From positions 62,001-126,000 of the forward strand of contig NZ_CP084260.1 in NCBI RefSeq assembly GCF_022879575.1: DNA of 64,000 nucleotides. Reading direction: 5' to 3'. Source of the DNA: Caballeronia sp. SL2Y3. Its GTDB lineage: Bacteria > Pseudomonadota > Gammaproteobacteria > Burkholderiales > Burkholderiaceae. The notes beneath the pieces were generated by a model, which had not been told where the DNA came from, did no database searches, and was given only the letters and a program-made list of their open reading frames with translations. How positions within the stretch are numbered: position 1 is the stretch's first letter; the number at the start of each line of letters is the position of its first letter. This document shows positions 1 to 64,000 of the stretch, in pieces. Both the position numbers and the translations under genes were made by a program.

Positions 1-870
1 GACATCGAGCGTCTCGCGCAGGCGGTGCAGCAGTTCCGCGAGCACGGCTTTTTGATCGCGCTCGACGACTTCGGCGCGGGACACACGAACATCGAACGGA
101 TCTGGCAACTCGATCCGGATATCGTCAAGCTCGACCGCGTGATGCTGTCGCACGCCGGCCACAACGTGCATGCGCCGCTGTCGGAGCGCACGCGCAAGCA
201 GCGGCGCAACATGGAAGCGGTGCTGTCGGGCATCGTCTCGCTGCTGCACGAGGCGGGCAAGCTCGTGCTGATCGAGGGCGTCGAAACCGAGCACGAGGCG
301 CAGCTTGCGCTCGCGAGCGGCGCGGACTTCGTGCAGGGCTTTTTCTTCGCGCGGCCGCATCCGGGACTCGCGGACGGCGTGCATGCGCAGAACATCATCG
401 GCGAATTGACGGAGCGGTATCGCTTGCAGACGGAAGCGCGCGAGCGGCGTGTCGCGACGCGGCTTCAGCCCTACGTGCGGGCGTTCGAGCGCGCGGCGGA
501 ACGGCTCGCGGCGGGCGAACCGCTCGACGAAGTGTGCTGGAACTTCCTCGCGCTCGATCACGCCGCGCGCTGCTTCCTGCTCGACCAGAACGGCCGGCAG
601 TCGGGCCGCAATGTCGTGTTGCGCGCCGACCGCGCCGCGCACGAAGCGCGCTTTCTGCCGCTCGTCGATGCGCAGGGCGCGAACTGGCTGCGTCGTCCGT
701 ACTTTCGCGCGGCGCTCGGCGACCCCGAGCGCGTGCACGTGACGAAGCCGTATCTTTCGATCAACGAGGCGATGCCGTGCGTCACGCTTTCGGTCGAGAC
801 GCGCTCCGGCGGCAAGCGCTGCGTGCTGTGCGGCGACATCGACTGGCTGCCGGACGACGACGCCGACTGA
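1..870 (+). CDS. EAL-domain c-di-GMP phosphodiesterase, 5' end missing
   Basis: The gene is open from the first base, so the N-terminus lies outside the window. The first ~115 visible residues are the second half of an EAL domain, which hydrolyses cyclic di-GMP. The DDFGAG loop-6 signature, the KLDR motif that supplies the catalytic lysine, EGVET and QGFFFARP are all present, so the visible half looks catalytically intact. About 150 residues follow the EAL domain. They include an RPYFRAAL segment and a PYLS stretch resembling Cache/PDC-type sensor folds, so ligand sensing may sit C-terminal to the enzyme domain. It converges with the oxidoreductase gene, with only a few bases between the stop codons. 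EAL assignment is secure; the sensor call is inference from motif resemblance. Confidence 0.9.
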   Translation, partial: DIERLAQAVQQFREHGFLIALDDFGAGHTNIERIWQLDPDIVKLDRVMLSHAGHNVHAPLSERTRKQRRNMEAVLSGIVSLLHEAGKLVLIEGVETEHEAQLALASGADFVQGFFFARPHPGLADGVHAQNIIGELTERYRLQTEARERRVATRLQPYVRAFERAAERLAAGEPLDEVCWNFLALDHAARCFLLDQNGRQSGRNVVLRADRAAHEARFLPLVDAQGANWLRRPYFRAALGDPERVHVTKPYLSINEAMPCVTLSVETRSGGKRCVLCGDIDWLPDDDAD

Positions 871-876
871 CTTCGC

Positions 877-3800
877 TCACTTCGCGACGACCACCGGAAT
901 GCCCTTCAGCGACGACGCGCCTTTCATCGCTTCGATGGACGCGCGCACGGCATCGCCCGTCGCCGCCTCGATGCCGAGCCGCGCGACGAGTTCGCGCTCG
1001 CTGCGTTTGACCATCGCGAGATTCGCGAGCTTCACGTGACCGTAGCCGCGCACGCGCTCGAAGAGCGCGGCGAGCGCCGCGACATCCTTGGCGTTGGCGG
1101 CGTCGAGTTTGGCGAGCGCGCGCTGCATCGTGATTTCGTAGTCCTTGGCGAGTTGGCGTTCCATGCGGCGTTCGAGCGTTCTGCCGAACGGATCGAGAGC
1201 CGTGCCGCGCAGCGCGCGCAGCTTCGACAGGCCGCCGAGCACCGGCCACATCCACTGGCCGAAGGTTTTCTTCTTCGGCGCGCCGTGCGACAACGCGGGC
1301 GGCGCGAGGTTGAACTTCACGGTGTAGGCGTCGCCGGGCGCGCCTTCGAACTGCGCGGCGAGCGCCGCGCGGAACGCCGGGTCCGCGTGCAGGCGCGCGA
1401 CTTCGTATTCGTCCTTCACCGCGAGCAGCTTGTAGAACGTGATCGCCACGGCGCGCTTCACGTCTTCATTGACCGACGCCTGCGCGATCAGCGAACGATA
1501 TCGCTCGACGTGTTTCGCGCCGCCGTACGCGCGAAGCCGTTGCTCGCGGTCACGGATCAGATCCGCAAGCGGCATGTCCGCCATCGCGACGCGCTTCTGC
1601 TGCGCTGAGGACGCGAGCGCATCGAGCGCATTCATATCCGCCGCCGCGAGCCGGCCGATCGCGAAGGCCAGCTTGTTCGCGGCGACCGCCACGTTGTTCA
1701 GTTCGAGCGCGCGCATCAACGCGCCGTGCGACACGGGCACGAGCCCGAGTTGCCACGCGAAGCCGAGCATCACGATATTCGCGCCGATGGTGTCGCCGAG
1801 AAAGCGCGTCGCGAGCGCTTGCGCGTCGCAGGTTTGCAGGGCATCGGCGGCATCCGCGCCGGCCGCGTGGCGCATCTTGTCGAGCAGCGCGTCGGCGTGC
1901 AGATTGGCGTCCGGGTTCTGCACGAAGCTCGCGTTCGGAATGGCGTGCGTGTTGACGACGATCTTCGTCCGGTCATGCCGCACCGTTTGCAACGCTTCGG
2001 GACTCGCGCCGACGACCATATCGCAGGCGAGCAGCAAGTCGGCCTGCTGGGTGTCGATGCGCACTTGGTTAAGCAGCGGGTCCTCGCTCGCCACGCGCAC
2101 GAACGACAGCACCGAGCCGCCTTTCTGCGCGAAGCCCATGAAATCGAGCACCGACGCGCTCTTGCCCTCCAGATGCGCCGCCATGCTGATGAGCGCGCCG
2201 ACCGTGACGACGCCCGTGCCGCCCACGCCCGTCACCAGCATGTCGTACGGCGCGTGATCGAGATGCGCGCGCGGCGGCGGCAGCGCATCGACGCGGCGCG
2301 CAAGTTCGGCGGGATCGAACGCGTGGCCGTCCGCTTTCTTCAGCTTCGCGCCTTCCAGCGTGACGAAGCTCGGGCAGAAGCCGTTCACGCACGAATAGTC
2401 CTTGTTGCACGACGACTGATCGATGCGGCGCTTGCGTCCCAGTTCCGTTTCGACCGGCTCGACGGAAAGACAATTGGACTGCACGCCGCAATCGCCGCAG
2501 CCTTCGCACACAGCTTCGTTGATGAAAAGGCGCTTGTCCGGATCGGGGAACTCGCCCTTCTTGCGGCGGCGGCGCTTTTCGGCGGCGCACGTCTGGTCGT
2601 AGATCAGCACGGTCACGCCGGGCGTTTCGCGCAGGCGGCGCTGCACGGCATCCAGTTCGCTGCGGTGATGAAAGGTCGTGCCGCGCGGGAACTGGTCTTC
2701 GTGGCCTTCGTACTTCTCGGGCTCGTCGCTGACCACGACCAGCAGCGCGATGCCTTCCGCCTCCACTTGCCGCGCGATCTGCGGCACGGAAATGCTGCCG
2801 TCGACCGGCTGGCCGCCCGTCATCGCGACGGCATCGTTATAGAGAATCTTGTACGTGATGTTGGCTTTCGCGGCCACGGCCTGACGGATAGCGAGAATGC
2901 CCGAGTGAAAGTACGTGCCGTCGCCGAGATTCTGGAAGACGTGCGGCGTCTTTGTGAACATCGCGTGCGAAGCCCAGTCGACGCCTTCGCCGCCCATCTG
3001 AATGAGGCCGGTCGTGTCGCGCTCCATCCACGACGCCATGAAGTGACAGCCGATGCCCGCCTGCGCGACCGAGCCTTCCGGCACATTCGTCGACGTGTTG
3101 TGCGGGCAGCCCGAGCAGAAGTAGGGCGTGCGCTTCACGGCATCGGCGATATTGGACAGAATCTGCGGCGCGACGAGATCGACCACTTTGTCGCGGCGGT
3201 CGAGCGCCGGCTTGTGGCGCGCGAGCCATTGCGCGAACACCGGCAGCACGCGCGAGGGCCGCAATTCGCCGAGCGCGGAGAGCAGCGGCGCGCCGTCCTG
3301 CGTCGTCTTGCCGATCACGACCGGCCGCGCGCCTTGCGCGCGGTTGTACAGATGATCCTTGATCTGCTGCTCGACGACCGGCCCCTTCTCCTCGATCACG
3401 AGCACTTCCGCGAGCCCTTCGACGAACGCATCGAGGCGCGTGGTTTCGAGCGGAAACGACAGCCCGACTTTGTAGATGCGCACGCCGGCGGCGTCCAGAT
3501 CGTCCACGGTCAGGTCGAGACGGCGCAGCGCCTCCATCAGATCGAGATGCGCCTTGCCGCACGTCACGATGCCGACGTTCGCAAGCGGACTCGGCGCGAT
3601 CCACTTGTCGATGCTGTTGGTCCGCGCGAAGTGGCGCACGGCGTCGAGCTTCGCGTGCAGGCGCGCTTCGATCGTGAGGCTCGGCAAATCCGGCCAGCGG
3701 TTATGCAGGCCGCCCGGCGGCGGCGTGAAGCCATCGGGCGCGGTCCAGTCGGTCTTCAGCGCATCGAGATCGACGGTCGAGCCGGATTCGACCGTCTCGG

Positions 3801-4455
3801 AAATGGCCTTGAAGCCGACCCACGCGCCCGAAAAGCGCGAGAGCGCCCAGCCGTACAGCCCGAATTCGAGCATGTCCGCCACGTTCGACGGATTCACCAC
3901 CGGCATGTGCCACGCGATCATCGCCTGATCGCTTTGATGCGGCATCGACGACGAGACGCAGCCGTGGTCGTCGCCCGCCACGACGAGCACGCCGCCGTGC
4001 GGAGACGAGCCGTACGCGTTGCCGTGCTTGAGCGCGTCGCCCGCGCGGTCCACGCCCGGACCCTTGCCGTACCACATCGCGAAGACGCCATCGACGGTGC
4101 GCTCCGGATCGCTCTCGACGCGCTGCGTGCCGAGCACGGCGGTGCCGCCGAGTTCTTCGTTGATCGCGGGCAGAAAGCGCACGTCATGCGACGCGAGCAG
4201 CTTTTTCGCCTTCCACAGTTGCTGATCGACCATGCCGAGCGGCGAGCCGCGATAGCCGCTAATGAACCCGGCCGTGTTCAGATGCGCGGCGCGGTCGAGC
4301 GCGCGCTGCATCAACACGAGACGCACCAGCGCCTGCGTGCCCGTCAGAAAGATTCGGCCGCCCGTGGCGCTCAGGTTGTCGGCGAGTTGATAGTCGGACA
4401 GCGCGGGTTCGTTGAGGCGAGGCGACAGGGCATCGGCGGGGACGCGTGCGTTCAT
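877..4455 (-). CDS. indolepyruvate ferredoxin oxidoreductase, fused large form
   Basis: Predicted 1192-residue single-chain 2-oxoacid:ferredoxin oxidoreductase, converting aryl pyruvates such as indolepyruvate to acyl-CoA with ferredoxin as electron acceptor. The N-terminal third carries GYRGSPLG and the pyrimidine-binding part. The middle has SGCPHNTS and GGEGVDW, typical of the thiamine diphosphate domain. A ferredoxin-like insert with CEGCGDCGVQSNC and a further CNKDYSC follows. The last part is the gamma-type domain starting near VTGVGGTGVVTVG. This size and order match the fused proteobacterial form rather than the archaeal IorA/IorB pair. The ATG at 4455 was preferred because conserved sequence begins just after it; the frame stays open for 31 more codons upstream but those look non-coding. 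It is monocistronic here and probably works in aromatic amino acid catabolism. Confidence 0.93.
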   Translation of the reverse strand: MNARVPADALSPRLNEPALSDYQLADNLSATGGRIFLTGTQALVRLVLMQRALDRAAHLNTAGFISGYRGSPLGMVDQQLWKAKKLLASHDVRFLPAINEELGGTAVLGTQRVESDPERTVDGVFAMWYGKGPGVDRAGDALKHGNAYGSSPHGGVLVVAGDDHGCVSSSMPHQSDQAMIAWHMPVVNPSNVADMLEFGLYGWALSRFSGAWVGFKAISETVESGSTVDLDALKTDWTAPDGFTPPPGGLHNRWPDLPSLTIEARLHAKLDAVRHFARTNSIDKWIAPSPLANVGIVTCGKAHLDLMEALRRLDLTVDDLDAAGVRIYKVGLSFPLETTRLDAFVEGLAEVLVIEEKGPVVEQQIKDHLYNRAQGARPVVIGKTTQDGAPLLSALGELRPSRVLPVFAQWLARHKPALDRRDKVVDLVAPQILSNIADAVKRTPYFCSGCPHNTSTNVPEGSVAQAGIGCHFMASWMERDTTGLIQMGGEGVDWASHAMFTKTPHVFQNLGDGTYFHSGILAIRQAVAAKANITYKILYNDAVAMTGGQPVDGSISVPQIARQVEAEGIALLVVVSDEPEKYEGHEDQFPRGTTFHHRSELDAVQRRLRETPGVTVLIYDQTCAAEKRRRRKKGEFPDPDKRLFINEAVCEGCGDCGVQSNCLSVEPVETELGRKRRIDQSSCNKDYSCVNGFCPSFVTLEGAKLKKADGHAFDPAELARRVDALPPPRAHLDHAPYDMLVTGVGGTGVVTVGALISMAAHLEGKSASVLDFMGFAQKGGSVLSFVRVASEDPLLNQVRIDTQQADLLLACDMVVGASPEALQTVRHDRTKIVVNTHAIPNASFVQNPDANLHADALLDKMRHAAGADAADALQTCDAQALATRFLGDTIGANIVMLGFAWQLGLVPVSHGALMRALELNNVAVAANKLAFAIGRLAAADMNALDALASSAQQKRVAMADMPLADLIRDREQRLRAYGGAKHVERYRSLIAQASVNEDVKRAVAITFYKLLAVKDEYEVARLHADPAFRAALAAQFEGAPGDAYTVKFNLAPPALSHGAPKKKTFGQWMWPVLGGLSKLRALRGTALDPFGRTLERRMERQLAKDYEITMQRALAKLDAANAKDVAALAALFERVRGYGHVKLANLAMVKRSERELVARLGIEAATGDAVRASIEAMKGASSLKGIPVVVAK

Positions 4456-4711
4456 GGTTGTCTCGTTCTTTGAATGTGAGGCGGGTCTGTGAGGCGATAC
4501 ATCATTCTTTGTCACCGAAAGCGGAATGTTTTTTCGCACTCGCTTCAATTCGGCAGGTGTTGAGAAACGACGCAGGCTTTTTCGATATAAACGGGAGAAA
4601 TCTGCTCGATCTGGGCGCGCGTCGGCGTAAACCCGCAGCCGTGCCGCTCACGTGGCGGCGCTGATTGGGACTAACCTGGTCGCTTTCGAAAATGAGAGAA
4701 GGCCGACGCCG

Positions 4712-5350
4712 ATGAAACTTTTCTACTGGCCGAAGACGCGCGCATTTCGCGCGCTGTGGATGCTCGAAGAACTGCGCGAGCCGTATGAACTGGCGTTCGT
4801 GAACATACGCGCGGGCGCGCAGAACGAAGCCGCGTTCAGCCGCGTGAACCCGATGTCGAAGCTCCCCGCGCTCGACGACGGCGGCGTGCGCGTGGCCGAA
4901 TCCGGCGCGGTGCTGCTCTATCTGGCCGACCGCTTTCCGGACGCGCGTCTGGGCGCGCCGCTTTCGGACCCGGCGCGCGGCCGGTTCCTGCAATGGATGT
5001 TCTTCACCGGCTCATGCCTGGAACCGGCGATGGCCGAGCGCATGACCGGCGCGCAGGGCAACACCTTCAGCTTCGGCTGGGGCGATCTCGCGCGGGTGGA
5101 GCACGCGATCGAAAGCGCGCTCGAAGAAGGGCCGTGGCTGCTCGGCGAGCCGTTCACCGCCGCCGACATCCTGCTCGCGAGCACGCTGCAGATTGCGTTC
5201 GTCGCGAGGCTGATCGAGCCGCAAGGCGTGCTCTTCGATTATGTCGAACGGGCGGTAGCGCGCGAAGGCTACGAGCGCGCGGCCGCGATCGATCATCGCG
5301 AGGCGGAGCGCCTCGGACTCAGGCCGCACCCGAAAATGCCGGTGGATTGA
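4712..5350 (+). CDS. glutathione S-transferase family protein
   Basis: Predicted 212-residue cytosolic GST. The N-terminus (MKLFYWPKTRAFRALWMLEE) is a thioredoxin-like GST_N domain, followed by SKLPAL with the cis-proline loop and ESGAVLLYLADRF, which contacts the glutathione glutamyl group. The C-terminal half is helical, with GEPFTAADILLA matching the GST_C N-capping box. The ATG at 4712 has a GAGAGAAGG ribosome-binding site; an upstream in-frame ATG at 4652 lies before the conserved fold and is less likely. The substrate cannot be told from sequence. It is transcribed divergently from the indolepyruvate oxidoreductase gene. Confidence 0.88.
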   Translation: MKLFYWPKTRAFRALWMLEELREPYELAFVNIRAGAQNEAAFSRVNPMSKLPALDDGGVRVAESGAVLLYLADRFPDARLGAPLSDPARGRFLQWMFFTGSCLEPAMAERMTGAQGNTFSFGWGDLARVEHAIESALEEGPWLLGEPFTAADILLASTLQIAFVARLIEPQGVLFDYVERAVAREGYERAAAIDHREAERLGLRPHPKMPVD

Positions 5351-5358
5351 GCGCAGAG

Positions 5359-5604
5359 TCAGGGAAACGCGCGGGGCTTCGGAATGCCCGCGCCGGCGTC
5401 GATGTCCGCGACCGCGCGCAGGTGCGCGAGCTGAATGGCTTCGTGGGACGTCGGCAACCCGTCGTCGCCGCCGACTGTCTTCCAGTCCTGCACGGCTTTG
5501 TCCAGATGGCGAATCTCGTACTCGGCGTCCCAGCGCGGGCCCTGAAGCTCGATCGGCCGCACGTGGATGGAATAGACGCCATATAGGAAGACCTGGTCCG
5601 GCAT
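5359..5604 (-). CDS. small conserved hypothetical protein
   Basis: An 81-residue soluble protein that I do not recognise. It has no signal peptide, membrane segment or cysteine motif. The start at 5604 is supported by a strong GGAGGG ribosome-binding site; the frame continues upstream but without coding character. It lies 47 nt downstream of another small gene on the same strand (5652-5873), and the two probably form one transcript. It converges with the GST gene with almost no spacing. Function unknown. Confidence 0.7.
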   Translation of the reverse strand: MPDQVFLYGVYSIHVRPIELQGPRWDAEYEIRHLDKAVQDWKTVGGDDGLPTSHEAIQLAHLRAVADIDAGAGIPKPRAFP

Positions 5605-5651
5605 GTCGCCCTCCGATGCAGTGGACGGCGCTGGCGCCGTCTTTCCCCCAG

Positions 5652-5873
5652 CTACAGTTCGATTTCCCCGAGGATGCGGTGCGCGAGCGCCCGCGCTTCG
5701 TCGAGTGCTTCGTGCTCGTTCTCCGATGCCGCTTCCACTTCGTAGAGCGTCGCGTCGGGCTGCTCGCCGTCGTCGCGCGAGAGCGAGACGAGCCCCTGGA
5801 ACTTGCCGCCGTCGATGGCCCGCACGCCGATCGTCGCGGTGTAGATGCCTTTCGTGTAGGTCGTGTCTTCCAT
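5652..5873 (-). CDS. small conserved hypothetical protein
   Basis: A 73-residue acidic protein. The sequence looks like alternating beta strands (YTATIGVRAIDGGKFQGLVS) followed by an acidic helix rich in Glu and Ala. The ATG at 5873 has GAGGCG at a suitable distance; the upstream in-frame TTG at 5903 is weaker. I do not recognise a named family. It is the first gene of a likely two-gene unit with 5359-5604. A perfect 8-bp inverted repeat lies about 30 nt upstream of its start and may be its operator. Confidence 0.72.
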   Translation of the reverse strand: MEDTTYTKGIYTATIGVRAIDGGKFQGLVSLSRDDGEQPDATLYEVEAASENEHEALDEARALAHRILGEIEL

Positions 5874-5902
5874 GATGGATTCGCCTCTGGCCCAAGGACT
5901 CA

Positions 5903-5920
5903 AGCATGAAAATTCATGCT
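5903..5920. promoter_or_regulatory. operator-like palindrome upstream of the small gene pair
   Basis: AGCATGAAAATTCATGCT has two perfect 8-bp arms around an AA centre and sits 30 nt ahead of the start at 5873. The spacing and symmetry fit a dimeric repressor site. No regulator gene is adjacent, so the cognate protein is unknown. Confidence 0.4.
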
Positions 5921-5975
5921 AGCACGCGGTCATGCGCCGCGTGTGACTGCGGCGCGCCCGAATCCGCGCTTGAGT

Positions 5976-6887
5976 CTAGCCGAGCAATTCCTCGACCTCG
6001 TCGAGCGACGGCGAATGCGCGCCCGAATGACGGCACGCCGCCGCGCCCGCCGCGAGAGCGAACTTCAGATGGTCCGGCCAGCCGCCGTGACGCGCCATCA
6101 GGCTATAGAGCAGCCCGCCGATGGACGCGTCGCCTGCGCCGACCGTATCCGCCACCTCGATGACCGGCGGACGCGCGCTGAACGCTTCATCGCCGGCATA
6201 GAGCGTCGCTTCCGACGAGCCCCGCGTGACGAGCACGGTGGCTTGCGCATTCATCGCGCGCAGTTGCGCGAGCGCGTCTTCTTCGGGAATGCCGCGAAAC
6301 AGCATGTGCAGGTCTTCGTCCGACACCTTGATGAGATCGGCGAGGCTCGCCATGTTGCGCAGGATCGGCTCGTAGCCGTGCTCCATCAGGTTGCGGTAGT
6401 TCGGATCGAAACTGATCTTCACGCCGTGTTCGCGCAGTTTCGCGGCCAGCGCGGCGAGCGTCGCGCCGAGCGGCTGGCGCACGAGGCTGATGCAGCCGAA
6501 GTGCGCCCACTTCACGCGCTCCATCCAGCCTTGCGGCAGCTTCTCGGGATCGAAGGCGAGATCCGCGCCGTTTTCGCCCATGAAGTAGTACGTCGGCGGC
6601 TGCGTCTTGTGGACGATGGCGAGCAGCGGCGGACGCTCGACGCGCTGCATGAAGCGCATGTCGAGGCCCGCGGCGACGCTCGCCTGCCAGAGGTCGTCGG
6701 AGAAATTGTCGGTGCCGAGCGAGCCGGCGCACGCGGTCGGCAGGCCGAGCCGGGCGACGGCGCGCGCGACGTTCCAGCCCGCGCCGCCCGGACGCGACAG
6801 CCAGCTGGACTCGCCGGTGCGGATGAGGTCAGTGAGAATGTCGCCGGCCGAGACGAACTGCGGAAAAGTGGTGTGATCGGTTGCCAT
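5976..6887 (-). CDS. PfkB-family carbohydrate kinase (fructokinase-like)
   Basis: Predicted 303-residue ribokinase-like sugar kinase. PfkB signature 1 (PGGAGWNVARAVARLG) lies near residue 33. Signature 2 (DTVGAGDASIGGLL) near residue 250 contains the anion hole and the catalytic aspartate of GAGD. It is the last gene of a lacI-AGE epimerase-pfkB operon, starting 5 nt after the epimerase stop. An AGE-type mannose isomerase next to a fructokinase-like enzyme suggests a mannose to fructose to fructose 6-phosphate route; that is inference from context. Substrate specificity within PfkB cannot be read reliably from motifs. The frame extends upstream of 6887 but only inside the epimerase gene. Confidence 0.9.
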   Translation of the reverse strand: MATDHTTFPQFVSAGDILTDLIRTGESSWLSRPGGAGWNVARAVARLGLPTACAGSLGTDNFSDDLWQASVAAGLDMRFMQRVERPPLLAIVHKTQPPTYYFMGENGADLAFDPEKLPQGWMERVKWAHFGCISLVRQPLGATLAALAAKLREHGVKISFDPNYRNLMEHGYEPILRNMASLADLIKVSDEDLHMLFRGIPEEDALAQLRAMNAQATVLVTRGSSEATLYAGDEAFSARPPVIEVADTVGAGDASIGGLLYSLMARHGGWPDHLKFALAAGAAACRHSGAHSPSLDEVEELLG

Positions 6888-6892
6888 CGTGC

Positions 6893-8155
6893 TTACCGTG
6901 AGTTGTGCGGCGAGGCGAGCGCGTTCAGCACTTCGTAGCACGCGCCCATGGTGTGGTAGTCGGTCTTGCCGGCGGGACTCTTTTCGTCGCCGTACTTGCG
7001 GTTGTCGCAGGTCAGTATGCGATACCACGCGCCGTAGCGGTGATCGACGAAATGCGCCCAGCTATAGCGCCACAGTTCGTCATAGCAGTCCCAGAAGCGT
7101 TCGCTGCCGGTTCGCGCGCCGAGCAGCGCCGCCGCCGCGAAGCTCTCGGCCTGCACCCAGAAGTACTTGTCGTGGTCGCAGATGCTGTCGTCGGGGCCGA
7201 AGCCGTAGTACAGGCCGCCGTGCTGGTCGTCCCACGCGCGCGAGAAGCCCGCGTCGAACAGTTCGATGGCGCGCGGCGCGAGCCACGGCAGCGCCCGATG
7301 CCGTTCCAGAATCAGCAGCAGCTTCGCCCATTCGGTCTGATGCCCCGCCTGAAAGCCCCACGGCCGGAAGATGTTGGAGCTGTCCGATTCGTTGTAATGC
7401 CAGTCCACCGACCAGTCGCGATGAAAATGCTCCCACACGAGGCCGTTCGACAGCCGAGCCTGCCGCAGCGTGATGTTGCCCGCGATCTTCTCGGCGCGGT
7501 CGAGGTACAGCAGGTGGCCGGTCGCCTCGTAGGCCGCGAGCAGCGCTTCGGTCGCGTGCATGTTCGCGTTCTGCCCGCGGTAGTCCGAAAGCTGCCAGTC
7601 GGGCGTGGCTTCGTCGGCGTATAGACCCGCTTCCGCGTCCCAGAAGCGGCGTTCCATCAGCGCGAACGTTTCGTCGATCAAGGGCCGCGCTTCGTCGATG
7701 CCCGCCATGGCCGCATGCGCGCACGCGAGCAGCACGAACGCCATGCCGTAGCAATGGCGCGTGCCGTCGAGCGTGCGTTTCTGGCCGTCGCGCCACTCGA
7801 TTTCCCAGTCGTAGCCTTCGTGTGCGGCGTCCCAATGCGCGTCGCGCAGGAAACGGAACGCGTGGCGGGCGTCGTCGAGGAATTGCGCATCGCCGAAGTG
7901 CCGATACGCCATCGCGTAGTTGAAGACGAAGCGCGTGCTGCTGACGAGATGGCGCCTCGTGCGGTCGTAGACGGTGCCGTCGTCCTTGAAGAAGTGGAAG
8001 AAGCCGCCGGACGGATCGCGGCCGGTCGGCGCGTAGAAGGCGAGCGTGTCGCGGACGTGCGAAAGCAGGAAGTCGCGGCTGCGGAAGTCGATTCCGCCTT
8101 CCGGCGCTTCCCCCGGGACGACGGCGGCGACGGCGGCCGAAGCGGTCATGTTCAT
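6893..8155 (-). CDS. AGE-family epimerase/isomerase (possible D-mannose isomerase)
   Basis: Predicted 420-residue enzyme of the N-acylglucosamine 2-epimerase superfamily, an (alpha/alpha)6 barrel. Family features include RFVFNYAMAYR near residue 75, GQNANMHATEALL around residue 200 and RPWGFQAGHQTEWAKLLL near residue 280, carrying His residues expected in the active site. Length is normal. The start overlaps the stop of the upstream lacI gene as ATGA, so the two are probably translationally coupled. With LacI control and a PfkB kinase downstream, a catabolic sugar isomerase is more likely than an amino-sugar epimerase. No transporter gene is linked in the window. Confidence 0.88.
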   Translation of the reverse strand: MNMTASAAVAAVVPGEAPEGGIDFRSRDFLLSHVRDTLAFYAPTGRDPSGGFFHFFKDDGTVYDRTRRHLVSSTRFVFNYAMAYRHFGDAQFLDDARHAFRFLRDAHWDAAHEGYDWEIEWRDGQKRTLDGTRHCYGMAFVLLACAHAAMAGIDEARPLIDETFALMERRFWDAEAGLYADEATPDWQLSDYRGQNANMHATEALLAAYEATGHLLYLDRAEKIAGNITLRQARLSNGLVWEHFHRDWSVDWHYNESDSSNIFRPWGFQAGHQTEWAKLLLILERHRALPWLAPRAIELFDAGFSRAWDDQHGGLYYGFGPDDSICDHDKYFWVQAESFAAAALLGARTGSERFWDCYDELWRYSWAHFVDHRYGAWYRILTCDNRKYGDEKSPAGKTDYHTMGACYEVLNALASPHNSR

Positions 8156-9171
8156 GGCGTGCGGATCTCCTCTTTCGCGCCCGAACTCGCGCGGGCGATG
8201 AATTCCACGCTCATCAGCGAGTCGGCCTGATCCGGCGGGGTCGAAGGGTCGTCGAGCAGCATTTCGACGCCTCGCCGCCCGAGTGCTTCCTTGTCCACGG
8301 CGACCGTCGAGAGCGGCGGCGCGCTGTGAGCGGCGGCGGGAATGTCGTCGAAGCCGACAAACGCGATGTCCTCCGGCACGCGCAAACCCTGCGCGAGACA
8401 GACGCGCATGGCCGCGAGGGCCGCTGCATCGTTATAGGCGAAAACCGCGTCGGGCAACGGACTCGATTGTGCGCGCGTCTCTGCAATCAGGCGCTCCATC
8501 GCGTCGGCGGCGGCGACGTCGGCAGGCACGCCGGCCTGCGCGGTGATCTCCAGCGTCGGATCGAAGAGCAGGCCCGCGTCGAAATACGCCTTGCGATAAC
8601 CGAGCGCCCGCTGCGCGATACTGTGATGCGCGAGCGATCCGCCGATGAACGCGACGCGCCGCCGTCCGAGCGCGAACAAATGCTGCATGGCGAGCGCCGT
8701 GCCCTTTGCGTTGTCGATGTCGACTGAGCGAAAACCCGGCGCGCGCAAGTCGATGAGCACGATGGGACGCGAGAGCGACTGCAAATGCGCGAGCAGTTCC
8801 GGTTCGACGAAGCCCGCGACCGCGATGGCGTCCGGCGCGTGCAGCCGCAGTTGCTGCGCGAGGTCCTGCGTCGGTCCGGCGGTGAGCACGGACGGCACGA
8901 GACGACGCTCGCGGCATGCTTCTTCGAAGCCGTGCAGCACTTGCGAGAAGAACGGGCTGACGGCGAAATTGTTGTGCTGCCGATGCAGCAGAAAGGTCAC
9001 GCGACGGATGCGCGTGCGCAGTTGCGCGGAATCGTAGCCGAGGCGTTGCGCGACTTCGACGACGCGCACGCGCGTGGCCTCGGAAAGACCCGGCTGGTTC
9101 TTGAGCGCACGCGAAACCGTCCCGATGGAGACGCTCGCCGCGCGTGCGACATCGCGGATGGTAGTGGCCAT
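8152..9171 (-). CDS. LacI-family transcriptional regulator
   Basis: Predicted 339-residue repressor. The N-terminal helix-turn-helix (TIRDVARAASVSIGTVSRAL) is the classic LacI DNA-binding motif. A periplasmic-binding-protein-like effector domain follows from about residue 60 (RVTFLLH) and includes VFAYNDAAALAAM and IAFVGFDD, both family hallmarks. It is first in an operon with the epimerase and kinase genes, so it is probably a local sugar-responsive, possibly self-controlling repressor. Candidate control sequence lies just upstream in 9222-9334. Confidence 0.95.
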   Translation of the reverse strand: MATTIRDVARAASVSIGTVSRALKNQPGLSEATRVRVVEVAQRLGYDSAQLRTRIRRVTFLLHRQHNNFAVSPFFSQVLHGFEEACRERRLVPSVLTAGPTQDLAQQLRLHAPDAIAVAGFVEPELLAHLQSLSRPIVLIDLRAPGFRSVDIDNAKGTALAMQHLFALGRRRVAFIGGSLAHHSIAQRALGYRKAYFDAGLLFDPTLEITAQAGVPADVAAADAMERLIAETRAQSSPLPDAVFAYNDAAALAAMRVCLAQGLRVPEDIAFVGFDDIPAAAHSAPPLSTVAVDKEALGRRGVEMLLDDPSTPPDQADSLMSVEFIARASSGAKEEIRTP

Positions 9172-9666
9172 CGTGTTGTTCTCTAGGATGAGGCGAGAGC
9201 GCGCGGCACTCCGGCGCTGTTGGGGGCGGATTGTATAGTAAAAGTGCAGCGGGACGCGTGCGGGAGCGCCTAGAGAAAACCACTAAGGCTTGCGGGCAGG
9301 AGGGTTCGAGGTTTGGGGCGTTGTTTAGTAAAAGGGTGGACGTGGTCGGTGAGCCACCTGCGCCTTTGTGCGTTGGCTTCGTTGCCCGGTCCGGTCGGTA
9401 TGCACGCGCTCGGCCGCCTCGCCCTCCAGTTCAGGCGGACGCGACAGCGGATGCGCCTTTGGTCCCTATAAGCCCTTGGAGAGCGACTGCTTCTGGAACG
9501 AGAACACGCGTTGGCCGTTTTCCGCATGCACGGTCGGCAGCGCGCTCAGTCGAGCGAGCGCGTGAAGCTGCCGTACGCCTTTGTAGAGCGAAGAGACGCA
9601 ATCTGGCGCTCGCTGCCGCTACGCAGCATCGGGGCGTGCTTTGCCCCCTGGCGTTCGCGCGCACGT
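9172..9666. other. long gap upstream of the lacI operon, no convincing gene
   Basis: This 495-nt stretch should hold the promoter of the reverse-strand sugar operon and the 3' end of the PIG-L gene. Read on the minus strand, CTTTTACTATACAAT at 9231-9245 offers a -10-like TATACAAT. A close second copy (CTTTTACTAAACAAC) occurs at 9320-9334 in the same orientation, both next to a CGCCCC run. These may be regulator sites or duplicated promoter elements. Open frames here have non-coding composition. Confidence 0.4.
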
Positions 9667-10449
9667 TCAGATCAGCACCACCTCATAAGGCCGCGTCAGC
9701 CGCGCAAGCACGTGCTCCGGCAGCACCGCCACCTGTCCTGTCGCCGGGTCCGGTTCCAGTTGACTGCGGAAAGCCTGCACCGCCCGCAGCTTGCGTGCGA
9801 GCGCTTTGCCGTCGAGCACGATCTTGCGGGCGCGGCTCCAGGGTACGCGAATATCGTCGGGCGACGCCCAGTCCCAGGTGCAAAGCGGCACTTCCACGAA
9901 TGGCAAGCCGAGCGCAGTGGCGGCCGAGAACGCGGCGCGCCCCACGGCCTCGTGATCCGGATGGCCGTCGTGACGCCAGGTCGCAAAGACGATGTCGTCC
10001 GGGCGCAAGTGGCTGGCAAGATAACCCGACAAGTCGGGCTCCATGTCTTGCGCGCTGCCATCTTGCAGGCCGAGCCTCGCTACCTGAACGTTTCGCAGAT
10101 GCAGCCGCTGCAACGCCGCGCGCGTTTCCATCGGGCGAACGGCGGCGAGCCGCTCCGGCGTCCATTCGGTGGAATTCGGGTGGCTTGCCGTCCCGTCCGT
10201 GACCGCGACGATCAAAAGGTGCCTGCTCGTCTCCGATAGCTGCGCGAGCAATCCACCCATGCCCAAGACTTCCGCGTCAGGATGCGGCGCGACGACTACC
10301 GCGCGTGCGCTGGGCGGAACGAGATCGCTCGGATGCACTTCCGGCAATGCGTCCAGGCGTCCCCAGCTTTGCCATGTGGATTCCGGCGTGCCTTGGGTGG
10401 AAGGCTTCTCCTGCTGCGACGGCGAAACGCGGGCTTTCAGCGTAGCCAT
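9667..10449 (-). CDS. PIG-L/LmbE-type deacetylase with altered metal motif
   Basis: Predicted 260-residue protein of the PIG-L (LmbE) family, whose members remove N-acetyl groups from sugars or sugar conjugates using zinc. The first motif is normally HPDDE; here it reads PHPDAEVLG (residues 55-63), so the second Asp, which in MshB-type enzymes binds zinc, is Ala59. The second metal motif HPDH (163-166) is intact. The first ~45 residues look disordered. The start at 10449 has an AGGAAGAA ribosome-binding site. It stands alone, without the glycosyltransferase or methyltransferase partners often found beside this family. It may be an enzyme with changed metal ligation or a non-catalytic homologue. 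Confidence 0.82.
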   Translation of the reverse strand: MATLKARVSPSQQEKPSTQGTPESTWQSWGRLDALPEVHPSDLVPPSARAVVVAPHPDAEVLGMGGLLAQLSETSRHLLIVAVTDGTASHPNSTEWTPERLAAVRPMETRAALQRLHLRNVQVARLGLQDGSAQDMEPDLSGYLASHLRPDDIVFATWRHDGHPDHEAVGRAAFSAATALGLPFVEVPLCTWDWASPDDIRVPWSRARKIVLDGKALARKLRAVQAFRSQLEPDPATGQVAVLPEHVLARLTRPYEVVLI

Positions 10450-10619
10450 GCAATGTTCTTCCTGTCCATCGCGGGGGTAGCTTCACCGAAGCCGCGGCAT
10501 GCGACGCGCGGCTCCTTGCAGCAGAAGTTCTTGGATAAGTGATGTGCTGTTCATGGCTTTCCCCGTGCTCGCCTATGCGAGTTATGACCGCAGTGTGGCA
10601 AGTCATGTACCCGATTGAC

Positions 10620-10722
10620 ACTCGGCCGAATGGCATAGGCAAGAGCGCCGGACTTCGGACATTCGACTGTCGCGTGACGCTGCCGATGAGCAGGTTGTTT
10701 GGCCTATGCCGTTTGGCCGAGT
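10620..10722. repeat. 21-bp inverted repeat with 61-nt spacer
   Basis: The left arm at 10620-10640 (ACTCGGCCGAATGGCATAGG plus C) and the reverse complement of the right arm at 10702-10722 differ at two positions of 21. The arms enclose 61 nt. There is no transposase and no obvious target-site duplication. It could be a regulatory hairpin or the remnant ends of a small non-autonomous element. Confidence 0.6.
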
Positions 10723-10753
10723 CGACGTCGAAAGACGCTTCGGCTCAAATGAC

Positions 10754-10777
10754 AAAAAGGCCGCACGAGGCGGCCTG
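10754..10777 (-). terminator. intrinsic terminator of the BASS transporter gene
   Basis: On the minus strand a GGCCGCC/TCGT/GCGGCC-type hairpin is followed by TTTTT, about 30 nt after the transporter stop codon. This is a standard Rho-independent terminator. Confidence 0.8.
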
Positions 10778-10807
10778 TTTGCGAAGCGGAGAAAGACGAT
10801 GCAGCGG

Positions 10808-11827
10808 TCAACGGCGGGCGGGTGCCCCTACGGTTTTGCCTTCCCGCGGCGGCTCGGCGGCGGTCCTGCGCGAGCCCCAGCGCTGCGCCAGTACGGCGCA
10901 GACCATCAGCTGGATCTGATGGAAGAGCATCAACGGCAGTACCACCGCACCCACCGCGTGCGAGGCGAATATGACCTTCGCCATCGGAATGCCGGACGCG
11001 AGACTCTTCTTCGAGCCGCAGAAGATGATCGTGATCTGATCCGCGCGGCTGAAGCCCAGCCGTTTCGCGCTGAACGCGGTGATGAAGAGAGCAGCCGCCA
11101 GCAGAAGAATGTTCACGACAAGCAGGCCCGCGAGCGCCGAGACAGGAATCGAATGCCAGATGCCTTCGTTCACCGCTTCGCTGAAAGCCACGTAGACGAC
11201 CAGCAGAATGGAGCCCTGATCGACGAACTTCAGCACCGGCTTGTGGCGGTCCACCCACTTGCCGATAGCCGGACGCAGCAATTGGCCCGCCACGAACGGC
11301 ACGAGCAGTTGCAGCACGATATTGCCGACGGTGTGCCAGGGCGAGCCGGTGGTCGCGCCGTGATTGCTCACCAGCAGCCCGACGAGCGCGGGCGTGATGA
11401 AAATGCCGAGCAGGCTGGAGGCCGACGCGCTGCACACGGCGGCCGGCACGTTGCCTTTGGCCATGGACGTGAACGCGATGGAAGACTGGACCGTGGACGG
11501 CAACGTGCAGAGAAACAGGATGCCGGTGTAAAGCGCCGGGGTGACGAGCGGACTCAGCAGAGGCTTCAGCGCAACGGCGAGCAGCGGAAACATCACGAAG
11601 GTACTGAGCAGCACGAGCAAGTGCAGACGCCAGTGCGTCGCCCCGGCGACGATCGCCTCGCGGGAGAGCTTCGCGCCGTGCAGGAAGAACAGCAGCCCGA
11701 TGGCGATGTCGGTGACCCAGTTGAAAGCGACCGCCGCACTGCCGCGGCACGGCAGCAAACTGGCGATGGTGACGGTGCCGATCAACGCAAGCGTGAAGTT
11801 GTCAGGAAGGAGTTTGGGCCGTGCCAT
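10808..11827 (-). CDS. BASS-type bile acid:sodium symporter family protein (YfeH-like)
   Basis: Predicted 339-residue inner membrane transporter with about ten hydrophobic segments, for example FNWVTDIAIGLLFFLHG and LLVLLSTFVMFPLLAVAL. The TLPSTVQSSIAFT stretch near residue 110 and FCGSKKSLASGIPMA near residue 270 are characteristic of the SBF-like (YfeH/PF13593-type) branch of the BASS superfamily. These transporters move organic anions with sodium; the substrate here is unknown. It has its own terminator and appears monocistronic. Confidence 0.88.
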   Translation of the reverse strand: MARPKLLPDNFTLALIGTVTIASLLPCRGSAAVAFNWVTDIAIGLLFFLHGAKLSREAIVAGATHWRLHLLVLLSTFVMFPLLAVALKPLLSPLVTPALYTGILFLCTLPSTVQSSIAFTSMAKGNVPAAVCSASASSLLGIFITPALVGLLVSNHGATTGSPWHTVGNIVLQLLVPFVAGQLLRPAIGKWVDRHKPVLKFVDQGSILLVVYVAFSEAVNEGIWHSIPVSALAGLLVVNILLLAAALFITAFSAKRLGFSRADQITIIFCGSKKSLASGIPMAKVIFASHAVGAVVLPLMLFHQIQLMVCAVLAQRWGSRRTAAEPPREGKTVGAPARR

Positions 11828-12266
11828 CTAGGAGTCTCGCACTCGGGCGCGCCGGGCCGTCCGGTCCGGATAGCGTCGCGTCAGGGAAAACCATGATTTT
11901 CGCCTGCGGTCGATTAAATTGGCAAATTCATTTCTTAGATCGATTGATTCCGCTTTCGCATGAAAGCGGGCGGAGCCGTGGCGACGTGCAGCAACTTCCA
12001 GGCCGCGCTTGCTCGTGAAAGTCGGGGTTATCGTCCTATGAATCGGCCTGCAAATAAGGACCTCGAAGCGAAAAAACTCTGACGTAACATGGTGTTACAA
12101 CCATCGCGCGGGCCTAACACTTTTTGGCTCGACGGCTTGCGCGAAGGTTAATAAATTATCGGATGCGCTGGTCGGGCGGTGCGCTCATCGTTCGAGTCGA
12201 TAGCGGTTTGCAGGCATCGATGACGGCTCGCGCCTCCGTATCGCGGCTCCGGCTGCGGTTGACCGG
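11828..12266. other. divergent promoter region between BASS gene and small exported-protein gene
   Basis: A 439-nt gap that should contain promoters for both divergent genes. It includes the perfect palindrome GTAACATGGTGTTAC and AT-rich stretches near 12144-12158 (TTAATAAATTAT). No coding frame convinces me. Confidence 0.5.
12084..12098. promoter_or_regulatory. operator-like palindrome GTAACA-TGG-TGTTAC
   Basis: Two perfect 6-bp arms around a 3-nt spacer, about 170 nt ahead of the gene at 12267. This resembles a dimeric repressor or activator site. The cognate regulator is unknown. Confidence 0.35.
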
Positions 12267-12668
12267 ATGAATTTCGTGCTGAATGCAGGCAGTTCTGACA
12301 TGGCGCCCACAGGCTTTCGCAAGACGACTCGGTTTCTCGTTTCCACCGCGCTGATCGGGGTCGCGGCGGCGGGATCGCTCGCGCTCGCGGGGCCGCGCGT
12401 CGAATGGGTGTCGTCGGCCGTATTCGAGGATTCGTCTGCGAGCCGCCAGTCTCTGCATGCCACGCCGATCGCCGCCAAGGAAGGGCTGACCCCCGTGAGC
12501 GCCGAAATGCGCCCGACGCCGCGCGGCGAACAGGCCGCGTCGTTTCGCGGCACAGGCTCCATCCGCGCCGACATCACGCGCTATAACGAAGAACGCAATG
12601 TGCCCCGTCCGCAGGGCCGCCCGTCGGACGACGGCCGCGCGCCTGCCGCGTCGAACTTCCGCAACTGA
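12267..12668 (+). CDS. small exported hypothetical protein
   Basis: Up to 133 residues. A basic start (FRKTTR) followed by the hydrophobic stretch FLVSTALIGVAAAGSLALAG looks like a signal peptide or membrane anchor. The rest is polar, Arg/Pro-rich and probably disordered. Two starts are possible, ATG at 12267 and ATG at 12300; the second places the positive residues closer to the N-terminus, as in ordinary signal peptides. No named family is recognised. The preserved reading frame and signal sequence support a real gene. Confidence 0.6.
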   Translation: MNFVLNAGSSDMAPTGFRKTTRFLVSTALIGVAAAGSLALAGPRVEWVSSAVFEDSSASRQSLHATPIAAKEGLTPVSAEMRPTPRGEQAASFRGTGSIRADITRYNEERNVPRPQGRPSDDGRAPAASNFRN

Positions 12669-13194
12669 AGCGGCCCGTCCGCCACCGCGCGTCTCTCTCG
12701 CATGCGCGGTCTGTTGTTTCGTCCTAGTTAACGAAAAACAATTGGCGCGTCCAGCCCGCATGTCACGGTGACGTAATCTCGCCACAATAACGCGTCACTT
12801 TTCCTGTCAGACGTTCCCCTCTTTTTTCCGCGCAAGGACAATGCGGCCTTCGGCTCATTGCGCGCTTCCCTTTGTTTCGAAACTCCTTTCATCGCGTCGA
12901 AAGGCGCGCCGCGCCTGCTTTGTGGTGGGCCGCATCGCGTGGCTCGCCACTGCGCGAAGCGGGCGGCGTGCGCAAAACGTTGCGTCCTCATCGACGCTCG
13001 CATGACGGAGTACTCGAAACGCTATACCCGCAATAACGATAAAGATTTTTGACCGGAGAAATGGTCCGTAAAGATGGTGCCGCTCCACACGCGATGCGTC
13101 TCGTCAGAAGCCCATTAGCCGGTCAAGACGAGGCGAGCGCCACGTTTCTCGCCCGCCACGCTTTTAATTTTCGACAAAGACAGGAGAGTTCAAG
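12669..13194. other. long leader/promoter region of the porin gene
   Basis: A 526-nt gap. It contains AT-richer stretches (12718-12742), the palindrome GTCACGGTGAC at 12762-12772 and, just before the porin start, the AGGAGAG ribosome-binding site. The length suggests a regulated promoter and possibly a long untranslated leader, as is common for porin genes. No gene is supported. Confidence 0.5.
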
Positions 13195-14298
13195 ATGCCA
13201 ACCGTCAACCGTGCGCCGCGCAACACGCTGAAAGCAGCGGTCAGGGCCACCGCAGTCGCAGCGATGATCGGCTTTTTCGCCGCCGGCGCCGCTCACGCGC
13301 AATCGAGCGTGTCGCTGTATGGCCAGGTCGACGAATGGGTCGGCGCCACCAAGTTTCCCGGCGGCCAGCGCGCGTGGAACGTCAGCGGCGGCGGCATGTC
13401 GACGTCGTACTGGGGCATGAAGGGCGCCGAAGATCTCGGCAACGGCTACAAGGCGATCTTCACGCTCGAGAGCTTCTTCCGTGCGCAGAACGGTCGATAC
13501 GGCCGCTTCGACGGCGACACCTTCTTCGCCCGCAACTCGTATGTCGGCATTCAAGGTCCGATCGGTACGTTCACCGCTGGCCGCCTGACCACGCAACTCT
13601 TCGTCTCGACGATTCTGTTCAACCCGTTCGTCGACTCGTACGTGTTCTCGCCGATGGTCGCTCACGTGTTCCTCGGTCAGGGCACGTTCCCGACGTACAC
13701 GACGGATCAGGGCGTGACGGGCGACTCCGGCTGGAACAACGCCGTGCAGTACACGACGCCTGACTTCAACGGGCTCTCGGGCAGCGCGATGTACGCGTTC
13801 GGCAACAGCGCCGGCGACAACCGCTCGAAGAAGTACAGCGCGCAGTTCCTGTACTTCCACGGCCCGTTCGCGGCGACCGGCGTTTATCAGTACGTGAACT
13901 TCAACAACACGCCGGGCGATCTGCCGACGTCCAATGCCTTCACGATCCCCGGCTTCAAGAGCCAGAGCGTCGGGCAACTGGGCGCGTCGTTCGACATGAA
14001 ATACGTTAAGTTCTTCGCGCAGTACATGTACACGAAGAACGACATCGAACCGACCTCGTTCCACGTCAACACGGGTCAGGGCGGCGTGACGGTGCCGGTC
14101 GGCCCCGGCACGGTGATGGCGTCGTACGCGTATTCGCGCAGCAACGGCGGTCTCGATCAGACGCACAAGAGCTGGGCGGTCGGCTACGACTATCCGCTCT
14201 CGAAGCGCACCGACGTGTACGCCGCGTACCTGAACGACAAGTACACCGGCATGTCCTCGGGCGATACGTTCGGCGTCGGCATCCGCGCGAAGTTCTAA
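13195..14298 (+). CDS. Gram-negative trimeric porin (OmpC-type)
   Basis: Predicted 367-residue outer membrane general-diffusion porin. The signal peptide ends near residue 36 (AAHA|QSS). The mature protein opens with SSVSLYGQVD, the first beta strand typical of beta-proteobacterial porins, continues with GMKGAEDLGNGYKAIFTLE, and ends in a C-terminal phenylalanine (GVGIRAKF), the recognition signal for BamA. Amphipathic strands alternate throughout, as in 16-strand barrels. AGGAGAG precedes the ATG, and a strong terminator lies 26 nt after the stop, so it is monocistronic. Confidence 0.96.
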   Translation: MPTVNRAPRNTLKAAVRATAVAAMIGFFAAGAAHAQSSVSLYGQVDEWVGATKFPGGQRAWNVSGGGMSTSYWGMKGAEDLGNGYKAIFTLESFFRAQNGRYGRFDGDTFFARNSYVGIQGPIGTFTAGRLTTQLFVSTILFNPFVDSYVFSPMVAHVFLGQGTFPTYTTDQGVTGDSGWNNAVQYTTPDFNGLSGSAMYAFGNSAGDNRSKKYSAQFLYFHGPFAATGVYQYVNFNNTPGDLPTSNAFTIPGFKSQSVGQLGASFDMKYVKFFAQYMYTKNDIEPTSFHVNTGQGGVTVPVGPGTVMASYAYSRSNGGLDQTHKSWAVGYDYPLSKRTDVYAAYLNDKYTGMSSGDTFGVGIRAKF

Positions 14299-14324
14299 GC
14301 GCAGCGCCAGGGCCGCAAAAGAAA

Positions 14325-14353
14325 ACACCGCGCCGAGGGCGCGGTGTTTTTTT
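14325..14353 (+). terminator. strong intrinsic terminator of the porin gene, perhaps bidirectional
   Basis: ACACCGCGCC and GGCGCGGTGT form a 10-bp stem with a GAG loop, followed by a run of T. On the minus strand the stem is followed by four T, so it may also end the convergent nitronate monooxygenase transcript. Confidence 0.9.
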
Positions 14354-14377
14354 GCAGGCCAAGTCAAACGCGGCGGA

Positions 14378-15340
14378 TCAACGAATCGCCAGCCGCCTCT
14401 TCGCCTCCTCATACTCTTCTTTCAGCCGTGCGACCAGTTCGGCGACGCTCGGCGTGTCGTGCATCAGGCCGACGCCCTGACCCGCGCCCCAGATGTCCTT
14501 CCACGCCTTGGCCTTGCTCGACCCGTCGCCGAAATTCATCGCGGTCTTGTCGGATTCGGGCAGCGCGTCCGGATCGAGCCCCGCGTTCACGATGCTCCGG
14601 CGAATGTAGTTGCCGTGCACGCCCGTGAAAAGATTCGTGTAGATGATGTCCGCCGCGGACGAATCGACGATCGCCTGCTTGTAGCTGTCGAGCGCATGCG
14701 CCTCGCGCGTGGCGATGAAGCGCGTGCCCATGTACGCGAGGTCCGCGCCCATTGCCTGCGCGGCGAGGATCGAGCCGCCGTTGGCGATGGATCCCGACAG
14801 CACGATCGGCCCGTCGAAAATGCGCCGCACTTCGCCGACGAGCGCGAATGGTGACGTGGTGCCTGCGTGCCCGCCCGCGCCCGCCGCGACGAGAATCAGC
14901 CCGTCGACGCCCGCTTCCAGCGCCTTTTGCGCGTGCCGCAGATTGATGACGTCGTGCAGCACGATGCCGCCATACGAATGCACGGCGTCGATCATCTCCT
15001 TGACCGGCGCGCGCAGGCTCGTGATGAAGATCGGCACCTTGTGCTCGACGCACACGCGCACGTCGTGTTCGAGCCGCGCGTTGGACTGATGCACGATCTG
15101 ATTCACCGCGATCGGTCCCACGACCGCATCCGGATTCGCCGCCTTATGCTCGGCGAGCGACGCCTGAATCTGCGTGAGCCATTCGTCGAGCAATTCGGCC
15201 GGCCGCGCGTTCAGCGCGGGAAACGAGCCGACGATACCCGCCTTGCATTGCGCGAGCACGAGCTCGGGGTAACTGACGATGAACATCGGCGAGCCGATGA
15301 CGGGAAGCGCGAGATTCTGCAGGACGGCGGGAAGGGCCAT
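14378..15340 (-). CDS. nitronate monooxygenase
   Basis: Predicted 320-residue FMN-dependent TIM-barrel enzyme that oxidises alkyl nitronates such as propionate 3-nitronate. Motifs include PVIGSPMFIVS at the N-terminus, the LVAAGAGGHAGTTSPFAL stretch with the conserved His near residue 180, and SGSIANGGSILAAQAMGADLAYMGTRF, cited here in part as the phosphate-binding end of the barrel. The start at 15340 has CAGGAGA; the frame extends 16 codons upstream without support. It diverges from the haloacetate dehalogenase gene, and a perfect 12-bp palindrome lies in the shared promoter region. An enoyl-ACP reductase (FabK) assignment is less likely. Confidence 0.92.
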   Translation of the reverse strand: MALPAVLQNLALPVIGSPMFIVSYPELVLAQCKAGIVGSFPALNARPAELLDEWLTQIQASLAEHKAANPDAVVGPIAVNQIVHQSNARLEHDVRVCVEHKVPIFITSLRAPVKEMIDAVHSYGGIVLHDVINLRHAQKALEAGVDGLILVAAGAGGHAGTTSPFALVGEVRRIFDGPIVLSGSIANGGSILAAQAMGADLAYMGTRFIATREAHALDSYKQAIVDSSAADIIYTNLFTGVHGNYIRRSIVNAGLDPDALPESDKTAMNFGDGSSKAKAWKDIWGAGQGVGLMHDTPSVAELVARLKEEYEEAKRRLAIR

Positions 15341-15407
15341 GAGACGAGTCTCCTGATGTGTCATCTCGTTCGACGCTAGCGTAAGCATGCCCCGAAGCGA
15401 TGATTAG

Positions 15408-15419
15408 GAACGATCGTTC
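15408..15419. promoter_or_regulatory. palindrome GAACGATCGTTC in divergent promoter region
   Basis: A perfect 12-bp palindrome between the nitronate monooxygenase and dehalogenase genes, next to a TTATAGG promoter-like stretch. This form is typical of TetR-family operators. No TetR gene is present nearby. Confidence 0.45.
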
Positions 15420-15560
15420 GATTATAGGCAGCGGGACCTTGCTGTGGATCGGGGCAAATCCGAGTGAATCCTCGGTTTTCAGGCAATTCGGGCGGTGCAG
15501 GAGTGAGCATTCGAGGCGCCACGCCTACAATTACCTGCACTCCGACAACAAGAACGCACC

Positions 15561-16448
15561 ATGTCTTTCGCAGCTTACGAGCCGTTTAGCGTCGACGCCT
15601 CGGGCGTCGCAATCGCGGGCGTGAAGGGCGGCAACGGTCCGCCGCTTCTGCTCCTGCACGGCCATCCGCAGACGCACGAGATCTGGCACAAGTGCGCCGA
15701 CGTTCTCGCGCGCCACTTCACGGTGATCGCGACGGATCTGCGCGGCTACGGCGCGTCGGCGAAACCCGAGAGCGACGACCAGCACACGCCGTATTCGAAG
15801 CGCGCGATGGCGGCCGATCAGGTCGCCGTCATGCGGCACTTCGGCTACGAGCGTTTTCTCGTATGCGCGCACGATCGCGGCGCGCGCGTCGCGCATCGCA
15901 TGGCGATGGACTTTCCCGATGCCGTCGATCGCCTGATGCTGCTCGACATCGCGCCGACGCTCGCCATGTACGAAGCGACCGACCGCGAGTTCGCGACCGC
16001 GTATTTCCACTGGTTCCTGTTGATTCAGCCGTCGCCGCTGCCGGAACTGCTGATCGGCGGCAATCCGAACGCGTATATCGACCGCGTGATGGGCAATCGT
16101 CATGCGGGCCTCGCGCCGTTTGCGCCGCATGCGTTGCAGGCGTACCGCGATGCGCTCGCGCAGCCGGGCGCGGTCTACGCGATGTGCGAGGACTATCGCG
16201 CGTCCGCGAGCATCGACCTCGAACACGATCGCGCCGATCGCGAGCGCGGGCTCAAGATCGCGTGTCCGTTGCGCGTGCTGTGGGGAGCGGAGGGCGTGAT
16301 CGAGCGATGCTTCGACGCGCTCGCCGAATGGCGGCGCGTGGCCCGCGACGTCAGCGGTCGCGCGCTGCCGTGCGGGCATTACATTCCGGAGGAGCAGCCG
16401 GATGCGTTGATCGAAGAGATGCTGGCCTTCTTCGACACCACGGCTTGA
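15561..16448 (+). CDS. haloacetate (fluoroacetate) dehalogenase, alpha/beta hydrolase
   Basis: Predicted 295-residue hydrolase that would replace the halogen of haloacetates with hydroxyl to give glycolate. The nucleophile elbow AHDRGARVAHR supplies Asp105. Asp129 and His273 (CGHYIPEE) complete the triad, and Arg106 and Arg109 are placed to bind the carboxylate. The fluoride pocket residues of fluoroacetate dehalogenases (His-Trp and Tyr) appear as His150, Trp151 and Tyr212. This full set is much more specific than generic epoxide hydrolase similarity. Real activity on fluoroacetate cannot be proved from sequence. The gene is monocistronic and diverges from nitronate monooxygenase. Confidence 0.88.
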   Translation: MSFAAYEPFSVDASGVAIAGVKGGNGPPLLLLHGHPQTHEIWHKCADVLARHFTVIATDLRGYGASAKPESDDQHTPYSKRAMAADQVAVMRHFGYERFLVCAHDRGARVAHRMAMDFPDAVDRLMLLDIAPTLAMYEATDREFATAYFHWFLLIQPSPLPELLIGGNPNAYIDRVMGNRHAGLAPFAPHALQAYRDALAQPGAVYAMCEDYRASASIDLEHDRADRERGLKIACPLRVLWGAEGVIERCFDALAEWRRVARDVSGRALPCGHYIPEEQPDALIEEMLAFFDTTA

Positions 16449-16587
16449 CGACGAAGCGTCAAGCATCTGTAGGGAAAGCACCGATGCACGGGGTATATCG
16501 TCGGGTTACGATCAATTCGACGTTGATCACGTCTATGTTCGCCGCTTGCCGTAGCTGACAAGCGGCTTTCTTTTTGCCCGCACATTT

Positions 16588-17502
16588 TCACGCGACGGCC
16601 ACCACGCCCGCGTTGACCTTCACCGCGCCCGCCTGCGCGAGTTCCCCGACGATTCTCTCCAGCAACGCGCGGCGCTCGCCCGGCGCGGCAAGCGCATTCG
16701 CGGCGGCGCGCATGGCGCGCGCCGTTGCGGTGGTCGCGAAGAGCGCGTCGAAGCTCATCGCGCGCACTTCCATCAGCTTGAAGACGATCAGCACCTTCAG
16801 CGCGTTCTTCGCGTTGCGGGCGGGATCGGCCTGCAAGTAGTCGAGCCGCGACGAGGCGACATCGAGTGCGCGCGCCACGTCCGTGAAGGGCGCGCCGTGG
16901 CCGGGAATCACGAGACCGACGTCGAGCCGCGCGATGAGATCGAGCACCGCGCGTTCTTCGGCGAAACCGCTTGCGCCTTCGAGCTCAGGAAAGATCACGC
17001 CGAAGCCGTTCTCCCACAGCGCGTCCGCGCTGATCAGCACGCGCGCGTCGGCGCAATAGAGCATCAGCGAGTGCGGGTCGTGTCCCGGCGCGCCGAGCAC
17101 GGACCATGCGAGTCCGCCGAGCGTGAGCGTCGCGCCCATCGCGATGGTGCCCGTGAAGCCGAAGCGGTCGCATCGCTGGCCGGTGGCGTTGAAGGTGAGC
17201 GCGTGCTCGTCCCATTCGCGCACGGCGTCGGCTTCGCCGGCGGGAATCAGCGTGTCGCACGCATATGTTTGCTGAAGCAGCGCGTTGCCGCCGCAATGGT
17301 CCGAATGCAGGTGCGTATTGACGATGAGATCGAGCTGGCGGCGCGGACCGAGCTTTTGCCTGACGAGCGCTAACGTTTGCGGCGCATGCGAAACGTAGCC
17401 GGTATCGACGAGCGCCGCGCCTTCGTCGCCAACGAACAGCACATTGTTCGACGAGAGCCAGCCGCGCTCGAACACGGTCATGGAGTCGGGTAGCGTGTTC
17501 AC
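16588..17502 (-). CDS. MBL-fold metallo-hydrolase
   Basis: Predicted 304-residue zinc hydrolase of the metallo-beta-lactamase fold. Motifs are THLHSDHCGG (zinc ligands), PGHDPHSLMLY, ISADALW and IPGHGAPF, in normal order, followed by a C-terminal winged-helix-like tail. It probably cleaves a thioester or ester, as in glyoxalase II-type enzymes; substrate unknown. The start is a GTG at 17502 that overlaps the stop of the upstream gene as GTGA and has AAGGAGAC as ribosome-binding site; the next ATG at 17481 lies closer to conserved sequence and remains possible. Confidence 0.87.
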   Translation of the reverse strand: MNTLPDSMTVFERGWLSSNNVLFVGDEGAALVDTGYVSHAPQTLALVRQKLGPRRQLDLIVNTHLHSDHCGGNALLQQTYACDTLIPAGEADAVREWDEHALTFNATGQRCDRFGFTGTIAMGATLTLGGLAWSVLGAPGHDPHSLMLYCADARVLISADALWENGFGVIFPELEGASGFAEERAVLDLIARLDVGLVIPGHGAPFTDVARALDVASSRLDYLQADPARNAKNALKVLIVFKLMEVRAMSFDALFATTATARAMRAAANALAAPGERRALLERIVGELAQAGAVKVNAGVVAVA

Positions 17503-18095
17503 GGCGCGGTCTCCTTCGGCATGACGACGATGGTCGCCGTCGCCTTCATCACGTTTTCGCCGAGTTGATTCTGAGCGCCGCCTTCGAGCTTCGTCAGGTC
17601 GCCGCCGAGGCTCGCTTTCCACTTCGCTTCGATCACTTGCCAGCGCATGGTGAGCACGTCGCCGGCTTTCACGGCGCGCGTCAGTTTGATGCCGAACTCC
17701 AGGCCGAGCGGCTGCGCGTATCGCGCGAAGTGGTCGGCGATCATCGCCATGAGATGCGCGGTCGGCTGCGTGCCGGACGCGATCAGCTCGCCGAAGCGGC
17801 TTGCGCGCGCGTAGATCTCGTCGTGATGCAGCGGGTTCGTATCGTTGACGAGCGTCGCGAATTCGCGGATGGAATCGGCCGGCAGCGCGAGCGTCGCCTC
17901 GAACGATTCGCCGAGCATCACGACGCGCGCGCCTTGCCTGCGGCTCGGAATGCGCGCGAGCACGCTGCGTTTCGCAGCGTCCTCATAGGCGCTCCATTCG
18001 GCGATCTCGTCGATCGTGCGAAAGCAGCCATCGCAGAAGCCCGTTTGCGCGTTCATGCGGCAGACGTCGACGCACGGCGACGGCACGCCGTTCAT
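17499..18095 (-). CDS. DUF1289 - MaoC-like dehydratase fusion
   Basis: One 198-residue frame with two parts. Residues 1-54 match the DUF1289 pattern, a small probable metal-binding domain: SPCVDVCRM, CDGC, then RTIDEIAEW. From about residue 58 (MLGESFEA) a hotdog-fold MaoC-type (R)-hydratase domain follows, with VNDTNPLHHDEIYA carrying the catalytic Asp and His, and FGELIASGTQ. The two are usually separate proteins as far as I know, but here there is no stop codon between them; an internal ATG at the junction could give a separate hydratase. It overlaps the YbaK gene upstream (ATGA) and the MBL gene downstream (GTGA), so the three are tightly coupled. Confidence 0.85.
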   Translation of the reverse strand: MNGVPSPCVDVCRMNAQTGFCDGCFRTIDEIAEWSAYEDAAKRSVLARIPSRRQGARVVMLGESFEATLALPADSIREFATLVNDTNPLHHDEIYARASRFGELIASGTQPTAHLMAMIADHFARYAQPLGLEFGIKLTRAVKAGDVLTMRWQVIEAKWKASLGGDLTKLEGGAQNQLGENVMKATATIVVMPKETAP

Positions 18096-18604
18096 TGGGC
18101 CGCCGTCTCGCGCAGCGCGACATCGGCGACCGGCGCGCCCGTCAGATCGATCAACTCTCGCGGCGACAGATTGAAGACCGCATGCGGATGCCCGGCCGCG
18201 GCCCACAGGCTGTCGAGCGCGAGCAGGTCTTCGTCGATCAGCGTGACCGGTTCGACCGCATGCCCGATCGGGCACACGCCGCCGATCGCGTAGCCGGTCT
18301 TCTCGCGCACGAACTTGGCATCGGCGCGGGCGAGCGCGCCTACGCGCGCCGCGACTTTCGCTTCGTCCACGCGATTCGCGCCGCTCGCGATCACGAGCAC
18401 GGGCGCGTCGTCTTCGCGGCGGCGAAAAAGAATCGACTTGGCGATCTGCGCGATCGAGCAGTCGAGCCCGGCCGCCGCTTCCGCCGATGTCTTGCCGGTC
18501 TCCGGCAGCATCACGACCGGATGCGGATGACCGCGCTCCTGCAACAGCAACGCGACACGGCGCGCGGAATCGGGCAGGGCTTCGATAGGAGTCGGTTCGA
18601 TCAT
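18092..18604 (-). CDS. YbaK/prolyl-tRNA deacylase-like protein
   Basis: Predicted 170-residue single-domain trans-editing factor related to YbaK and ProX, which hydrolyse mischarged aminoacyl-tRNA. Conserved features are the AKSILFR stretch with the tRNA-end-contacting Lys, FVREKTGYAIGGVCPIGH, and VFNLSPREL near the C-terminus. The start at 18604 has GAAGAGAAA. It is first in a coupled group with the DUF1289-MaoC fusion and the MBL hydrolase. Which amino acid it edits cannot be told. Confidence 0.88.
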   Translation of the reverse strand: MIEPTPIEALPDSARRVALLLQERGHPHPVVMLPETGKTSAEAAAGLDCSIAQIAKSILFRRREDDAPVLVIASGANRVDEAKVAARVGALARADAKFVREKTGYAIGGVCPIGHAVEPVTLIDEDLLALDSLWAAAGHPHAVFNLSPRELIDLTGAPVADVALRETAAQ

Positions 18605-18626
18605 GGAGTTTCTCTTCGTGGCACGC

Positions 18627-19547
18627 TTAGACGCAGACTTCGCCGCTCTTTTTCTTCGCGAGCAACGCGCGGCCGGCGCGCGAGGCGCTCGGCTTGCCGA
18701 TTGCGCGCGAAATGAAGTCGCCGATCTCGACGAGTTCATCGAGATTCACGCCGGTCTCGATGCCGAGCCCGTTCATCAGATACACGACGTCTTCCGTCGC
18801 GACATTGCCCGTCGCGCCCTTCGCGTACGGACAGCCGCCCAGTCCCGCGACCGACGCATGAAAGATCTCGATGCCTTCGAGCAGCGCCGCATAGATGTTG
18901 CCGATGGCCTGGCCGTACGTATCGTGAAAGTGGCCGGACAGACGCTCGCGAGGAAACACCTTCGATGCCGCCGCGACCACTTCGCGCGTGCGCTTCGGCG
19001 TGGCGACGCCGATGGTATCGGCGATATCGATCTCGTCGCAGCCGAGCGCCTTCATGCGCTCGACGACGTCCACGACCGACGCCACGCTCACTTCGCCCTG
19101 ATACGGACAGCCGAGCGCGCACGAAATGCTCGCGCGCAGCCGCATGCCGGCTTCCTTCGCGGCTTTCGCGACCGGCTCGAAACGCGCGATGCTCTCCGCG
19201 ATGCTGCAATTGATGTTCTTCTGCGAGAACGCCTCGCTTGCCGCGCCGAAGATCACGACCTCGTCGGCCTTCGCTTCGAGCGCGCCTTCGAAGCCGCGCA
19301 TGTTCGGCGTGAGCACGGAGTAGATCGTGCCCGGCCGACGCTCGATGCGGGCCATGACGGCGGCGGCGTCGGCCATTTGCGGCACCCACTTCGCCGATAC
19401 GAACGACGTGGCCTCGACATTCACGACGCCCGCGCGCGCGAGCCGGTTCACGAGCTCGATCTTCGTTTCGGTCGAGACGAATTCCTTCTCGTTCTGCAGA
19501 CCGTCGCGCGGTCCGACTTCGACGATTTTCACTTTCGTGGGAAGCAT
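18627..19547 (-). CDS. mvaB: hydroxymethylglutaryl-CoA lyase
   Basis: Predicted 306-residue TIM-barrel lyase splitting HMG-CoA into acetoacetate and acetyl-CoA, the last step of leucine degradation. Catalytic features are all visible: GPRDGLQNE with the essential Arg-Asp, GHFHDTYGQ with metal-binding His residues, and GLGGCPYAKGATGN with the active-site Cys and glycine-rich loop. The start at 19547 has CGGAGA. The other leucine catabolic genes are not linked in the window, although a LiuR-like regulator lies 15 kb away. Confidence 0.95.
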   Translation of the reverse strand: MLPTKVKIVEVGPRDGLQNEKEFVSTETKIELVNRLARAGVVNVEATSFVSAKWVPQMADAAAVMARIERRPGTIYSVLTPNMRGFEGALEAKADEVVIFGAASEAFSQKNINCSIAESIARFEPVAKAAKEAGMRLRASISCALGCPYQGEVSVASVVDVVERMKALGCDEIDIADTIGVATPKRTREVVAAASKVFPRERLSGHFHDTYGQAIGNIYAALLEGIEIFHASVAGLGGCPYAKGATGNVATEDVVYLMNGLGIETGVNLDELVEIGDFISRAIGKPSASRAGRALLAKKKSGEVCV

Positions 19548-19576
19548 GGCTGTCTCCGTTATAAGCACCACGCGAT

Positions 19577-20518
19577 TCAGTAACCGCGCTTGAAATCCAC
19601 GATGCCGCTGATCGCTTCGCCACGCGCGAGCGCCCGGATCTTCGCGGCGATCTGCACGACGCTTTCCTCGCGCAACGTTTCCGCCGATATGTGCGGCGTG
19701 ACGCTGACGCGCGGATGCCGCCAGAACGGATGATCGGCGGGCAGCGGCTCCGCATGGAACACGTCGAGCATTGCGCGGGACAACTGCCCGCTGTCGAGCG
19801 CGGCGAGCAGGTCGGCATCGACGACATGCGGGCCGCGCGCCACGTTCACCAGATACGCGCCGCGCGCGAGCTTGCCGAACACGCGAGCATTCAGGATGCC
19901 TTCGGTATCCGGCGTGTGCGGCAGCAGGTTGATGAGCACTTTCGCGCCGTCGAGGAACGCGTCGAATTGCGCGGGACCGGCGAAAACCTCGACGCCTGCG
20001 ATGTCTTTCGGCGTGCGGCTAAAGCCGCGCACCGGCACCCCAAGAGCGACGAGCGAACGCGCCACTTCCGCGCCGAGCACGCCCAAGCCCAGCACGCCGA
20101 CCGTGAAACCCTCGCGCGCATGCTGCGGAAGTTTCTGCCAGCGGCCTTCGCGTTGCTGCGCGTCGTATTCGTCGAAGCGGCGCATGAAGCGCAGCACCGC
20201 ATAGGTCGCGTATTCGACCATCTGCTGCGCCATGCCGGTGTCTTCCAGACGCACGAGCATGGCGTTGGGCGGCAGCGTGCCCGGCTCCTTGCGCTCGACA
20301 TCCAGAATGGCATCGACGCCCGCGCCGAGATTGAACACGGCCTTCAGGTCGGGACGATCGGCGAACAGCTCGCGCGGCGCGCGCCACACGACCGCATAGT
20401 CGGCGTGCGCATTGTCGCCCGGTTGCCAGACGCGCACGTCCGCTTCGGGCAGTTCGCGCGCGAAGTCGCGCAGCCACGCGTCGGTGTCGGTGTGTTGCTC
20501 GTAGAAGATGATTTTCAT
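19577..20518 (-). CDS. ghrA: glyoxylate/hydroxypyruvate reductase A
   Basis: Predicted 313-residue 2-hydroxyacid dehydrogenase using NAD(P)H. The Rossmann motif GVLGLGVLGAEVARSL, the conserved VNVARGPHVVDADLL with the catalytic Arg, and the C-terminal HPRVSVTPHISAET with the catalytic His fit the GhrA branch. The ATG at 20518 matches the usual family start (MKIIFYE). A GTG at 20527 overlaps the upstream stop as GTGA and is an alternative. It shares a transcript with the VOC gene upstream and perhaps with HMG-CoA lyase downstream. Confidence 0.92.
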   Translation of the reverse strand: MKIIFYEQHTDTDAWLRDFARELPEADVRVWQPGDNAHADYAVVWRAPRELFADRPDLKAVFNLGAGVDAILDVERKEPGTLPPNAMLVRLEDTGMAQQMVEYATYAVLRFMRRFDEYDAQQREGRWQKLPQHAREGFTVGVLGLGVLGAEVARSLVALGVPVRGFSRTPKDIAGVEVFAGPAQFDAFLDGAKVLINLLPHTPDTEGILNARVFGKLARGAYLVNVARGPHVVDADLLAALDSGQLSRAMLDVFHAEPLPADHPFWRHPRVSVTPHISAETLREESVVQIAAKIRALARGEAISGIVDFKRGY

Positions 20519-20523
20519 GCGGC

Positions 20524-21006
20524 TCACTTGGCGAACAACTGGCCGATGTCGTTGAACGCCTTGAATTCAAGCGCGTTGCCGCACGGGTCGAGGAAGAACA
20601 TCGTCGCCTGCTCGCCCACTTCGCCCTTGAAGCGGATGTGCGGCTCGATGATGAACTGCGTCCCCACGCCCTTCAGACGCTCGGCGAGCGCATGCCAGTC
20701 GCTCATCGAGAGCACGACGCCGAAGTGGCGCACCGGCACGGCGTCGCCATCGACGGCGTTCTTCGCGGCGGGGCGCGCCTCGTCCGGCGAAAGATGCGCG
20801 ACCAGTTGATGCCCGAAGAAATCGAAATCCACCCACTCGGGCGAACTGCGTCCTTCGAGACAGCCGAGCAACTCGCCGTAGAACGCGCGGGCGTTCTCGA
20901 GACTGGTGACCGGAAAGGCGAGATGGAACGGCTGCAGCGTGCGTTGCGTCCTCGAATGGTCCGCGTGCTCGAAGCGGCCGGCGGATTCATCGGGTAGATC
21001 GGACAT
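20524..21006 (-). CDS. VOC-family protein (glyoxalase/bleomycin-resistance fold)
   Basis: Predicted 160-residue vicinal-oxygen-chelate protein with two beta-alpha-beta-beta-beta units. [20 protein letters not shown] carries the first metal His and the last repeat ends [16 protein letters not shown] with the metal Glu. This resembles small non-heme metal dioxygenase or lyase relatives. Reaction unknown. The start at 21006 has a strong GGGAGG. It lies directly upstream of ghrA. Confidence 0.85.
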
Positions 21007-21164
21007 ACGGCCTCCCTGTGGCGACGATGCGGCGATTCGGGACATTTTACGGTGACGGAGCGCCCGGCGTGCGGCTGCGAATAACCAAATGACGATTGAA
21101 TCGTTCGCGCCCGCGCTGCATCACGCGAGAATGAAGCCTGAACCGAATGCAGCGCGAGGCATGC

Positions 21165-21782
21165 ATGAACATGAACGACGAACCTTTCCGGCGGCCGGTG
21201 CTCGTGACCGTGCCCGGACTGCACGGCAGCGAAGGCGCGCACTGGCAGAGCTGGCTGGAGCGGCAGTACGCGGAGGCATCGCGCGTCGAGCAGGCCGACT
21301 GGGACGCGCCGCATCTCGACGAATGGGCGAGCGCCGTCGAAGCGCGGCTCGACGCCTTGCAGCGGCCCGCCGTGCTCGCCGCGCACAGCTTCGGCTGTCT
21401 CGCGGTCGCGCATGCGTTCAGGCGTGCGCGCAGCCGTGCGCTCGCGCGCGTGACCGGCGTGTTGCTGGTCGCGCCGGCGAGCCCCGACAAATTCCGGCTC
21501 GCGGGCCGGTTCGAGCCCGAGCGACTTGCCGTGCCGTCGATCGTGGTCGGCAGCGAGACGGACCCGTGGATGCCGGTCGACCGTGCGCGCGATCTCGCGC
21601 AGCAGCTGGGCAGCGCGTTCGTCAATTTCGGCGATGCCGGGCACATCAACACGGCGGCGGGCTTCGGGCCGTGGCCGCACGCGAAGTATCTCGTCGATAC
21701 GCTCGCGCACTACGCGCATTACGCGCCGCCCGAGGCGAACGCCGAGCGCGAGCGGTTGCAGCGTGAACATGCGTATGGCTGA
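21165..21782 (+). CDS. RBBP9/YdeN-family serine hydrolase
   Basis: Predicted 205-residue small alpha/beta hydrolase. It has VTVPGLHGSEGAHWQSWLE at the N-terminus, AHSFGC with the nucleophile Ser, SETDPWMP with the acid Asp, and GDAGHINTAAGFGPWP with the catalytic His, the usual RBBP9/YdeN pattern. Three in-frame ATGs lie close together (21147, 21165, 21171); 21165 fits best behind GCGAGG. A terminator follows the stop, so it is monocistronic. Biological substrate unknown. Confidence 0.85.
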   Translation: MNMNDEPFRRPVLVTVPGLHGSEGAHWQSWLERQYAEASRVEQADWDAPHLDEWASAVEARLDALQRPAVLAAHSFGCLAVAHAFRRARSRALARVTGVLLVAPASPDKFRLAGRFEPERLAVPSIVVGSETDPWMPVDRARDLAQQLGSAFVNFGDAGHINTAAGFGPWPHAKYLVDTLAHYAHYAPPEANAERERLQREHAYG

Positions 21783-21811
21783 TGCTGTTTCGCGCATTCG
21801 ATAACATAGAT

Positions 21812-21841
21812 GGCCGCCTGCGAGCGGCCTTTCGCTTTTTT
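21812..21841 (+). terminator. intrinsic terminator after the RBBP9-type gene
   Basis: GGCCGC-CTGCGA-GCGGCC forms a hairpin followed after a few bases by TTTTTT. It separates the hydrolase from the sulfate-binding protein gene. Confidence 0.8.
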
Positions 21842-21856
21842 GATTACGGGGAACTC

Positions 21857-22855
21857 ATGGCGGCATTCAGGCAAGTCGCGCTCGCGACATTGATCATGGC
21901 GACGGGCGTCGCGCACGCGGACACCACGCTGCTCAACGTCTCCTACGACGTGACGCGCGAGCTATACAAGGACATCGACGCGGCCTTCGTCGCGGACTAC
22001 AAGAAGCGCACCGGCGAGACCGTTTCGGTGAGGCAGTCGCATGGGGCGTCGAGCGCGCAGGCGTTGTCGGTGATGCAGGGCTTGCAGGCGGACGTGGTGA
22101 CGATGAACCAGCCGAACGACATCGACCTGCTCGCCGAGCGCGGGCAACTCGTGCCGGCCAACTGGCGCACGCGGCTGCCGAACGGCAGCGCGCCGTACAC
22201 CACGACGATGGTCTTCCTCGTGCGCCACGGCAACCCGAAGCACATCAAGGACTGGAGCGATCTGGCGCGGCCCGGCGTGCAGGCGGTCATCGCGAATCCG
22301 AAGACATCGGGCAACGGACGCTACACGTATCTCGCGGCGTGGGGCTACAAGAAGCAGCAGGGCGCGACCGACGCGCAGGCGCAGGACTTCGAGAAGGCGA
22401 TCTTCGCGAACGTGCCGGTGCTCGACACGGGCGGCCGCGGCGCGACGACGACGTTCACGCAGCGCGGCATCGGCGATGTGCTCGTGACGTTCGAGAACGA
22501 AGTGGGGCTGATCGAAGCGGGTGCGGGCGCGAAGGACTTCGACGCGGTGTATCCGTCGTCGAGCTTGCTGGCCGAGCCGCCGGTTTCGATCGTCGATAAG
22601 GTGGTGGACAAGCGCGGCACGCGCAAGGAGGCGCAGGCGTACCTAGACTTCTTGTACACGCCGCAAGCGCAGGAGATCATCGCGCAGCATCATCTGCGGC
22701 CGCGCAACGCGGACGTGCTCGCGAAGCATGCGAGCGAGTTCAAGCCGCTGAAGACGTTTACGGTGGAGCAGGTGTTCGGGAGCTGGCAGAAGGCGCAGCA
22801 GACGCATTTTGCGGACGGCGGGACGTTTGATCAAATCGTCGCCGACAAAAAATAA
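21857..22855 (+). CDS. sbp: periplasmic sulfate/thiosulfate-binding protein
   Basis: Predicted 332-residue substrate-binding protein of the sulfate ABC importer. The signal peptide runs to about residue 23 (TGVAHA|DTT). Family motifs include LNVSYDVTRELY, QSHGASSAQALSVMQGLQADVVTMNQ (quoted in parts), and NPKTSGNGRYTYLAAWGY, which contains sulfate-contacting residues. The ATG at 21857 follows GGGGAA. No permease or ATPase genes adjoin it, so it must work with a transporter encoded elsewhere. It converges with bioB. Confidence 0.95.
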   Translation: MAAFRQVALATLIMATGVAHADTTLLNVSYDVTRELYKDIDAAFVADYKKRTGETVSVRQSHGASSAQALSVMQGLQADVVTMNQPNDIDLLAERGQLVPANWRTRLPNGSAPYTTTMVFLVRHGNPKHIKDWSDLARPGVQAVIANPKTSGNGRYTYLAAWGYKKQQGATDAQAQDFEKAIFANVPVLDTGGRGATTTFTQRGIGDVLVTFENEVGLIEAGAGAKDFDAVYPSSSLLAEPPVSIVDKVVDKRGTRKEAQAYLDFLYTPQAQEIIAQHHLRPRNADVLAKHASEFKPLKTFTVEQVFGSWQKAQQTHFADGGTFDQIVADKK

Positions 22856-22903
22856 AACCCTCACGGGACTCGCGACCACCGACGCGAGCCCCGCGCTTAA
22901 CGC

Positions 22904-23935
22904 TCAATCCCCGCAGTGCCGCGCCGCCGTTTCGTGCGCCGCTTCCGCCCGCATTCCCAGCCGCTCGATGAGCTTCCGGTCCGCTTCCGCCTGCGGATTG
23001 CTCGTCGTCAACAGTTGATCGCCGTAGAAGATCGAATTCGCGCCCGCCGCGAAGCACAGCGCCTGCAACGCCTCGTCCATCTGCTCGCGACCCGCCGACA
23101 GACGCACCATCGCCTTCGGCATCGTGATGCGCGCCACCGCGATCGTGCGCACGAACTCGAACGGATCGAGCGCCTCGGTGCCGGTCAGCGGCGTGCCCGC
23201 CACCTGCACGAGATTGTTGATCGGCACCGACTCCGGATACGGCTCCATGTTCGCGAGCTGCGAGATCAGCCCCGCACGTTCGCGACGCGATTCGCCCATG
23301 CCCACGATCCCGCCGCAACACACGTTAATGCCCGCATCGCGCACGTGCTCCAGCGTATCGAGGCGATCCTGATACGTGCGCGTCGAGATGATCTGGCCGT
23401 AGAACTCCGGCGACGTGTCGAGGTTGTGGTTGTAGTAGTCGAGGCCCGCATCGCGCAGCGCCTGCGCCTGATGCGACTCCAGCATGCCGAGCGTCACGCA
23501 CGTTTCGAGGCCCATCGCCTTCACGCCGCGAATCATTTCCTTGATCGGCTCCAGATGGCGGTCCTTCGGATTGCGCCATGCCGCGCCCATGCAAAAGCGC
23601 GTCGCGCCGTTGGCCTTCGCGGCTTCGGCGGCCTTCAGCACGGCATCCACTTCCATCAGCTTGTCGGCCTTCACGCCCGTGTCGTGATGCACGGACTGCG
23701 GGCAGTACGCGCAATCTTCCTCGCAGCCGCCCGTCTTGATCGACAACAGCGTGGAAAGCTGCACGGCGTTCGGATCGAAATGCTCGCGATGCACCGTCTG
23801 CGCGCGATACAGCAAATCGTTGAACGGCAGTTCGTACAGCGCGACGACATCCGCGACGCGCCAGCGCGCGGGCGCTTGCGTCGGCGTGTGCAGTTGAACC
23901 GGTTGAGCGGTGCCGGCAGTGAGAGTCTGCGTCAT
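22904..23935 (-). CDS. bioB: biotin synthase
   Basis: Predicted 343-residue radical-SAM enzyme that inserts sulfur into dethiobiotin. The radical-SAM cluster cysteines are Cys71, Cys75 and Cys78 ([12 protein letters not shown]), and a YNHNLDTS stretch carries residues typical of BioB. Later [12 protein letters not shown] and RLSAGRE contribute the auxiliary [2Fe-2S] ligands. It is the last gene of the bioA-bioF-bioD-bioB operon, starting 6 nt after the bioD stop. Confidence 0.98.
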
Positions 23936-23941
23936 GTGAGT

Positions 23942-24643
23942 TCAGTCCTTGAGATGAAGCGTGTCGAGCAGCGTGCGCACGTCGAGATGATCGGCGGCGC
24001 GCGCGGCATCGCGCGACGTGAGATGCGGAATCACGCCCAGAAGCGGCGCGGCGATGCGTTGCTTGAGCGTAGCGATGTTTTCGTCGGGATACAGCATATT
24101 CGGATCGACGCGATTGGCCACCCAGCCCGCGAGCGTCAGCCCGCGCGATGCAATCGCTTCGGCGGTCAGAAGCGCATGGCTGATGCAGCCGAGCCGCATG
24201 CCGACGACGAGCACCACCGGCACGTTCAGCGCGACGGCGAGATCGGCGGTGTCGTGCGTTTCGTCGAGCGGCACGCGAAAGCCGCCGACGCCTTCCACCA
24301 CGACGATATCCGCGAGCGTCGAAGCCTCGCGGTGCGCATCCACGATTCGCCCGATATCCAGCGCGATGCCTTCGCGCGCCGCCGCGATATGCGGCGCGAT
24401 CGGCTCGCGCATCATGAACGGCGTGCGCATGTCGGGCGGCAGCGCGACGGTCGCGGCGGCGTCCAGTTGATCGGCGTCTTCGTTGTGCAGCATGCCGTCG
24501 CGCATGACGGCGCCCGAGGCGATCGGCTTCATCGCGGCGGCGCGAAGGCCCGTGCGCGCGAAGCCGTGAAGCAGCGCGCAGGAGACGAAGGTCTTGCCGA
24601 TCTCCGTATCGGTGCCGGCGACGAAAAGGGATAAAGCGCTCAT
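23942..24643 (-). CDS. bioD: dethiobiotin synthetase
   Basis: Predicted 233-residue ATP-dependent carboxylase/cyclase forming dethiobiotin from 7,8-diaminopelargonate. The P-loop-type [12 protein letters not shown] is at the N-terminus, KPIASG supplies the catalytic Lys, and [12 protein letters not shown] lies around residue 115. The start at 24643 overlaps the bioF stop as ATGA, indicating translational coupling. Confidence 0.97.
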
Positions 24644-25830
24644 AGCGTATTCAATGCGTGGTCGAGACGGTCGAGGTCTTCGCGGCTGTGCGCGGCGGAA
24701 AGCGAAATGCGCAGCCGCGACGTGCCGGACGGAACCGTCGGCGGTCGAATGGCGGGCACCCAAAGGCCATGCGCGTCGAGCGCGGCTGCAATGGCGAGCG
24801 TCTCGTCGTTGCCGCCGATCACGAGCGGCTGCACCGCCGTTTGCGAATCCACCGGAAGCCAGCGCGTGCGCTTGAGCATGGCGCGCGTGGTGTCGATGAG
24901 CGCAGCGAGATGCGCGCGTCGCGCGTCGCCTTCATCGCCCGCAATGAGCGCGATGCTCGCCGACACGGCATGCGCGACCGCAGGCGGCGCGGCCGTCGTG
25001 AAGATATACGGACGCGCGCGCTGAACGAGCCATTCGATGACGGTGGCATGCGCCGCGACGAACGCGCCCGCGACGCCCGCCGCCTTGCCGAGCGTGCCGA
25101 CATAGACGAGATGCGGCGAGCGCAGCGCGAAGTGCGCGAGCGCGCCGCGACCTTGCGGGCCGAGCACGCCGAAGCCGTGCGCATCGTCGACGACGAGCCA
25201 CGCGCCGTACCTTTCCGCCAGTTCGACGAGACCCGCGAGCGGCGCAACGTCGCCGTCCATGCTGAAGACCGTGTCCGTGACGATGAGTCTGGTCGCGGTT
25301 TCGTCGCGTGAGGCATCGAGCATGGCGTCGAGCGCGGCAAGGTCCGCATGCGGATAGATCTGCGTCTGCGCGCGGGAAAGCCGCACGCCGTCGATGAGCG
25401 AAGCGTGATTCAGCGCGTCGGAGAAAACGAGCGTGCCGCGCCCGGCCAGCGTCGTAAGCACGGCGAGATTCGCCATGTAACCGGTGCTGAAGTAGAGCGC
25501 GCGTGGATCGTCGACGAAGCCGCCCGAGAACGCGGCCAGATCGTCTTCGAGTCGAGCATGAGCGCGCGAATGGCCCCCGAGCAGATGCGAACCGCCGCTG
25601 CCCGCGCCGTAAAGCGCGGCGCCTTCGGCGAGCGCCGCGCGGATCGCTTCGTGCGCGGCGAGGCCGAGATAGTCGTTGCTCGCGAAGCCGATCATCGCGC
25701 GGCCATCGACGGTCATATGCGCGGAATTCGCCCCGTCGATGATCCTGCGACGGCGGCGCAAGCCGCGTGCGTCGATATCGGCGAGACCCTCATTCAGCGT
25801 CTCATAGAGCGCCTGCGTGGTGTCGTTCAT
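24640..25830 (-). CDS. bioF: 8-amino-7-oxononanoate synthase
   Basis: Predicted 396-residue PLP-dependent alpha-oxoamine synthase that condenses pimeloyl-ACP/CoA with alanine. Visible are [20 protein letters not shown] near residue 75, [10 protein letters not shown] with the PLP-nitrogen Asp, and [14 protein letters not shown] with the Schiff-base Lys. The start at 25830 overlaps the bioA stop as ATGA, and its stop overlaps the bioD start in the same way. A longer upstream frame is only bioA in another phase. Confidence 0.97.
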
Positions 25831-27134
25831 GCGGCGGACTCCGCGAGCGTGGCGTCGAGCGTATCGAGCGTGCGCTGCGCGAGCAACGCGAGTTCGTCGT
25901 CGGAGAGAATGTACGGCGGCATCATGTACACCGTCTTGCCGATGGGCCGCATCAGCAGTTCGCGCTGCAACGCGTTTGCGAAGAAGCGGCGCGAGAACGC
26001 GGCATCTTCGGTATCGGCGTCGAACGCGAAGATCGTGCCGCGCTCGCGGAAGCTGCGCGTGCGCGCGTGCTTCGCGAGCGGCTGCAACGCTTCGCGCAGC
26101 AGCGCCGACTTGCGCCGGTTCTCTGCGAGCACGTTCGCGCTTTCGAACAAGTCGAGCGTCGCGAGCGCCGCGCGGCACGCGAGCGGATTGCCCGTGTACG
26201 AATGGGAATGCAGAAAGCCGCGCGTGATGTCGTCGTCGTAGAAGGCGGCGTAGATTTCATCGCGCGTGAGCACGAGCGAAAGCGGCAGATAGCCGCCGCT
26301 GATGCCCTTCGACAGACACACGAAGTCCGGCCACACGCCCGCCTGCTCGCACGCGAAGAAGGTGCCGGTGCGCCCGCAGCCGACCGCGATTTCATCGGCG
26401 ATCAGATGCACGCCGAACTCGTCGCAGAGCGCGCGCAGGCGCGTGAGATACGACGCGTCGTACATCGCCATGCCGGCCGCGCACTGCACGAGCGGCTCGA
26501 CGATCACCGCGGCAAGATGCGCCGCGCGTTCGGTTAAAAGCGCGCGGATTGCGTCGATCGCTGCATCCACGCCCGCCGACGCCGGCGATGCGACCACATG
26601 CGCGTGGCGAGTCAGCGGATCGTACGCATCTTTGAATAGCGCGACATCCGTCACGCCGAGCGCGCCGATGGTCTCGCCGTGATAGCTGTTCGCGAGACAC
26701 GCGAATTCGCGCTTCTCGCTCTGGCCGCGATTGCGCCAGAAGTGAAAGCTCATCTTCAACGCGATTTCGACCGCCGAAGCGCCATCGGAGGCGAAGAACG
26801 CGAGGCCGAGCGTCTTCTGCGTGAGCGCGGAAAGACGCTCCGCGAGTTCGACGGCGCTCGCGTGCGTGCAGCCGGCGAGCATCGCGTGTTCGAGCGTGTC
26901 GAGTTGGTCCTTCAGCGCGCGGTTGATGTCGGGATTCGCGTGGCCGAAGAGATTGACCCACCACGAACTGATGGCGTCGAGATAGCGGTTGCCCGCCGGA
27001 TCGTAGAGCCACGCGCCCTTGCCGCGTGCGATCGGCACGAGCGGCATGCGCTCGTGATGCTTCATCTGGGTACACGGGTGCCACACGGCGGCGAGCGAAC
27101 GCGCGACCCAGTCTTGATTGGCTTCTGTGTTCAA
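25827..27134 (-). CDS. bioA: adenosylmethionine-8-amino-7-oxononanoate aminotransferase
   Basis: Predicted 435-residue class III PLP aminotransferase using SAM as amino donor in biotin synthesis. Features are [11 protein letters not shown] at the N-terminus, [14 protein letters not shown] with substrate-binding Trp residues, [12 protein letters not shown] with the PLP Asp, and [14 protein letters not shown] with the Schiff-base Lys. No ATG fits the start. TTG at 27134 has GGGAG upstream and gives the usual length; a further TTG at 27233 would add 33 unlikely residues. It is the first gene of the biotin operon. Confidence 0.96.
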
Positions 27135-27376
27135 AACGGCTCCCAGGCCCGCGCGAACGCGAGCCGGTACATCGGGCAGGCGCGGCGGCCTGCGCTTTTC
27201 GAGGAAACTGCGCGAGACTTTCGCGCGCTCCAATTATCCCCAAAATGCGCGCGGCCTTCGCTTTTCGCCCACGTTTTGGACAATGCAGCCGCGCGCATCC
27301 GAAATGCGAAAACGCGCTTTCGCCGGCAACGTCGCTGAACGCGACGCCTAATCGTAGGATCGCCGCCGCAAGATGC

Positions 27377-27401
27377 AAAAACGCCGGCCCAGCGGCCGGC
27401 G
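27377..27401 (-). terminator. intrinsic terminator of the exported hydrolase gene
   Basis: On the minus strand CGCCGGCC-GCTG-GGCCGGCG is followed by TTTTT. It lies between the hydrolase stop and the bioA promoter region and insulates the biotin operon. Confidence 0.88.
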
Positions 27402-27425
27402 TCGTTCGAGGCGTGAACCGCGCGT

Positions 27426-28670
27426 TCAGCGCGAGGCCGTCTGCGTGTCCGCGCTGTTGTTCTTCCAGACCACCGCGTTATCGACCGCGTAGAGCCTGCA
27501 CGGATCGCTGCTCTGCTTCTGGCAGCCGGCAATGGCCACGGCCATCGGATCGTCGCCGCCTTCCGCCCACGACCACGCGCCCGAGTCCGAGACCGCGAAC
27601 GCGCGGCTCGAATACTGGCTCAGGAAATTGCGATACCCGGCGCGGCCGTTTTCATCGATGAACGGAACGGACTGCACGGCGTCGAGGCTCGCGAAATCCG
27701 TGGCGTTCGGCGCGTGCGGCTCCGCGACCTGATACTGCACGGTGGTCGGCATGCCGATTTGCGCGAGAAACGCCTTCACGCGCGGCCACCAGACCTGCAC
27801 GCCGTCGCGATCGCCCACCAGACGGTGCGCGTCGTTCTTGTAATGGCCGAAGTCGATCATGTTCGACCGCGCGCCGTGCGAGACGAAAGCCGTGTACATC
27901 TGCGACGCGAGATCGCCCGGCCAGACCGAATCGTTATCGCCGTACAGCCACAGCGACGGCAGGCGGACATTCTCGCCGTACGCGCCGAAGGCATCGACGA
28001 GATTCTTCTGCCAGCCCGCGCATTCGTCCTGCCGCAAGCCGCCCGAGAAATTGATGAGACCGCGCACGCCCGGCGCGGACAGCGCATCGCGCGCGCCGTA
28101 GGCGATGGTCGTCAGCCCGCCGTGCGACGTGCCCGCGACGACGATATGCGTCTTGTCGACGTAGGGCTGCGCGCTCATGTACTCGACGGTCGCGGCGACA
28201 TCGCGCGCCTGCGCGAAACCGTTGGCTTCGACATTGCAGCCGTGGCCCGAATAGTCGCCGCCGGAGCCCGCGAAGCCGCGGCGGTTCGGCACCACGACGA
28301 CATAGCCGTGACGCACGAACTCGCGCGCGAGCGCGACCGGCCGGTTGCGCGGCTGCGCGTGCGAATCGCCAGGGAGCTTGCCGTGGTTGAAGACGATCAT
28401 CGGGAACGGGCCCGCGCCGTCCGGTTTGAAGACGGTGGTTTCGAGCGCGATGTCGTCTTCCGGCACCTCGATGACCGTTTCGTTCAGGCCATTCGCGACG
28501 ACCGGCAGCCGCGCGTCGAGCGCATCCGGAATCTGGCTGAAGACGGGTGCCGTGAGCCCTTCGGACTGGCGGATGCCGCCGATCGGTTCGGCGTGGACGA
28601 CGGACGCGACGAGCGACGCCGCGAGCGAGCATGCCATGCTGCATCCGACCAACCAGGTTCTGATCGCCAT
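27426..28670 (-). CDS. exported alpha/beta hydrolase (dienelactone-hydrolase-like)
   Basis: Predicted 414-residue secreted hydrolase. The signal peptide ends near residue 27 (SVVHA|EPI). The core has FNHGKLPGD (oxyanion region), VPNRRGFAGSGGDYSGHG, the nucleophile elbow GTSHGGLTT, GDNDSVWPG with a likely acid Asp, and FGHYKNDAH with the likely His. The last ~90 residues form a separate Cys-containing domain after a linker. It resembles peptidase S9/dienelactone hydrolase relatives, but the substrate is unknown. It is monocistronic with its own terminator. Confidence 0.82.
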   Translation of the reverse strand: MAIRTWLVGCSMACSLAASLVASVVHAEPIGGIRQSEGLTAPVFSQIPDALDARLPVVANGLNETVIEVPEDDIALETTVFKPDGAGPFPMIVFNHGKLPGDSHAQPRNRPVALAREFVRHGYVVVVPNRRGFAGSGGDYSGHGCNVEANGFAQARDVAATVEYMSAQPYVDKTHIVVAGTSHGGLTTIAYGARDALSAPGVRGLINFSGGLRQDECAGWQKNLVDAFGAYGENVRLPSLWLYGDNDSVWPGDLASQMYTAFVSHGARSNMIDFGHYKNDAHRLVGDRDGVQVWWPRVKAFLAQIGMPTTVQYQVAEPHAPNATDFASLDAVQSVPFIDENGRAGYRNFLSQYSSRAFAVSDSGAWSWAEGGDDPMAVAIAGCQKQSSDPCRLYAVDNAVVWKNNSADTQTASR

Positions 28671-28996
28671 CCGTGAACTCCGACCGCACTCGAATCAATG
28701 TGTTGATATGACGCGGACCCGAATCGCCGGTTGAAGTCACAAGCTGGCCGCGCTGCTGATGATGAGCAGTATCGAATGCCGGGCGTTGGAGTCATGCGTT
28801 GAAAAGGCATGACAAATGGCTTCAGACTGGAAAAAACGGGTTGCCGCATGTGGCCGGGCGCAAGAATGGCAGCGCCCTGACGCAAACACAGAGTACCCGT
28901 TCAAAATTGCACTGCACAATAAAGGAAACCCCGTAACGGCTTAATCTGAAAGGAGAAGTTCAGGAAATTAGTACCGTCTTCTTTTTAAGCGAAGAT
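28671..28996. other. gap upstream of the exported hydrolase gene
   Basis: A 326-nt stretch between two reverse-strand genes. It should hold the hydrolase promoter and the 3' end of the YchJ transcript. It is less GC-rich than its surroundings around 28890-29000. No gene or clear terminator is seen. Confidence 0.45.
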
Positions 28997-29416
28997 TTAC
29001 TTTTGGATCGTGTCGCCGTCGATATAAATCCAATGGCTCTCGGCATTGCGTATGAAACGGCTCGCTTCGTGCAGCCGATGCGCGCGCCCGCCGACTTTAT
29101 ATCGCGCGACGAATTCGACTTCTTCGTGGTCGCCGTCGATGACCGTGTGCCGTCTGATCTGCAAGCCGAGCCAGCGTGTGCCGTCGCCGGAAGCGTCGAG
29201 ATCGGGCGGACAGGTTTTCGCGTCCCATGTCGCGCGCAGATAGGCCGTGTCGCCGAGCACATAGGCGGTGTAGCGCGAGCGCATGAGTTTCATGGCGTTC
29301 GCCGGAAAAGCGCCGCCGTCGATGAAGCGGCCGCAGCAGTCTTCATAGCGCGGCGCGCGCGCGTTCGGGCGCTGCGACGGTGACGCGCCGCCGCAAGGAC
29401 AATCCACGGGCTTCAT
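28997..29416 (-). CDS. YchJ-family protein (UPF0225, SEC-C-like)
   Basis: Predicted 139-residue protein of the YchJ group. An N-terminal zinc-type motif is visible (CPCG at residues 6-9, later YEDCCGRF), followed by MRSRYTAYVLGD and a compact alpha+beta domain ending WIYIDGD. No activity is established for the family. The start at 29416 overlaps the stop of the GST gene as ATGA, so the two are probably co-translated. Confidence 0.88.
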   Translation of the reverse strand: MKPVDCPCGGASPSQRPNARAPRYEDCCGRFIDGGAFPANAMKLMRSRYTAYVLGDTAYLRATWDAKTCPPDLDASGDGTRWLGLQIRRHTVIDGDHEEVEFVARYKVGGRAHRLHEASRFIRNAESHWIYIDGDTIQK

Positions 29417-30021
29417 GCATCGACTCCCGGCATCTCGACATGGCCGGGCTGATTGCGCACGCGGCCCAGCCACGCGCGAATGGCCGGATAGCGCGAAAGA
29501 TCGAGACCCGCTTCGTCAGCCACATGCGTGTAGGCGTAGAGCGCGATGTCGGCCACCGTATAGCGCTCGCCGACGAAGAACGTGCGCGACGCGAGATGCT
29601 GCTCCATCACGTCGAGCGCGCGATACGAACCGGCGGTTTTCTCCGGCAGACGCGGATCGTCCGGCTGCTTCAGAAACTCGCGAATGAAGCGCGCCACCGC
29701 GACATACGGCTCGTGGCTGTACTGCTCGAAGAACATCCATTGCAGCACTTGCGCGCGTTCGAGGCGCTCGTCGGGAAGCAGCGCGGAGCCGTCGGCGAGA
29801 TAGCAGAGAATGGCGTCGGATTCGGAGAGCGTCGTCGTTTCGTCGATGACGAGCACCGGCACCTTGCCGTTCGGGTTCAGCTTGCGGAAGGCGTCGGTGC
29901 GCGTCGCGCCGTGCATCATGTCCACTTCGTGCCAGACATACGGCACGTTCAGTTGTTCGAGCGCGAGCCGCACCTTGTAGCAGTTGCCGGACGCTGAAAC
30001 GCCGTGCACGTGATATGTCAT
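29413..30021 (-). CDS. glutathione S-transferase family protein
   Basis: Predicted 202-residue GST. SASGNCYKVRLALEQLNVPY is the N-terminal thioredoxin-like segment with a Ser/Cys-type active-site loop; GKVPVL carries the cis-proline and LSESDAILCYLAD the glutathione-binding Glu-Ser. The C-terminal helical domain contains YTVADIALYAYTH. It differs clearly from the other GST at 4712-5350. AAGGAGAA lies upstream of the ATG. It is likely in one transcript with YchJ downstream and the SDR upstream. Confidence 0.9.
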   Translation of the reverse strand: MTYHVHGVSASGNCYKVRLALEQLNVPYVWHEVDMMHGATRTDAFRKLNPNGKVPVLVIDETTTLSESDAILCYLADGSALLPDERLERAQVLQWMFFEQYSHEPYVAVARFIREFLKQPDDPRLPEKTAGSYRALDVMEQHLASRTFFVGERYTVADIALYAYTHVADEAGLDLSRYPAIRAWLGRVRNQPGHVEMPGVDA

Positions 30022-30049
30022 TCCCCGATTCTCCTTGTCATGGCGCGGC

Positions 30050-30727
30050 TCACCAGTCGAGCCGCGTGCCGTCGTACTGAATGAAGCGGCCGTTGTAGTC
30101 GTCGCGCAGCGCGTAAGCTTCCGCGATGACGGCGCGCATGCCGGTAACGCTGCGCGCCACGTCGATGGCCGCGGACGGCCCGCCCATCTCCGTGCGCACC
30201 CAGCCCGGGTGCAGCGCGAGGCACGCGGAATGCCGCGACTGTACCGATGCGACCTTCAGCGCCGAATTGAGCGCCGCCTTGCTCGCGCGATACAGCCAGC
30301 CGGTCGTGCCGCTCGTCTCGCCGATACTGCCCATCTTGCTCGATACGACAGCGAGCACGCCGTGCGCGGCATCGACGAGCGGCAGCAGCACGGGCATCAG
30401 TTGCATCGGGCCGCGCACGTTAGTGTGCATCACATGATCGAAGTCTTCGGCGCTGATCGTCTCGACGCCTTCAGTGCGCGGGCCATAGACGCCGGACACG
30501 ATGATCGCCGCATCGAGCCGCTCCTCGTCGAGCTGCCACGCGAGCGCGGCGATCTGCTCCGGCTGCGTGACGTCGAGCGAGAAGGTCTGCGCGCCCAGCG
30601 CATCGAGCGCGGAGAGGGCGGCTTTGTCGCGGGCGGTGGCGAGCACGCGCCAGCCGTCGCGCGCGTATTGACGCACGAATTCGTGGCCGATGCCGCGCGA
30701 CGCGCCGAGAATCAGAGCGGTTTTCAT
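30050..30727 (-). CDS. short-chain dehydrogenase/reductase
   Basis: Predicted 225-residue SDR. The cofactor motif GASRGIGHE is at residues 8-16, followed by LDVTQPEQ, and the catalytic Tyr-Lys appears as YRASKAALN around residue 150 with a preceding Ser (VSSKMGS). PGWVRTEMGG follows as usual. The short C-terminus resembles CsgA-like/carbonyl-reductase SDRs. It sits between thiolase and GST genes on the same strand with short gaps. Substrate unknown. Confidence 0.9.
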   Translation of the reverse strand: MKTALILGASRGIGHEFVRQYARDGWRVLATARDKAALSALDALGAQTFSLDVTQPEQIAALAWQLDEERLDAAIIVSGVYGPRTEGVETISAEDFDHVMHTNVRGPMQLMPVLLPLVDAAHGVLAVVSSKMGSIGETSGTTGWLYRASKAALNSALKVASVQSRHSACLALHPGWVRTEMGGPSAAIDVARSVTGMRAVIAEAYALRDDYNGRFIQYDGTRLDW

Positions 30728-30749
30728 CAGTCGTCCTTTGTTGTCTGCG

Positions 30750-31943
30750 TCAAACGAGTTCGATGCCCATTGCCGTCGCTTCGCCGCCGCCGATGCACAG
30801 CGTCGCCACGCCGCGCTTCCCGCCGCGCGCGCGCAATGCGCCGATCAACGTCACGAGAATACGCGCACCCGACGCGCCGATAGGATGCCCGAGCGCGCAC
30901 GCGCCGCCGTTCACGTTGACCTTGTCATGCGGCAGATCGTGCTCGCGCATTGCGGCCATCGTCACCACGGCGAAGGCTTCGTTGATCTCGTACAGATCGA
31001 CATCGTTCGCGCGCCAGCCGTTCTTCTCGAAGAGTTTGCGGATTGCGCCGACGGGCGCGGTCGTGAAGAGCGCGGGCTGCTGCGCGAACGTGCTGTGTCC
31101 GACGACACGCGCAATCGGCGTTGCGCCGAGGCGCTTCGCGGTCGATTCGCGCATCATCACGAGCGCGGCCGCGCCATCCGATATCGACGACGAATTCGCC
31201 GCCGTCACCGTGCCGTCTTTCGCGAACGCCGGTTTCAGCGACGGAATTTTCTCGATGTTCGCCTTGAACGGCTGCTCGTCGCGCTCGATGACGGTATCGC
31301 CCTTCCTGCCCGCCACCGTCACCGGCGCGATCTCCCACGCGAACGAACCGTCCTCGTTCGCGCGTTGCGCGCGGCGCAGCGATTCCACGGCGAACGCATC
31401 CTGCGATTCGCGCGAGAACGCATACGACGACGCGCACTGCTCCGCGAACGTGCCCATCAGACGGCCTTTTTCGTACGCGTCTTCGAGGCCGTCGAGGAAC
31501 ATGTGGTCGAGCACTTGGCCGTGTCCCATGCGCATGCCGCCGCGCGCTTTCGGCAGCAGATACGGCGCGTTCGTCATGCTCTCCATGCCGCCCGCGACCA
31601 TCACATCCGCCGAGCCGGCGAGCAGCATGTCGTGCGCGAACATGGCGGCGCGCATGCCGGAACCGCACATCTTGTTGATGGTCGTGCAACCGGTCGAGAG
31701 CGGCAAGCCTGCGCCGAGCGCCGCCTGTCGCGCGGGCGCCTGGCCCTGTCCCGCAGGCAGCACGCAGCCCATGATCGCTTCGTCGATCTGCTCGGGGTTA
31801 AGCCCCGCGCGTTCCACTGCCGCACGAATGGCGGCCGCGCCCAGTTGCGGCGCCGTCAGCGCGGCGAAGTCGCCCTGAAAGGCGGCCATCGGCGTGCGCG
31901 CGGCCGAAACGATGACTACCGGATTCTCTTGTGTCTCACTCAT
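30750..31943 (-). CDS. acetyl-CoA acetyltransferase (thiolase)
   Basis: Predicted 397-residue thiolase. The acyl-accepting Cys93 is in NKMCGSGMR, the conserved His is in GGACALGHPIGASG near residue 353, and the base Cys is in TLCIGGGEA close to the C-terminus. Length is typical of the biosynthetic/degradative acetoacetyl-CoA class (AtoB/PhaA-like); which of these cannot be decided from context. It starts 3 nt after the carbonic anhydrase stop, so both are probably on one transcript. Confidence 0.94.
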   Translation of the reverse strand: MSETQENPVVIVSAARTPMAAFQGDFAALTAPQLGAAAIRAAVERAGLNPEQIDEAIMGCVLPAGQGQAPARQAALGAGLPLSTGCTTINKMCGSGMRAAMFAHDMLLAGSADVMVAGGMESMTNAPYLLPKARGGMRMGHGQVLDHMFLDGLEDAYEKGRLMGTFAEQCASSYAFSRESQDAFAVESLRRAQRANEDGSFAWEIAPVTVAGRKGDTVIERDEQPFKANIEKIPSLKPAFAKDGTVTAANSSSISDGAAALVMMRESTAKRLGATPIARVVGHSTFAQQPALFTTAPVGAIRKLFEKNGWRANDVDLYEINEAFAVVTMAAMREHDLPHDKVNVNGGACALGHPIGASGARILVTLIGALRARGGKRGVATLCIGGGEATAMGIELV

Positions 31944-31946
31944 GTT

Positions 31947-32711
31947 TTAGCTCCTGAATGACGCCTGGATGACCGAGGGCACATCGCCGAGACGCGCCGC
32001 GTCGGACGCGATCACGTCGTTTTCCGCTGCGTGCGCGCCGTCGCGCTTCAACGCGGCGAGGCACGATTGATACGTCGAATCGACTTTCTCCTGCGCGCTG
32101 ATCATCATGCCCAGATTGCGCAGACGGCCGTCGTGAACGCCGTAGGTCCAGCCATGCACGGTGAGCGGCTGCCCGCGCGACCAGGCGTCGTTGACGACCG
32201 TGGTGCGGCATACGTTGAGCGTCTGCTCGATGGTATTCAGCTCGACGAACCTGCGATGCCGCGCTTCGCCCATCGGCCATTCGTCGAGCAACGCGGCGTG
32301 TTTCTCGCGCACGTCTTCGACATGGCGCAGCCAGTTGTCCGCGAGGCCCACGCGCCGGCCGACCAGCGCCGCGCCCACGCCCGAGCAGCCGTAATGACCG
32401 ACGACCATGATGTGCTTGACCTTCAGCATGTCGACGGCGAACTGGATCACCGAGAGACAGTTGAGGTCCGAATGCACGACCACGTTCGCGATGTTCCGAT
32501 GCACGAACACCTCGCCCGGCGGCAAGCCGATGATCTGGTTCGCGGGCACGCGCGAATCGGAGCAGCCGATCCACAGATACTCCGGCGCTTGCTGATGCGC
32601 GAGCCGTTCGAAGAACTCGGCGTCTTCCGCGAGCTTGCGCGTGACCCAGTTCTGATTGTTCTCGAACAGATGAACGAGGGGATGGGTGGCTTCGTTGTTG
32701 CGGTCAGTCAT
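31947..32711 (-). CDS. can: beta-class carbonic anhydrase
   Basis: Predicted 254-residue zinc enzyme interconverting CO2 and bicarbonate. The zinc ligands are Cys50, His106 and Cys109 (IGCSDSR and GHYGCSG), with Asp52-Arg54 as the catalytic dyad. The N-terminal segment (LFENNQNWVTRKLAEDAEFF) fits the Can/YadF type. It lies between aceK and thiolase on the same strand. The C-terminal ~30 residues are longer than in E. coli Can and look flexible. Confidence 0.96.
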   Translation of the reverse strand: MTDRNNEATHPLVHLFENNQNWVTRKLAEDAEFFERLAHQQAPEYLWIGCSDSRVPANQIIGLPPGEVFVHRNIANVVVHSDLNCLSVIQFAVDMLKVKHIMVVGHYGCSGVGAALVGRRVGLADNWLRHVEDVREKHAALLDEWPMGEARHRRFVELNTIEQTLNVCRTTVVNDAWSRGQPLTVHGWTYGVHDGRLRNLGMMISAQEKVDSTYQSCLAALKRDGAHAAENDVIASDAARLGDVPSVIQASFRS

Positions 32712-32747
32712 GTTCGTGTTTCGTGTTTCGTGTTTAAAGGGCGCGCA

Positions 32748-34541
32748 TTACGCGGCGCGCGCCGCTGCCTTCTCGAATCGCTCCGGATAACGGATGCGAA
32801 ACCGGATGGCGGGGTCATAGGGAAAGAAATCGGCGATTTCGCCTTGCAGCAGTTGCTCCTTGTGACGCTGCCACAGCGCAGGGTCGAGGAGATCCGCGTG
32901 ATGCCGCATGAACGCTTCGCGCACGCGCGGATCGCCGAGCAGAAACGTGCCGTACGTCTCCGGAAAGATATCGTGCGGCCCGATGCCATACCACGGCTCG
33001 CCGGACATCTCGTCTTCCTCGGTGCGCGGCGGCGGCACGCGGCGCACGTTGCAGTCCGTCAGATATTCGATCTCGTCGTAATCGTAGAACACCACGCGTC
33101 CGTGCCGCGTGACGCCGAAGTTCTTGTACAGCATGTCGCCGGGAAAGATGTTGGCCTGCATCAACTGTTTGATGGCGTCGCCGTATTCGCGGATGCCGTG
33201 GTCGACGTCGTCGGCGTGGCCGTTCTTCAGGAACAGATTCAGCGGCACCATGCGCCGTTCGATATACACGTGGCGGATCACCAGCTTGTCGCCTTCGTAT
33301 TCGATCATCGAGGGCGCTTCTTTCTCCAGTTCGCGGATGAGCGCGTGATCGAGGCGCGCGAGCGGCAGCGCGACGCTCGAATATTCGAGCGTATCGGCCA
33401 TGCGTCCCAGCCGGTCGTGCCGCTTCACGAGCTGATACTTGTCCTGAATCTTCTCGCGCGTGGTTTCCTTCGGCGGCGGGAAGGCGTCCTTGATGAGCTT
33501 GAACACATACGGAAACGACGGCAGCGTGAACACGATCATCACGAGTCCCTTGATGCCGGGCGCGATGATGAACTGATCGCTCGAATGCTTCAGGTGATGC
33601 AGCAAGTCGCGGTAGAACAGATTCTTGCCCTGCTTTTGCAGGCCCAGCGACGTATAGATTTCCGCGTTCGGCTTGGCCGGCATGATGGTACGCAGGAAGT
33701 GGACGTACGCGGACGGCACTTCCATATCGACCAGAAAATACGAGTGCGCGAAGCTGAAGATAATGAGCAGTTGCTGGCGCTCGGTCAGCACCGTATCGAG
33801 CGCGAGAAGCCCGCGCTGCGTATGGCGAATGGCGATGGCGAACGGCAGCAGCGAATCGCCATGAATGATGCGCCCGATGATATACGCGGCCTTGTTGCGA
33901 AAGAACAGCGACGAAAGCACGTGAATCTGGAAGTTCGGCGCGGGCGCGAAGTCGCCGAACGCATCGCGCAAGGAATGCATCACGCACTGCACGTCGCGCG
34001 TCAAGTCTTCGAACGGCGGCTCAAGCTGAAAGTTCGTGACGATACGTTCGAGGGTCGCGGGGAGGCCGTCGGTGTCCGGGTAATATGCGCGATACGTCGG
34101 CTTCGCAGCGGGCTCGTCGTTCTCGATGTATTCGGTCGACATAGCGGGGCGCACGAAGATGAAATCGTTGTTGAAGTACGAGCGATGCAGAATCTTGCAG
34201 CACACCGAATTGAAGAACGTCTCCGCGCATTCCGGCTGACGATGCGTCGTCAACAGGCCGATGTAATGCAGCTTGATCTGCTGCCAGACGTCGTCGTCGA
34301 TATGCTCGGCGTCGTATTCGTCTTCGAGACGCGCCACGCATTCCGCCACGCGATCGTCATATGACGCAATGCGCTCGCGAGCCAGCCGCGCCAGCGCATG
34401 CCAGTCGCCGCGCTCGAAGAGCGCCTTCGCTTCGATGGCGGCATCGCGAAACACGCGGTAATGGCGATCGAACCCTTCGAGCAGCGTCTCTGCGACATCG
34501 AAGCCGATTTGCGACGAAAGCAGTTTGGGGAAGTGATTCAT
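32748..34541 (-). CDS. aceK: isocitrate dehydrogenase kinase/phosphatase
   Basis: Predicted 597-residue bifunctional enzyme that phosphorylates and dephosphorylates isocitrate dehydrogenase, switching carbon between the TCA cycle and glyoxylate shunt. The N-terminus ([20 protein letters not shown]) matches the beta-proteobacterial AceK start, so ATG at 34541 was chosen; an upstream GTG at 34580 is less likely. The C-terminal half contains the kinase-like ATP site region, including [11 protein letters not shown] with metal-binding acidic residues. It follows the MerR regulator gene by about 40 nt; the isocitrate lyase genes are not in the window. Confidence 0.96.
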
Positions 34542-34581
34542 GTCGGCATGCGCGGGTCGTGGGTCGCGGGTTGAGCTCACA

Positions 34582-35004
34582 TCATGCGGCTTTCGCTCGG
34601 CGGGCGCGCTTGTCCATGCCTGCTGCGAGCAACGCGCGGCCTTCCTTTTCGTACGCGGCGAGTTCCGCGAGCGTCGTGTTGATGTCCTCCAGTTGCCGTT
34701 CGAGCACTTGCCGGTGCGCCGCGATGGTATCCACGAAGCCGCGCAATTGCGCGGTCGTGCCGGTCGGCGAATCGTAAAGGTCGAGCAGCGTGCGAATCTC
34801 CGACAGCGTGAAGCCGAGCCGCTTGCCGCGCAGAGTCAGCTTCAACCGCGTGCGATCCCGCGACGAATACACGCGCCGCAGGCCGTTCGCGCCTTCGCGG
34901 CGCGGGGCGAGCAGACCCTGATCTTCGTAGAAGCGTATGGCGCGAGGCGTAATGTCGAATTCGCGCGCCAGTTCGGTGATCGAGAAATGCGTGGGCTGAG
35001 TCAT
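34582..35004 (-). CDS. MerR-family regulator, LiuR-like
   Basis: Predicted 140-residue regulator. The winged helix-turn-helix is [20 protein letters not shown], followed by GLLAPRRE and a dimerisation helix; there are no metal-binding cysteines. This size and sequence resemble LiuR, the repressor of leucine/isovalerate catabolism in proteobacteria. Leucine genes are not adjacent, but HMG-CoA lyase is 15 kb away in this window. A symmetric sequence at 35044-35063 between this gene and the divergent MBL gene is a likely binding site. Precedes aceK on the same strand. Confidence 0.88.
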
Positions 35005-35043
35005 CGGAAACCGCTGCGCGCCGGAGCGCGTCCAACGTTAGAA

Positions 35044-35063
35044 TGACGTTTACGTTATCGTCA
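35044..35063. promoter_or_regulatory. probable operator of the MerR/LiuR-like regulator
   Basis: TGACGTTTACGTTATCGTCA: outer arms TGACG/CGTCA and an inner ACGTTTACGT symmetry. It lies about 40 nt from the regulator start and 47 nt from the divergent MBL gene. On the minus strand TTGACG at its edge could be the -35 hexamer. Self-control of the regulator is inferred. Confidence 0.55.
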
Positions 35064-35109
35064 ACTTCGCCGGATTGCAACGCGGCGCAAACCCTCAGAG
35101 CACCGACCG

Positions 35110-36183
35110 ATGAACGCACTCGAACATCAGCTCGACTACGTCTTTGCCGACGACTTGCCCGCGCCCGGCGGCGCGAAAGAAGTGGCGCCCGGCGTCTACT
35201 GGCTGCGCATGCCGCTGCCGTTCGCGCTGGACCACATCAACCTGTGGCTGTTACGCGATGAAATAGACGGCGTGAAAGGCTGGACCGTGATCGATTGCGG
35301 CATCTCGAACGAGAGCATTCGCGCGAACTGGGAACGCGTGTTCGATGGCGTGCTCGACGGCCAGCCGGTGCTGCGCGTGATCGTCACGCATTGCCATCCG
35401 GACCATCTGGGACTCGCGGACTGGATCTGTCAGGGCGGAGACAAGAAACGCTGGAACGTGCGGCTCTGGATCTCGCTCGGCGAATATGCGATGGGGCGCG
35501 TGATGGCCGCGGGCGACGGCTCGAACGCGGGCGGCGAGCGCGCGGCGCAGCACTTCGCGGCGCACGGCCTGACAGACCCGGCATCGCTCGATGCGCTCAG
35601 GAAGCGCGACAGCTATTACCCGACGCTCGTGCCTTCGATGCCGCGCGAATTCCGCCGCATTCGCGACGGCGACCGGCTGCGAATCGGTGCGCGCGAGTGG
35701 GAGGTGGTGACGGGCTACGGTCATTCGCCGGAGCATGTTGCGCTTTATTGCGCGGCCGACGAACTGCTCATCTCGGGCGACATGGTGCTGCCGCGCATCT
35801 CGACCAACGTGTCGGTGTTCGCCATCGAGCCGGAGGGCAATCCGCTCGCGCTGTATCTGGAATCGCTCGCGCGCTATGAAGCGATGTCCGCCGATGTGCT
35901 CGCTTTGCCCTCGCACGGCAAGCCGTTTCGCGGCGTGAAGACGCGCATCGCGCAGCTTCGCGAGCATCATCGGGCGCGGCTTGCGGAAGTGCGGGAGGCG
36001 TGCGCGGCGAAACCGTGCAGCGCCGCCGACATCGTGCCGATCATGTTCAAGCGCGCGCTCGACATCCATCAGATGACGTTCGCGCTCGGCGAGGCGCTCG
36101 CGCATCTGAACTTGCTGTGGCTCGACGGCACGCTCGCGCGACGGACCGGCGATGACGGGGTGATCCGCTTCTCGCCGGCCTGA
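35110..36183 (+). CDS. MBL-fold metallo-hydrolase
   Basis: Predicted 357-residue metallo-beta-lactamase-fold protein. Zinc motifs are THCHPDHLG, GYGHSPEHVALY, ISGDMVLPRIS and LPSHGKPF. A long C-terminal helical extension (about 80 residues) follows. It is divergent from the LiuR-like regulator, with the palindrome between them, so it may be a target of that regulator. Substrate unknown. It is not closely similar to the MBL protein at 16588-17502 outside the metal motifs. Confidence 0.88.
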   Translation: MNALEHQLDYVFADDLPAPGGAKEVAPGVYWLRMPLPFALDHINLWLLRDEIDGVKGWTVIDCGISNESIRANWERVFDGVLDGQPVLRVIVTHCHPDHLGLADWICQGGDKKRWNVRLWISLGEYAMGRVMAAGDGSNAGGERAAQHFAAHGLTDPASLDALRKRDSYYPTLVPSMPREFRRIRDGDRLRIGAREWEVVTGYGHSPEHVALYCAADELLISGDMVLPRISTNVSVFAIEPEGNPLALYLESLARYEAMSADVLALPSHGKPFRGVKTRIAQLREHHRARLAEVREACAAKPCSAADIVPIMFKRALDIHQMTFALGEALAHLNLLWLDGTLARRTGDDGVIRFSPA

Positions 36184-36201
36184 GCCTTCGCGCTTAACGC
36201 C

Positions 36202-37797
36202 TTACTGCACCGACACCGCCCCGAAGTTCTGCCGCCCGAACGGACTCACGTTATAGCCGCTGACGTTCGTGCGCGTGAGCGCGGCGGCGGTCGGGTACAC
36301 GAGCGGAATCCACAGCGCCTGATCGTGGATGATCTTCTGCGCATCGCCATACGCCTTCGTGCGCTTGGCGATATCCGGCGTCGCCTTGCCGTCCGCGATC
36401 AGCTTGTCCAGTTGCGGGTCGCAATAGCGCGCGAAGTTGATGCCCGACTTCACCGCGTTGCAACTGAATAGCGGCGACAGATAGTTGTCCGGATCGCCAT
36501 TGTCGCCGGCCCAGCCCATGAACAGCATGTCGTGCTGGCCCTGCTTCGCTTCCTTGATCAGCTCACCCCATTCGATCACCTTCACCTGCGCCTTCACGCC
36601 GATTTTCGCGAGGTCGGCTTGCAGCAGTTCCGCGCCCGCCTTCGGGTTCGGATTCAGCACGCTGCCGTTCGGACGCACCCAGATGGTCGTATCGAAGCCG
36701 CTCGGAAAGCCCGCATCGGCCAGGAGCTTCTTCGCGCGATCCGCGGAATACGGATACGCCTGCACGTTCTTGTCGTAGCTCCAGGTATTCGGCGGATACG
36801 GATTCACGGCGGGCGTCGCCGTGTTGTCGAAGACGGTCTTCATGTACGTCGTGCGATCGAACGCCATGTTCAGCGCCTGACGCACCTTCGGGTTGTCGAG
36901 CGGCTTCTTCTGCGTATTGAGCGCGACGAACGCGGTCATGAATGCAGGCGTTTCGCTGACCTTGAGCGAGCGGTCCTTCTTCGCGTCGAGCACGTCCTGC
37001 GGCTTAGGCGAAAGCGCGATCTGGCATTCGCCCGCCTTGATCTTCTGCGCGCGCACGGTAGCGTCCGGCGTGATCGCGTAGATGAGGCGGTCGATCTTCG
37101 GCTTCGGCCCCCAGTACGACGGGTTCACGTCGTAGCGTATGACGGCATCCTTGGTATAGCTCTTCAGCACGAACGGACCCGTGCCGATGGGCTTGCTGTT
37201 CAACTCCACCTGCTTGTTCGCCTTGAGCAACTGGTCCGCGTATTGCGCCGAATAGATGGATGCGAAGCCCATCGTGAGAATCGGCACGAAGGTCGCGTTC
37301 GGCTCGTTGAGGTCGAACTTCACGGTGTGGTCATCCACCTTGCTCACGCTCTTGATGAGCTTGACGAGGCCCATCGACTGTGCGTGCGGAAAGCCGCTCG
37401 CGCCCGCCACCTTGTGCCACGGATTGCTCTCCGACAGCATGCGGTCGAACGTGAAGACGACGTCGTCGGCATTGAGCGGGCGCGTCGGCTTGAAGTAATC
37501 GGTGCTCTGGAACTGCACGTTCGGCCGCAGATGAAACGTGTAGCTCAGACCATCGCTCGATACGTCCCATTTCTCCGCGAGCGACGGCGCGACTTTCTTC
37601 GCCGCTTCATCGTAGGAGACGAGCGTGTTGAAGATCACGTCTGCCGATGCGTTCGTCGTCACCAGCGAATTGAACTGCACGACATCGAAGCCGTCCGGGC
37701 TCGATTCCGTGCAGACGGTAAGCGGCTTGGACTGCGCGAGCATGGGCGCGGTCACGGCGAGGGCGGCGAGAAGGGCAGGCAAGCGTTTGATGCGCAT
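36202..37797 (-). CDS. dppA: periplasmic dipeptide-binding protein (SBP family 5)
   Basis: Predicted 531-residue substrate-binding protein of a peptide ABC importer. The signal peptide ends near residue 21 (PMLAQS|KPL). TVCTESSPDGFDVVQFNS resembles the DppA N-terminus, and the central GTGPFVLKSY plus the C-terminal WAGDNGDPDNYLSPLF are family signatures. The ATG at 37797 follows CGGAGAA; the frame continues upstream but only into non-coding sequence. No dppBCDF genes follow in the window, so this is either an orphan binding protein or separated from its transporter. Confidence 0.92.
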   Translation of the reverse strand: MRIKRLPALLAALAVTAPMLAQSKPLTVCTESSPDGFDVVQFNSLVTTNASADVIFNTLVSYDEAAKKVAPSLAEKWDVSSDGLSYTFHLRPNVQFQSTDYFKPTRPLNADDVVFTFDRMLSESNPWHKVAGASGFPHAQSMGLVKLIKSVSKVDDHTVKFDLNEPNATFVPILTMGFASIYSAQYADQLLKANKQVELNSKPIGTGPFVLKSYTKDAVIRYDVNPSYWGPKPKIDRLIYAITPDATVRAQKIKAGECQIALSPKPQDVLDAKKDRSLKVSETPAFMTAFVALNTQKKPLDNPKVRQALNMAFDRTTYMKTVFDNTATPAVNPYPPNTWSYDKNVQAYPYSADRAKKLLADAGFPSGFDTTIWVRPNGSVLNPNPKAGAELLQADLAKIGVKAQVKVIEWGELIKEAKQGQHDMLFMGWAGDNGDPDNYLSPLFSCNAVKSGINFARYCDPQLDKLIADGKATPDIAKRTKAYGDAQKIIHDQALWIPLVYPTAAALTRTNVSGYNVSPFGRQNFGAVSVQ

Positions 37798-38021
37798 GGG
37801 TTCTCCGGTCGGCGCGAGCGCGCTTTCGCGCGCTGCGTGAATCACACAGCGTTTGTTCTTTTTGCTCGATGAATCCGGTCGCGCGATGCCGAGCAAGCAC
37901 CGCGCCCGCGCGCGTAGATTAGCGAACGCGCGGGCTCGCGACAACGATCGGTTGCGCATACCGATATGCGGCGCTGTCTGCGTCGGCTTGCCGAACGCGA
38001 CGCGTCACGCTACACTGCCCC

Positions 38022-38129
38022 CGTCTTTGGGGAGTAGCCTTCCTTCCGTTGCGAAGGAGAACGCGTCAACATCCTCGGCTCTAATGCCGTGGCGCGTTCG
38101 ACCGGTCCGGTTTGGCGAGACCACTGATG
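38022..38129 (+). ncRNA. manganese riboswitch (yybP-ykoY family)
   Basis: The two conserved internal-loop elements are present: TTTGGGGAGTAGCC at 38026-38039 and TTTGGCGAGACCACTG at 38111-38126, matching the GGGGAGUAG and GCAAGACC-like loops of this Mn2+-sensing class. Between them are stems CCTTC/GAAGG (around 38039-38057) and AACGCG/CGCGTT. The sequence lies 160-270 nt upstream of a cation exchanger gene, the usual context for metal efflux control. Identification is from pattern recognition; the exact P1 boundaries are approximate. Confidence 0.9.
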
Positions 38130-38144
38130 TGCCACGTCGTTCTT

Positions 38145-38188
38145 GGTCGGACGTCGCGTGGCGCATCATGGTTCGCTGACGTCCGACC
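38145..38188 (+). promoter_or_regulatory. long hairpin downstream of the Mn riboswitch (expression platform candidate)
   Basis: GGTCGGACGTC at 38145-38155 and GACGTCCGACC at 38178-38188 are perfect 11-bp inverted arms with a 22-nt loop. There is no T run, so it is unlikely to be an ordinary terminator. It lies between the aptamer and the start codon and may switch structure or control translation. Confidence 0.55.
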
Positions 38189-38291
38189 GTGGAATCATCG
38201 TGTCCCCACAACTCCAACATCTTCTTGTCGCGCGCCCGGGCCTTCGCGTGGTCCGCGCGCTGTCGCTGCATCGTGTCGTGCGAGGTGCCGC

Positions 38292-39302
38292 ATGACGATG
38301 CTTTTCCTCGAACTCGCGTTGATGCTCGCGATCATTCTGATTGCCTCCGAGCTTTTCACCAACGCGCTCGAACATCTCGGCGAACGCCTCGGCATTTCGG
38401 AAGGCGTGACCGGATCGCTTTTCGCGGCAGTCGGCACGGCGTTGCCGGAAACGACAGTGCCGATCATCGCGCTCTTGGGCGGCACGGCGAGCCGCGCGGT
38501 CAACGAAGAGATCGGCGTCGGCGCGATTCTCGGCGCGCCGCTCATGCTCGCGACGCTTTCGACGTTCCTGATGACGCTCGCCATCGTGAAATCGCGCGGC
38601 TTGCGCGGCGTGATCGAGCCGGAGCGCAGCGGCTTCACGCGCGACCTCAACTTCTTTCTGATCGCGTTCCTGATCGCGGCCGGCGCGATGTTCGTGCCGC
38701 ATCACGCATGGCAAGTGCGTGCGCTGTTCGCGGCGGGGCTCGTCGGTCTGTACGTGATCTATGTGATCTCGACGTTCAGGGCATCGGCCAATCTCGTCGA
38801 AAGCGGACACGGCACCGAAGCGCCCGAAACGCTCTTCATCTCGCGCGTCGGATTGAAGACGAACCTCGGCTCGATCATGCTGCAATTCCTGATCGGCATC
38901 GTGTTGCTGGTGGGCGGCGCGAAGGGCTTCATTCACGGCGTCGAAGGCGTCTCGCAGGTGCTCGGCGTCTCGGCGCTGCTGCTGTCGCTCATCATCATCC
39001 CGATTGCGACCGAACTGCCCGAGAAGGTGAACAGCATTCTGTGGGCGCGGCGCGGCAAGGACACGCTCGCGTTCGGCAACATTACCGGCGCCATGGTGTT
39101 TCAGGGCACGTTGCTGCCGTCCATCGGCATCATGCTGACGCCGTGGGAGCCGCGCGTCGAAGTGCTGACGGGCGTGCTCATCACGCTCGCGGCGGCGGCG
39201 TGGCTGCGTTTTCATGCAAGAGGGAAGGGCGTCGCGTTGTGGGCGCTGCTCGGCAACGGCGTGCTGTACGCGGCGTATCTGACGTTGACGCTCGGCCGGT
39301 GA
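38292..39302 (+). CDS. CaCA-family sodium/calcium-type cation exchanger
   Basis: Predicted 336-residue inner membrane exchanger with about ten hydrophobic segments in two inverted repeats. The alpha-repeat signatures are visible: GSLFAAVGTALPETTVPIIA near residue 45 and PIATELPEKVNSILWA near residue 240, each with acidic residues that bind cation. The Mn2+ riboswitch upstream suggests manganese (or calcium/manganese) efflux. ATG at 38292 has GAGGTG upstream; ATG at 38298 is an alternative. The leader is long (over 250 nt). Confidence 0.9.
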   Translation: MTMLFLELALMLAIILIASELFTNALEHLGERLGISEGVTGSLFAAVGTALPETTVPIIALLGGTASRAVNEEIGVGAILGAPLMLATLSTFLMTLAIVKSRGLRGVIEPERSGFTRDLNFFLIAFLIAAGAMFVPHHAWQVRALFAAGLVGLYVIYVISTFRASANLVESGHGTEAPETLFISRVGLKTNLGSIMLQFLIGIVLLVGGAKGFIHGVEGVSQVLGVSALLLSLIIIPIATELPEKVNSILWARRGKDTLAFGNITGAMVFQGTLLPSIGIMLTPWEPRVEVLTGVLITLAAAAWLRFHARGKGVALWALLGNGVLYAAYLTLTLGR

Positions 39303-39321
39303 TACCTCGTCGCGCGCCAAT

Positions 39322-39346
39322 AAAAATGCCCGCACGAGGCGGGCAT
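39322..39346 (-). terminator. intrinsic terminator of the fliD-fliT unit / predicted sRNA
   Basis: On the minus strand ATGCCCGC-CTCGT-GCGGGCAT is followed by a T run. It ends the fliD-fliT transcript and would form the 3' end of the predicted small RNA. Confidence 0.88.
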
Positions 39347-39394
39347 CGAGAGCGAAGCTGCGTCATCACATCGACGCTTGGTTGTTGTTGTTAG
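39322..39394 (-). ncRNA. predicted sigma-28-dependent small RNA downstream of fliT
   Basis: A sigma-28-type promoter (39400-39426) overlaps the fliT stop codon and points away from any gene. The predicted ~70-nt transcript begins near 39394 with an unstructured ACAACAACAACCAA stretch. It then has a small hairpin (GCGTC/GACGC, 39360-39377) and ends in a strong terminator hairpin with TTTTT. This arrangement fits a stand-alone flagellar small RNA or a 3'-UTR-derived one. No transcript evidence is available; the call is inference. Confidence 0.55.
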
Positions 39395-39399
39395 TCTAT

Positions 39400-39426
39400 A
39401 TAACGGCGCGGGACAGCGAAACTTTA
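39400..39426 (-). promoter_or_regulatory. sigma-28 (FliA) promoter at the fliT stop codon
   Basis: On the minus strand TAAAGTTT, exactly 11 nt, then GCCGTTAT. The -35 element is identical to that of fliC and the spacer has the same length. The TAA of this element is also the fliT stop codon. Confidence 0.7.
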
Positions 39427-39723
39427 GAGCCGCGCCGTTTGTTGATAACGGCTTGCCGCGTCGATGCGCGCGGTCGCCTCGCGAAAGTTCTTGCCGAGCG
39501 ACATGCGCGCGGCTTGCGCCGTCTGCATCAGCGCGGCATCGAGCGTCTGAATGTCGCTCGCCGCCTGCAACGTCGCCGGATCGAGGTCGTTCTGCAAGCG
39601 CATGATGATCGGCGAACGCAGTTCGGACAGGCGCGCGGCTTCGATCCAGTCGCCTGCGGCTGCGGCTGCGGCCATGGCGCGCGTGAGCGATACCGCGTTG
39701 GTCAGCATGTCTTGTTGGCTCAC
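39424..39723 (-). CDS. fliT: FliT-like flagellar chaperone
   Basis: A 99-residue helical protein 33 nt downstream of fliD. Its size, Ala-rich helices and position after the filament cap gene fit FliT, the FliD export chaperone. Sequence resemblance alone is weak, so the call rests mostly on context. No fliS gene lies between fliD and this gene. Its stop codon overlaps a sigma-28-type promoter. Confidence 0.72.
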   Translation of the reverse strand: MSQQDMLTNAVSLTRAMAAAAAAGDWIEAARLSELRSPIIMRLQNDLDPATLQAASDIQTLDAALMQTAQAARMSLGKNFREATARIDAASRYQQTARL

Positions 39724-39756
39724 ATCTTTCTCCGTGCGAATCGGCTGACGCCTGCG

Positions 39757-41199
39757 TTACTTGTTGGTCGCGAGCGCGCCGGCGCTGTTCGTGCCGCCGA
39801 AAAGCTGCGTCAGGTACGTCGTGTTGCTTTGCATCGTCGCCATCAGCGTGTTCAACGCCGTGAACTGCGCGTTGTATTGCGACGTGAGGCTGTCCGCGTA
39901 GGTCTGCAGCTTCGCCGTCTGATCGGTCAGGCTCTTCAGGTCCGCATTGATCGCGGTCGTGCGCGTATCGATGATGCCGCCCGACTGCAGGAACGACGTG
40001 ATCTTCGAATTGAGCTGCGTGCCGATGCCGTTCGTCTGGTTGAAGAGCTGACCCACGCGCGTCGCGCTGTTCGAGAGCGCCGTGGAGAGCGTCGAATCGT
40101 CGATGGACAGCGTGCCGTCGTCCTGAAGATCGATGCCGATCGACGCGAGGTTCGTCGATGTCGACGTCGAACCGGAGCCGGAATTCACGCCGCTCGTGAT
40201 GATGTTGGACAGCGTGCTCTGAATGCTCTGAAGCATGGCGTCGCCGAGCAGCGCGCCGCCCTGCGAGCCGGCTTTTTTCGTGGAGTCGAACGACGACAGC
40301 GCCGCAGCCTGGCTCACGAACGAGTTGTACGCGTCGACGAATGCCTTGATCGTGCTCTTTTCCGTGGTCGTGTCGGACGAGACGGTCAACGTCTGCGTCG
40401 ATCCGGCCGCAGCCGATGCCAGATTCAGCGTCACGCCGCCGATCGCGGTCGTGAGCGTGTTGGTCGAGCTGGTGACGGCCGTGCCGTCGACCGTGAGCGA
40501 CGCGTCCTGCGCCGCCGACGTCTGCGTGTAGTTGCTGCTGCCCGCGCTGTACGAAAGCGACGAGTCGACGCCTGCGCCGGCCGTGACCGAAATGGTGTTG
40601 GCGGCGCCCGTCGTCTTCGACGCGAGCACGAGATGCTGACCGTCGTTGCCCGTGACGATGGTCGCGCTGATGCCGGGGTTGTCGCTCGCCGAATTGATCG
40701 ACGAGGCGATGCTCGCAAGCGTGTCGGTGCCGTCGAGCGTCACGTTCATCGAACTCGATCCGAGCGAGAGCGACAGCGTGCCTGTGCCGAAGGTGTCGGT
40801 GGCGGCGTGCGCAGTCGACGAAATCTTTTGCGCGCTTGCGATGTTATTCACCGTCACCGCATACGAACCGGCCACCGCGCTCGTGCCTGCCGTCGCCGTG
40901 AGTCCGCTGCCGCTCGCCGTCGCCGTGTACGCGGCGAGTCCGGTGCCGTCGGAAAGACTCTTCAGCGAGGTTTGCAGCGACGACAGCGCGGACTTGATCT
41001 GCGAGACGGCGGACAAGAGCGTGTTGTCGCTCGCCGTCTTGTTGGCGATGTGCGTGGCCTGAGCGGTGGTTTTCGCGGTGACGAGCGAGGAGACCAGCGA
41101 GGAAACATCGAGCGTGGAACTCGTCGCGCCGCTGATGATGGACTGCGCGGCAGCGGCCAGTGTGGCGCTGACGTCGGTACTCGAGGTGGTGGTGGTCAT
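39757..41199 (-). CDS. fliD: flagellar hook-associated protein 2 (filament cap)
   Basis: Predicted 480-residue filament-capping protein that helps flagellin fold at the filament tip. The N-terminal FliD_N domain begins SSTLDVSSLVSSLV, the central part is Ser/Thr/Ala-rich with beta-repeat character, and the C-terminal domain (from about residue 270, TEKSTIKAFVDAYNSFV) ends in coiled-coil heptads. It has no cysteine. Transcribed with fliT, about 150 nt downstream of fliC; two hairpins lie in that gap. Confidence 0.94.
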   Translation of the reverse strand: MTTTTSSTDVSATLAAAAQSIISGATSSTLDVSSLVSSLVTAKTTAQATHIANKTASDNTLLSAVSQIKSALSSLQTSLKSLSDGTGLAAYTATASGSGLTATAGTSAVAGSYAVTVNNIASAQKISSTAHAATDTFGTGTLSLSLGSSSMNVTLDGTDTLASIASSINSASDNPGISATIVTGNDGQHLVLASKTTGAANTISVTAGAGVDSSLSYSAGSSNYTQTSAAQDASLTVDGTAVTSSTNTLTTAIGGVTLNLASAAAGSTQTLTVSSDTTTEKSTIKAFVDAYNSFVSQAAALSSFDSTKKAGSQGGALLGDAMLQSIQSTLSNIITSGVNSGSGSTSTSTNLASIGIDLQDDGTLSIDDSTLSTALSNSATRVGQLFNQTNGIGTQLNSKITSFLQSGGIIDTRTTAINADLKSLTDQTAKLQTYADSLTSQYNAQFTALNTLMATMQSNTTYLTQLFGGTNSAGALATNK

Positions 41200-41284
41200 C
41201 GGATGCTCCGGACGGACTGCCGTTTCTGTTTGCGAGCTTTCGTGAGCACAGCGCGGGTGATGACTGTCGCTGCGCTAACGAAAG

Positions 41285-41339
41285 CTGGGAGGCGGGCCTC
41301 CCAGTGAACTGCTGAACCCCGCCCATGTTGCGGCGGGGT
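41285..41339 (-). terminator. two tandem hairpins after fliC
   Basis: ACCCCGCC/GGCGGGGT (41316-41339) and CTGGGAGG/CCTCCCAG (41285-41304) form consecutive stems downstream of the fliC stop. The T run is poor (CTTTCGTT), so they may attenuate or stabilise the fliC messenger rather than fully terminate. Confidence 0.6.
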
Positions 41340-41352
41340 AGGTCACATGCGC

Positions 41353-42177
41353 TTAGCCGAGGAGCTTCAGCACTTGCTGCGGCATCGAGTTCGCTTGCGC
41401 GAGAACCGAGATACCCGCTTGTTGCAGCACTTGAGCCTTCGACAGGTTCGCCGTTTCTTGCGCGAAGTCCGCGTCGGTGATGGCCGACTGTGCAGCGTTC
41501 AGGTTGGTCGACTGCGATTGCAGGCTGGTAACGGCCGACGTGAAGCGGTTCTGTTCAGCGCCGAGCGTCGATTGCAGCGTGTTGACGGTGTCGAGCGCCG
41601 TGTCGACCAGGCCGATCACGGACTGCGCGCCGCTTGCCGTGGAGATGTCGACCGATGCCGAGCCGAACAGGCCGGTCTGGCTCATCGCGGTGCTGCCGAA
41701 GTCGACGCTCAGCGTCTGGTTCGCCACTGCGCCGATCTGGAAGGCCACCGTCGAGACCGAGCCGGACAGCATGGCTTGGCCGTTGAACGTCGTCTGGCTC
41801 GACACGCGGTCCAGTTCGCCGAGACGCTGGGTCACTTCCGTCTGGAGGTAGCCGCGCTGCGTGTCGGAGAGCGAACCGTCGGCTGCCTGAACGGCCAGCT
41901 GGCGAATACGCTGCAGGTTGTCCGTCGTGGAGCTGAGGCCGCCCGACGCCGTTTGAATCATCGAGATCGCGTTGTTCGCGTTCGACACGCCCTGGTTCAG
42001 CGCGTTGACATACGACGTCATGTTCGTCGAGATCGCGAGACCAGCTGCATCGTCAGCTGCGCTGTTGATGCGCTTGCCCGACGAGAGGCGGTTAATAGCC
42101 GACGACAGCGCGCTTTGCGAACCTTGCAGGTTCTTTTGCGTCGTTTGCGACAGGGTGTTGGTGTTGATGTTCAACAT
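41353..42177 (-). CDS. fliC: flagellin
   Basis: Predicted 274-residue filament subunit. The conserved N-terminal D0/D1 region (MLNINTNTLSQTTQKNL, then LSSGKRINSAADDAAGLAIS) and C-terminal D1/D0 region (ADFAQETANLSKAQVLQQAG) are intact. The middle variable part is only about 100 residues, so this is a short flagellin with little or no D2/D3. A consensus sigma-28 promoter lies 94 nt upstream. Neighbours are fliD-fliT downstream and a large HAD-type protein upstream. Confidence 0.97.
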   Translation of the reverse strand: MLNINTNTLSQTTQKNLQGSQSALSSAINRLSSGKRINSAADDAAGLAISTNMTSYVNALNQGVSNANNAISMIQTASGGLSSTTDNLQRIRQLAVQAADGSLSDTQRGYLQTEVTQRLGELDRVSSQTTFNGQAMLSGSVSTVAFQIGAVANQTLSVDFGSTAMSQTGLFGSASVDISTASGAQSVIGLVDTALDTVNTLQSTLGAEQNRFTSAVTSLQSQSTNLNAAQSAITDADFAQETANLSKAQVLQQAGISVLAQANSMPQQVLKLLG

Positions 42178-42270
42178 TTCAAATTACCTCGTTGGTAAAG
42201 GCGCTACTAGTCTGAGTCTGAATGCGGCGTCGCGATGTTTAATGTGTTTCGCTGACTGCCTTACCTAAGG

Positions 42271-42297
42271 ATTTCGGCCCACGGGAAAGAAACTTTA
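42271..42297 (-). promoter_or_regulatory. sigma-28 (FliA) promoter of fliC
   Basis: On the minus strand TAAAGTTT, an 11-nt spacer (CTTTCCCGTGG), then GCCGAAAT. This is a near-consensus flagellar class 3 promoter, giving a 5' leader of roughly 85-90 nt. Confidence 0.9.
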
Positions 42298-42377
42298 GGC
42301 CGAAGATCGAATGCGATTCGAATTTTCACGGAGTCTGCCGGCGCCTTGGCCGGCAGGGCTTAAAAGCAATTACGGCC

Positions 42378-42409
42378 GGGCCGGCTACACCTTTACAGGC
42401 AGCCGGCCC
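42378..42409 (-). terminator. hairpin after the HAD-type gene, possible terminator
   Basis: GGGCCGGCT and AGCCGGCCC form a perfect 9-bp stem with a 14-nt loop just past the stop of the large HAD-type gene. The nearest TTTT lies about 10-18 nt beyond the stem on the minus strand, so termination strength is uncertain. Confidence 0.5.
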
Positions 42410-42418
42410 GCTACATCT

Positions 42419-44839
42419 TCATGAAGCCAGTGCGACCTCGGCCTTCTGAACCCAGGAAAGCGGGCGAAACGTCAGGCGCATCAATTGCCGAGTCTTTCCG
42501 GCCATTGCAGGCACATAGATGAGTCCGTTCGGCGACATCTCGAACATGCCGGGTTCGCGCTCGGTCATGCCGTCGTAAATGATCTCGCTCCCAGGCGAGA
42601 GCGCGCGCTGACGATCGAACTCAATACGCGTATCCAGCGTATCGGCGGGGAAGGTTGTCGCCGACGCGATCTGCATCCAGCTCATCTCCTTGCCCAGCAT
42701 GAGCGCGACGTCGAAGTCGGAAATGGGCACGACGAGCGAATAGAAGCCGTCGTAAGTCGCGCGCGCGGTCAGCGTCTCGGTCGCGGTTTCGTTGCCGCGC
42801 ACGAAAAGCGCGGGAATTCGCGTCTCGCGGTACGTCGTATCGTCGACGGTGAAGTCCAGACGGTGACGGCGCACGGCCATTAGAAAAATCGCCTGGTCGA
42901 TGCCTGCGTGGCGCATTTCGTACGGATAACCCGGACGAAATCCCTTGCCGATGCTGCGCATATAGAACGGTCCGCGCTGACGAAGCCCTTCGATGCCCGC
43001 GTCGTTATCCGCGACGTTGAATGCGTGAATGGACGCCCCGTTGATCTCGAACACCGTCTCGTTGCCGCCGGCCACTTCGTCGCGGTCCGGGAGATACAGT
43101 AGGCGAGCGAGGCAGATGGCCGCATCGAGGCGTAGTCGTTCAGGCGTCAGGCGGGGAAAGCTGGTGGCCGGCATCGCGGCCATATCCCGGACAAAGCGCA
43201 CGCAAGCATCCTGGATTTCGCCGCTTTGCGCGATTTGCTTCTCGCTTTTCGCGGATTGGTTGAGAAGCGGCGTGCCGTCGTCCTTGAAGTCATACACGCT
43301 GCCGGTTTTGAGCGAGCACATCTGCTCGAAATGGCCAATATGCGCGATCAACATCTCCATCACGTTTTCATCGGCCCAGCGGCTGTCGACGACGCCCGCG
43401 CGATCCGCACGCCAGCCGGGTGTATCCAGAGAAACGAGATAGCGCCCGACGATCTCCACGTCGTAATACTTCTTGAACAGCTTGGCGAGCGAGCGCTGGA
43501 TGGAACCGTAGTAACCCAGGTCCACGATCACGAGCGTGTCGCCGCGCTCCAGTCCGACGGTGCGCTGCAGATGGCGAAAGAGCCGCTGACGAAGCGCCGC
43601 GCTGCGTTCGATGATGAGCTTCACCATGCGCGGTTCCAGCACGAGACGCCGGAACGTCTGCAGCGGATTGGCGGACGCGTTTGCCTCGGCGAGCAGTTTG
43701 CCGGTTTCCTTGGGCGGCAGTTGCAGTTGGTCGGCGCCGAACTTCATCATCTGCGGGTTGATGACCTCTGTGCTCAGATAACGCTCGATGGCCTCGCGGC
43801 TGTCGAAGGTCGAACCGGCGGCGACGAACCGCCCGACGTACGCTTCGTTGCCGATGGGGCCGCCGTGCAGCGCTTCGCATGCCCGATGAATCAGATGCCC
43901 GTCGCGCAGCAGAAACGCGAGCTTGTGCGGTCGGCCACGCGCTTTCAGATCCTCATGCGTGTCCAGCACGAAGCGCGCGAATGCGTGCATGATCGGGCCG
44001 ACCGACCAGTAGCCGATGCGCTCGTTCGTGCTCAAGTCGCGGCCCTGTTGCAGGGAGCGCAGCGCGTGATGCAAGCTCGGCGCGGGCTTCGTCGCGCGGA
44101 TCGACGGAAACAGCACCCGCGCTGCCATCAGTCGCTGTCGGTCCGCTTTGTGCATCTCATCGTCGCGCTGCTGGAAGTGCAGTACGCCGATGCCCATCTG
44201 CTGTGGAACGGCCCAGTCCGCGTACGGGTTGTCGCCGGTATGGAGAATGTCCGACGGCGCGACGCCCAGCCGTTCCGTCACGACATTCCAGAGTCCCGTG
44301 GATTTCGAGACACCGAATTCGGACGAACAGAACACGACGTCGATGAGCGATTCGAGCTCCGGTGCGGTTGAAAAGAGAATGCGGCGCAATTGCGCCTCTG
44401 AGTAATAGGTATCGCTGACGATCGCCGTGCGCAGGCCGCGAGTTTTCGCCTCCCGCAGGAGCCCGAGCACCGGCTCGAAGATGAAGCCGATCTCGATCTC
44501 TTTCTCGACCTCGCGCTCGGCGAGCGCACTCACGGTTGCCTCGTCGGCGTGAGGCGCGGCTTCGGCATAGATCTGTTCGAGCGTCGCCTCGCTCTTGCGG
44601 GTTGCAAAGTAGTTGTTCTTACGCGCTTCGGATTCGGCCATCGTGCGCACGCGGGCGCTCACGCCTTGTTCGACGAAGAGCGGGTCTTCGGCCAGCGCGT
44701 AGTAAACGTCGACCGGTTCCTGTACGGCGCGCCAGAAGAGCGTGTCGAAACAGTCGAAGGTCGCGACCGTATGCGACGGCGCGCGCGCCGACCACGTTTC
44801 GGCCAGCTGATCCGGAAGGACGTTCTTGTCTGCTTGCAT
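42419..44839 (-). CDS. large HAD-type hydrolase-like protein beside fliC
   Basis: Predicted 806-residue protein without signal peptide or membrane segments. The N-terminal ~230 residues are a haloacid-dehalogenase domain: FDCFDTL (motif I, nucleophile Asp29), IVSDTYYS (motif II), a conserved Lys region near GVSKSTG, and HTGDNPYAD (motif IV). This FDxFDT form resembles the COG5610-like HAD proteins found in polysaccharide loci. The remaining ~570 residues contain KLAFLLRDGHLIH, VDLGYYGS and a C-terminal beta-rich part, with no family I can name. Position upstream of fliC on the same strand suggests a link to flagellin or surface glycan modification; that is inference. Confidence 0.75.
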   Translation of the reverse strand: MQADKNVLPDQLAETWSARAPSHTVATFDCFDTLFWRAVQEPVDVYYALAEDPLFVEQGVSARVRTMAESEARKNNYFATRKSEATLEQIYAEAAPHADEATVSALAEREVEKEIEIGFIFEPVLGLLREAKTRGLRTAIVSDTYYSEAQLRRILFSTAPELESLIDVVFCSSEFGVSKSTGLWNVVTERLGVAPSDILHTGDNPYADWAVPQQMGIGVLHFQQRDDEMHKADRQRLMAARVLFPSIRATKPAPSLHHALRSLQQGRDLSTNERIGYWSVGPIMHAFARFVLDTHEDLKARGRPHKLAFLLRDGHLIHRACEALHGGPIGNEAYVGRFVAAGSTFDSREAIERYLSTEVINPQMMKFGADQLQLPPKETGKLLAEANASANPLQTFRRLVLEPRMVKLIIERSAALRQRLFRHLQRTVGLERGDTLVIVDLGYYGSIQRSLAKLFKKYYDVEIVGRYLVSLDTPGWRADRAGVVDSRWADENVMEMLIAHIGHFEQMCSLKTGSVYDFKDDGTPLLNQSAKSEKQIAQSGEIQDACVRFVRDMAAMPATSFPRLTPERLRLDAAICLARLLYLPDRDEVAGGNETVFEINGASIHAFNVADNDAGIEGLRQRGPFYMRSIGKGFRPGYPYEMRHAGIDQAIFLMAVRRHRLDFTVDDTTYRETRIPALFVRGNETATETLTARATYDGFYSLVVPISDFDVALMLGKEMSWMQIASATTFPADTLDTRIEFDRQRALSPGSEIIYDGMTEREPGMFEMSPNGLIYVPAMAGKTRQLMRLTFRPLSWVQKAEVALAS

Positions 44840-45094
44840 GTGATGGACTCCGCAGCCCGCGACGGCGGGCCTGCTTTGATGGTTTTGGTGCGTCGGGCGT
44901 CTGCAGCGGGTCGTTCCTGTCCGCTCGGCATCAGCCTCTGTGATGTGTCGACGATGTTAGATGCTTGCGCCAGAACGAAAGCGCGGAACAAGCCCAGCTT
45001 TGGGCTCCATTTCGGCGCATGAGCGATGCGCGCGGCAGCGTCGCGCAATGTTGCGTATCCTTGCCGAACGTCCTCTACTCCCGCGGAGTACCCC

Positions 45095-46045
45095 ATGCAA
45101 ACTCGCAGCATCGGCACATCGGATCTGAAAGTCGCGCCGCTCGTCTTCGGCGGCAACGTGTTCGGCTGGACGGCGGACGAACGCACGTCGTTCTCCATCC
45201 TCGACGCGTTCGTCGATCACGGCCTCGATTTCATCGACACGGCGGACGTCTATTCCGCGTGGGTCGAAGGACACCACGGCGGCGAATCGGAAACGATCAT
45301 CGGCAAGTGGTTCAAAGAGAGCGGCAAGCGCCACAAGGTCGTGCTCGCGACGAAAGTCGGCATGCTCGGCACGCGCGCCGGGCTTTCGGCGGCGAACATC
45401 GCGGCGGCCGTGGACGATTCGCTGCGGCGTCTGAAGACCGATTACATCGACGTCTACTTCTCGCATCTCGACGACGACAAGACGCCGCTCGACGAAACGC
45501 TCGGCGCCTATCAGAAGCTCATTCAGGCGGGCAAGGTGCGGGTGATCGGCGCGTCGAACTACACCGGCGCGCGGCTGGAAGAAGCGCTGAAAGTGGCGAA
45601 GGAGTCGTCGCTGCCGGCCTATCAAATCCTGCAGCCGGAGTACAACCTCTACGACCGCGAAGGCTACGAGACGGACCTCGAACCCGTCGCCGAGGCGCAC
45701 AAGATCGCGGTCGTCACGTATTTCAGCCTGGCAAGCGGCTTTCTGTCCGGCAAGTACCGCTCCAAGGAAGACATGCAGGGCAAGGCGCGCGGCTCGCGCG
45801 TCGAGAAGTATCTGAACGAGCGCGGCCTTAGGATTCTCGATGCGCTCGACGAAGCCGCGAAGCGCCACGACACCACGCCGGCGACCATCGCGCTCGCGTG
45901 GATCATCGCGCGGCCGAGCGTGACCGCGCCGATTGCGAGCGCCACGTCCGTGCAGCAACTGGAGAGCCTCGCGGCGGCCACGCGCCTCAAGCTCGATCCG
46001 GAGGAAGTGGCGGAACTGGACGAAGCCAGCGCCTGGCAGAAATAA
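45095..46045 (+). CDS. aldo/keto reductase
   Basis: Predicted 316-residue NADPH-dependent TIM-barrel reductase. The tetrad is visible as Asp and Tyr in FIDTADVYSAW, Lys in ATKVGM, and His in FSHLDDD. ASNYTG and QPEYNLYDRE follow, and the cofactor site IASATSVQQLE is near the C-terminus. ATG at 45095 has GGAG upstream; the longer frame starting near 45026 lacks support. Monocistronic; natural substrate unknown. Confidence 0.93.
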   Translation: MQTRSIGTSDLKVAPLVFGGNVFGWTADERTSFSILDAFVDHGLDFIDTADVYSAWVEGHHGGESETIIGKWFKESGKRHKVVLATKVGMLGTRAGLSAANIAAAVDDSLRRLKTDYIDVYFSHLDDDKTPLDETLGAYQKLIQAGKVRVIGASNYTGARLEEALKVAKESSLPAYQILQPEYNLYDREGYETDLEPVAEAHKIAVVTYFSLASGFLSGKYRSKEDMQGKARGSRVEKYLNERGLRILDALDEAAKRHDTTPATIALAWIIARPSVTAPIASATSVQQLESLAAATRLKLDPEEVAELDEASAWQK

Positions 46046-46422
46046 ATCTGTTGCATCAACGAGTTGCCGTGCTTCGAAGAGTTGGCACAGGCGCGGTGTT
46101 CTGGTAACATCGCGCCCGAATCGAGAAATGTGCCCGATTTTTCGGCCGATTTTTGCGCCGCTCCGCTGAAAATGACAACGTCAAAACGTTAATCGCCAGC
46201 GGAGAACGGCGCCGAAAGTGTGCGTTCAGGCGGTCCTTTCGTGCGCACATGCCGCTTTGCGGCTGAATCCCAACTCTCTCTTTTCCGGCCTCCGTGGCCG
46301 CTTTGCTCGTGTCCGCTGCGCCTTTTTGCGCCTTCTTACGCCCGGCGGACGATCGGAGTGCCGGCGCGCGGCGGGTTTTTCCGTTGCGCACTTAGAAATA
46401 CGTTTAGCAAATCAGGATTGTC
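46046..46422. other. long leader/promoter region of rpsU
   Basis: A 377-nt gap that must include the rpsU promoter. It holds an AACGTCAAAACGTT symmetric sequence at about 46177-46190 and AT-rich stretches. No gene and no clear intrinsic terminator for the aldo/keto reductase gene is visible. Confidence 0.45.
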
Positions 46423-46635
46423 ATGACCACTATTGTCCTCAAAGAAAACGAGCCGTTCGATGTCGCGATTCGGCGTTTCCGCCGCACCATCGAAAAGAAT
46501 GGCCTGATCGCAGAACTGCGCGAGCGCCAGTCCTACGAAAAGCCGACCACCGAGCGCAAGCGCAAGAAGGCCGCGGCCGTTGCCCGCCTGCGCAAGCGCC
46601 TGCGTAGCCAGATGCTGCCGAAGAAGATGCACTAA
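46423..46635 (+). CDS. rpsU: 30S ribosomal protein bS21
   Basis: Predicted 70-residue small-subunit protein. It begins with [17 protein letters not shown] and has the highly basic [20 protein letters not shown] tail, diagnostic of bS21, which assists initiation near the 16S 3' end. Burkholderiales often carry several rpsU copies; only one lies here. It is monocistronic and followed by a strong terminator. Confidence 0.98.
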
Positions 46636-46680
46636 AGCGTCTTTACGCCGGGCCGGTTTCTTTTCGGTCCGCGAAGGCAA

Positions 46681-46720
46681 AACGGCGGTGCGACCCGTGA
46701 GGGCGCACCGCCGTTTTTTA
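46681..46720 (+). terminator. intrinsic terminator of rpsU, probably bidirectional
   Basis: AACGGCGGTGCG and CGCACCGCCGTT form a 12-bp stem followed by TTTT. On the minus strand the stem is followed by TTTT as well, so it may also terminate the convergent unknown gene at 46747. Confidence 0.9.
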
Positions 46721-46746
46721 TTGCGGATTTTTCTTGCGGTTTCTGC

Positions 46747-47106
46747 TCAGGCGAACGCGTGCCGCTTAGCGAGTGCGCCCAGCAAGTGCGGCCACTCGTC
46801 GACGCTGGCGTCGTCGTGAATCTGCTCCAGTTCGATCAGAAGGTCGATGATGACCGGATCGTAGGCATTCACATTCGACGCATACAGCGCGCGCAGCAGC
46901 TTGCCGTCGTGCGCGTGCCGGTAGTACGAGATACCGACGCCTTCGAGCTCCGCTTCGTAGACATCGTCACGCACCAGCGATCCGATCGCGCACTTGCGGC
47001 CGTACGCGCCTCTCAGGCGGCACGACCCGTTGTCATCTTCCGAGACGGCGCGCTGCGCCAGCAAATGCGCGCTCACGCGATGAAAGATCTCGTTCGAACT
47101 CAACAT
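46747..47106 (-). CDS. conserved hypothetical protein, tandem paralogue 2
   Basis: A 119-residue soluble protein. It shares a layout with its upstream neighbour (47138-47563): an N-terminal EIF helix, GAYGRKCAIGSLVRDDVY aligned with a CPVGSLIKPRDY stretch, EGVGISYY aligned with EGVPIRYI, and a C-terminal helical part. The CxxGSL core resembles small proteins seen in phages and bacterial genomes with no known function. The start at 47106 was chosen by that alignment; TTG at 47121 is an alternative. It lies 31 nt after its paralogue, so they are likely co-transcribed. Confidence 0.72.
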   Translation of the reverse strand: MLSSNEIFHRVSAHLLAQRAVSEDDNGSCRLRGAYGRKCAIGSLVRDDVYEAELEGVGISYYRHAHDGKLLRALYASNVNAYDPVIIDLLIELEQIHDDASVDEWPHLLGALAKRHAFA

Positions 47107-47137
47107 CGTGACAGGGCTCAATACCGCACCCGCACCG

Positions 47138-47563
47138 TTACGCAGCCGTTTTCAGAAGCTCGGCCGACAGACCGAACTGCCGCGCGATCGACGTGAGACG
47201 CTCGCGCCATTCCCATTTGCCGAACACGTCGTGCACGTTCTGCAGGCAAGAGAGCAGTTCGACAGTGGTCGGATCGAAGACGTTGATGCGCGCGCGCAGC
47301 AGAGCGCGTTTGAGCGCCGCGACGCCGACATCCATGTACGCCGGCACCGACTCGGGCGATTTCCCGATATAGCGGATCGGCACGCCTTCCATTGCCGTCA
47401 CGTAGTCGCGCGGCTTGATGAGACTGCCGACCGGGCAGCCGCCGCAGTAACCGCGATAAGCGCCGCCCCCATGAGGCAGCAAAGCGGCTTGTCCCTGCGA
47501 GAAGAGATGCTGCACCGCGTTGTCAAAAATCTCCTGATGCGTCAGGAAGTTCAGGCTTTTCAT
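47138..47563 (-). CDS. conserved hypothetical protein, tandem paralogue 1
   Basis: A 141-residue soluble protein, paralogue of 46747-47106. It begins MKSLNFLTHQEIFDNAVQH and has YCGGCPVGSLIKPRDYVTAM with three nearby cysteines or glycine turns, then EGVPIRYIG. The start at 47563 has a strong GGGGAG. The two proteins have diverged well beyond recent duplication but keep order and spacing of motifs. Function unknown; no toxin or phage genes adjoin them. Confidence 0.78.
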   Translation of the reverse strand: MKSLNFLTHQEIFDNAVQHLFSQGQAALLPHGGGAYRGYCGGCPVGSLIKPRDYVTAMEGVPIRYIGKSPESVPAYMDVGVAALKRALLRARINVFDPTTVELLSCLQNVHDVFGKWEWRERLTSIARQFGLSAELLKTAA

Positions 47564-47987
47564 GATCTTTCTCCCCTGCGCCCCTGCGCAGCGGCCATGC
47601 GTTGAGTTTCGAGCAACCTGCACTGCGGCGTCGGACGGCGCGCACGCCGACCGGCTACTGCTTCGAGCACGTTGTTTTTCCCGGCCTAGGGACACGCGTT
47701 TTCCCGTGTCCGTGTACTCGCGGCGGATCTCTCCACTCAGTGAACGATCCGCACACCGTCAGTTATAACGGCACGGCTCGGTAAAAAGGTGCGGTAGCGC
47801 ACGCGAGAACGCCATTTTTACACGACACGGACGTTCGTGCAGTGCGGCAGAATCATGGCCCGCGCTTGTCGCGGCGCGGCTTGCGGCATGCTTCACCGCA
47901 AAAAAACGCGTGCGATGAGGACTTTCCCTAATGAGCGCTCTTTTGCGGGAAGAACGTTGCCAAAAAGCAAAAAGCGCCTTCATCGGA
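47564..47987. other. gap between tag and the paralogous pair
   Basis: A 424-nt stretch. It should hold the promoter of the paralogous pair and the end of the tag transcript. On the minus strand a CTTCA/TGAAG hairpin near 47977-47997 followed by GCGCTTTTTGCTTTTT could terminate tag. A 74-codon reverse frame at 47759-47983 overlaps that signal and does not look coding. Confidence 0.4.
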
Positions 47988-48599
47988 TCAAGCTGAAGGT
48001 GTCGTTTTTTCCGGCGATTTGCGCTTTGTCTTAGGCTTGACGCGCGAGATACAGCCCACGGCGTGATCGTTCACCATGCCCGTCGCCTGCATGAAGGCGT
48101 AGCAGATGGTCGTGCCGACGAACTTGCAGCCGTACTGCTTCAGCGCTCGGCTCAGGGCATCGGACTCGGCGGTCGAGGCGGGCGTCGGATTGTTCGCGTC
48201 GCGCGGCGTGTCGATAGGCGCACCGTTCACGAACGACCACGCGAAGTCCGCGAAGGAGCCATGCTCGGCCTGGATGCGCTGAACCGCTTGCGCATTGATG
48301 ACGGCGGACGCGATCTTCGCCCGGTTGCGAACCACGCGCGCATCGCCGACGATCCGCTCGATGTCCGCGTCCGTGAAGCGCGCGACCTTATCGATGTCGA
48401 ACCCCGCGAACAACGCGCGATAACCCTCGCGCTTGTTGAGAATCGTCGACCACGAAAGACCGGCCTGCGCGCCTTCGAGCACCAGCATTTCGAAGAGATG
48501 ACGGTCGTCGCGGGACGGGACGCCCCATTCGGTGTCGTGGTAATGCGCCATGGCGTCGGTGGTGGCCCAGGCGCAGCGTGTCGGTTCGGTGGCTGCCAT
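47988..48599 (-). CDS. tag: DNA-3-methyladenine glycosylase I
   Basis: Predicted 203-residue helix-hairpin-helix repair glycosylase removing 3-methyladenine. The zinc-snap residues are visible: Cys and His in RCAWATTDAMAHYHDTEWG, and NDHAVGCIS near residue 178. EMLVLEGAQAGLSW contains the conserved base-recognition Glu and Trp. The start at 48599 follows CGAGGA. A C-terminal Lys-rich tail is a little longer than in E. coli Tag. Confidence 0.96.
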   Translation of the reverse strand: MAATEPTRCAWATTDAMAHYHDTEWGVPSRDDRHLFEMLVLEGAQAGLSWSTILNKREGYRALFAGFDIDKVARFTDADIERIVGDARVVRNRAKIASAVINAQAVQRIQAEHGSFADFAWSFVNGAPIDTPRDANNPTPASTAESDALSRALKQYGCKFVGTTICYAFMQATGMVNDHAVGCISRVKPKTKRKSPEKTTPSA

Positions 48600-48705
48600 T
48601 GCAAATCCTCGTTTCGGTCGCGCCAGCATAGCCGAACGCGATTGCCGCGCCACTCTGCCATTCGGCTAATTGGCGCGCGCCGCTCTCGCCGCTATGCTTG
48701 CGGCC

Positions 48706-49632
48706 ATGAACACTTCCACGAATTCCGGATTCAACGGCTTCCTGCTCGGCATCGACGGCGGCGGAAGCGGCACGCGCGTGATTCTCGCCAACGCGCATGG
48801 CGTCGAACTCGCGCGCGCGAACGGCGGTCCTTCGGGTCTCGCGCTGGGCGTCGGAGAGGCGTGGCGTTCCATCGGCGATGCGTGCAAACGTGCTTTCGAT
48901 GCAGCCGGCCTCGCCTTCGACTGGCGCGCCTGTTCGCTCGGCTGCGGCCTCGCGGGCGTCAACAACGCGGACTGGCTCGCGGCTTTTTTGAGCATGGCGC
49001 CGCCGGTCCTCGCGTTGAGCGTGGAAAGCGACGCGTACACGACAGTCCTCGGCGCGCACGGCGGCGGACCGGGCGTGATCGTGGCGCTCGGCACGGGCAG
49101 CATCGCGGCGTCGCTGGACGAGGAGGGCGTCTGCCGCATTGCGGGCGGATACGGCTTTCCGAGCGGCGACGAAGCGAGCGGCGCGTGGCTCGGCCTGCGC
49201 GCGGTGGTTCACCTTCAGCGCGTGCTGGACGGGCGAGTCCCGGCCGATGACTGGTCCCGCGCGCTCTTGCAGCTCACTGGCGCGACGGATCGCGACAGCC
49301 TCGTCGTGTGGCTGTGCGCATCGAACCAGACCGCGTACGCCACGCTCGCGCCGAGCGTGTTCGAATACCGCGAGCATCCGTCGGCGGCGCAGTTGCTGGA
49401 GCAGGCGGGGCGCGAGATCGAGTTGCTCGTCGCGGCGCTGGATCGGGATGGCGAACTGCCTGTCGCGCTGTGCGGCGGACTGGCCGCGCCATATGAGCCT
49501 TTCGTGCCGATATCGTTGCGCGAGCGCCTGCGCCGACCCCGCGCGGATTCGGTCGCGGGCGCCCTCGAACTGGCGCGGCGCGCGGTGGCGCCGGGCGGCG
49601 CGGCGGGGCGGCCCGGGAAAGAGCCGCGATAG
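48706..49632 (+). CDS. BadF/BcrA-type ATPase, N-acetylglucosamine kinase-like
   Basis: Predicted 308-residue sugar kinase of the actin/hexokinase fold. The phosphate-1 motif LLGIDGGGSGTRVILAN is near the N-terminus; VALGTGSIA and GGYGFPSGDEASGAWLG are typical of the GlcNAc/glucosamine kinase group within the BadF family. Candidate starts are ATG at 48694 and 48706; the second was chosen since it sits just before conserved sequence, though neither has a strong ribosome-binding site. A HAD phosphatase gene follows 44 nt later, possibly in one transcript. Confidence 0.85.
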   Translation: MNTSTNSGFNGFLLGIDGGGSGTRVILANAHGVELARANGGPSGLALGVGEAWRSIGDACKRAFDAAGLAFDWRACSLGCGLAGVNNADWLAAFLSMAPPVLALSVESDAYTTVLGAHGGGPGVIVALGTGSIAASLDEEGVCRIAGGYGFPSGDEASGAWLGLRAVVHLQRVLDGRVPADDWSRALLQLTGATDRDSLVVWLCASNQTAYATLAPSVFEYREHPSAAQLLEQAGREIELLVAALDRDGELPVALCGGLAAPYEPFVPISLRERLRRPRADSVAGALELARRAVAPGGAAGRPGKEPR

Positions 49633-49676
49633 AATAGTCAGCTTCGCGGGCGTTTTTCCGCTCAAACAGGGCAGCC

Positions 49677-50504
49677 ATGTATTCGGTCATCGCAACTGAT
49701 CTCGACGGGACGCTTCTCAACAGCGATCACCAGCTCGACCCGTTCACCGCAGAGACGCTGCGCGCGCTGGCATCGCGCGGCGTGCCGGTCATCATCGCCA
49801 CGGGGCGGCATTATCGCGATGTGGCCGGCATCCGCGATCTGCTGGGCATCGACGCGTACCTGATCACGTCCAACGGCGCGCGCGTGCATGCGCCCGGCGA
49901 CGAGCGCATCTACTCGCGGGATCTCGCGCCTGCTGCTGTGCGACGCCTCGTGCAGGCGGATGTCGCGGGCGCGCATGGCCGCGTGATCGTCAACCTGTTC
50001 GCCGACGATGCGTGGCTCATCGACCGTCACGCGCCCGAACTGCTCGTCTTTCATCAGGACTCCGGCTTCAAGTACGAAGTCATGGACTTGCGCGAGCATG
50101 ACGGCGAGAACATCGCGAAGGTGCTGTACATCGGCGAGCCGGCGGACCTGAAGCACGTCGCCGCTAATCTGGAGAGCGAATTCGGCGATGCCTTGTATGT
50201 CACGTATTCGCTGCCGGACTGCCTGGAAGTGATGACGTCCGATGTGTCGAAGGGCCGCGCGCTGCGTTACGTGCTGGAGCGGCTGGATATGGATCCCGCG
50301 CAATGCGTCGCGTTCGGCGACAACATGAACGACATCGACTTGCTGGAAACGGCCGGCCATCCGTTCATGGTGAACAACGCGAATCCGGACCTGATCACGC
50401 GTCTGCCGCATGTGCCGCGCATCGGCAACAACTTCGAGGCGGGCGTCGCGCATCATCTGCGGAAGCTGTTCGATCTGCGCGACGACATCGCGTCGCCGCG
50501 CTGA
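49677..50504 (+). CDS. Cof-type HAD-IIB phosphatase
   Basis: Predicted 275-residue sugar-phosphate phosphatase of the Cof group. Motif I is ATDLDGTLLNSD, motif II IIATGRHY, motif III DVSKGRAL with Lys, and motif IV VAFGDNMNDIDLL, all intact. The type IIB cap lies in the middle. It probably shares a transcript with the sugar kinase upstream. Substrate is not predictable; the family is often promiscuous. Confidence 0.93.
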   Translation: MYSVIATDLDGTLLNSDHQLDPFTAETLRALASRGVPVIIATGRHYRDVAGIRDLLGIDAYLITSNGARVHAPGDERIYSRDLAPAAVRRLVQADVAGAHGRVIVNLFADDAWLIDRHAPELLVFHQDSGFKYEVMDLREHDGENIAKVLYIGEPADLKHVAANLESEFGDALYVTYSLPDCLEVMTSDVSKGRALRYVLERLDMDPAQCVAFGDNMNDIDLLETAGHPFMVNNANPDLITRLPHVPRIGNNFEAGVAHHLRKLFDLRDDIASPR

Positions 50505-50542
50505 CTCTCTCACGCGCTTAACCAACGCGCCCGGCGTTCTGG

Positions 50543-50827
50543 TTAGCCGCGGCGGCCCCAGTCGTGCGAACGGTCGTGGTCCCAACCGGCGCGATTCCAG
50601 CGCCCGTTGTCGTGACCGTAGTCACGATGCCAGCGCGGTTCGTCATGACGCCAGTACGGCGCGCGATAGTGCGGCGCGGCAGGCCTCGCATACACGGGCG
50701 CCGGAGCGGCATAAGCAGGCGCGCCGAGCGACACGCCGACGTGAAGATCGGTATGGGCCTGAGCCGCTCCCACTGCACCGATGACAAGGCCGGTCGCGAC
50801 GAGCAATTGAGTGACGATGCGCTTCAT
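50543..50827 (-). CDS. small exported His/Arg/Trp-rich protein
   Basis: A 94-residue precursor. The signal peptide (MKRIVTQLLVATGLVIGAVG, cleavage near AQA|HTD) is clear and the start at 50827 has AGGAGAAA. The mature part is Pro/Ala-rich, then has many His, Trp, Arg and Asp residues (YWRHDEPRWHRDYGHD). Similar small exported proteins are common in Burkholderiales without known role. Metal binding is a guess from the His content. Confidence 0.75.
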   Translation of the reverse strand: MKRIVTQLLVATGLVIGAVGAAQAHTDLHVGVSLGAPAYAAPAPVYARPAAPHYRAPYWRHDEPRWHRDYGHDNGRWNRAGWDHDRSHDWGRRG

Positions 50828-51082
50828 TGTGTTTCTCCTGGAAGGCGACGTGTGTCGCATGAGTCCAATGTAAGCGCCGGCCGTCTTACACGCTTCGACG
50901 ACTTGTTACCGGGTGCAAGCGGGGCGTAAGCGCTCTTGCATGTCAGTGAGATACGCGCGAGCCTTATCCGGCGGGGCTTTGGGCTTCGAAGCGCACACTC
51001 GCCGACAAAATCATAAGCATGCTGCGTAATTCGCGATTACAACTGTCGCGCGGTTTTAATCCGCACGCGCGAAGCGCAAAAC

Positions 51083-51107
51083 AAAACGGGCGCCGAAGCG
51101 CCCGTTT
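51083..51107 (-). terminator. intrinsic terminator of aqpZ
   Basis: On the minus strand AAACGGGCGC-TTCG-GCGCCCGTTT followed by TGTTTTG, 20 nt past the aqpZ stop. The UUCG tetraloop makes this a very stable stem. Confidence 0.9.
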
Positions 51108-51127
51108 CACATGACCGACCCCGCGAC

Positions 51128-51856
51128 TTACTGCGCGACAGCGCCGACTTTGCGTGCTTCCGAATTCGAAGCCAGCAGCGGATACAACACGCCCGCGACG
51201 ATAGCGCCCGCGATAGGCGCGATCCAGAACAGCCACAACTGATCCAGCGCCCAGCCGCCGACGAAGAACGCCGGGCCGGTGGAACGCGCCGGGTTCACGG
51301 ACGTGTTCGTGACCGGAATCGAAATCAGATGGATGAGCGTCAGGCACAGGCCGATGGCGATCGGCGCGAAGCCCTTCGGCGCGCGATCGTCGGTTGCGCC
51401 GAGAATCACGAACAGGAAGAAGAACGTCATCAGGAATTCGCAGACGAGCGCCGCGAACAGGGCGTAGTGCCCCGGCGAGTGCTCGCCGAAGCCGTTCGCG
51501 GCGAAACCGCTGCCGACCAGATCGAAGTTGGGCATGCCGGTGGCGATCAGCTTGAGCGCCAATGCGCCGAGCGTTGCGCCGACCACCTGCGCCACGATGT
51601 ACGGCCCGAGGTCGCGCACGGGAAAGCGTCCCGCGACGGCCAGTCCGACGCTCACCGCCGGGTTCAGATGGCAACCGGACACGTGGCCGATGGCGTAGGC
51701 CATGGTGAGCACGGTCAGTCCGAATGCGAGCGAAACGCCCACGAACCCGATGCCCGTATGCGGGAAGCCTGCGGCCAACACGGCGCTTCCGCAGCCGCCC
51801 AGCACAAGCCAGAAAGTACCGAAAACTTCAGCGCCGAGACGCTTCGACAAATGCAT
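51128..51856 (-). CDS. aqpZ: aquaporin Z
   Basis: Predicted 242-residue water channel with six membrane helices. The two NPA boxes are at residues 65-67 ([10 protein letters not shown]) and 188-190 ([10 protein letters not shown]). Narrow-filter residues His176 and Arg191 fit water selectivity rather than glycerol transport. The N-terminus ([20 protein letters not shown]) is typical of AqpZ. Monocistronic. Confidence 0.97.
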
Positions 51857-52047
51857 GATCTTGCCTTCGTGAAATGTGAGAGACCTTTGATTTGACGCAA
51901 GAAAGCCTATTGCCCTTGCCGAGCGCAGTTTAAGGGCGGCTCTTTTTACGGACTGTCAAAATTGGTCGATTCACGGGCAATTCACGCTCGACGCAGAGAT
52001 CTTCGGATTCCTCCTTGTTCGAAGCAGACCGCGTCAGCGGCCAGGCG

Positions 52048-52075
52048 AAAAAAATGCCGCCCAAAGGGCGGCATT
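52048..52075 (-). terminator. intrinsic terminator of the glycosyltransferase gene
   Basis: On the minus strand AATGCCGCCC-TTT-GGGCGGCATT followed by a T run, about 25 nt past the stop codon. Confidence 0.9.
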
Positions 52076-52098
52076 CGAGAGCGGCAAGCTGCGCGCAA

Positions 52099-53163
52099 TC
52101 AGCCAACGGCGACCTGACGCAGCACCGGACGCTTCGCGGCCTGCAGCATGGCCGTGTACGTGTCGACATAATTCTGCGCCATCGTCTTCGCGCTGAAGCG
52201 GCGTTCGAACTGCGCGCGAATTTCGGTGCGCGAGAGTTCGTCGATGCGATGCAGCGCGCCGACCGCGCCCGGCACGTCCTCGCAGATGAAGCCGGTCACG
52301 CCGTGATCGATGACTTCCGGCACCGAACCGCGGTTGAAGGCAATCACCGGCGTCCCGCACGCCATGGCTTCGATCATCACGAGGCCGAACGGCTCGTTCC
52401 AGTCGATCGGGAAGAGCAGCGCCTTTGCGCCCGACAGGAATTCGGGCTTCTGCGCCTCGTTGATCTCGCCGATGAACTCGACGTGTGCCTGCGACAGCAG
52501 CGGTTCGATGGTCGACTTGAAATAGTCTTGATCGACCTTGTCCACCTTCGCCGCAATCTTCAGCGGCAAACCGCTTTGCGCCGCGATCTTGATGGCGAGA
52601 TCCGCGCGCTTCTCTGGGCAGATCCGGCCGAGAAACGCCAGATATTCCGGCTTCTTGTGCGTCTGCGGCGTCAGCAGATCGTCCGGCAGGCCGTGATACA
52701 CCGTGTTCAGCCAGTTCGCCTGCGGCAGCGGTCCGCGCTGGTTGTCCGAGATCGACACGACGTTCGCCTTCGTGAACGTGTTGAAGATCGGCTGCAGTTC
52801 GGGCAGGTCGAGACGGCCGTGCAGCGTCGTCACGAACGGCGTGTCGAGCTGCGTGAACAGCGGAAACGGCATGTAGTCGAGGTGAAAGTGCAGCACGTCG
52901 AACTCGTGCGCGCGGCGGCGGACCGTTTCGAGCAGCAGCATGTGCGGCGCAAGCGGATCGCGGATCGTCGGATCGAGTCGCAGGGCGCGCGGCCAGGCCG
53001 CGTCGAGCGTCGCCCGAGTTTGCGAATCGCCGCTTGCGAACAAGGTTACATCGTGGCCGAGGTCGACGAGCGCATCCGTCAGATAAGACACCACGCGCTC
53101 AGTGCCGCCGTAAAACTTCGGAGGAACTGCTTCGTGCAACGGTGCAATTTGTGCGATTCGCAT
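52099..53163 (-). CDS. family 4 glycosyltransferase
   Basis: Predicted 354-residue GT-B fold enzyme. MRIAQIAPLHEAVPPKFYGG at the N-terminus is typical of the acceptor domain; the donor domain includes FLGRICPEKRADLAIKIA and the GT4 EX7E motif in EPFGLVMIEAMACGTPVIAF. The start at 53163 has AGGAGAG; a longer upstream frame lacks coding character. It stands alone with its own terminator and lies opposite flhD, so a flagellar role is possible but unproven. Confidence 0.92.
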   Translation of the reverse strand: MRIAQIAPLHEAVPPKFYGGTERVVSYLTDALVDLGHDVTLFASGDSQTRATLDAAWPRALRLDPTIRDPLAPHMLLLETVRRRAHEFDVLHFHLDYMPFPLFTQLDTPFVTTLHGRLDLPELQPIFNTFTKANVVSISDNQRGPLPQANWLNTVYHGLPDDLLTPQTHKKPEYLAFLGRICPEKRADLAIKIAAQSGLPLKIAAKVDKVDQDYFKSTIEPLLSQAHVEFIGEINEAQKPEFLSGAKALLFPIDWNEPFGLVMIEAMACGTPVIAFNRGSVPEVIDHGVTGFICEDVPGAVGALHRIDELSRTEIRAQFERRFSAKTMAQNYVDTYTAMLQAAKRPVLRQVAVG

Positions 53164-53784
53164 AACGTGACTCTCCTGAGTGGCCGCTGTCGGCGCGGTC
53201 GGCGCCGGTGGGGCCATGAAAGCTGTTGTGTGGACACCGCGATGGCGCTCCGGTCGAGCGTTGCGCGATGCCATTCGGGCGGGCCGCGGTGTGTCGCTCA
53301 CGCCGCCCAAAGATCGGCCCGGCTCTCGACCGGGTTATCCCTTACGTTCATTATCGGGATCGAGAGCGGCATTTCACGTCATTTTTCAATCGCTTAACCT
53401 TGTTACAGCGCGAAACACCGGCTGTTACGAAGTCAAAAATTGCACTCAAGCGGTCGAAGGAGACGATTTCTACTGGCAATGCGAGCGGCGAGGCACCCGA
53501 TAGCAGGCCGCGTGCCCGGGCAACCTCAAGTCCGTCTGGCCGCTGCCGATAAAGGCTTTTGCCGACGCGAGAGCGAATTCGACCGCGCATGTACGAACTT
53601 TTCCTACACGAATTCGGGCGAAAGTCTGTCGGCGCGTCGGCAGGTTTTTCCGATGGTCGCGACAGTCGCGCTGCCGGAAAATCGGGCCGACAACACGAGC
53701 GGGGCCGGATGCGTCGGGAATCGGCGTGTGCGAGCAAACGTTTCCCGCTGGGCCTGACCAGCCACGCAACGACTCGGGGGAAAG
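53164..53784. other. 621-nt divergent control region between glycosyltransferase gene and flhD
   Basis: A long gap that should contain promoters for both genes. It has two TGTTAC copies 19 nt apart near 53401-53430, AT-richer sequence around 53375-53450, and GGGGGAAAG directly before flhD. A large regulatory region is expected for a flagellar master gene, but I could not assign specific sites. Confidence 0.5.
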
Positions 53785-54111
53785 ATGACGGCCACCACCA
53801 TAAGCACGCTCGCGGAGATCCGCGAGGTGAAGTTGTCGTACGTGCTGCTCGCGCAGCGGCTGCTTCGGGAAAACCGCGTCCTGGCGATGCATCGCCTCGG
53901 GCTGTCAGAAGAGGTGGCCGAGATCGTGTCGTCGTTGACGCCGGCGCAGGCGGTGAAGATTGCGGCGTCGAGCCATGTGCTGTGCCGCTTCCGCTTCGAC
54001 GACCACGCGATCCTCGCTTCGCTTGCCGACAAGGCCAAGCGCCCGGCGCTCGCGCAGGCGGACGCGGCGGTCGAAAGCGGCGAGGTCGCATCGACGAGCG
54101 AGTGCGTCTAA
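53785..54111 (+). CDS. flhD: flagellar transcriptional activator subunit FlhD
   Basis: Predicted 108-residue helical regulator that with FlhC activates class 2 flagellar genes. IREVKLSYVLLAQRLLRENR and a Cys-containing HVLCRFRFDDH segment match FlhD. GGGGGAAAG lies directly ahead of the ATG. The next gene should be flhC, but only 223 nt without a matching frame separate flhD from motA. So either flhC lies elsewhere or this FlhD acts without it. Confidence 0.92.
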   Translation: MTATTISTLAEIREVKLSYVLLAQRLLRENRVLAMHRLGLSEEVAEIVSSLTPAQAVKIAASSHVLCRFRFDDHAILASLADKAKRPALAQADAAVESGEVASTSECV

Positions 54112-54248
54112 CTGATTCAATCCGTCGCGCGACTTCGAAGGGAGTCGATCGCGCCATTGCTCCGCTCCCTGCCTCGACCCTACGCCCGCCATTCCTCCGC
54201 ACGCTATGCCGCCCGCCGCCGCCCGCCGCCGCCCACGGGCCGGCCGCC

Positions 54249-54275
54249 CAAAGTTTTCCAGCCGGGTGCCGTAAA
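54249..54275 (+). promoter_or_regulatory. sigma-28 (FliA) promoter of motA
   Basis: CAAAGTTT, an 11-nt spacer (TCCAGCCGGGT), then GCCGTAAA, 60 nt ahead of the motA start. It matches the fliC promoter in spacing and nearly in sequence, so the motility-chemotaxis genes are class 3. Confidence 0.85.
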
Positions 54276-54334
54276 CAGTCTTAACCGCGCAGGTGCGCCG
54301 GCCAATCCGCATTCCCAACCCTGAGGACCCGACT

Positions 54335-55195
54335 GTGCTGATTTTCGTTGGAACGCTCGTGACATTGCTGTCCGTTTTCGGCGGTTACGCGCTCGAAGGC
54401 GGCCATCTTGGCGCGCTCGTACAGCCGGTCGAAATATTGATGATCGCCGGCGCGGGCATCGGGGCCTTCATTCTCGGCAACGGCGTCAAGACCATCAAGT
54501 CGACGCTGCTCGTCATTCCCACGCTTTTCAAAGGCTCCAAGTACAACAAGGACGTGTACATGGAGCTGATGGGCCTGCTCTACGTGCTGCTCGCCAAAGC
54601 GCGCAAGGAAGGCACGCTCACGCTCGAAGCCGACATCGAAGATCCGCACAAGAGCCCGATCTTCAGCCAGTACCCGAAGCTGCTCGCGGACCATCACATC
54701 GTCGAGTTCATGACCGACTATCTGCGGCTCATGGTCGGCGGCAACATGAATGCGTTCGAAATCGAAAGCCTGATGGACGAAGAGATCGAGACACATCACG
54801 TCGAAGGCGAAGCGCCGGCACTGGCGCTGCAAAAAGTCGGCGACGCGATGCCCGCGTTCGGCATCGTCGCGGCGGTGATGGGCGTCGTGCATACGATGGC
54901 CTCCGCCGATCAGCCCCCCGCCATTCTCGGCGAGATGATCGCGCAGGCGCTCGTCGGCACGTTCCTCGGCATTCTCATTTCGTACGGCTTCATCGGCCCG
55001 CTTTCGAGCGTCGCGGAGCAGCGCGTCGCCGAGCAGACGAAGATGTTCCAGTGCATCAAGGTGACCATTCTCGCGAGCCTGAACGGCTACGCGCCGGCGA
55101 TTGCCGTGGAGTTCGGCCGCAAGGTCCTGTTCTCCACCGAGCGCCCGTCGTTCTCGGAACTCGAAGAACACGTGCGCCGGGTGAAGGCGAAGTGA
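54335..55195 (+). CDS. motA: flagellar stator protein MotA
   Basis: Predicted 286-residue inner membrane stator protein with four membrane helices and a large cytoplasmic loop. The start is GTG at 54335, giving the usual N-terminus (VLIFVGTLVTLLSVFGGYAL) with GAGGA upstream; earlier in-frame codons add a non-homologous stretch. VGDAMPAFGIVAAVMGVVHT contains the conserved Pro of helix 3. First gene of motAB-che. Confidence 0.96.
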   Translation: MLIFVGTLVTLLSVFGGYALEGGHLGALVQPVEILMIAGAGIGAFILGNGVKTIKSTLLVIPTLFKGSKYNKDVYMELMGLLYVLLAKARKEGTLTLEADIEDPHKSPIFSQYPKLLADHHIVEFMTDYLRLMVGGNMNAFEIESLMDEEIETHHVEGEAPALALQKVGDAMPAFGIVAAVMGVVHTMASADQPPAILGEMIAQALVGTFLGILISYGFIGPLSSVAEQRVAEQTKMFQCIKVTILASLNGYAPAIAVEFGRKVLFSTERPSFSELEEHVRRVKAK

Positions 55196-55232
55196 CGCGC
55201 CTCGTTCTCGCGACCCCGACCGGAGCCCTGCG

Positions 55233-56222
55233 ATGAGCAGCGAAAAAGACCGTCCCATCTTCATCAAGCGCATCGTCGCGGGCCGCAAGGGCCACCACGG
55301 CGGCGCGTGGAAGCTGGCGTACGCGGACTTCATGACCGCGATGATGGCGTTCTTCCTGCTGATGTGGCTGCTCTCGTCGACCTCGCCCGTGCAGCGGCGC
55401 GGCATCGCGGAATACTTCAACATGCCGCTGAAGGCGGCGATGGTCGGCGGCAAGACCGTCGGCATGGACAACAGCATCATCACCGGCGGCGGGCGCGACA
55501 TCTCCAGCAACGATCCGGGCGATGCTCGCAGCTCGGACGGCAAGACGCAGTTCGCGCAAAGCGCGGCCGCGAAAGCCGACGAGGAACTGCTGAAAGCCGC
55601 GCAAGGCGAACTGGAACGGCGCGAGCAGGCGCGTCTTCACGACCTCCAGGTCAAGCTGATGGCCGCGCTCGAAGCGAATCCGACGCTGCACCAGTTTAAG
55701 CAGCAGATCCGCATCCAATCGACGCAGCAGGGCCTGCGCATCGAGATCGTCGATACCCAGAAACGCCCGATGTTCGCGCTCTCCAGCAACAGCGTGCAGC
55801 CGTACATGCGCGACATCCTGCGCGAAATCGGCCGGACGCTGAACGACGTGCCGAACCGCATCGTCGTGCAGGGCCACACCGACGCCGTGAAGTACGCGGG
55901 CGGCGAAAAGGGCTACAGCAACTGGGAACTGTCGGCGGACCGCGCGAACGCGTCGCGGCGCGAACTGGTCGCGGGCGGCATGGACGAAGCCAAAGTGCTG
56001 CGCGTGCTCGGCCTCGCGTCCACGCAAAACCTGAACAAGCAAGACCCGCTCGATCCCGAGAACCGGCGCATCAGCATCATCGTGCTGAACCACCGCGCGG
56101 AAGCGTCGATTCTGCGCGACGACGGCGGCTCGGCCGCGACGCTGGATAACGCTTCGGACGCCTTCGCGCCCGGCGCGACGCCGCTTCTCGGCCGGATTAT
56201 GCCGGGCGCGGCGCGGAAATAA
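55233..56222 (+). CDS. motB: flagellar stator protein MotB
   Basis: Predicted 329-residue stator protein. The single membrane helix follows WKLAYADFMTAMMAFFLLMW, in which Asp32 is the proton-binding residue. The C-terminal OmpA-like peptidoglycan-binding domain includes VVQGHTDAVKY and LSADRANASRREL. The tail after residue 290 is longer and low in structure. It lies 37 nt after motA. Confidence 0.96.
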   Translation: MSSEKDRPIFIKRIVAGRKGHHGGAWKLAYADFMTAMMAFFLLMWLLSSTSPVQRRGIAEYFNMPLKAAMVGGKTVGMDNSIITGGGRDISSNDPGDARSSDGKTQFAQSAAAKADEELLKAAQGELERREQARLHDLQVKLMAALEANPTLHQFKQQIRIQSTQQGLRIEIVDTQKRPMFALSSNSVQPYMRDILREIGRTLNDVPNRIVVQGHTDAVKYAGGEKGYSNWELSADRANASRRELVAGGMDEAKVLRVLGLASTQNLNKQDPLDPENRRISIIVLNHRAEASILRDDGGSAATLDNASDAFAPGATPLLGRIMPGAARK

Positions 56223-56322
56223 GCGCGCAGCGCGCAAATCTGCATAAAAAACGCTCAAGACTCCACACGTTTGCGCCGTCATCCGGAAAAGAGGCAGCGA
56301 GGCGCAGACCCAAAGGCGACAC

Positions 56323-56700
56323 ATGATCAAGAACATTCTGGCAATCGACGATTCCGCAGCCATGCGGCAGATCCTCTCTGCCACGCTGACGACGGCGGGC
56401 TATGAGGTGACGGTGGCGTCCGACGGCAACGAAGGGCTCGAATGGGCGCTCGCCGAGCGGTTCGATCTCGTGCTCACGGATCAGCACATGCCGCAAAAGA
56501 GCGGCCTCGACCTGATTGCGGAGCTGCGCGCCAACCACGCCTACCGCGCCACGCCGATTCTGGTGCTGACCACGGAAGACGGCGAGCCGTTCAAGGAAGC
56601 GGCGCGCGCGGCGGGAGCGACGGGCTGGATCGAAAAACCGCTCGATCCGGACCTGTTGACCGAAGTGGTCGCCGCGCTCTCCGAAGACACGCAGCACTGA
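56323..56700 (+). CDS. cheY: chemotaxis response regulator CheY-like
   Basis: Predicted 125-residue receiver domain. The acidic pocket is Asp9 and Asp10, the phospho-acceptor Asp53 (VLTDQHMP), the switch Thr in VLTTEDG and Lys105 in IEKP. The WIEKPLDP ending is like the first CheY in other beta-proteobacterial che clusters, where a second CheY usually follows cheB. Between motB and cheA. Confidence 0.92.
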   Translation: MIKNILAIDDSAAMRQILSATLTTAGYEVTVASDGNEGLEWALAERFDLVLTDQHMPQKSGLDLIAELRANHAYRATPILVLTTEDGEPFKEAARAAGATGWIEKPLDPDLLTEVVAALSEDTQH

Positions 56701-56755
56701 AGCGAACAGCCAAAGCCAAGACAACTCGCGCGCACGCGCCGACGGTGAATCAAGC

Positions 56756-59029
56756 ATGACACTCGACATTACCCAGTTCTATCAAACCTTCTTCGACGAA
56801 GCCGATGAACTGCTCGCGCAGATGGAGCAACTGCTGCTCGTCCTGGATATCGCGAATCCCGATCCCGAGGATCTCGCGGCGATCTTCCGCGCGGCGCATT
56901 CGATCAAGGGCGGCGCAGCCACGTTCGGCTTCACCGCGCTCACCGAAACGACGCACATCCTCGAATCGCTGCTGGACCGCGCGCGCAACAACGAGCTCGT
57001 GCTTCGCCGCGACATGATCGACACGTTCCTCGCGACCAAGGACGTGCTCTCGGACCAGCTCGCCGCGTACCGTGCGAGCGCCGAGCCGGATGCGGCCGCC
57101 GCCGCCGCGATCTGCGCGAAGCTGGAACGCCTGAAGAACGAAGACGCCGCGCCGCAGAGCGCGCCCGTCGCCGAAGAGCCGGTGACGCCGGCAGTCATCG
57201 GCGAAGTGGACGTCGCGCCGGCCTACGAAGGCCCGAACGCGCCGCCCGCGCACGTGATCGCGCAGGCCGCCGAAGCCATCGAGGACGACGGCAACTGGGA
57301 CGGCGCCTTCGAACTTAACGACGGCGCAACGAGCCATGCAACGAATGCGGGAACCGCGGCCGGCACGCCGGCGGCGGAAGCAGGACCCCACCTGAAAGTT
57401 ACGCTACGGGGGGTGGGCGAGAAGGACCTGGCGACCTTGACCGAGGAGCTTGGGAACCTGGGCAGTATCGTCGGAGAGAAAAAGACCGACGCCGAACTCG
57501 TGCTTTGGCTCGATTCGGACGTCTCATCCGATGACATCGTGGCCGTGTGCTGCTTCGTGATCGACGAATCGCAAATCACGATCGGCCGCGGCGACGCGCA
57601 TCACGTTGCGCCCTCGGCAGCGTCCGAGCCGGCGCAAGCGAAGCAACACACGCTACAGGCAGAGCCGCCCGTATCGCAGGCGCAGGAAGCGCCCGCATCC
57701 GCGGCGCAGCACAAAGAAGAAGCGGCGAAGGCGGCGGCGAATGCGGAAACGCAAGCTGCTGCCGCCATCCCGTCACGCGAAGCACAACCGAAGGCCGCCA
57801 CCGGCGACGCCGAGAAGAAAGCGCGCCCGGCCGCAGCGGCATCGGCGGAAGGCAGCTCCATTCGCGTCGGCGTGGAGAAGGTCGATCAGCTCATCAACCT
57901 GGTCGGCGAACTGGTCATCACGCAGGCAATGCTCGCCGAAACCACGAGCACGTTCGACCCTGCATTGCACGACCGTCTTTTCAACGGCATGGCGCAGCTC
58001 GAGCGCAACGCGCGCGACCTGCAAGAGGCCGTCATGTCCATCCGCATGATGCCGATGGATTACGTATTCAGCCGCTTCCCGCGACTCGTCCGCGATATCG
58101 CGGGCAAGCTCGGCAAGGACGTGGAACTCGTCACGTTCGGTCAGGCGACCGAACTGGACAAGAGCCTGATCGAGCGCATCATCGATCCGCTCACGCACCT
58201 CGTGCGCAATTCGCTCGATCACGGCATCGAGACCGTGGAAGCGCGCCGCGCGGCGGGCAAACCCGCGACCGGGCAGCTCGTGCTGTCGGCGGCGCATCAC
58301 GGCGGCAACATCGTGATCGAAGTGAGCGACGACGGCGCGGGCCTGCGCCGCGACAAGATTCTCGCGAAGGCGCAGAAGCAGGGCATGCAGGTTTCCGACT
58401 CCATGACCGACGAGGAAGTCTGGCAACTCATCTTCATGCCGGGCTTCTCGACCGCCGAACAGGTCACGGACATTTCCGGCCGCGGCGTCGGCATGGACGT
58501 GGTGAAGCGCAACATCCAGTCGATGGGCGGCCACGTCGAAATCATGTCGCGCCAGGGCGCGGGCACGACCACGAAGATCGTGCTGCCGCTCACGCTCGCG
58601 ATTCTCGACGGCATGTCGGTGAAGGTCGGCAACGAAATCTTCATTTTGCCGCTCAACTTCGTGATGGAGTCGCTGCAACCGGTCGCCGATGACATCTACA
58701 CGGTCGCCAACGGCGAGCGCGTGGTGCGCGTGCGCGGCGAATATCTGCCGCTGATTGCGCTGCATCAGGTGTTTTCGGTCGAAGGCGCGCGCACGGAGCC
58801 GACGCAGGGCATCGTCACGATCCTGCAAACGGAAGGACGGCGCATGGCCATGCTGATCGACGAACTCGTCGGCCAGCAGCAAGTGGTCGTGAAGAACCTC
58901 GAAACGAATTACCGCAAGGTGCACGGCATCTCGGCGGCGACGATTCTCGGCGACGGCAGCGTCGCGCTGATCGTCGACGTAGCCGCGCTCAATCGCGAAT
59001 CACGCGCGCAGCACTCGCACACCCATTAA
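56756..59029 (+). CDS. cheA: chemotaxis histidine kinase CheA
   Basis: Predicted 757-residue kinase. The phosphotransfer domain contains His48 (AIFRAAHSIKGGAATFGF). A P2-like domain sits near residues 210-280, followed by an Ala/Glu/Gln-rich linker (about 285-360) that is unusually long. The P3 dimerisation helix starts near RVGVEKVDQLINLVGEL. The ATPase domain has the N-box HLVRNSLDHGIE and the G boxes DDGAG and GRGVGMDVV. The P5 CheW-like domain ends the protein. Confidence 0.97.
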   Translation: MTLDITQFYQTFFDEADELLAQMEQLLLVLDIANPDPEDLAAIFRAAHSIKGGAATFGFTALTETTHILESLLDRARNNELVLRRDMIDTFLATKDVLSDQLAAYRASAEPDAAAAAAICAKLERLKNEDAAPQSAPVAEEPVTPAVIGEVDVAPAYEGPNAPPAHVIAQAAEAIEDDGNWDGAFELNDGATSHATNAGTAAGTPAAEAGPHLKVTLRGVGEKDLATLTEELGNLGSIVGEKKTDAELVLWLDSDVSSDDIVAVCCFVIDESQITIGRGDAHHVAPSAASEPAQAKQHTLQAEPPVSQAQEAPASAAQHKEEAAKAAANAETQAAAAIPSREAQPKAATGDAEKKARPAAAASAEGSSIRVGVEKVDQLINLVGELVITQAMLAETTSTFDPALHDRLFNGMAQLERNARDLQEAVMSIRMMPMDYVFSRFPRLVRDIAGKLGKDVELVTFGQATELDKSLIERIIDPLTHLVRNSLDHGIETVEARRAAGKPATGQLVLSAAHHGGNIVIEVSDDGAGLRRDKILAKAQKQGMQVSDSMTDEEVWQLIFMPGFSTAEQVTDISGRGVGMDVVKRNIQSMGGHVEIMSRQGAGTTTKIVLPLTLAILDGMSVKVGNEIFILPLNFVMESLQPVADDIYTVANGERVVRVRGEYLPLIALHQVFSVEGARTEPTQGIVTILQTEGRRMAMLIDELVGQQQVVVKNLETNYRKVHGISAATILGDGSVALIVDVAALNRESRAQHSHTH

Positions 59030-59056
59030 ACACATCGACCGAACCTGGGGTTTCTC

Positions 59057-59575
59057 ATGGCAGACATCCAATCGATTCAAAACGCAACACTGTCGCGTCG
59101 CGATGCGCAGCACGCCGAAGCCGCCGGACAAGAGTTCCTCGTCTTCACGCTCGGCGCCGAAGAGTACGGCATCGACATCCTGAAAGTGCAGGAAATTCGC
59201 GGCTACGACAGCGTCACGCGCATTGCGAACGCGCCCGCGTTCATCAAGGGCGTGATCAATCTGCGCGGCATAATCGTGCCGATCGTGGACATGCGCATCA
59301 AGTTCAATCTCGGCCGCGTGGAGTATGACAACCAGACGGTCGTCATCATCCTGAACGTTGCGCATCGCGTGGTGGGCATGGTGGTGGACGGCGTGTCGGA
59401 CGTGCTCACGCTGACGCAGGATCAGGTCATGCCCGCGCCCGAATTCGGCGCGACGCTGACCTCCGAATATCTCACCGGCCTCGGCACGGTCGAGGGCCGC
59501 ATGCTGATCCTGATGGATATCGAAAAGCTCATGACCAGCCGCGAGATGGAGTTGATCGACTCGGTCGCCGCTTAA
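59057..59575 (+). CDS. cheW: chemotaxis coupling protein CheW
   Basis: Predicted 172-residue adaptor linking receptors to Che[26 protein letters not shown] opens the SH3-like fold (quoted as features FLVFTLG and [11 protein letters not shown]), and [15 protein letters not shown] with the conserved NLRG motif follows. It lies 27 nt after cheA and 40 nt before the receptor gene. Confidence 0.96.
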
Positions 59576-59615
59576 CGAGGTGCCCGCACGCGTCGCGGGC
59601 GAAGGAAAGGAAGCC

Positions 59616-61466
59616 ATGTTCAAGAAGTTGTCCATTCGCACGACGCTCACGCTCGTCGGTCTGTTGTTCGTCGGTTGCGCGGCCGTCATCGGCGCGCTTT
59701 CGCTCGTCGGCCTCAATTCCGCGAGCGCCTCGCTCGACTCCATCGCCAAGGAAGACATGGTGGCGATGCGCGCGCTCGCGGACACGTCGTCGTATCTGCT
59801 GCGCTCGCGCATCACGCTCGACCGCGTGCGCTCGCTCACCGAAGCGGGCAACGCCGACGAAGCGAAGAAGGCGATGGAGCGCGGCCAGTTCCTGCTCGAC
59901 AAGAGCTACGAGAACTGGAAGCTCTATCTCGACACCAAGAAGCCGATGCTGCCGCAAGCGACGCTCGACACGCTCGTCGCGCAGCACGACACGCTGATGA
60001 AGACCGGCGTCGAGCCGGAGTTCGCCGCGATGCGCGCGAACGACATGGCCGCGTACCACGCCATTGCCGACACGAAGATCAGCCCGATGTTCGTCGCGTT
60101 CGATCAGGCGGTCACGGCGGCGGTTTCGTTCCAGCAGAAGCACGCGGAAGAGTCGCGGGCGAGCGCGGCGTCGCAGAACGCGACGCTCAGCATGGTCATC
60201 GGCGGATTGCTCGCGCTCTCCGGTCTGCTGCTTTTCGCCACGCGTTTCGCGCTGCGCAGCCTGATCGTTCAGCCGATCGACGACGCGGTGGAACACTTCG
60301 AGCGCATTTCGCGCGGCGATCTCACGAAGTCGGCGCACACGGACAGCACGAACGAAATCGGCCGTCTTTTCGCGGGCATCGAGCGCATGCGCGCGAACCT
60401 GACCGCGATGGTCGGCGCGGTGCATCGCGGCGCGGAATCCATCGATGTCGGCGCGCATGAAATCGCGAGCGGCAACACGGATCTGTCGCAGCGCACGGAA
60501 GAGCAGGCGGCGTCGCTGCAAGAGACGGCCTCCAGCATGGAACAGCTTACGAGCACGGTGAAGCAGAACGCGGACAACGCGCGTCAGGCGAGCCAGCTTG
60601 CAGTGAACGCATCGGATATCGCGTCGCGCGGCGGCGAAGTGGTCGAGCAGGTCGTCGATACGATGAACGCCATCGCGTCCAGTTCGGGCAAGGTGGTGGA
60701 CATCATCGGCGTGATCGAAGGCATCGCGTTCCAGACCAACATTCTCGCGTTGAACGCGGCAGTGGAAGCGGCGCGGGCGGGCGAAGAAGGTCGCGGCTTC
60801 GCGGTCGTGGCGGGCGAAGTGCGCTCGCTCGCGCAGCGCAGCGCGGCGGCGGCGAAGGAAATCAAGGCGCTGATCGGCGATTCGACCGAGAAAGTGCAGA
60901 GCGGCTCGCAACTCGTGACGCGCGCAGGCGAAACCATGGGCGAGATCGTGCAGGCGGTGCGCCGCGTGACCGACATCATGGGCGAGATCAGCGCGGCGTC
61001 GGAGGAGCAGTCGGACGGCATCGAACAGGTCAATCGCGCCGTGACGCAGATGGACAGCGTGACGCAGCAGAACGCGGCGCTCGTGGAGCAGGCGGCGTCG
61101 GCGGCGGCATCGCTCGAAGATCAGACGCGGCAATTGAAGGAAGTCGTCGGGCAATGGCGCATCGCGGGCGCCGTGCCGGCGTCGGTGAAGCCGAGCGCGG
61201 CCGTCGCGGCTGCGCGCCTGGCGCCTGCCGTGGCGAAGGCTACGCGCGTCGAGCCGACGTCGCGTGCATCGTCCGCGAGCGCAGCGAAAGTTGCAGAGCA
61301 GCCTAACGTCGCGCCGGAAACGGCCGTTATCAAGGATAAGGCCCGCGATGCAGCGAAGCCGGCAAGCGCAGCGAAAGCCGCGCCCCGCGTGAGCGCACCG
61401 GCGGCGGCAACCGCCCCGCGCGCGAAGGCCACGACCGCCGACGACGGCGACTGGGAAACGTTCTAA
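59616..61466 (+). CDS. methyl-accepting chemotaxis protein (Tar-type)
   Basis: Predicted 616-residue receptor. A first membrane helix spans about residues 10-35, then a ~155-residue periplasmic four-helix bundle with [11 protein letters not shown] resembling the Tar ligand-binding core, a second helix near 190-215, HAMP, and a long coiled coil with the conserved tip [20 protein letters not shown]. An Ala-rich flexible tail ends in DWETF, the docking pentapeptide for CheR/CheB. Start at 59616 has GGAAAGG. Ligand unknown. Confidence 0.95.
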
Positions 61467-61579
61467 GCGCATCGGCCAGCACCGGTCGGGCGCGCGGATG
61501 ACGAAACAACCCGGCGCACGACCGGCGCAGAAGCGAAAGTAAGCACGCAGCAGGCGCAAACAGAGCAAGAGGCACCAGA

Positions 61580-62509
61580 ATGGCAACGCGTAATGCAACC
61601 AACGCACGCGTCGAACTGGCCGGCGGCATACGCGGTCCGGAAGTCGAGCGCGATTTCGAATTCACCGTGGCGGACTTCGCCCGGATCCGCGAGCTGATTC
61701 ATCGCCGCGCAGGTATTTCGCTGTCCGACCACAAGCGCGACATGGCCTACAGCCGGCTCGCCCGACGCCTGCGCGCCTGCGGCATGGACACGTTCAAGCA
61801 GTACCTCGACCGTCTCGAAGCCAACGACGACAACGCCGAGTGGGAAGCCTTCGTCAACGCACTGACGACCAACCTGACGGCGTTCTTCCGCGAGTCGCAT
61901 CACTTTCCGCTGCTAGCGGACTTCGTGAAGCGCCGCCAGCAGCCGGTGTCGGTGTGGTGCTCGGCGGCATCGACGGGCGAGGAGCCGTATTCGATCGCGA
62001 TGACGCTCGTCGAGGCGCTCGGCGAGCAGGCCGCGCGTCACTGCACGGTGTTCGCGAGCGACATCGACAGCCAGGTGCTCGCCAAGGCGGACGCGGGCGT
62101 GTATTCGCTCGATCAGGTGAAAGGGATACCGGTGGAACGCCTGAAGCGGTTCTTCCTGAAGGGCACCGGCTCGCACGCGGGCTTCGTCAAGGTGCGCCCG
62201 GAGTTGCGCTCGCTGGTGAGCTTCGGCCGCGTGAATCTGACGGACGCGCGTTACGACGTGAAAGGCCCGTTCGACGCGATCTTCTGCCGCAACGTGATGA
62301 TCTACTTCGACAAGCCGACGCAAGGCCAAGTGCTCTCGCGCTTCGAGCCGCTGATGAAGCCGGGCGGCCTCCTGTTCGCCGGTCATTCGGAGAACTTCAC
62401 GTATGTGTCGCAGGCGTTCCGGCTGCGCGGCCAGACGGTCTACGAACTGACGCGCGACACGAAAGCGGCGGGCGCGCCGAAGCGCGTGCTCGCGGGAGAG
62501 CCGGCATGA
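61580..62509 (+). CDS. cheR: chemotaxis protein methyltransferase CheR
   Basis: Predicted 309-residue SAM-dependent enzyme that methylates receptor glutamates. The N-terminal helical domain contains [32 protein letters not shown] follows; the SAM site includes [23 protein letters not shown] and [10 protein letters not shown]. The stop codon overlaps the cheD start as ATGA. Confidence 0.97.
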
Positions 62510-63264
62510 GCGGGCTGCCGATCGCGTCGAATCTGTATTTCGACAACCATTTCAAGAAGCCCGGCGTGAAGCTGCTGCCGAACGAGTTCTACATGACGAG
62601 CGAAGACATGGTGCTCGTGACGGTGCTCGGCTCGTGCGTGGCGGCGTGCATCAACGATCGCACGGCGGGCATCGGCGGCATGAATCACTTCATGCTGCCC
62701 GATGACGGCTCCGATCCGTCGCACGCGTCGTCCGACTCGATGCGCTACGGCGCGTATGCGATGGAAGTGCTCATCAACGAACTCATCAAGCGTGGCGGAC
62801 GCCGCGAGCGGTTCGAGGCGAAAGTGTTCGGCGGCGGCGCGGTGCTCGCCGGCATGACGACGATCAACATCGGCGATCGCAATTCGGAGTTCGTGCGGCG
62901 CTATCTGGCGCTGGAGAAGATTCGCATCGTCGCCGAGGACTTGCAGGGCATGCATCCGCGCAAGGTCGCGTTCATGCCGCGCACGGGACAGGTGATGGTC
63001 AAGAAGCTGAAGACGCAGCACGACCCGGTCGTCGTCGAGCGCGAGCAGGCGCTCGTGCAGCGCACGCCGGAAGAGCGCGCGGAACGGCTGGCAAGGGCGC
63101 GTGCGCGCGTGGAACTGTTCGGCGCGGAGCGCGCGAAACCCGCGGCGCCCGGGACGAAGCCGCGCGTCGAGCTGTTCGGCGCGTCGGGAACGGCGGCCGC
63201 CGCGCGGGCGATCGACGGAGTCGCGCGGACGTCGCGCATCGCGAAGGCCGCGGAGGAGGCGTGA
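62506..63264 (+). CDS. cheD: chemoreceptor glutamine deamidase CheD
   Basis: Predicted 252-residue deamidase. The catalytic Cys is in LGSCVAAC and the conserved His in [10 protein letters not shown], with [11 protein letters not shown] following, as in CheD. The C-terminal ~70 residues extend beyond the catalytic fold and are Arg/Ala-rich, with RVELFGA occurring twice. Coupled to cheR by ATGA and 2 nt from cheB. Confidence 0.95.
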
Positions 63265-63266
63265 GC

Positions 63267-64000
63267 ATGTTGAATGCATCGAATGGCGGCAAGGAAGCCG
63301 CAGCGAAGATCAAAGTTTTGTGCGTCGACGACTCGGCGCTCGTGCGCAGCCTGATGACCGAGATCATCAACTCGCAGCCCGACATGCACGTGTGCGCGAC
63401 CGCGCCCGATCCGCTCGTCGCGCGCGAGCTCATCAAGCTGCATAACCCGGACGTGCTGACGCTGGATGTCGAAATGCCGCGCATGGACGGACTCGACTTT
63501 CTCGAAAAGCTGATGCGCCTTCGGCCGATGCCGGTCGTGATGGTGTCGTCGCTGACCGAGCGCGGCAACGAAATCACGCTGCGCGCGCTGGAACTGGGTG
63601 CGGTGGACTTCGTGACCAAGCCGAAAGTCGGCATCCGCGACGGCATGCTGGACTACGCCGAGAAGCTCGCCGACAAGGTTCGCGCCGCTTCGCGGGCGCG
63701 CGTGCGGCAGATCGCGCACGCGGCGAGCGCGCCGAGCACGCCGGGCCACGCGGGCGCGAAGCCCGCGCCGCTCATCAACAACCCGCTGGTGTCGACGGAA
63801 AAGCTCGTGATCGTCGGCGCGTCGACGGGCGGCACGGAAGCGATTCGCGAAGTGCTCGTGCCGCTGCCGCCCGACGCGCCCGCCGTGCTGATCGCGCAGC
63901 ACATGCCGCCGGGCTTCACGAAGTCGTTCGCGCAGCGCCTGAACGGGCTGTGCCGCATCACGGTGAAGGAAGCGGAGCACGGCGAGCGCGTATTGCCGGG
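63267..64000 (+). CDS. cheB: CheB methylesterase, 3' end outside window
   Basis: The frame is open to the window end, giving 244 visible residues. The receiver domain has Asp21-Asp22 ([11 protein letters not shown]), phospho-acceptor Asp67 ([11 protein letters not shown]) and the usual FVTKP. After a linker, the methylesterase domain shows Ser186 in [11 protein letters not shown] and His213 in AQHMPPGFT; the catalytic Asp lies beyond the window. The start at 63267 follows GGAGGAGG, 2 nt after the cheD stop. Confidence 0.97.

Follow-up and report, generated by a model that had tools for sequence, protein, structure and literature searches.

The 3' end of the fliT gene in Caballeronia sp. SL2Y3 raises the question of whether it merely closes a flagellar mRNA or also gives rise to an RNA with a promoter of its own. 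We addressed this within the window, by which we mean the whole 64,000-nt stretch of DNA analyzed, and across related genomes. The flagellin gene and fliD precede fliT here, and a convergent gene lies beyond it. The 99-aa ORF covers the whole Pfam FliT profile (E value 8.4e-6) at 26.9 bits, slightly below the cut-off of 29.5, and the closest named relative found, Caballeronia sp. GAFFF1, encodes a FliT that is 96% identical. The genes and promoter elements concerned are the following, in window coordinates:

39757..41199, minus strand: fliD, upstream of fliT
39424..39723, minus strand: fliT, 99 aa, assigned by the Pfam FliT profile
39419..39426, minus strand: sigma-28-type −35 element TAAAGTTT, opening with the three bases of the fliT stop codon; six of its eight columns are invariant in 39 Caballeronia genomes
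39408..39418, minus strand: 11-nt spacer CGCTGTCCCGC, fixed in length and free in sequence, with 35 distinct versions in the 39 genomes
39400..39407, minus strand: sigma-28-type −10 element GCCGTTAT, five of eight columns invariant in the 39 genomes
38226..39302, plus strand: Na/Ca-exchanger-family ORF, the convergent and conserved far-side neighbor (exact start codon tentative)

The original prediction had placed a −35/−10 pair exactly 11 nt apart on the minus strand, with its TAA serving as the fliT stop codon, and by coordinates this is exact: TAAAGTTT occupies 39426-39419, 11 nt follow, GCCGTTAT occupies 39407-39400, and the TAA at 39426-39424 within the −35 element ends the 99-aa ORF. The accompanying claim of a terminator downstream of this box, with no gene between, also agrees with the DNA, where a gene-free interval leads to a nine-pair stem at 39347-39325 with a T-rich tail.

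Scored against the textbook consensus, the box at the end of fliT is the top sigma-28-type site of the window (15 of 16), followed by sites upstream of fliC and of an ORF that we take to be motA from its position and size, each scoring 14 of 16. The box pattern at up to three mismatches occurs five times in the window vs 0.11 expected, the sole exact copy being the fliT-end site itself, from which the pattern was derived, so that this excess is by construction. In the 5.5-Mb genome, 12 sites, the fliT-end box among them, deviate from TAAAGTTT-N11-GCCGATAA at no more than two positions, and at up to three mismatches, 48 sites are found vs 21 for a backwards control. The genome encodes one copy of FliA above the family cut-off. 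Two weaker sigma-28-like sites were also seen in the window: one of 12/16 at 42369-42395 (minus strand), which precedes the fliC site (42271-42297) by about 70 nt, and one of 13/16 at 53526-53552 (plus strand), upstream of the probable flhD ORF at 53785; such a site would be unexpected for a master regulator.

We used a covariance model (R1) built from 18 RNA bodies picked by FliT homology, with the promoter left out. R1 matches 44 of 58 Caballeronia genomes at E ≤ 0.001, once per genome, and two of the 44 (G124 and G177) have a weak second match elsewhere at E ≤ 0.01. Just upstream of the RNA, beginning 28-33 nt before the model match, 39 of these 44 genomes carry the box, with scores of 14-16 of 16 and a spacer of 11 nt in every case. 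Eighteen of the matching genomes supplied the training sequences of R1; outside that set, the box is present in 25 of 26 RNA-bearing genomes. Over the 39 genomes, the core does not vary in 11 of its 16 columns. Upstream scores in the five RNA-bearing genomes without a box are 7-9 of 16, and no site of at least 11 was found in up to 600 nt before their RNA. Among the 14 R1-negative genomes, two (G154 and G167) have a box after fliT and the other 12 have none over the stretch read by eye. Altogether, 41 of 58 genomes have the box and 17 do not (5 with the RNA and 12 with no match). A −35/−10 pair conserved among close relatives was the test proposed with the original prediction, and the pair is indeed kept in these 41 genomes, despite 35 different spacers in the 39. 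Its reading of the locus as a flagellar sRNA likewise gains support at the level of sequence, as box and RNA are conserved as a unit, including where fliT is not adjacent (see below).

Some loci below the model threshold are of interest in their own right. G154 keeps the box after fliT with a partial RNA that is missing the terminator, and G167 keeps the box with a diverged RNA. Nine large Caballeronia genomes (L159-L167) have a diverged 3'UTR after fliT, several with an ACAACAA stretch and with a terminator-like end of the form CACCCCGG...CCGGGGTG or similar.

The predicted RNA is divided into the following parts, its start being placed, with an uncertainty of about 3 nt, by a conserved A that lies 34 columns past the first T of the −35 element:

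39319..39392, minus strand: predicted sRNA of about 74 nt (covariance-model match 39397-39319)
39381..39392, minus strand: 5' tail of A-R-N triplets, (AAC)4, a candidate Hfq distal-face site by triplet-run statistics
39360..39377, minus strand: hairpin 1, a GCGUC/GACGC stem, from covariation
39348..39359, minus strand: unpaired linker AGCUUCGCUCUC, a candidate base-pairing seed, from the alignment
39325..39347, minus strand: intrinsic terminator stem-loop of nine pairs
39319..39324, minus strand: T-rich tail

The 74-nt RNA folds with a z score of −2.6 relative to shuffled sequences, of which 2 in 200 fold equally well; hairpin 1 is part of the centroid fold and is absent from the minimum-energy fold. 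It was entered manually into R1 on the basis of folds of single sequences; structure prediction on the first MAFFT alignment yielded the terminator only and did not recover hairpin 1. In the covariance alignment of the 44 Caballeronia sequences (43 distinct), the two helices have 97.8% of their cells paired, and 5 of 14 pairs are changed on both sides, with hairpin 1 contributing 3 of its 6 pairs; these counts come from alignments fitted to the given structure and thus lean toward it, for which slid partners and shuffles served as controls. Sliding the partners by one to three columns lowers pairing to 24-64%, and for the structure as a whole, no shuffle out of 500 attains either the count of double-changed cells or the covariation score. 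A set of 29 sequences from other genera (28 distinct) gives a similar picture: 97.6% of cells are paired, 4 of 14 pairs are double-changed, hairpin 1 again has three of six pairs double-changed, and 0 of 500 shuffles equals the double-changed cells or the covariation score, with 5 of 500 equaling the pair count. By a weaker measure, that of further pair types, 11 of 500 shuffles score as high for Caballeronia and 277 of 500 for the other genera.

A-R-N triplets bind the distal face of Hfq, for which this genome has two genes. The longest A-R-N run averages 5.1 triplets over the 44 genomes vs 2.3 in shuffles, and at least six triplets are present in 18 of the 39 box-bearing genomes, with tails reaching eight; the RNA in the window has four, a length attained by 4% of shuffles. 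The linker is C/U-rich and conserved across much of the box-bearing clade. Many Caballeronia rows have a GCUUCGCUCU-like linker, which differs in C. grimmiae and in sordidicola-type rows, a pattern that lends no support to one conserved target.

On this basis, we consider it likely that the locus encodes a late-flagellar sRNA, an RNA of about 75 nt made by FliA, starting after fliT and acting through Hfq binding and base pairing. The transcript itself, its sigma-28 dependence, and its binding to Hfq and to other RNAs are what we infer from these sequence features. FliA (sigma-28) holoenzyme would initiate shortly after the stop codon of fliT, and the transcript would end at the intrinsic terminator. 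The resulting RNA would consist of the A-R-N 5' tail, a hairpin, an unpaired GCUUCGCUCUC linker, and the terminator with its U-rich end. Tail and U-rich end probably bind Hfq, and the linker, a plausible pairing seed, would pair with mRNAs. As a member of the late flagellar class, such an sRNA would signal active FliA.

Searches for these mRNAs were made in two ways. Duplex energies were calculated between the RNA, minus its terminator, and the start regions of genes predicted in the window with a G+C-position heuristic, up to 58 in number, with starts close to either window end left out; the query had one wrong 5' base, upstream of the predicted start. Among the 15 best results and five flagged flagellar starts, the best z score was −2.9, which is not significant for that many tests. 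The flagged flagellar starts in the window did not stand out (fliC at −1.2, the other four at +0.5 to +1.5), and two genes that we presume from their position to be cheA and cheW scored −2.1 and −1.8, respectively. An exact 11-mer complement of the linker occurs at four other sites in the genome, giving a total of five vs six for the backwards control, and none of these sites is a clear start-codon target; at one of them, L190, a short ORF may begin at an ATG 18 nt downstream.

This outcome bears on an alternative in which the RNA is real and sigma-28-dependent but mainly occupies or titrates Hfq rather than pairing with specific mRNAs. The absence of a hit in the target searches would fit such a role, as would a tail of up to eight triplets, a size near 75 nt like that of FlgO in Escherichia coli, and a linker that varies between clades. 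A titrating RNA would sit less easily with a C/U-rich linker conserved in much of the box-bearing clade and with a hairpin 1 that covariation upholds, and we regard this alternative as unlikely, though worth keeping in mind.

A more conservative explanation is that the locus holds nothing beyond the 3'UTR of the fliD-fliT mRNA with its terminator, the box being a stop-codon coincidence and the RNA having no life of its own. The relation of the unit to fliT itself is informative here. An ORF ending at the TAA of the box, or at a nearby stop where the box is lacking, matches FliT in 36 of the 44 genomes, and in one genome (G152) fliT has an internal stop. In 7 of the 39 box-bearing genomes, fliT is not directly upstream, and the box and RNA are nonetheless retained; fliT lies 5-7 kb farther up the same contig in five of these and on a different contig in one, and no fliT was found in the remaining assembly (G183; 3.8 Mb, 96% complete). 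The separated cases fall into at least three lineages on the tree described below (G139/G151/G155; G124; G181 and G183), with a further separated case, G189, too short to be placed. Across the seven genomes, the RNA bodies have a mean identity of 75%, vs 28% for the 60 nt before the box. A box retained only as a stop codon would not persist apart from fliT, and the persistence of box and RNA without an adjacent fliT argues for an independent transcription unit.

In C. catudaia, large ORFs lie between fliT and the RNA unit, glycosyl- or methyltransferase-like as judged by eye. Intervening ORFs in this interval were recorded at L117 (positions 1700-7300), glycosyl- or methyltransferase-like by eye there, and also in G151, G155, G189, and G181.

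Beyond Caballeronia, the picture changes. At E ≤ 0.01, R1 matches 81 of 299 genomes of the family, Caballeronia counted. At the stricter limit of E ≤ 0.001, there are 31 matches outside Caballeronia; 29 are situated 17-79 nt after the stop codon of fliT, and the box is absent from all 31 loci, where the best nearby score is 10/16 and a search of up to 700 nt upstream of the RNA gave no site of at least 12. The two matches not beside fliT (G310 and G198) were taken as chance. Matches with E values between 0.001 and 0.01 number 20; at least one of these, in G055, lies about 30 nt beyond its FliT match. The 29 fliT-linked matches come from two genera, g11 (18 genomes) and g20 (11 genomes), which are probably Burkholderia and Paraburkholderia. 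Within g11, the RNA body averages 86% identity, vs 48% for the preceding 28 nt and 36% for the following 80 nt; the g20 values, in the same order, are 69%, 34%, and 49%. The values for the body are favored by the fact that the model picked it.

That the RNA body follows fliT without a box at these loci is what a plain operon end would look like, and a terminator is expected there anyway. Within Caballeronia, this explanation would leave unaccounted for a box conserved around a free spacer in 39 genomes, its retention with the RNA in the seven genomes in which fliT is not adjacent, and a conservation of hairpin 1 and tail that exceeds what termination needs, and we judge it improbable. The unit at the end of fliT is very probably a real motility RNA.

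The convergent neighbor could also be thought to matter. The exchanger signature is found beside the RNA unit in 40 of the 44 genomes, with similar sequence beside the other four, but an antisense RNA directed against the 3' end of the exchanger gene is highly implausible, since the conserved part is the RNA itself and in this genome a strong same-strand terminator with a T-rich end stops transcription ahead of the stop codon of the exchanger gene. A bidirectional terminator shared with the exchanger gene was also considered and set aside, the exchanger-sense strand having no T run after the stem. Separately, a manganese riboswitch (yybP-ykoY, 73 bits) is found at 38017-38184 on the plus strand, shortly upstream of the exchanger ORF that ends at 39302.

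The exchanger gene provided a rooted tree on which to place the promoter, with 56 rows comprising 52 Caballeronia and 4 outgroup sequences (G165, G174, and G189 were dropped as too short; G182, G166, and G167 were not entered). On this tree, 15 box-less genomes form one clade, and the sister clade of 37 has the box in 36, the exception being G157; support for the fork of the 37 is 89/62. Most simply, one gain and one loss of the box suffice, and an older gain followed by loss in the sister clade may also account for the pattern. Where it was looked for, the promoter is confined to one Caballeronia clade, and the RNA body is more widespread than the promoter. Our preferred history, which we hold only a little more firmly than not, is that in one Caballeronia clade a sigma-28 promoter, its −35 element lying on the fliT stop codon, was gained by an older RNA of the fliT 3'UTR, which elsewhere is presumably released from the fliD-fliT mRNA. 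The RNA would thereby have become a late-flagellar sRNA transcribed on its own, and several lineages would later have split promoter and RNA from fliT while keeping both.

With respect to known RNAs, no family in Rfam 15 reaches its gathering score at the RNA locus. Of the matches below threshold, the best are asX2, at 23.5 of 70 bits and on the opposite strand, and isrB, at 15.8 of 35 bits and on the same strand. In the open-access literature searched, no description of a fliT-linked sRNA was found. The nearest counterparts are found in E. coli, where processing of flagellar mRNAs yields FliX and FlgO, UhpU is transcribed from a sigma-28 promoter located within uhpT, and Hfq occupation or titration has been suggested as the role of FlgO (PMC10578931). 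As described there, UhpU resembles the predicted Caballeronia RNA in coming from the 3'UTR of a protein-coding gene and in having a sigma-28 promoter to itself at that gene's end; it differs in its metabolic host gene, uhpT, and in its length of about 260 nt, from which a 60-nt form is processed (PMC10578931). FlgO, compared by its description, is similar in size (about 75 nt), in its origin in the 3'UTR of a late flagellar gene (flgL), and in sigma-28 control, whereas it is processed from its parent mRNA and the Caballeronia box would supply a promoter of its own (PMC10578931). Within the family, the Burkholderia cenocepacia ncS RNAs are likewise short and intergenic. Among them, ncS16 starts independently within a 3'UTR, and the available text, Table 1 included, mentions no RNA linked to fliT (PMC5688073). 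That sRNAs tune the flagellar cascade outside the enterobacteria as well, in a different phylum, is stated in the available text of PMC10578931.

Sigma-28-dependent and flagellar 3'UTR sRNAs are a known kind, of which the fliT-linked RNA would be a new example. The sigma-28-dependent ones are best described from enterobacteria, with flagellar sRNAs also described from Campylobacter; if the reading given here is true, late-flagellar sRNA feedback extends to the Burkholderiaceae. The genus comprises symbionts of plants and insects, for which motility is presumably relevant to host colonization. That one RNA occurs in sister clades both with and without a promoter of its own allows the origin of 3'UTR sRNAs to be tested directly, and if the promoter was indeed gained as proposed, a switch in sRNA biogenesis could be placed on the tree, with living species of both types.
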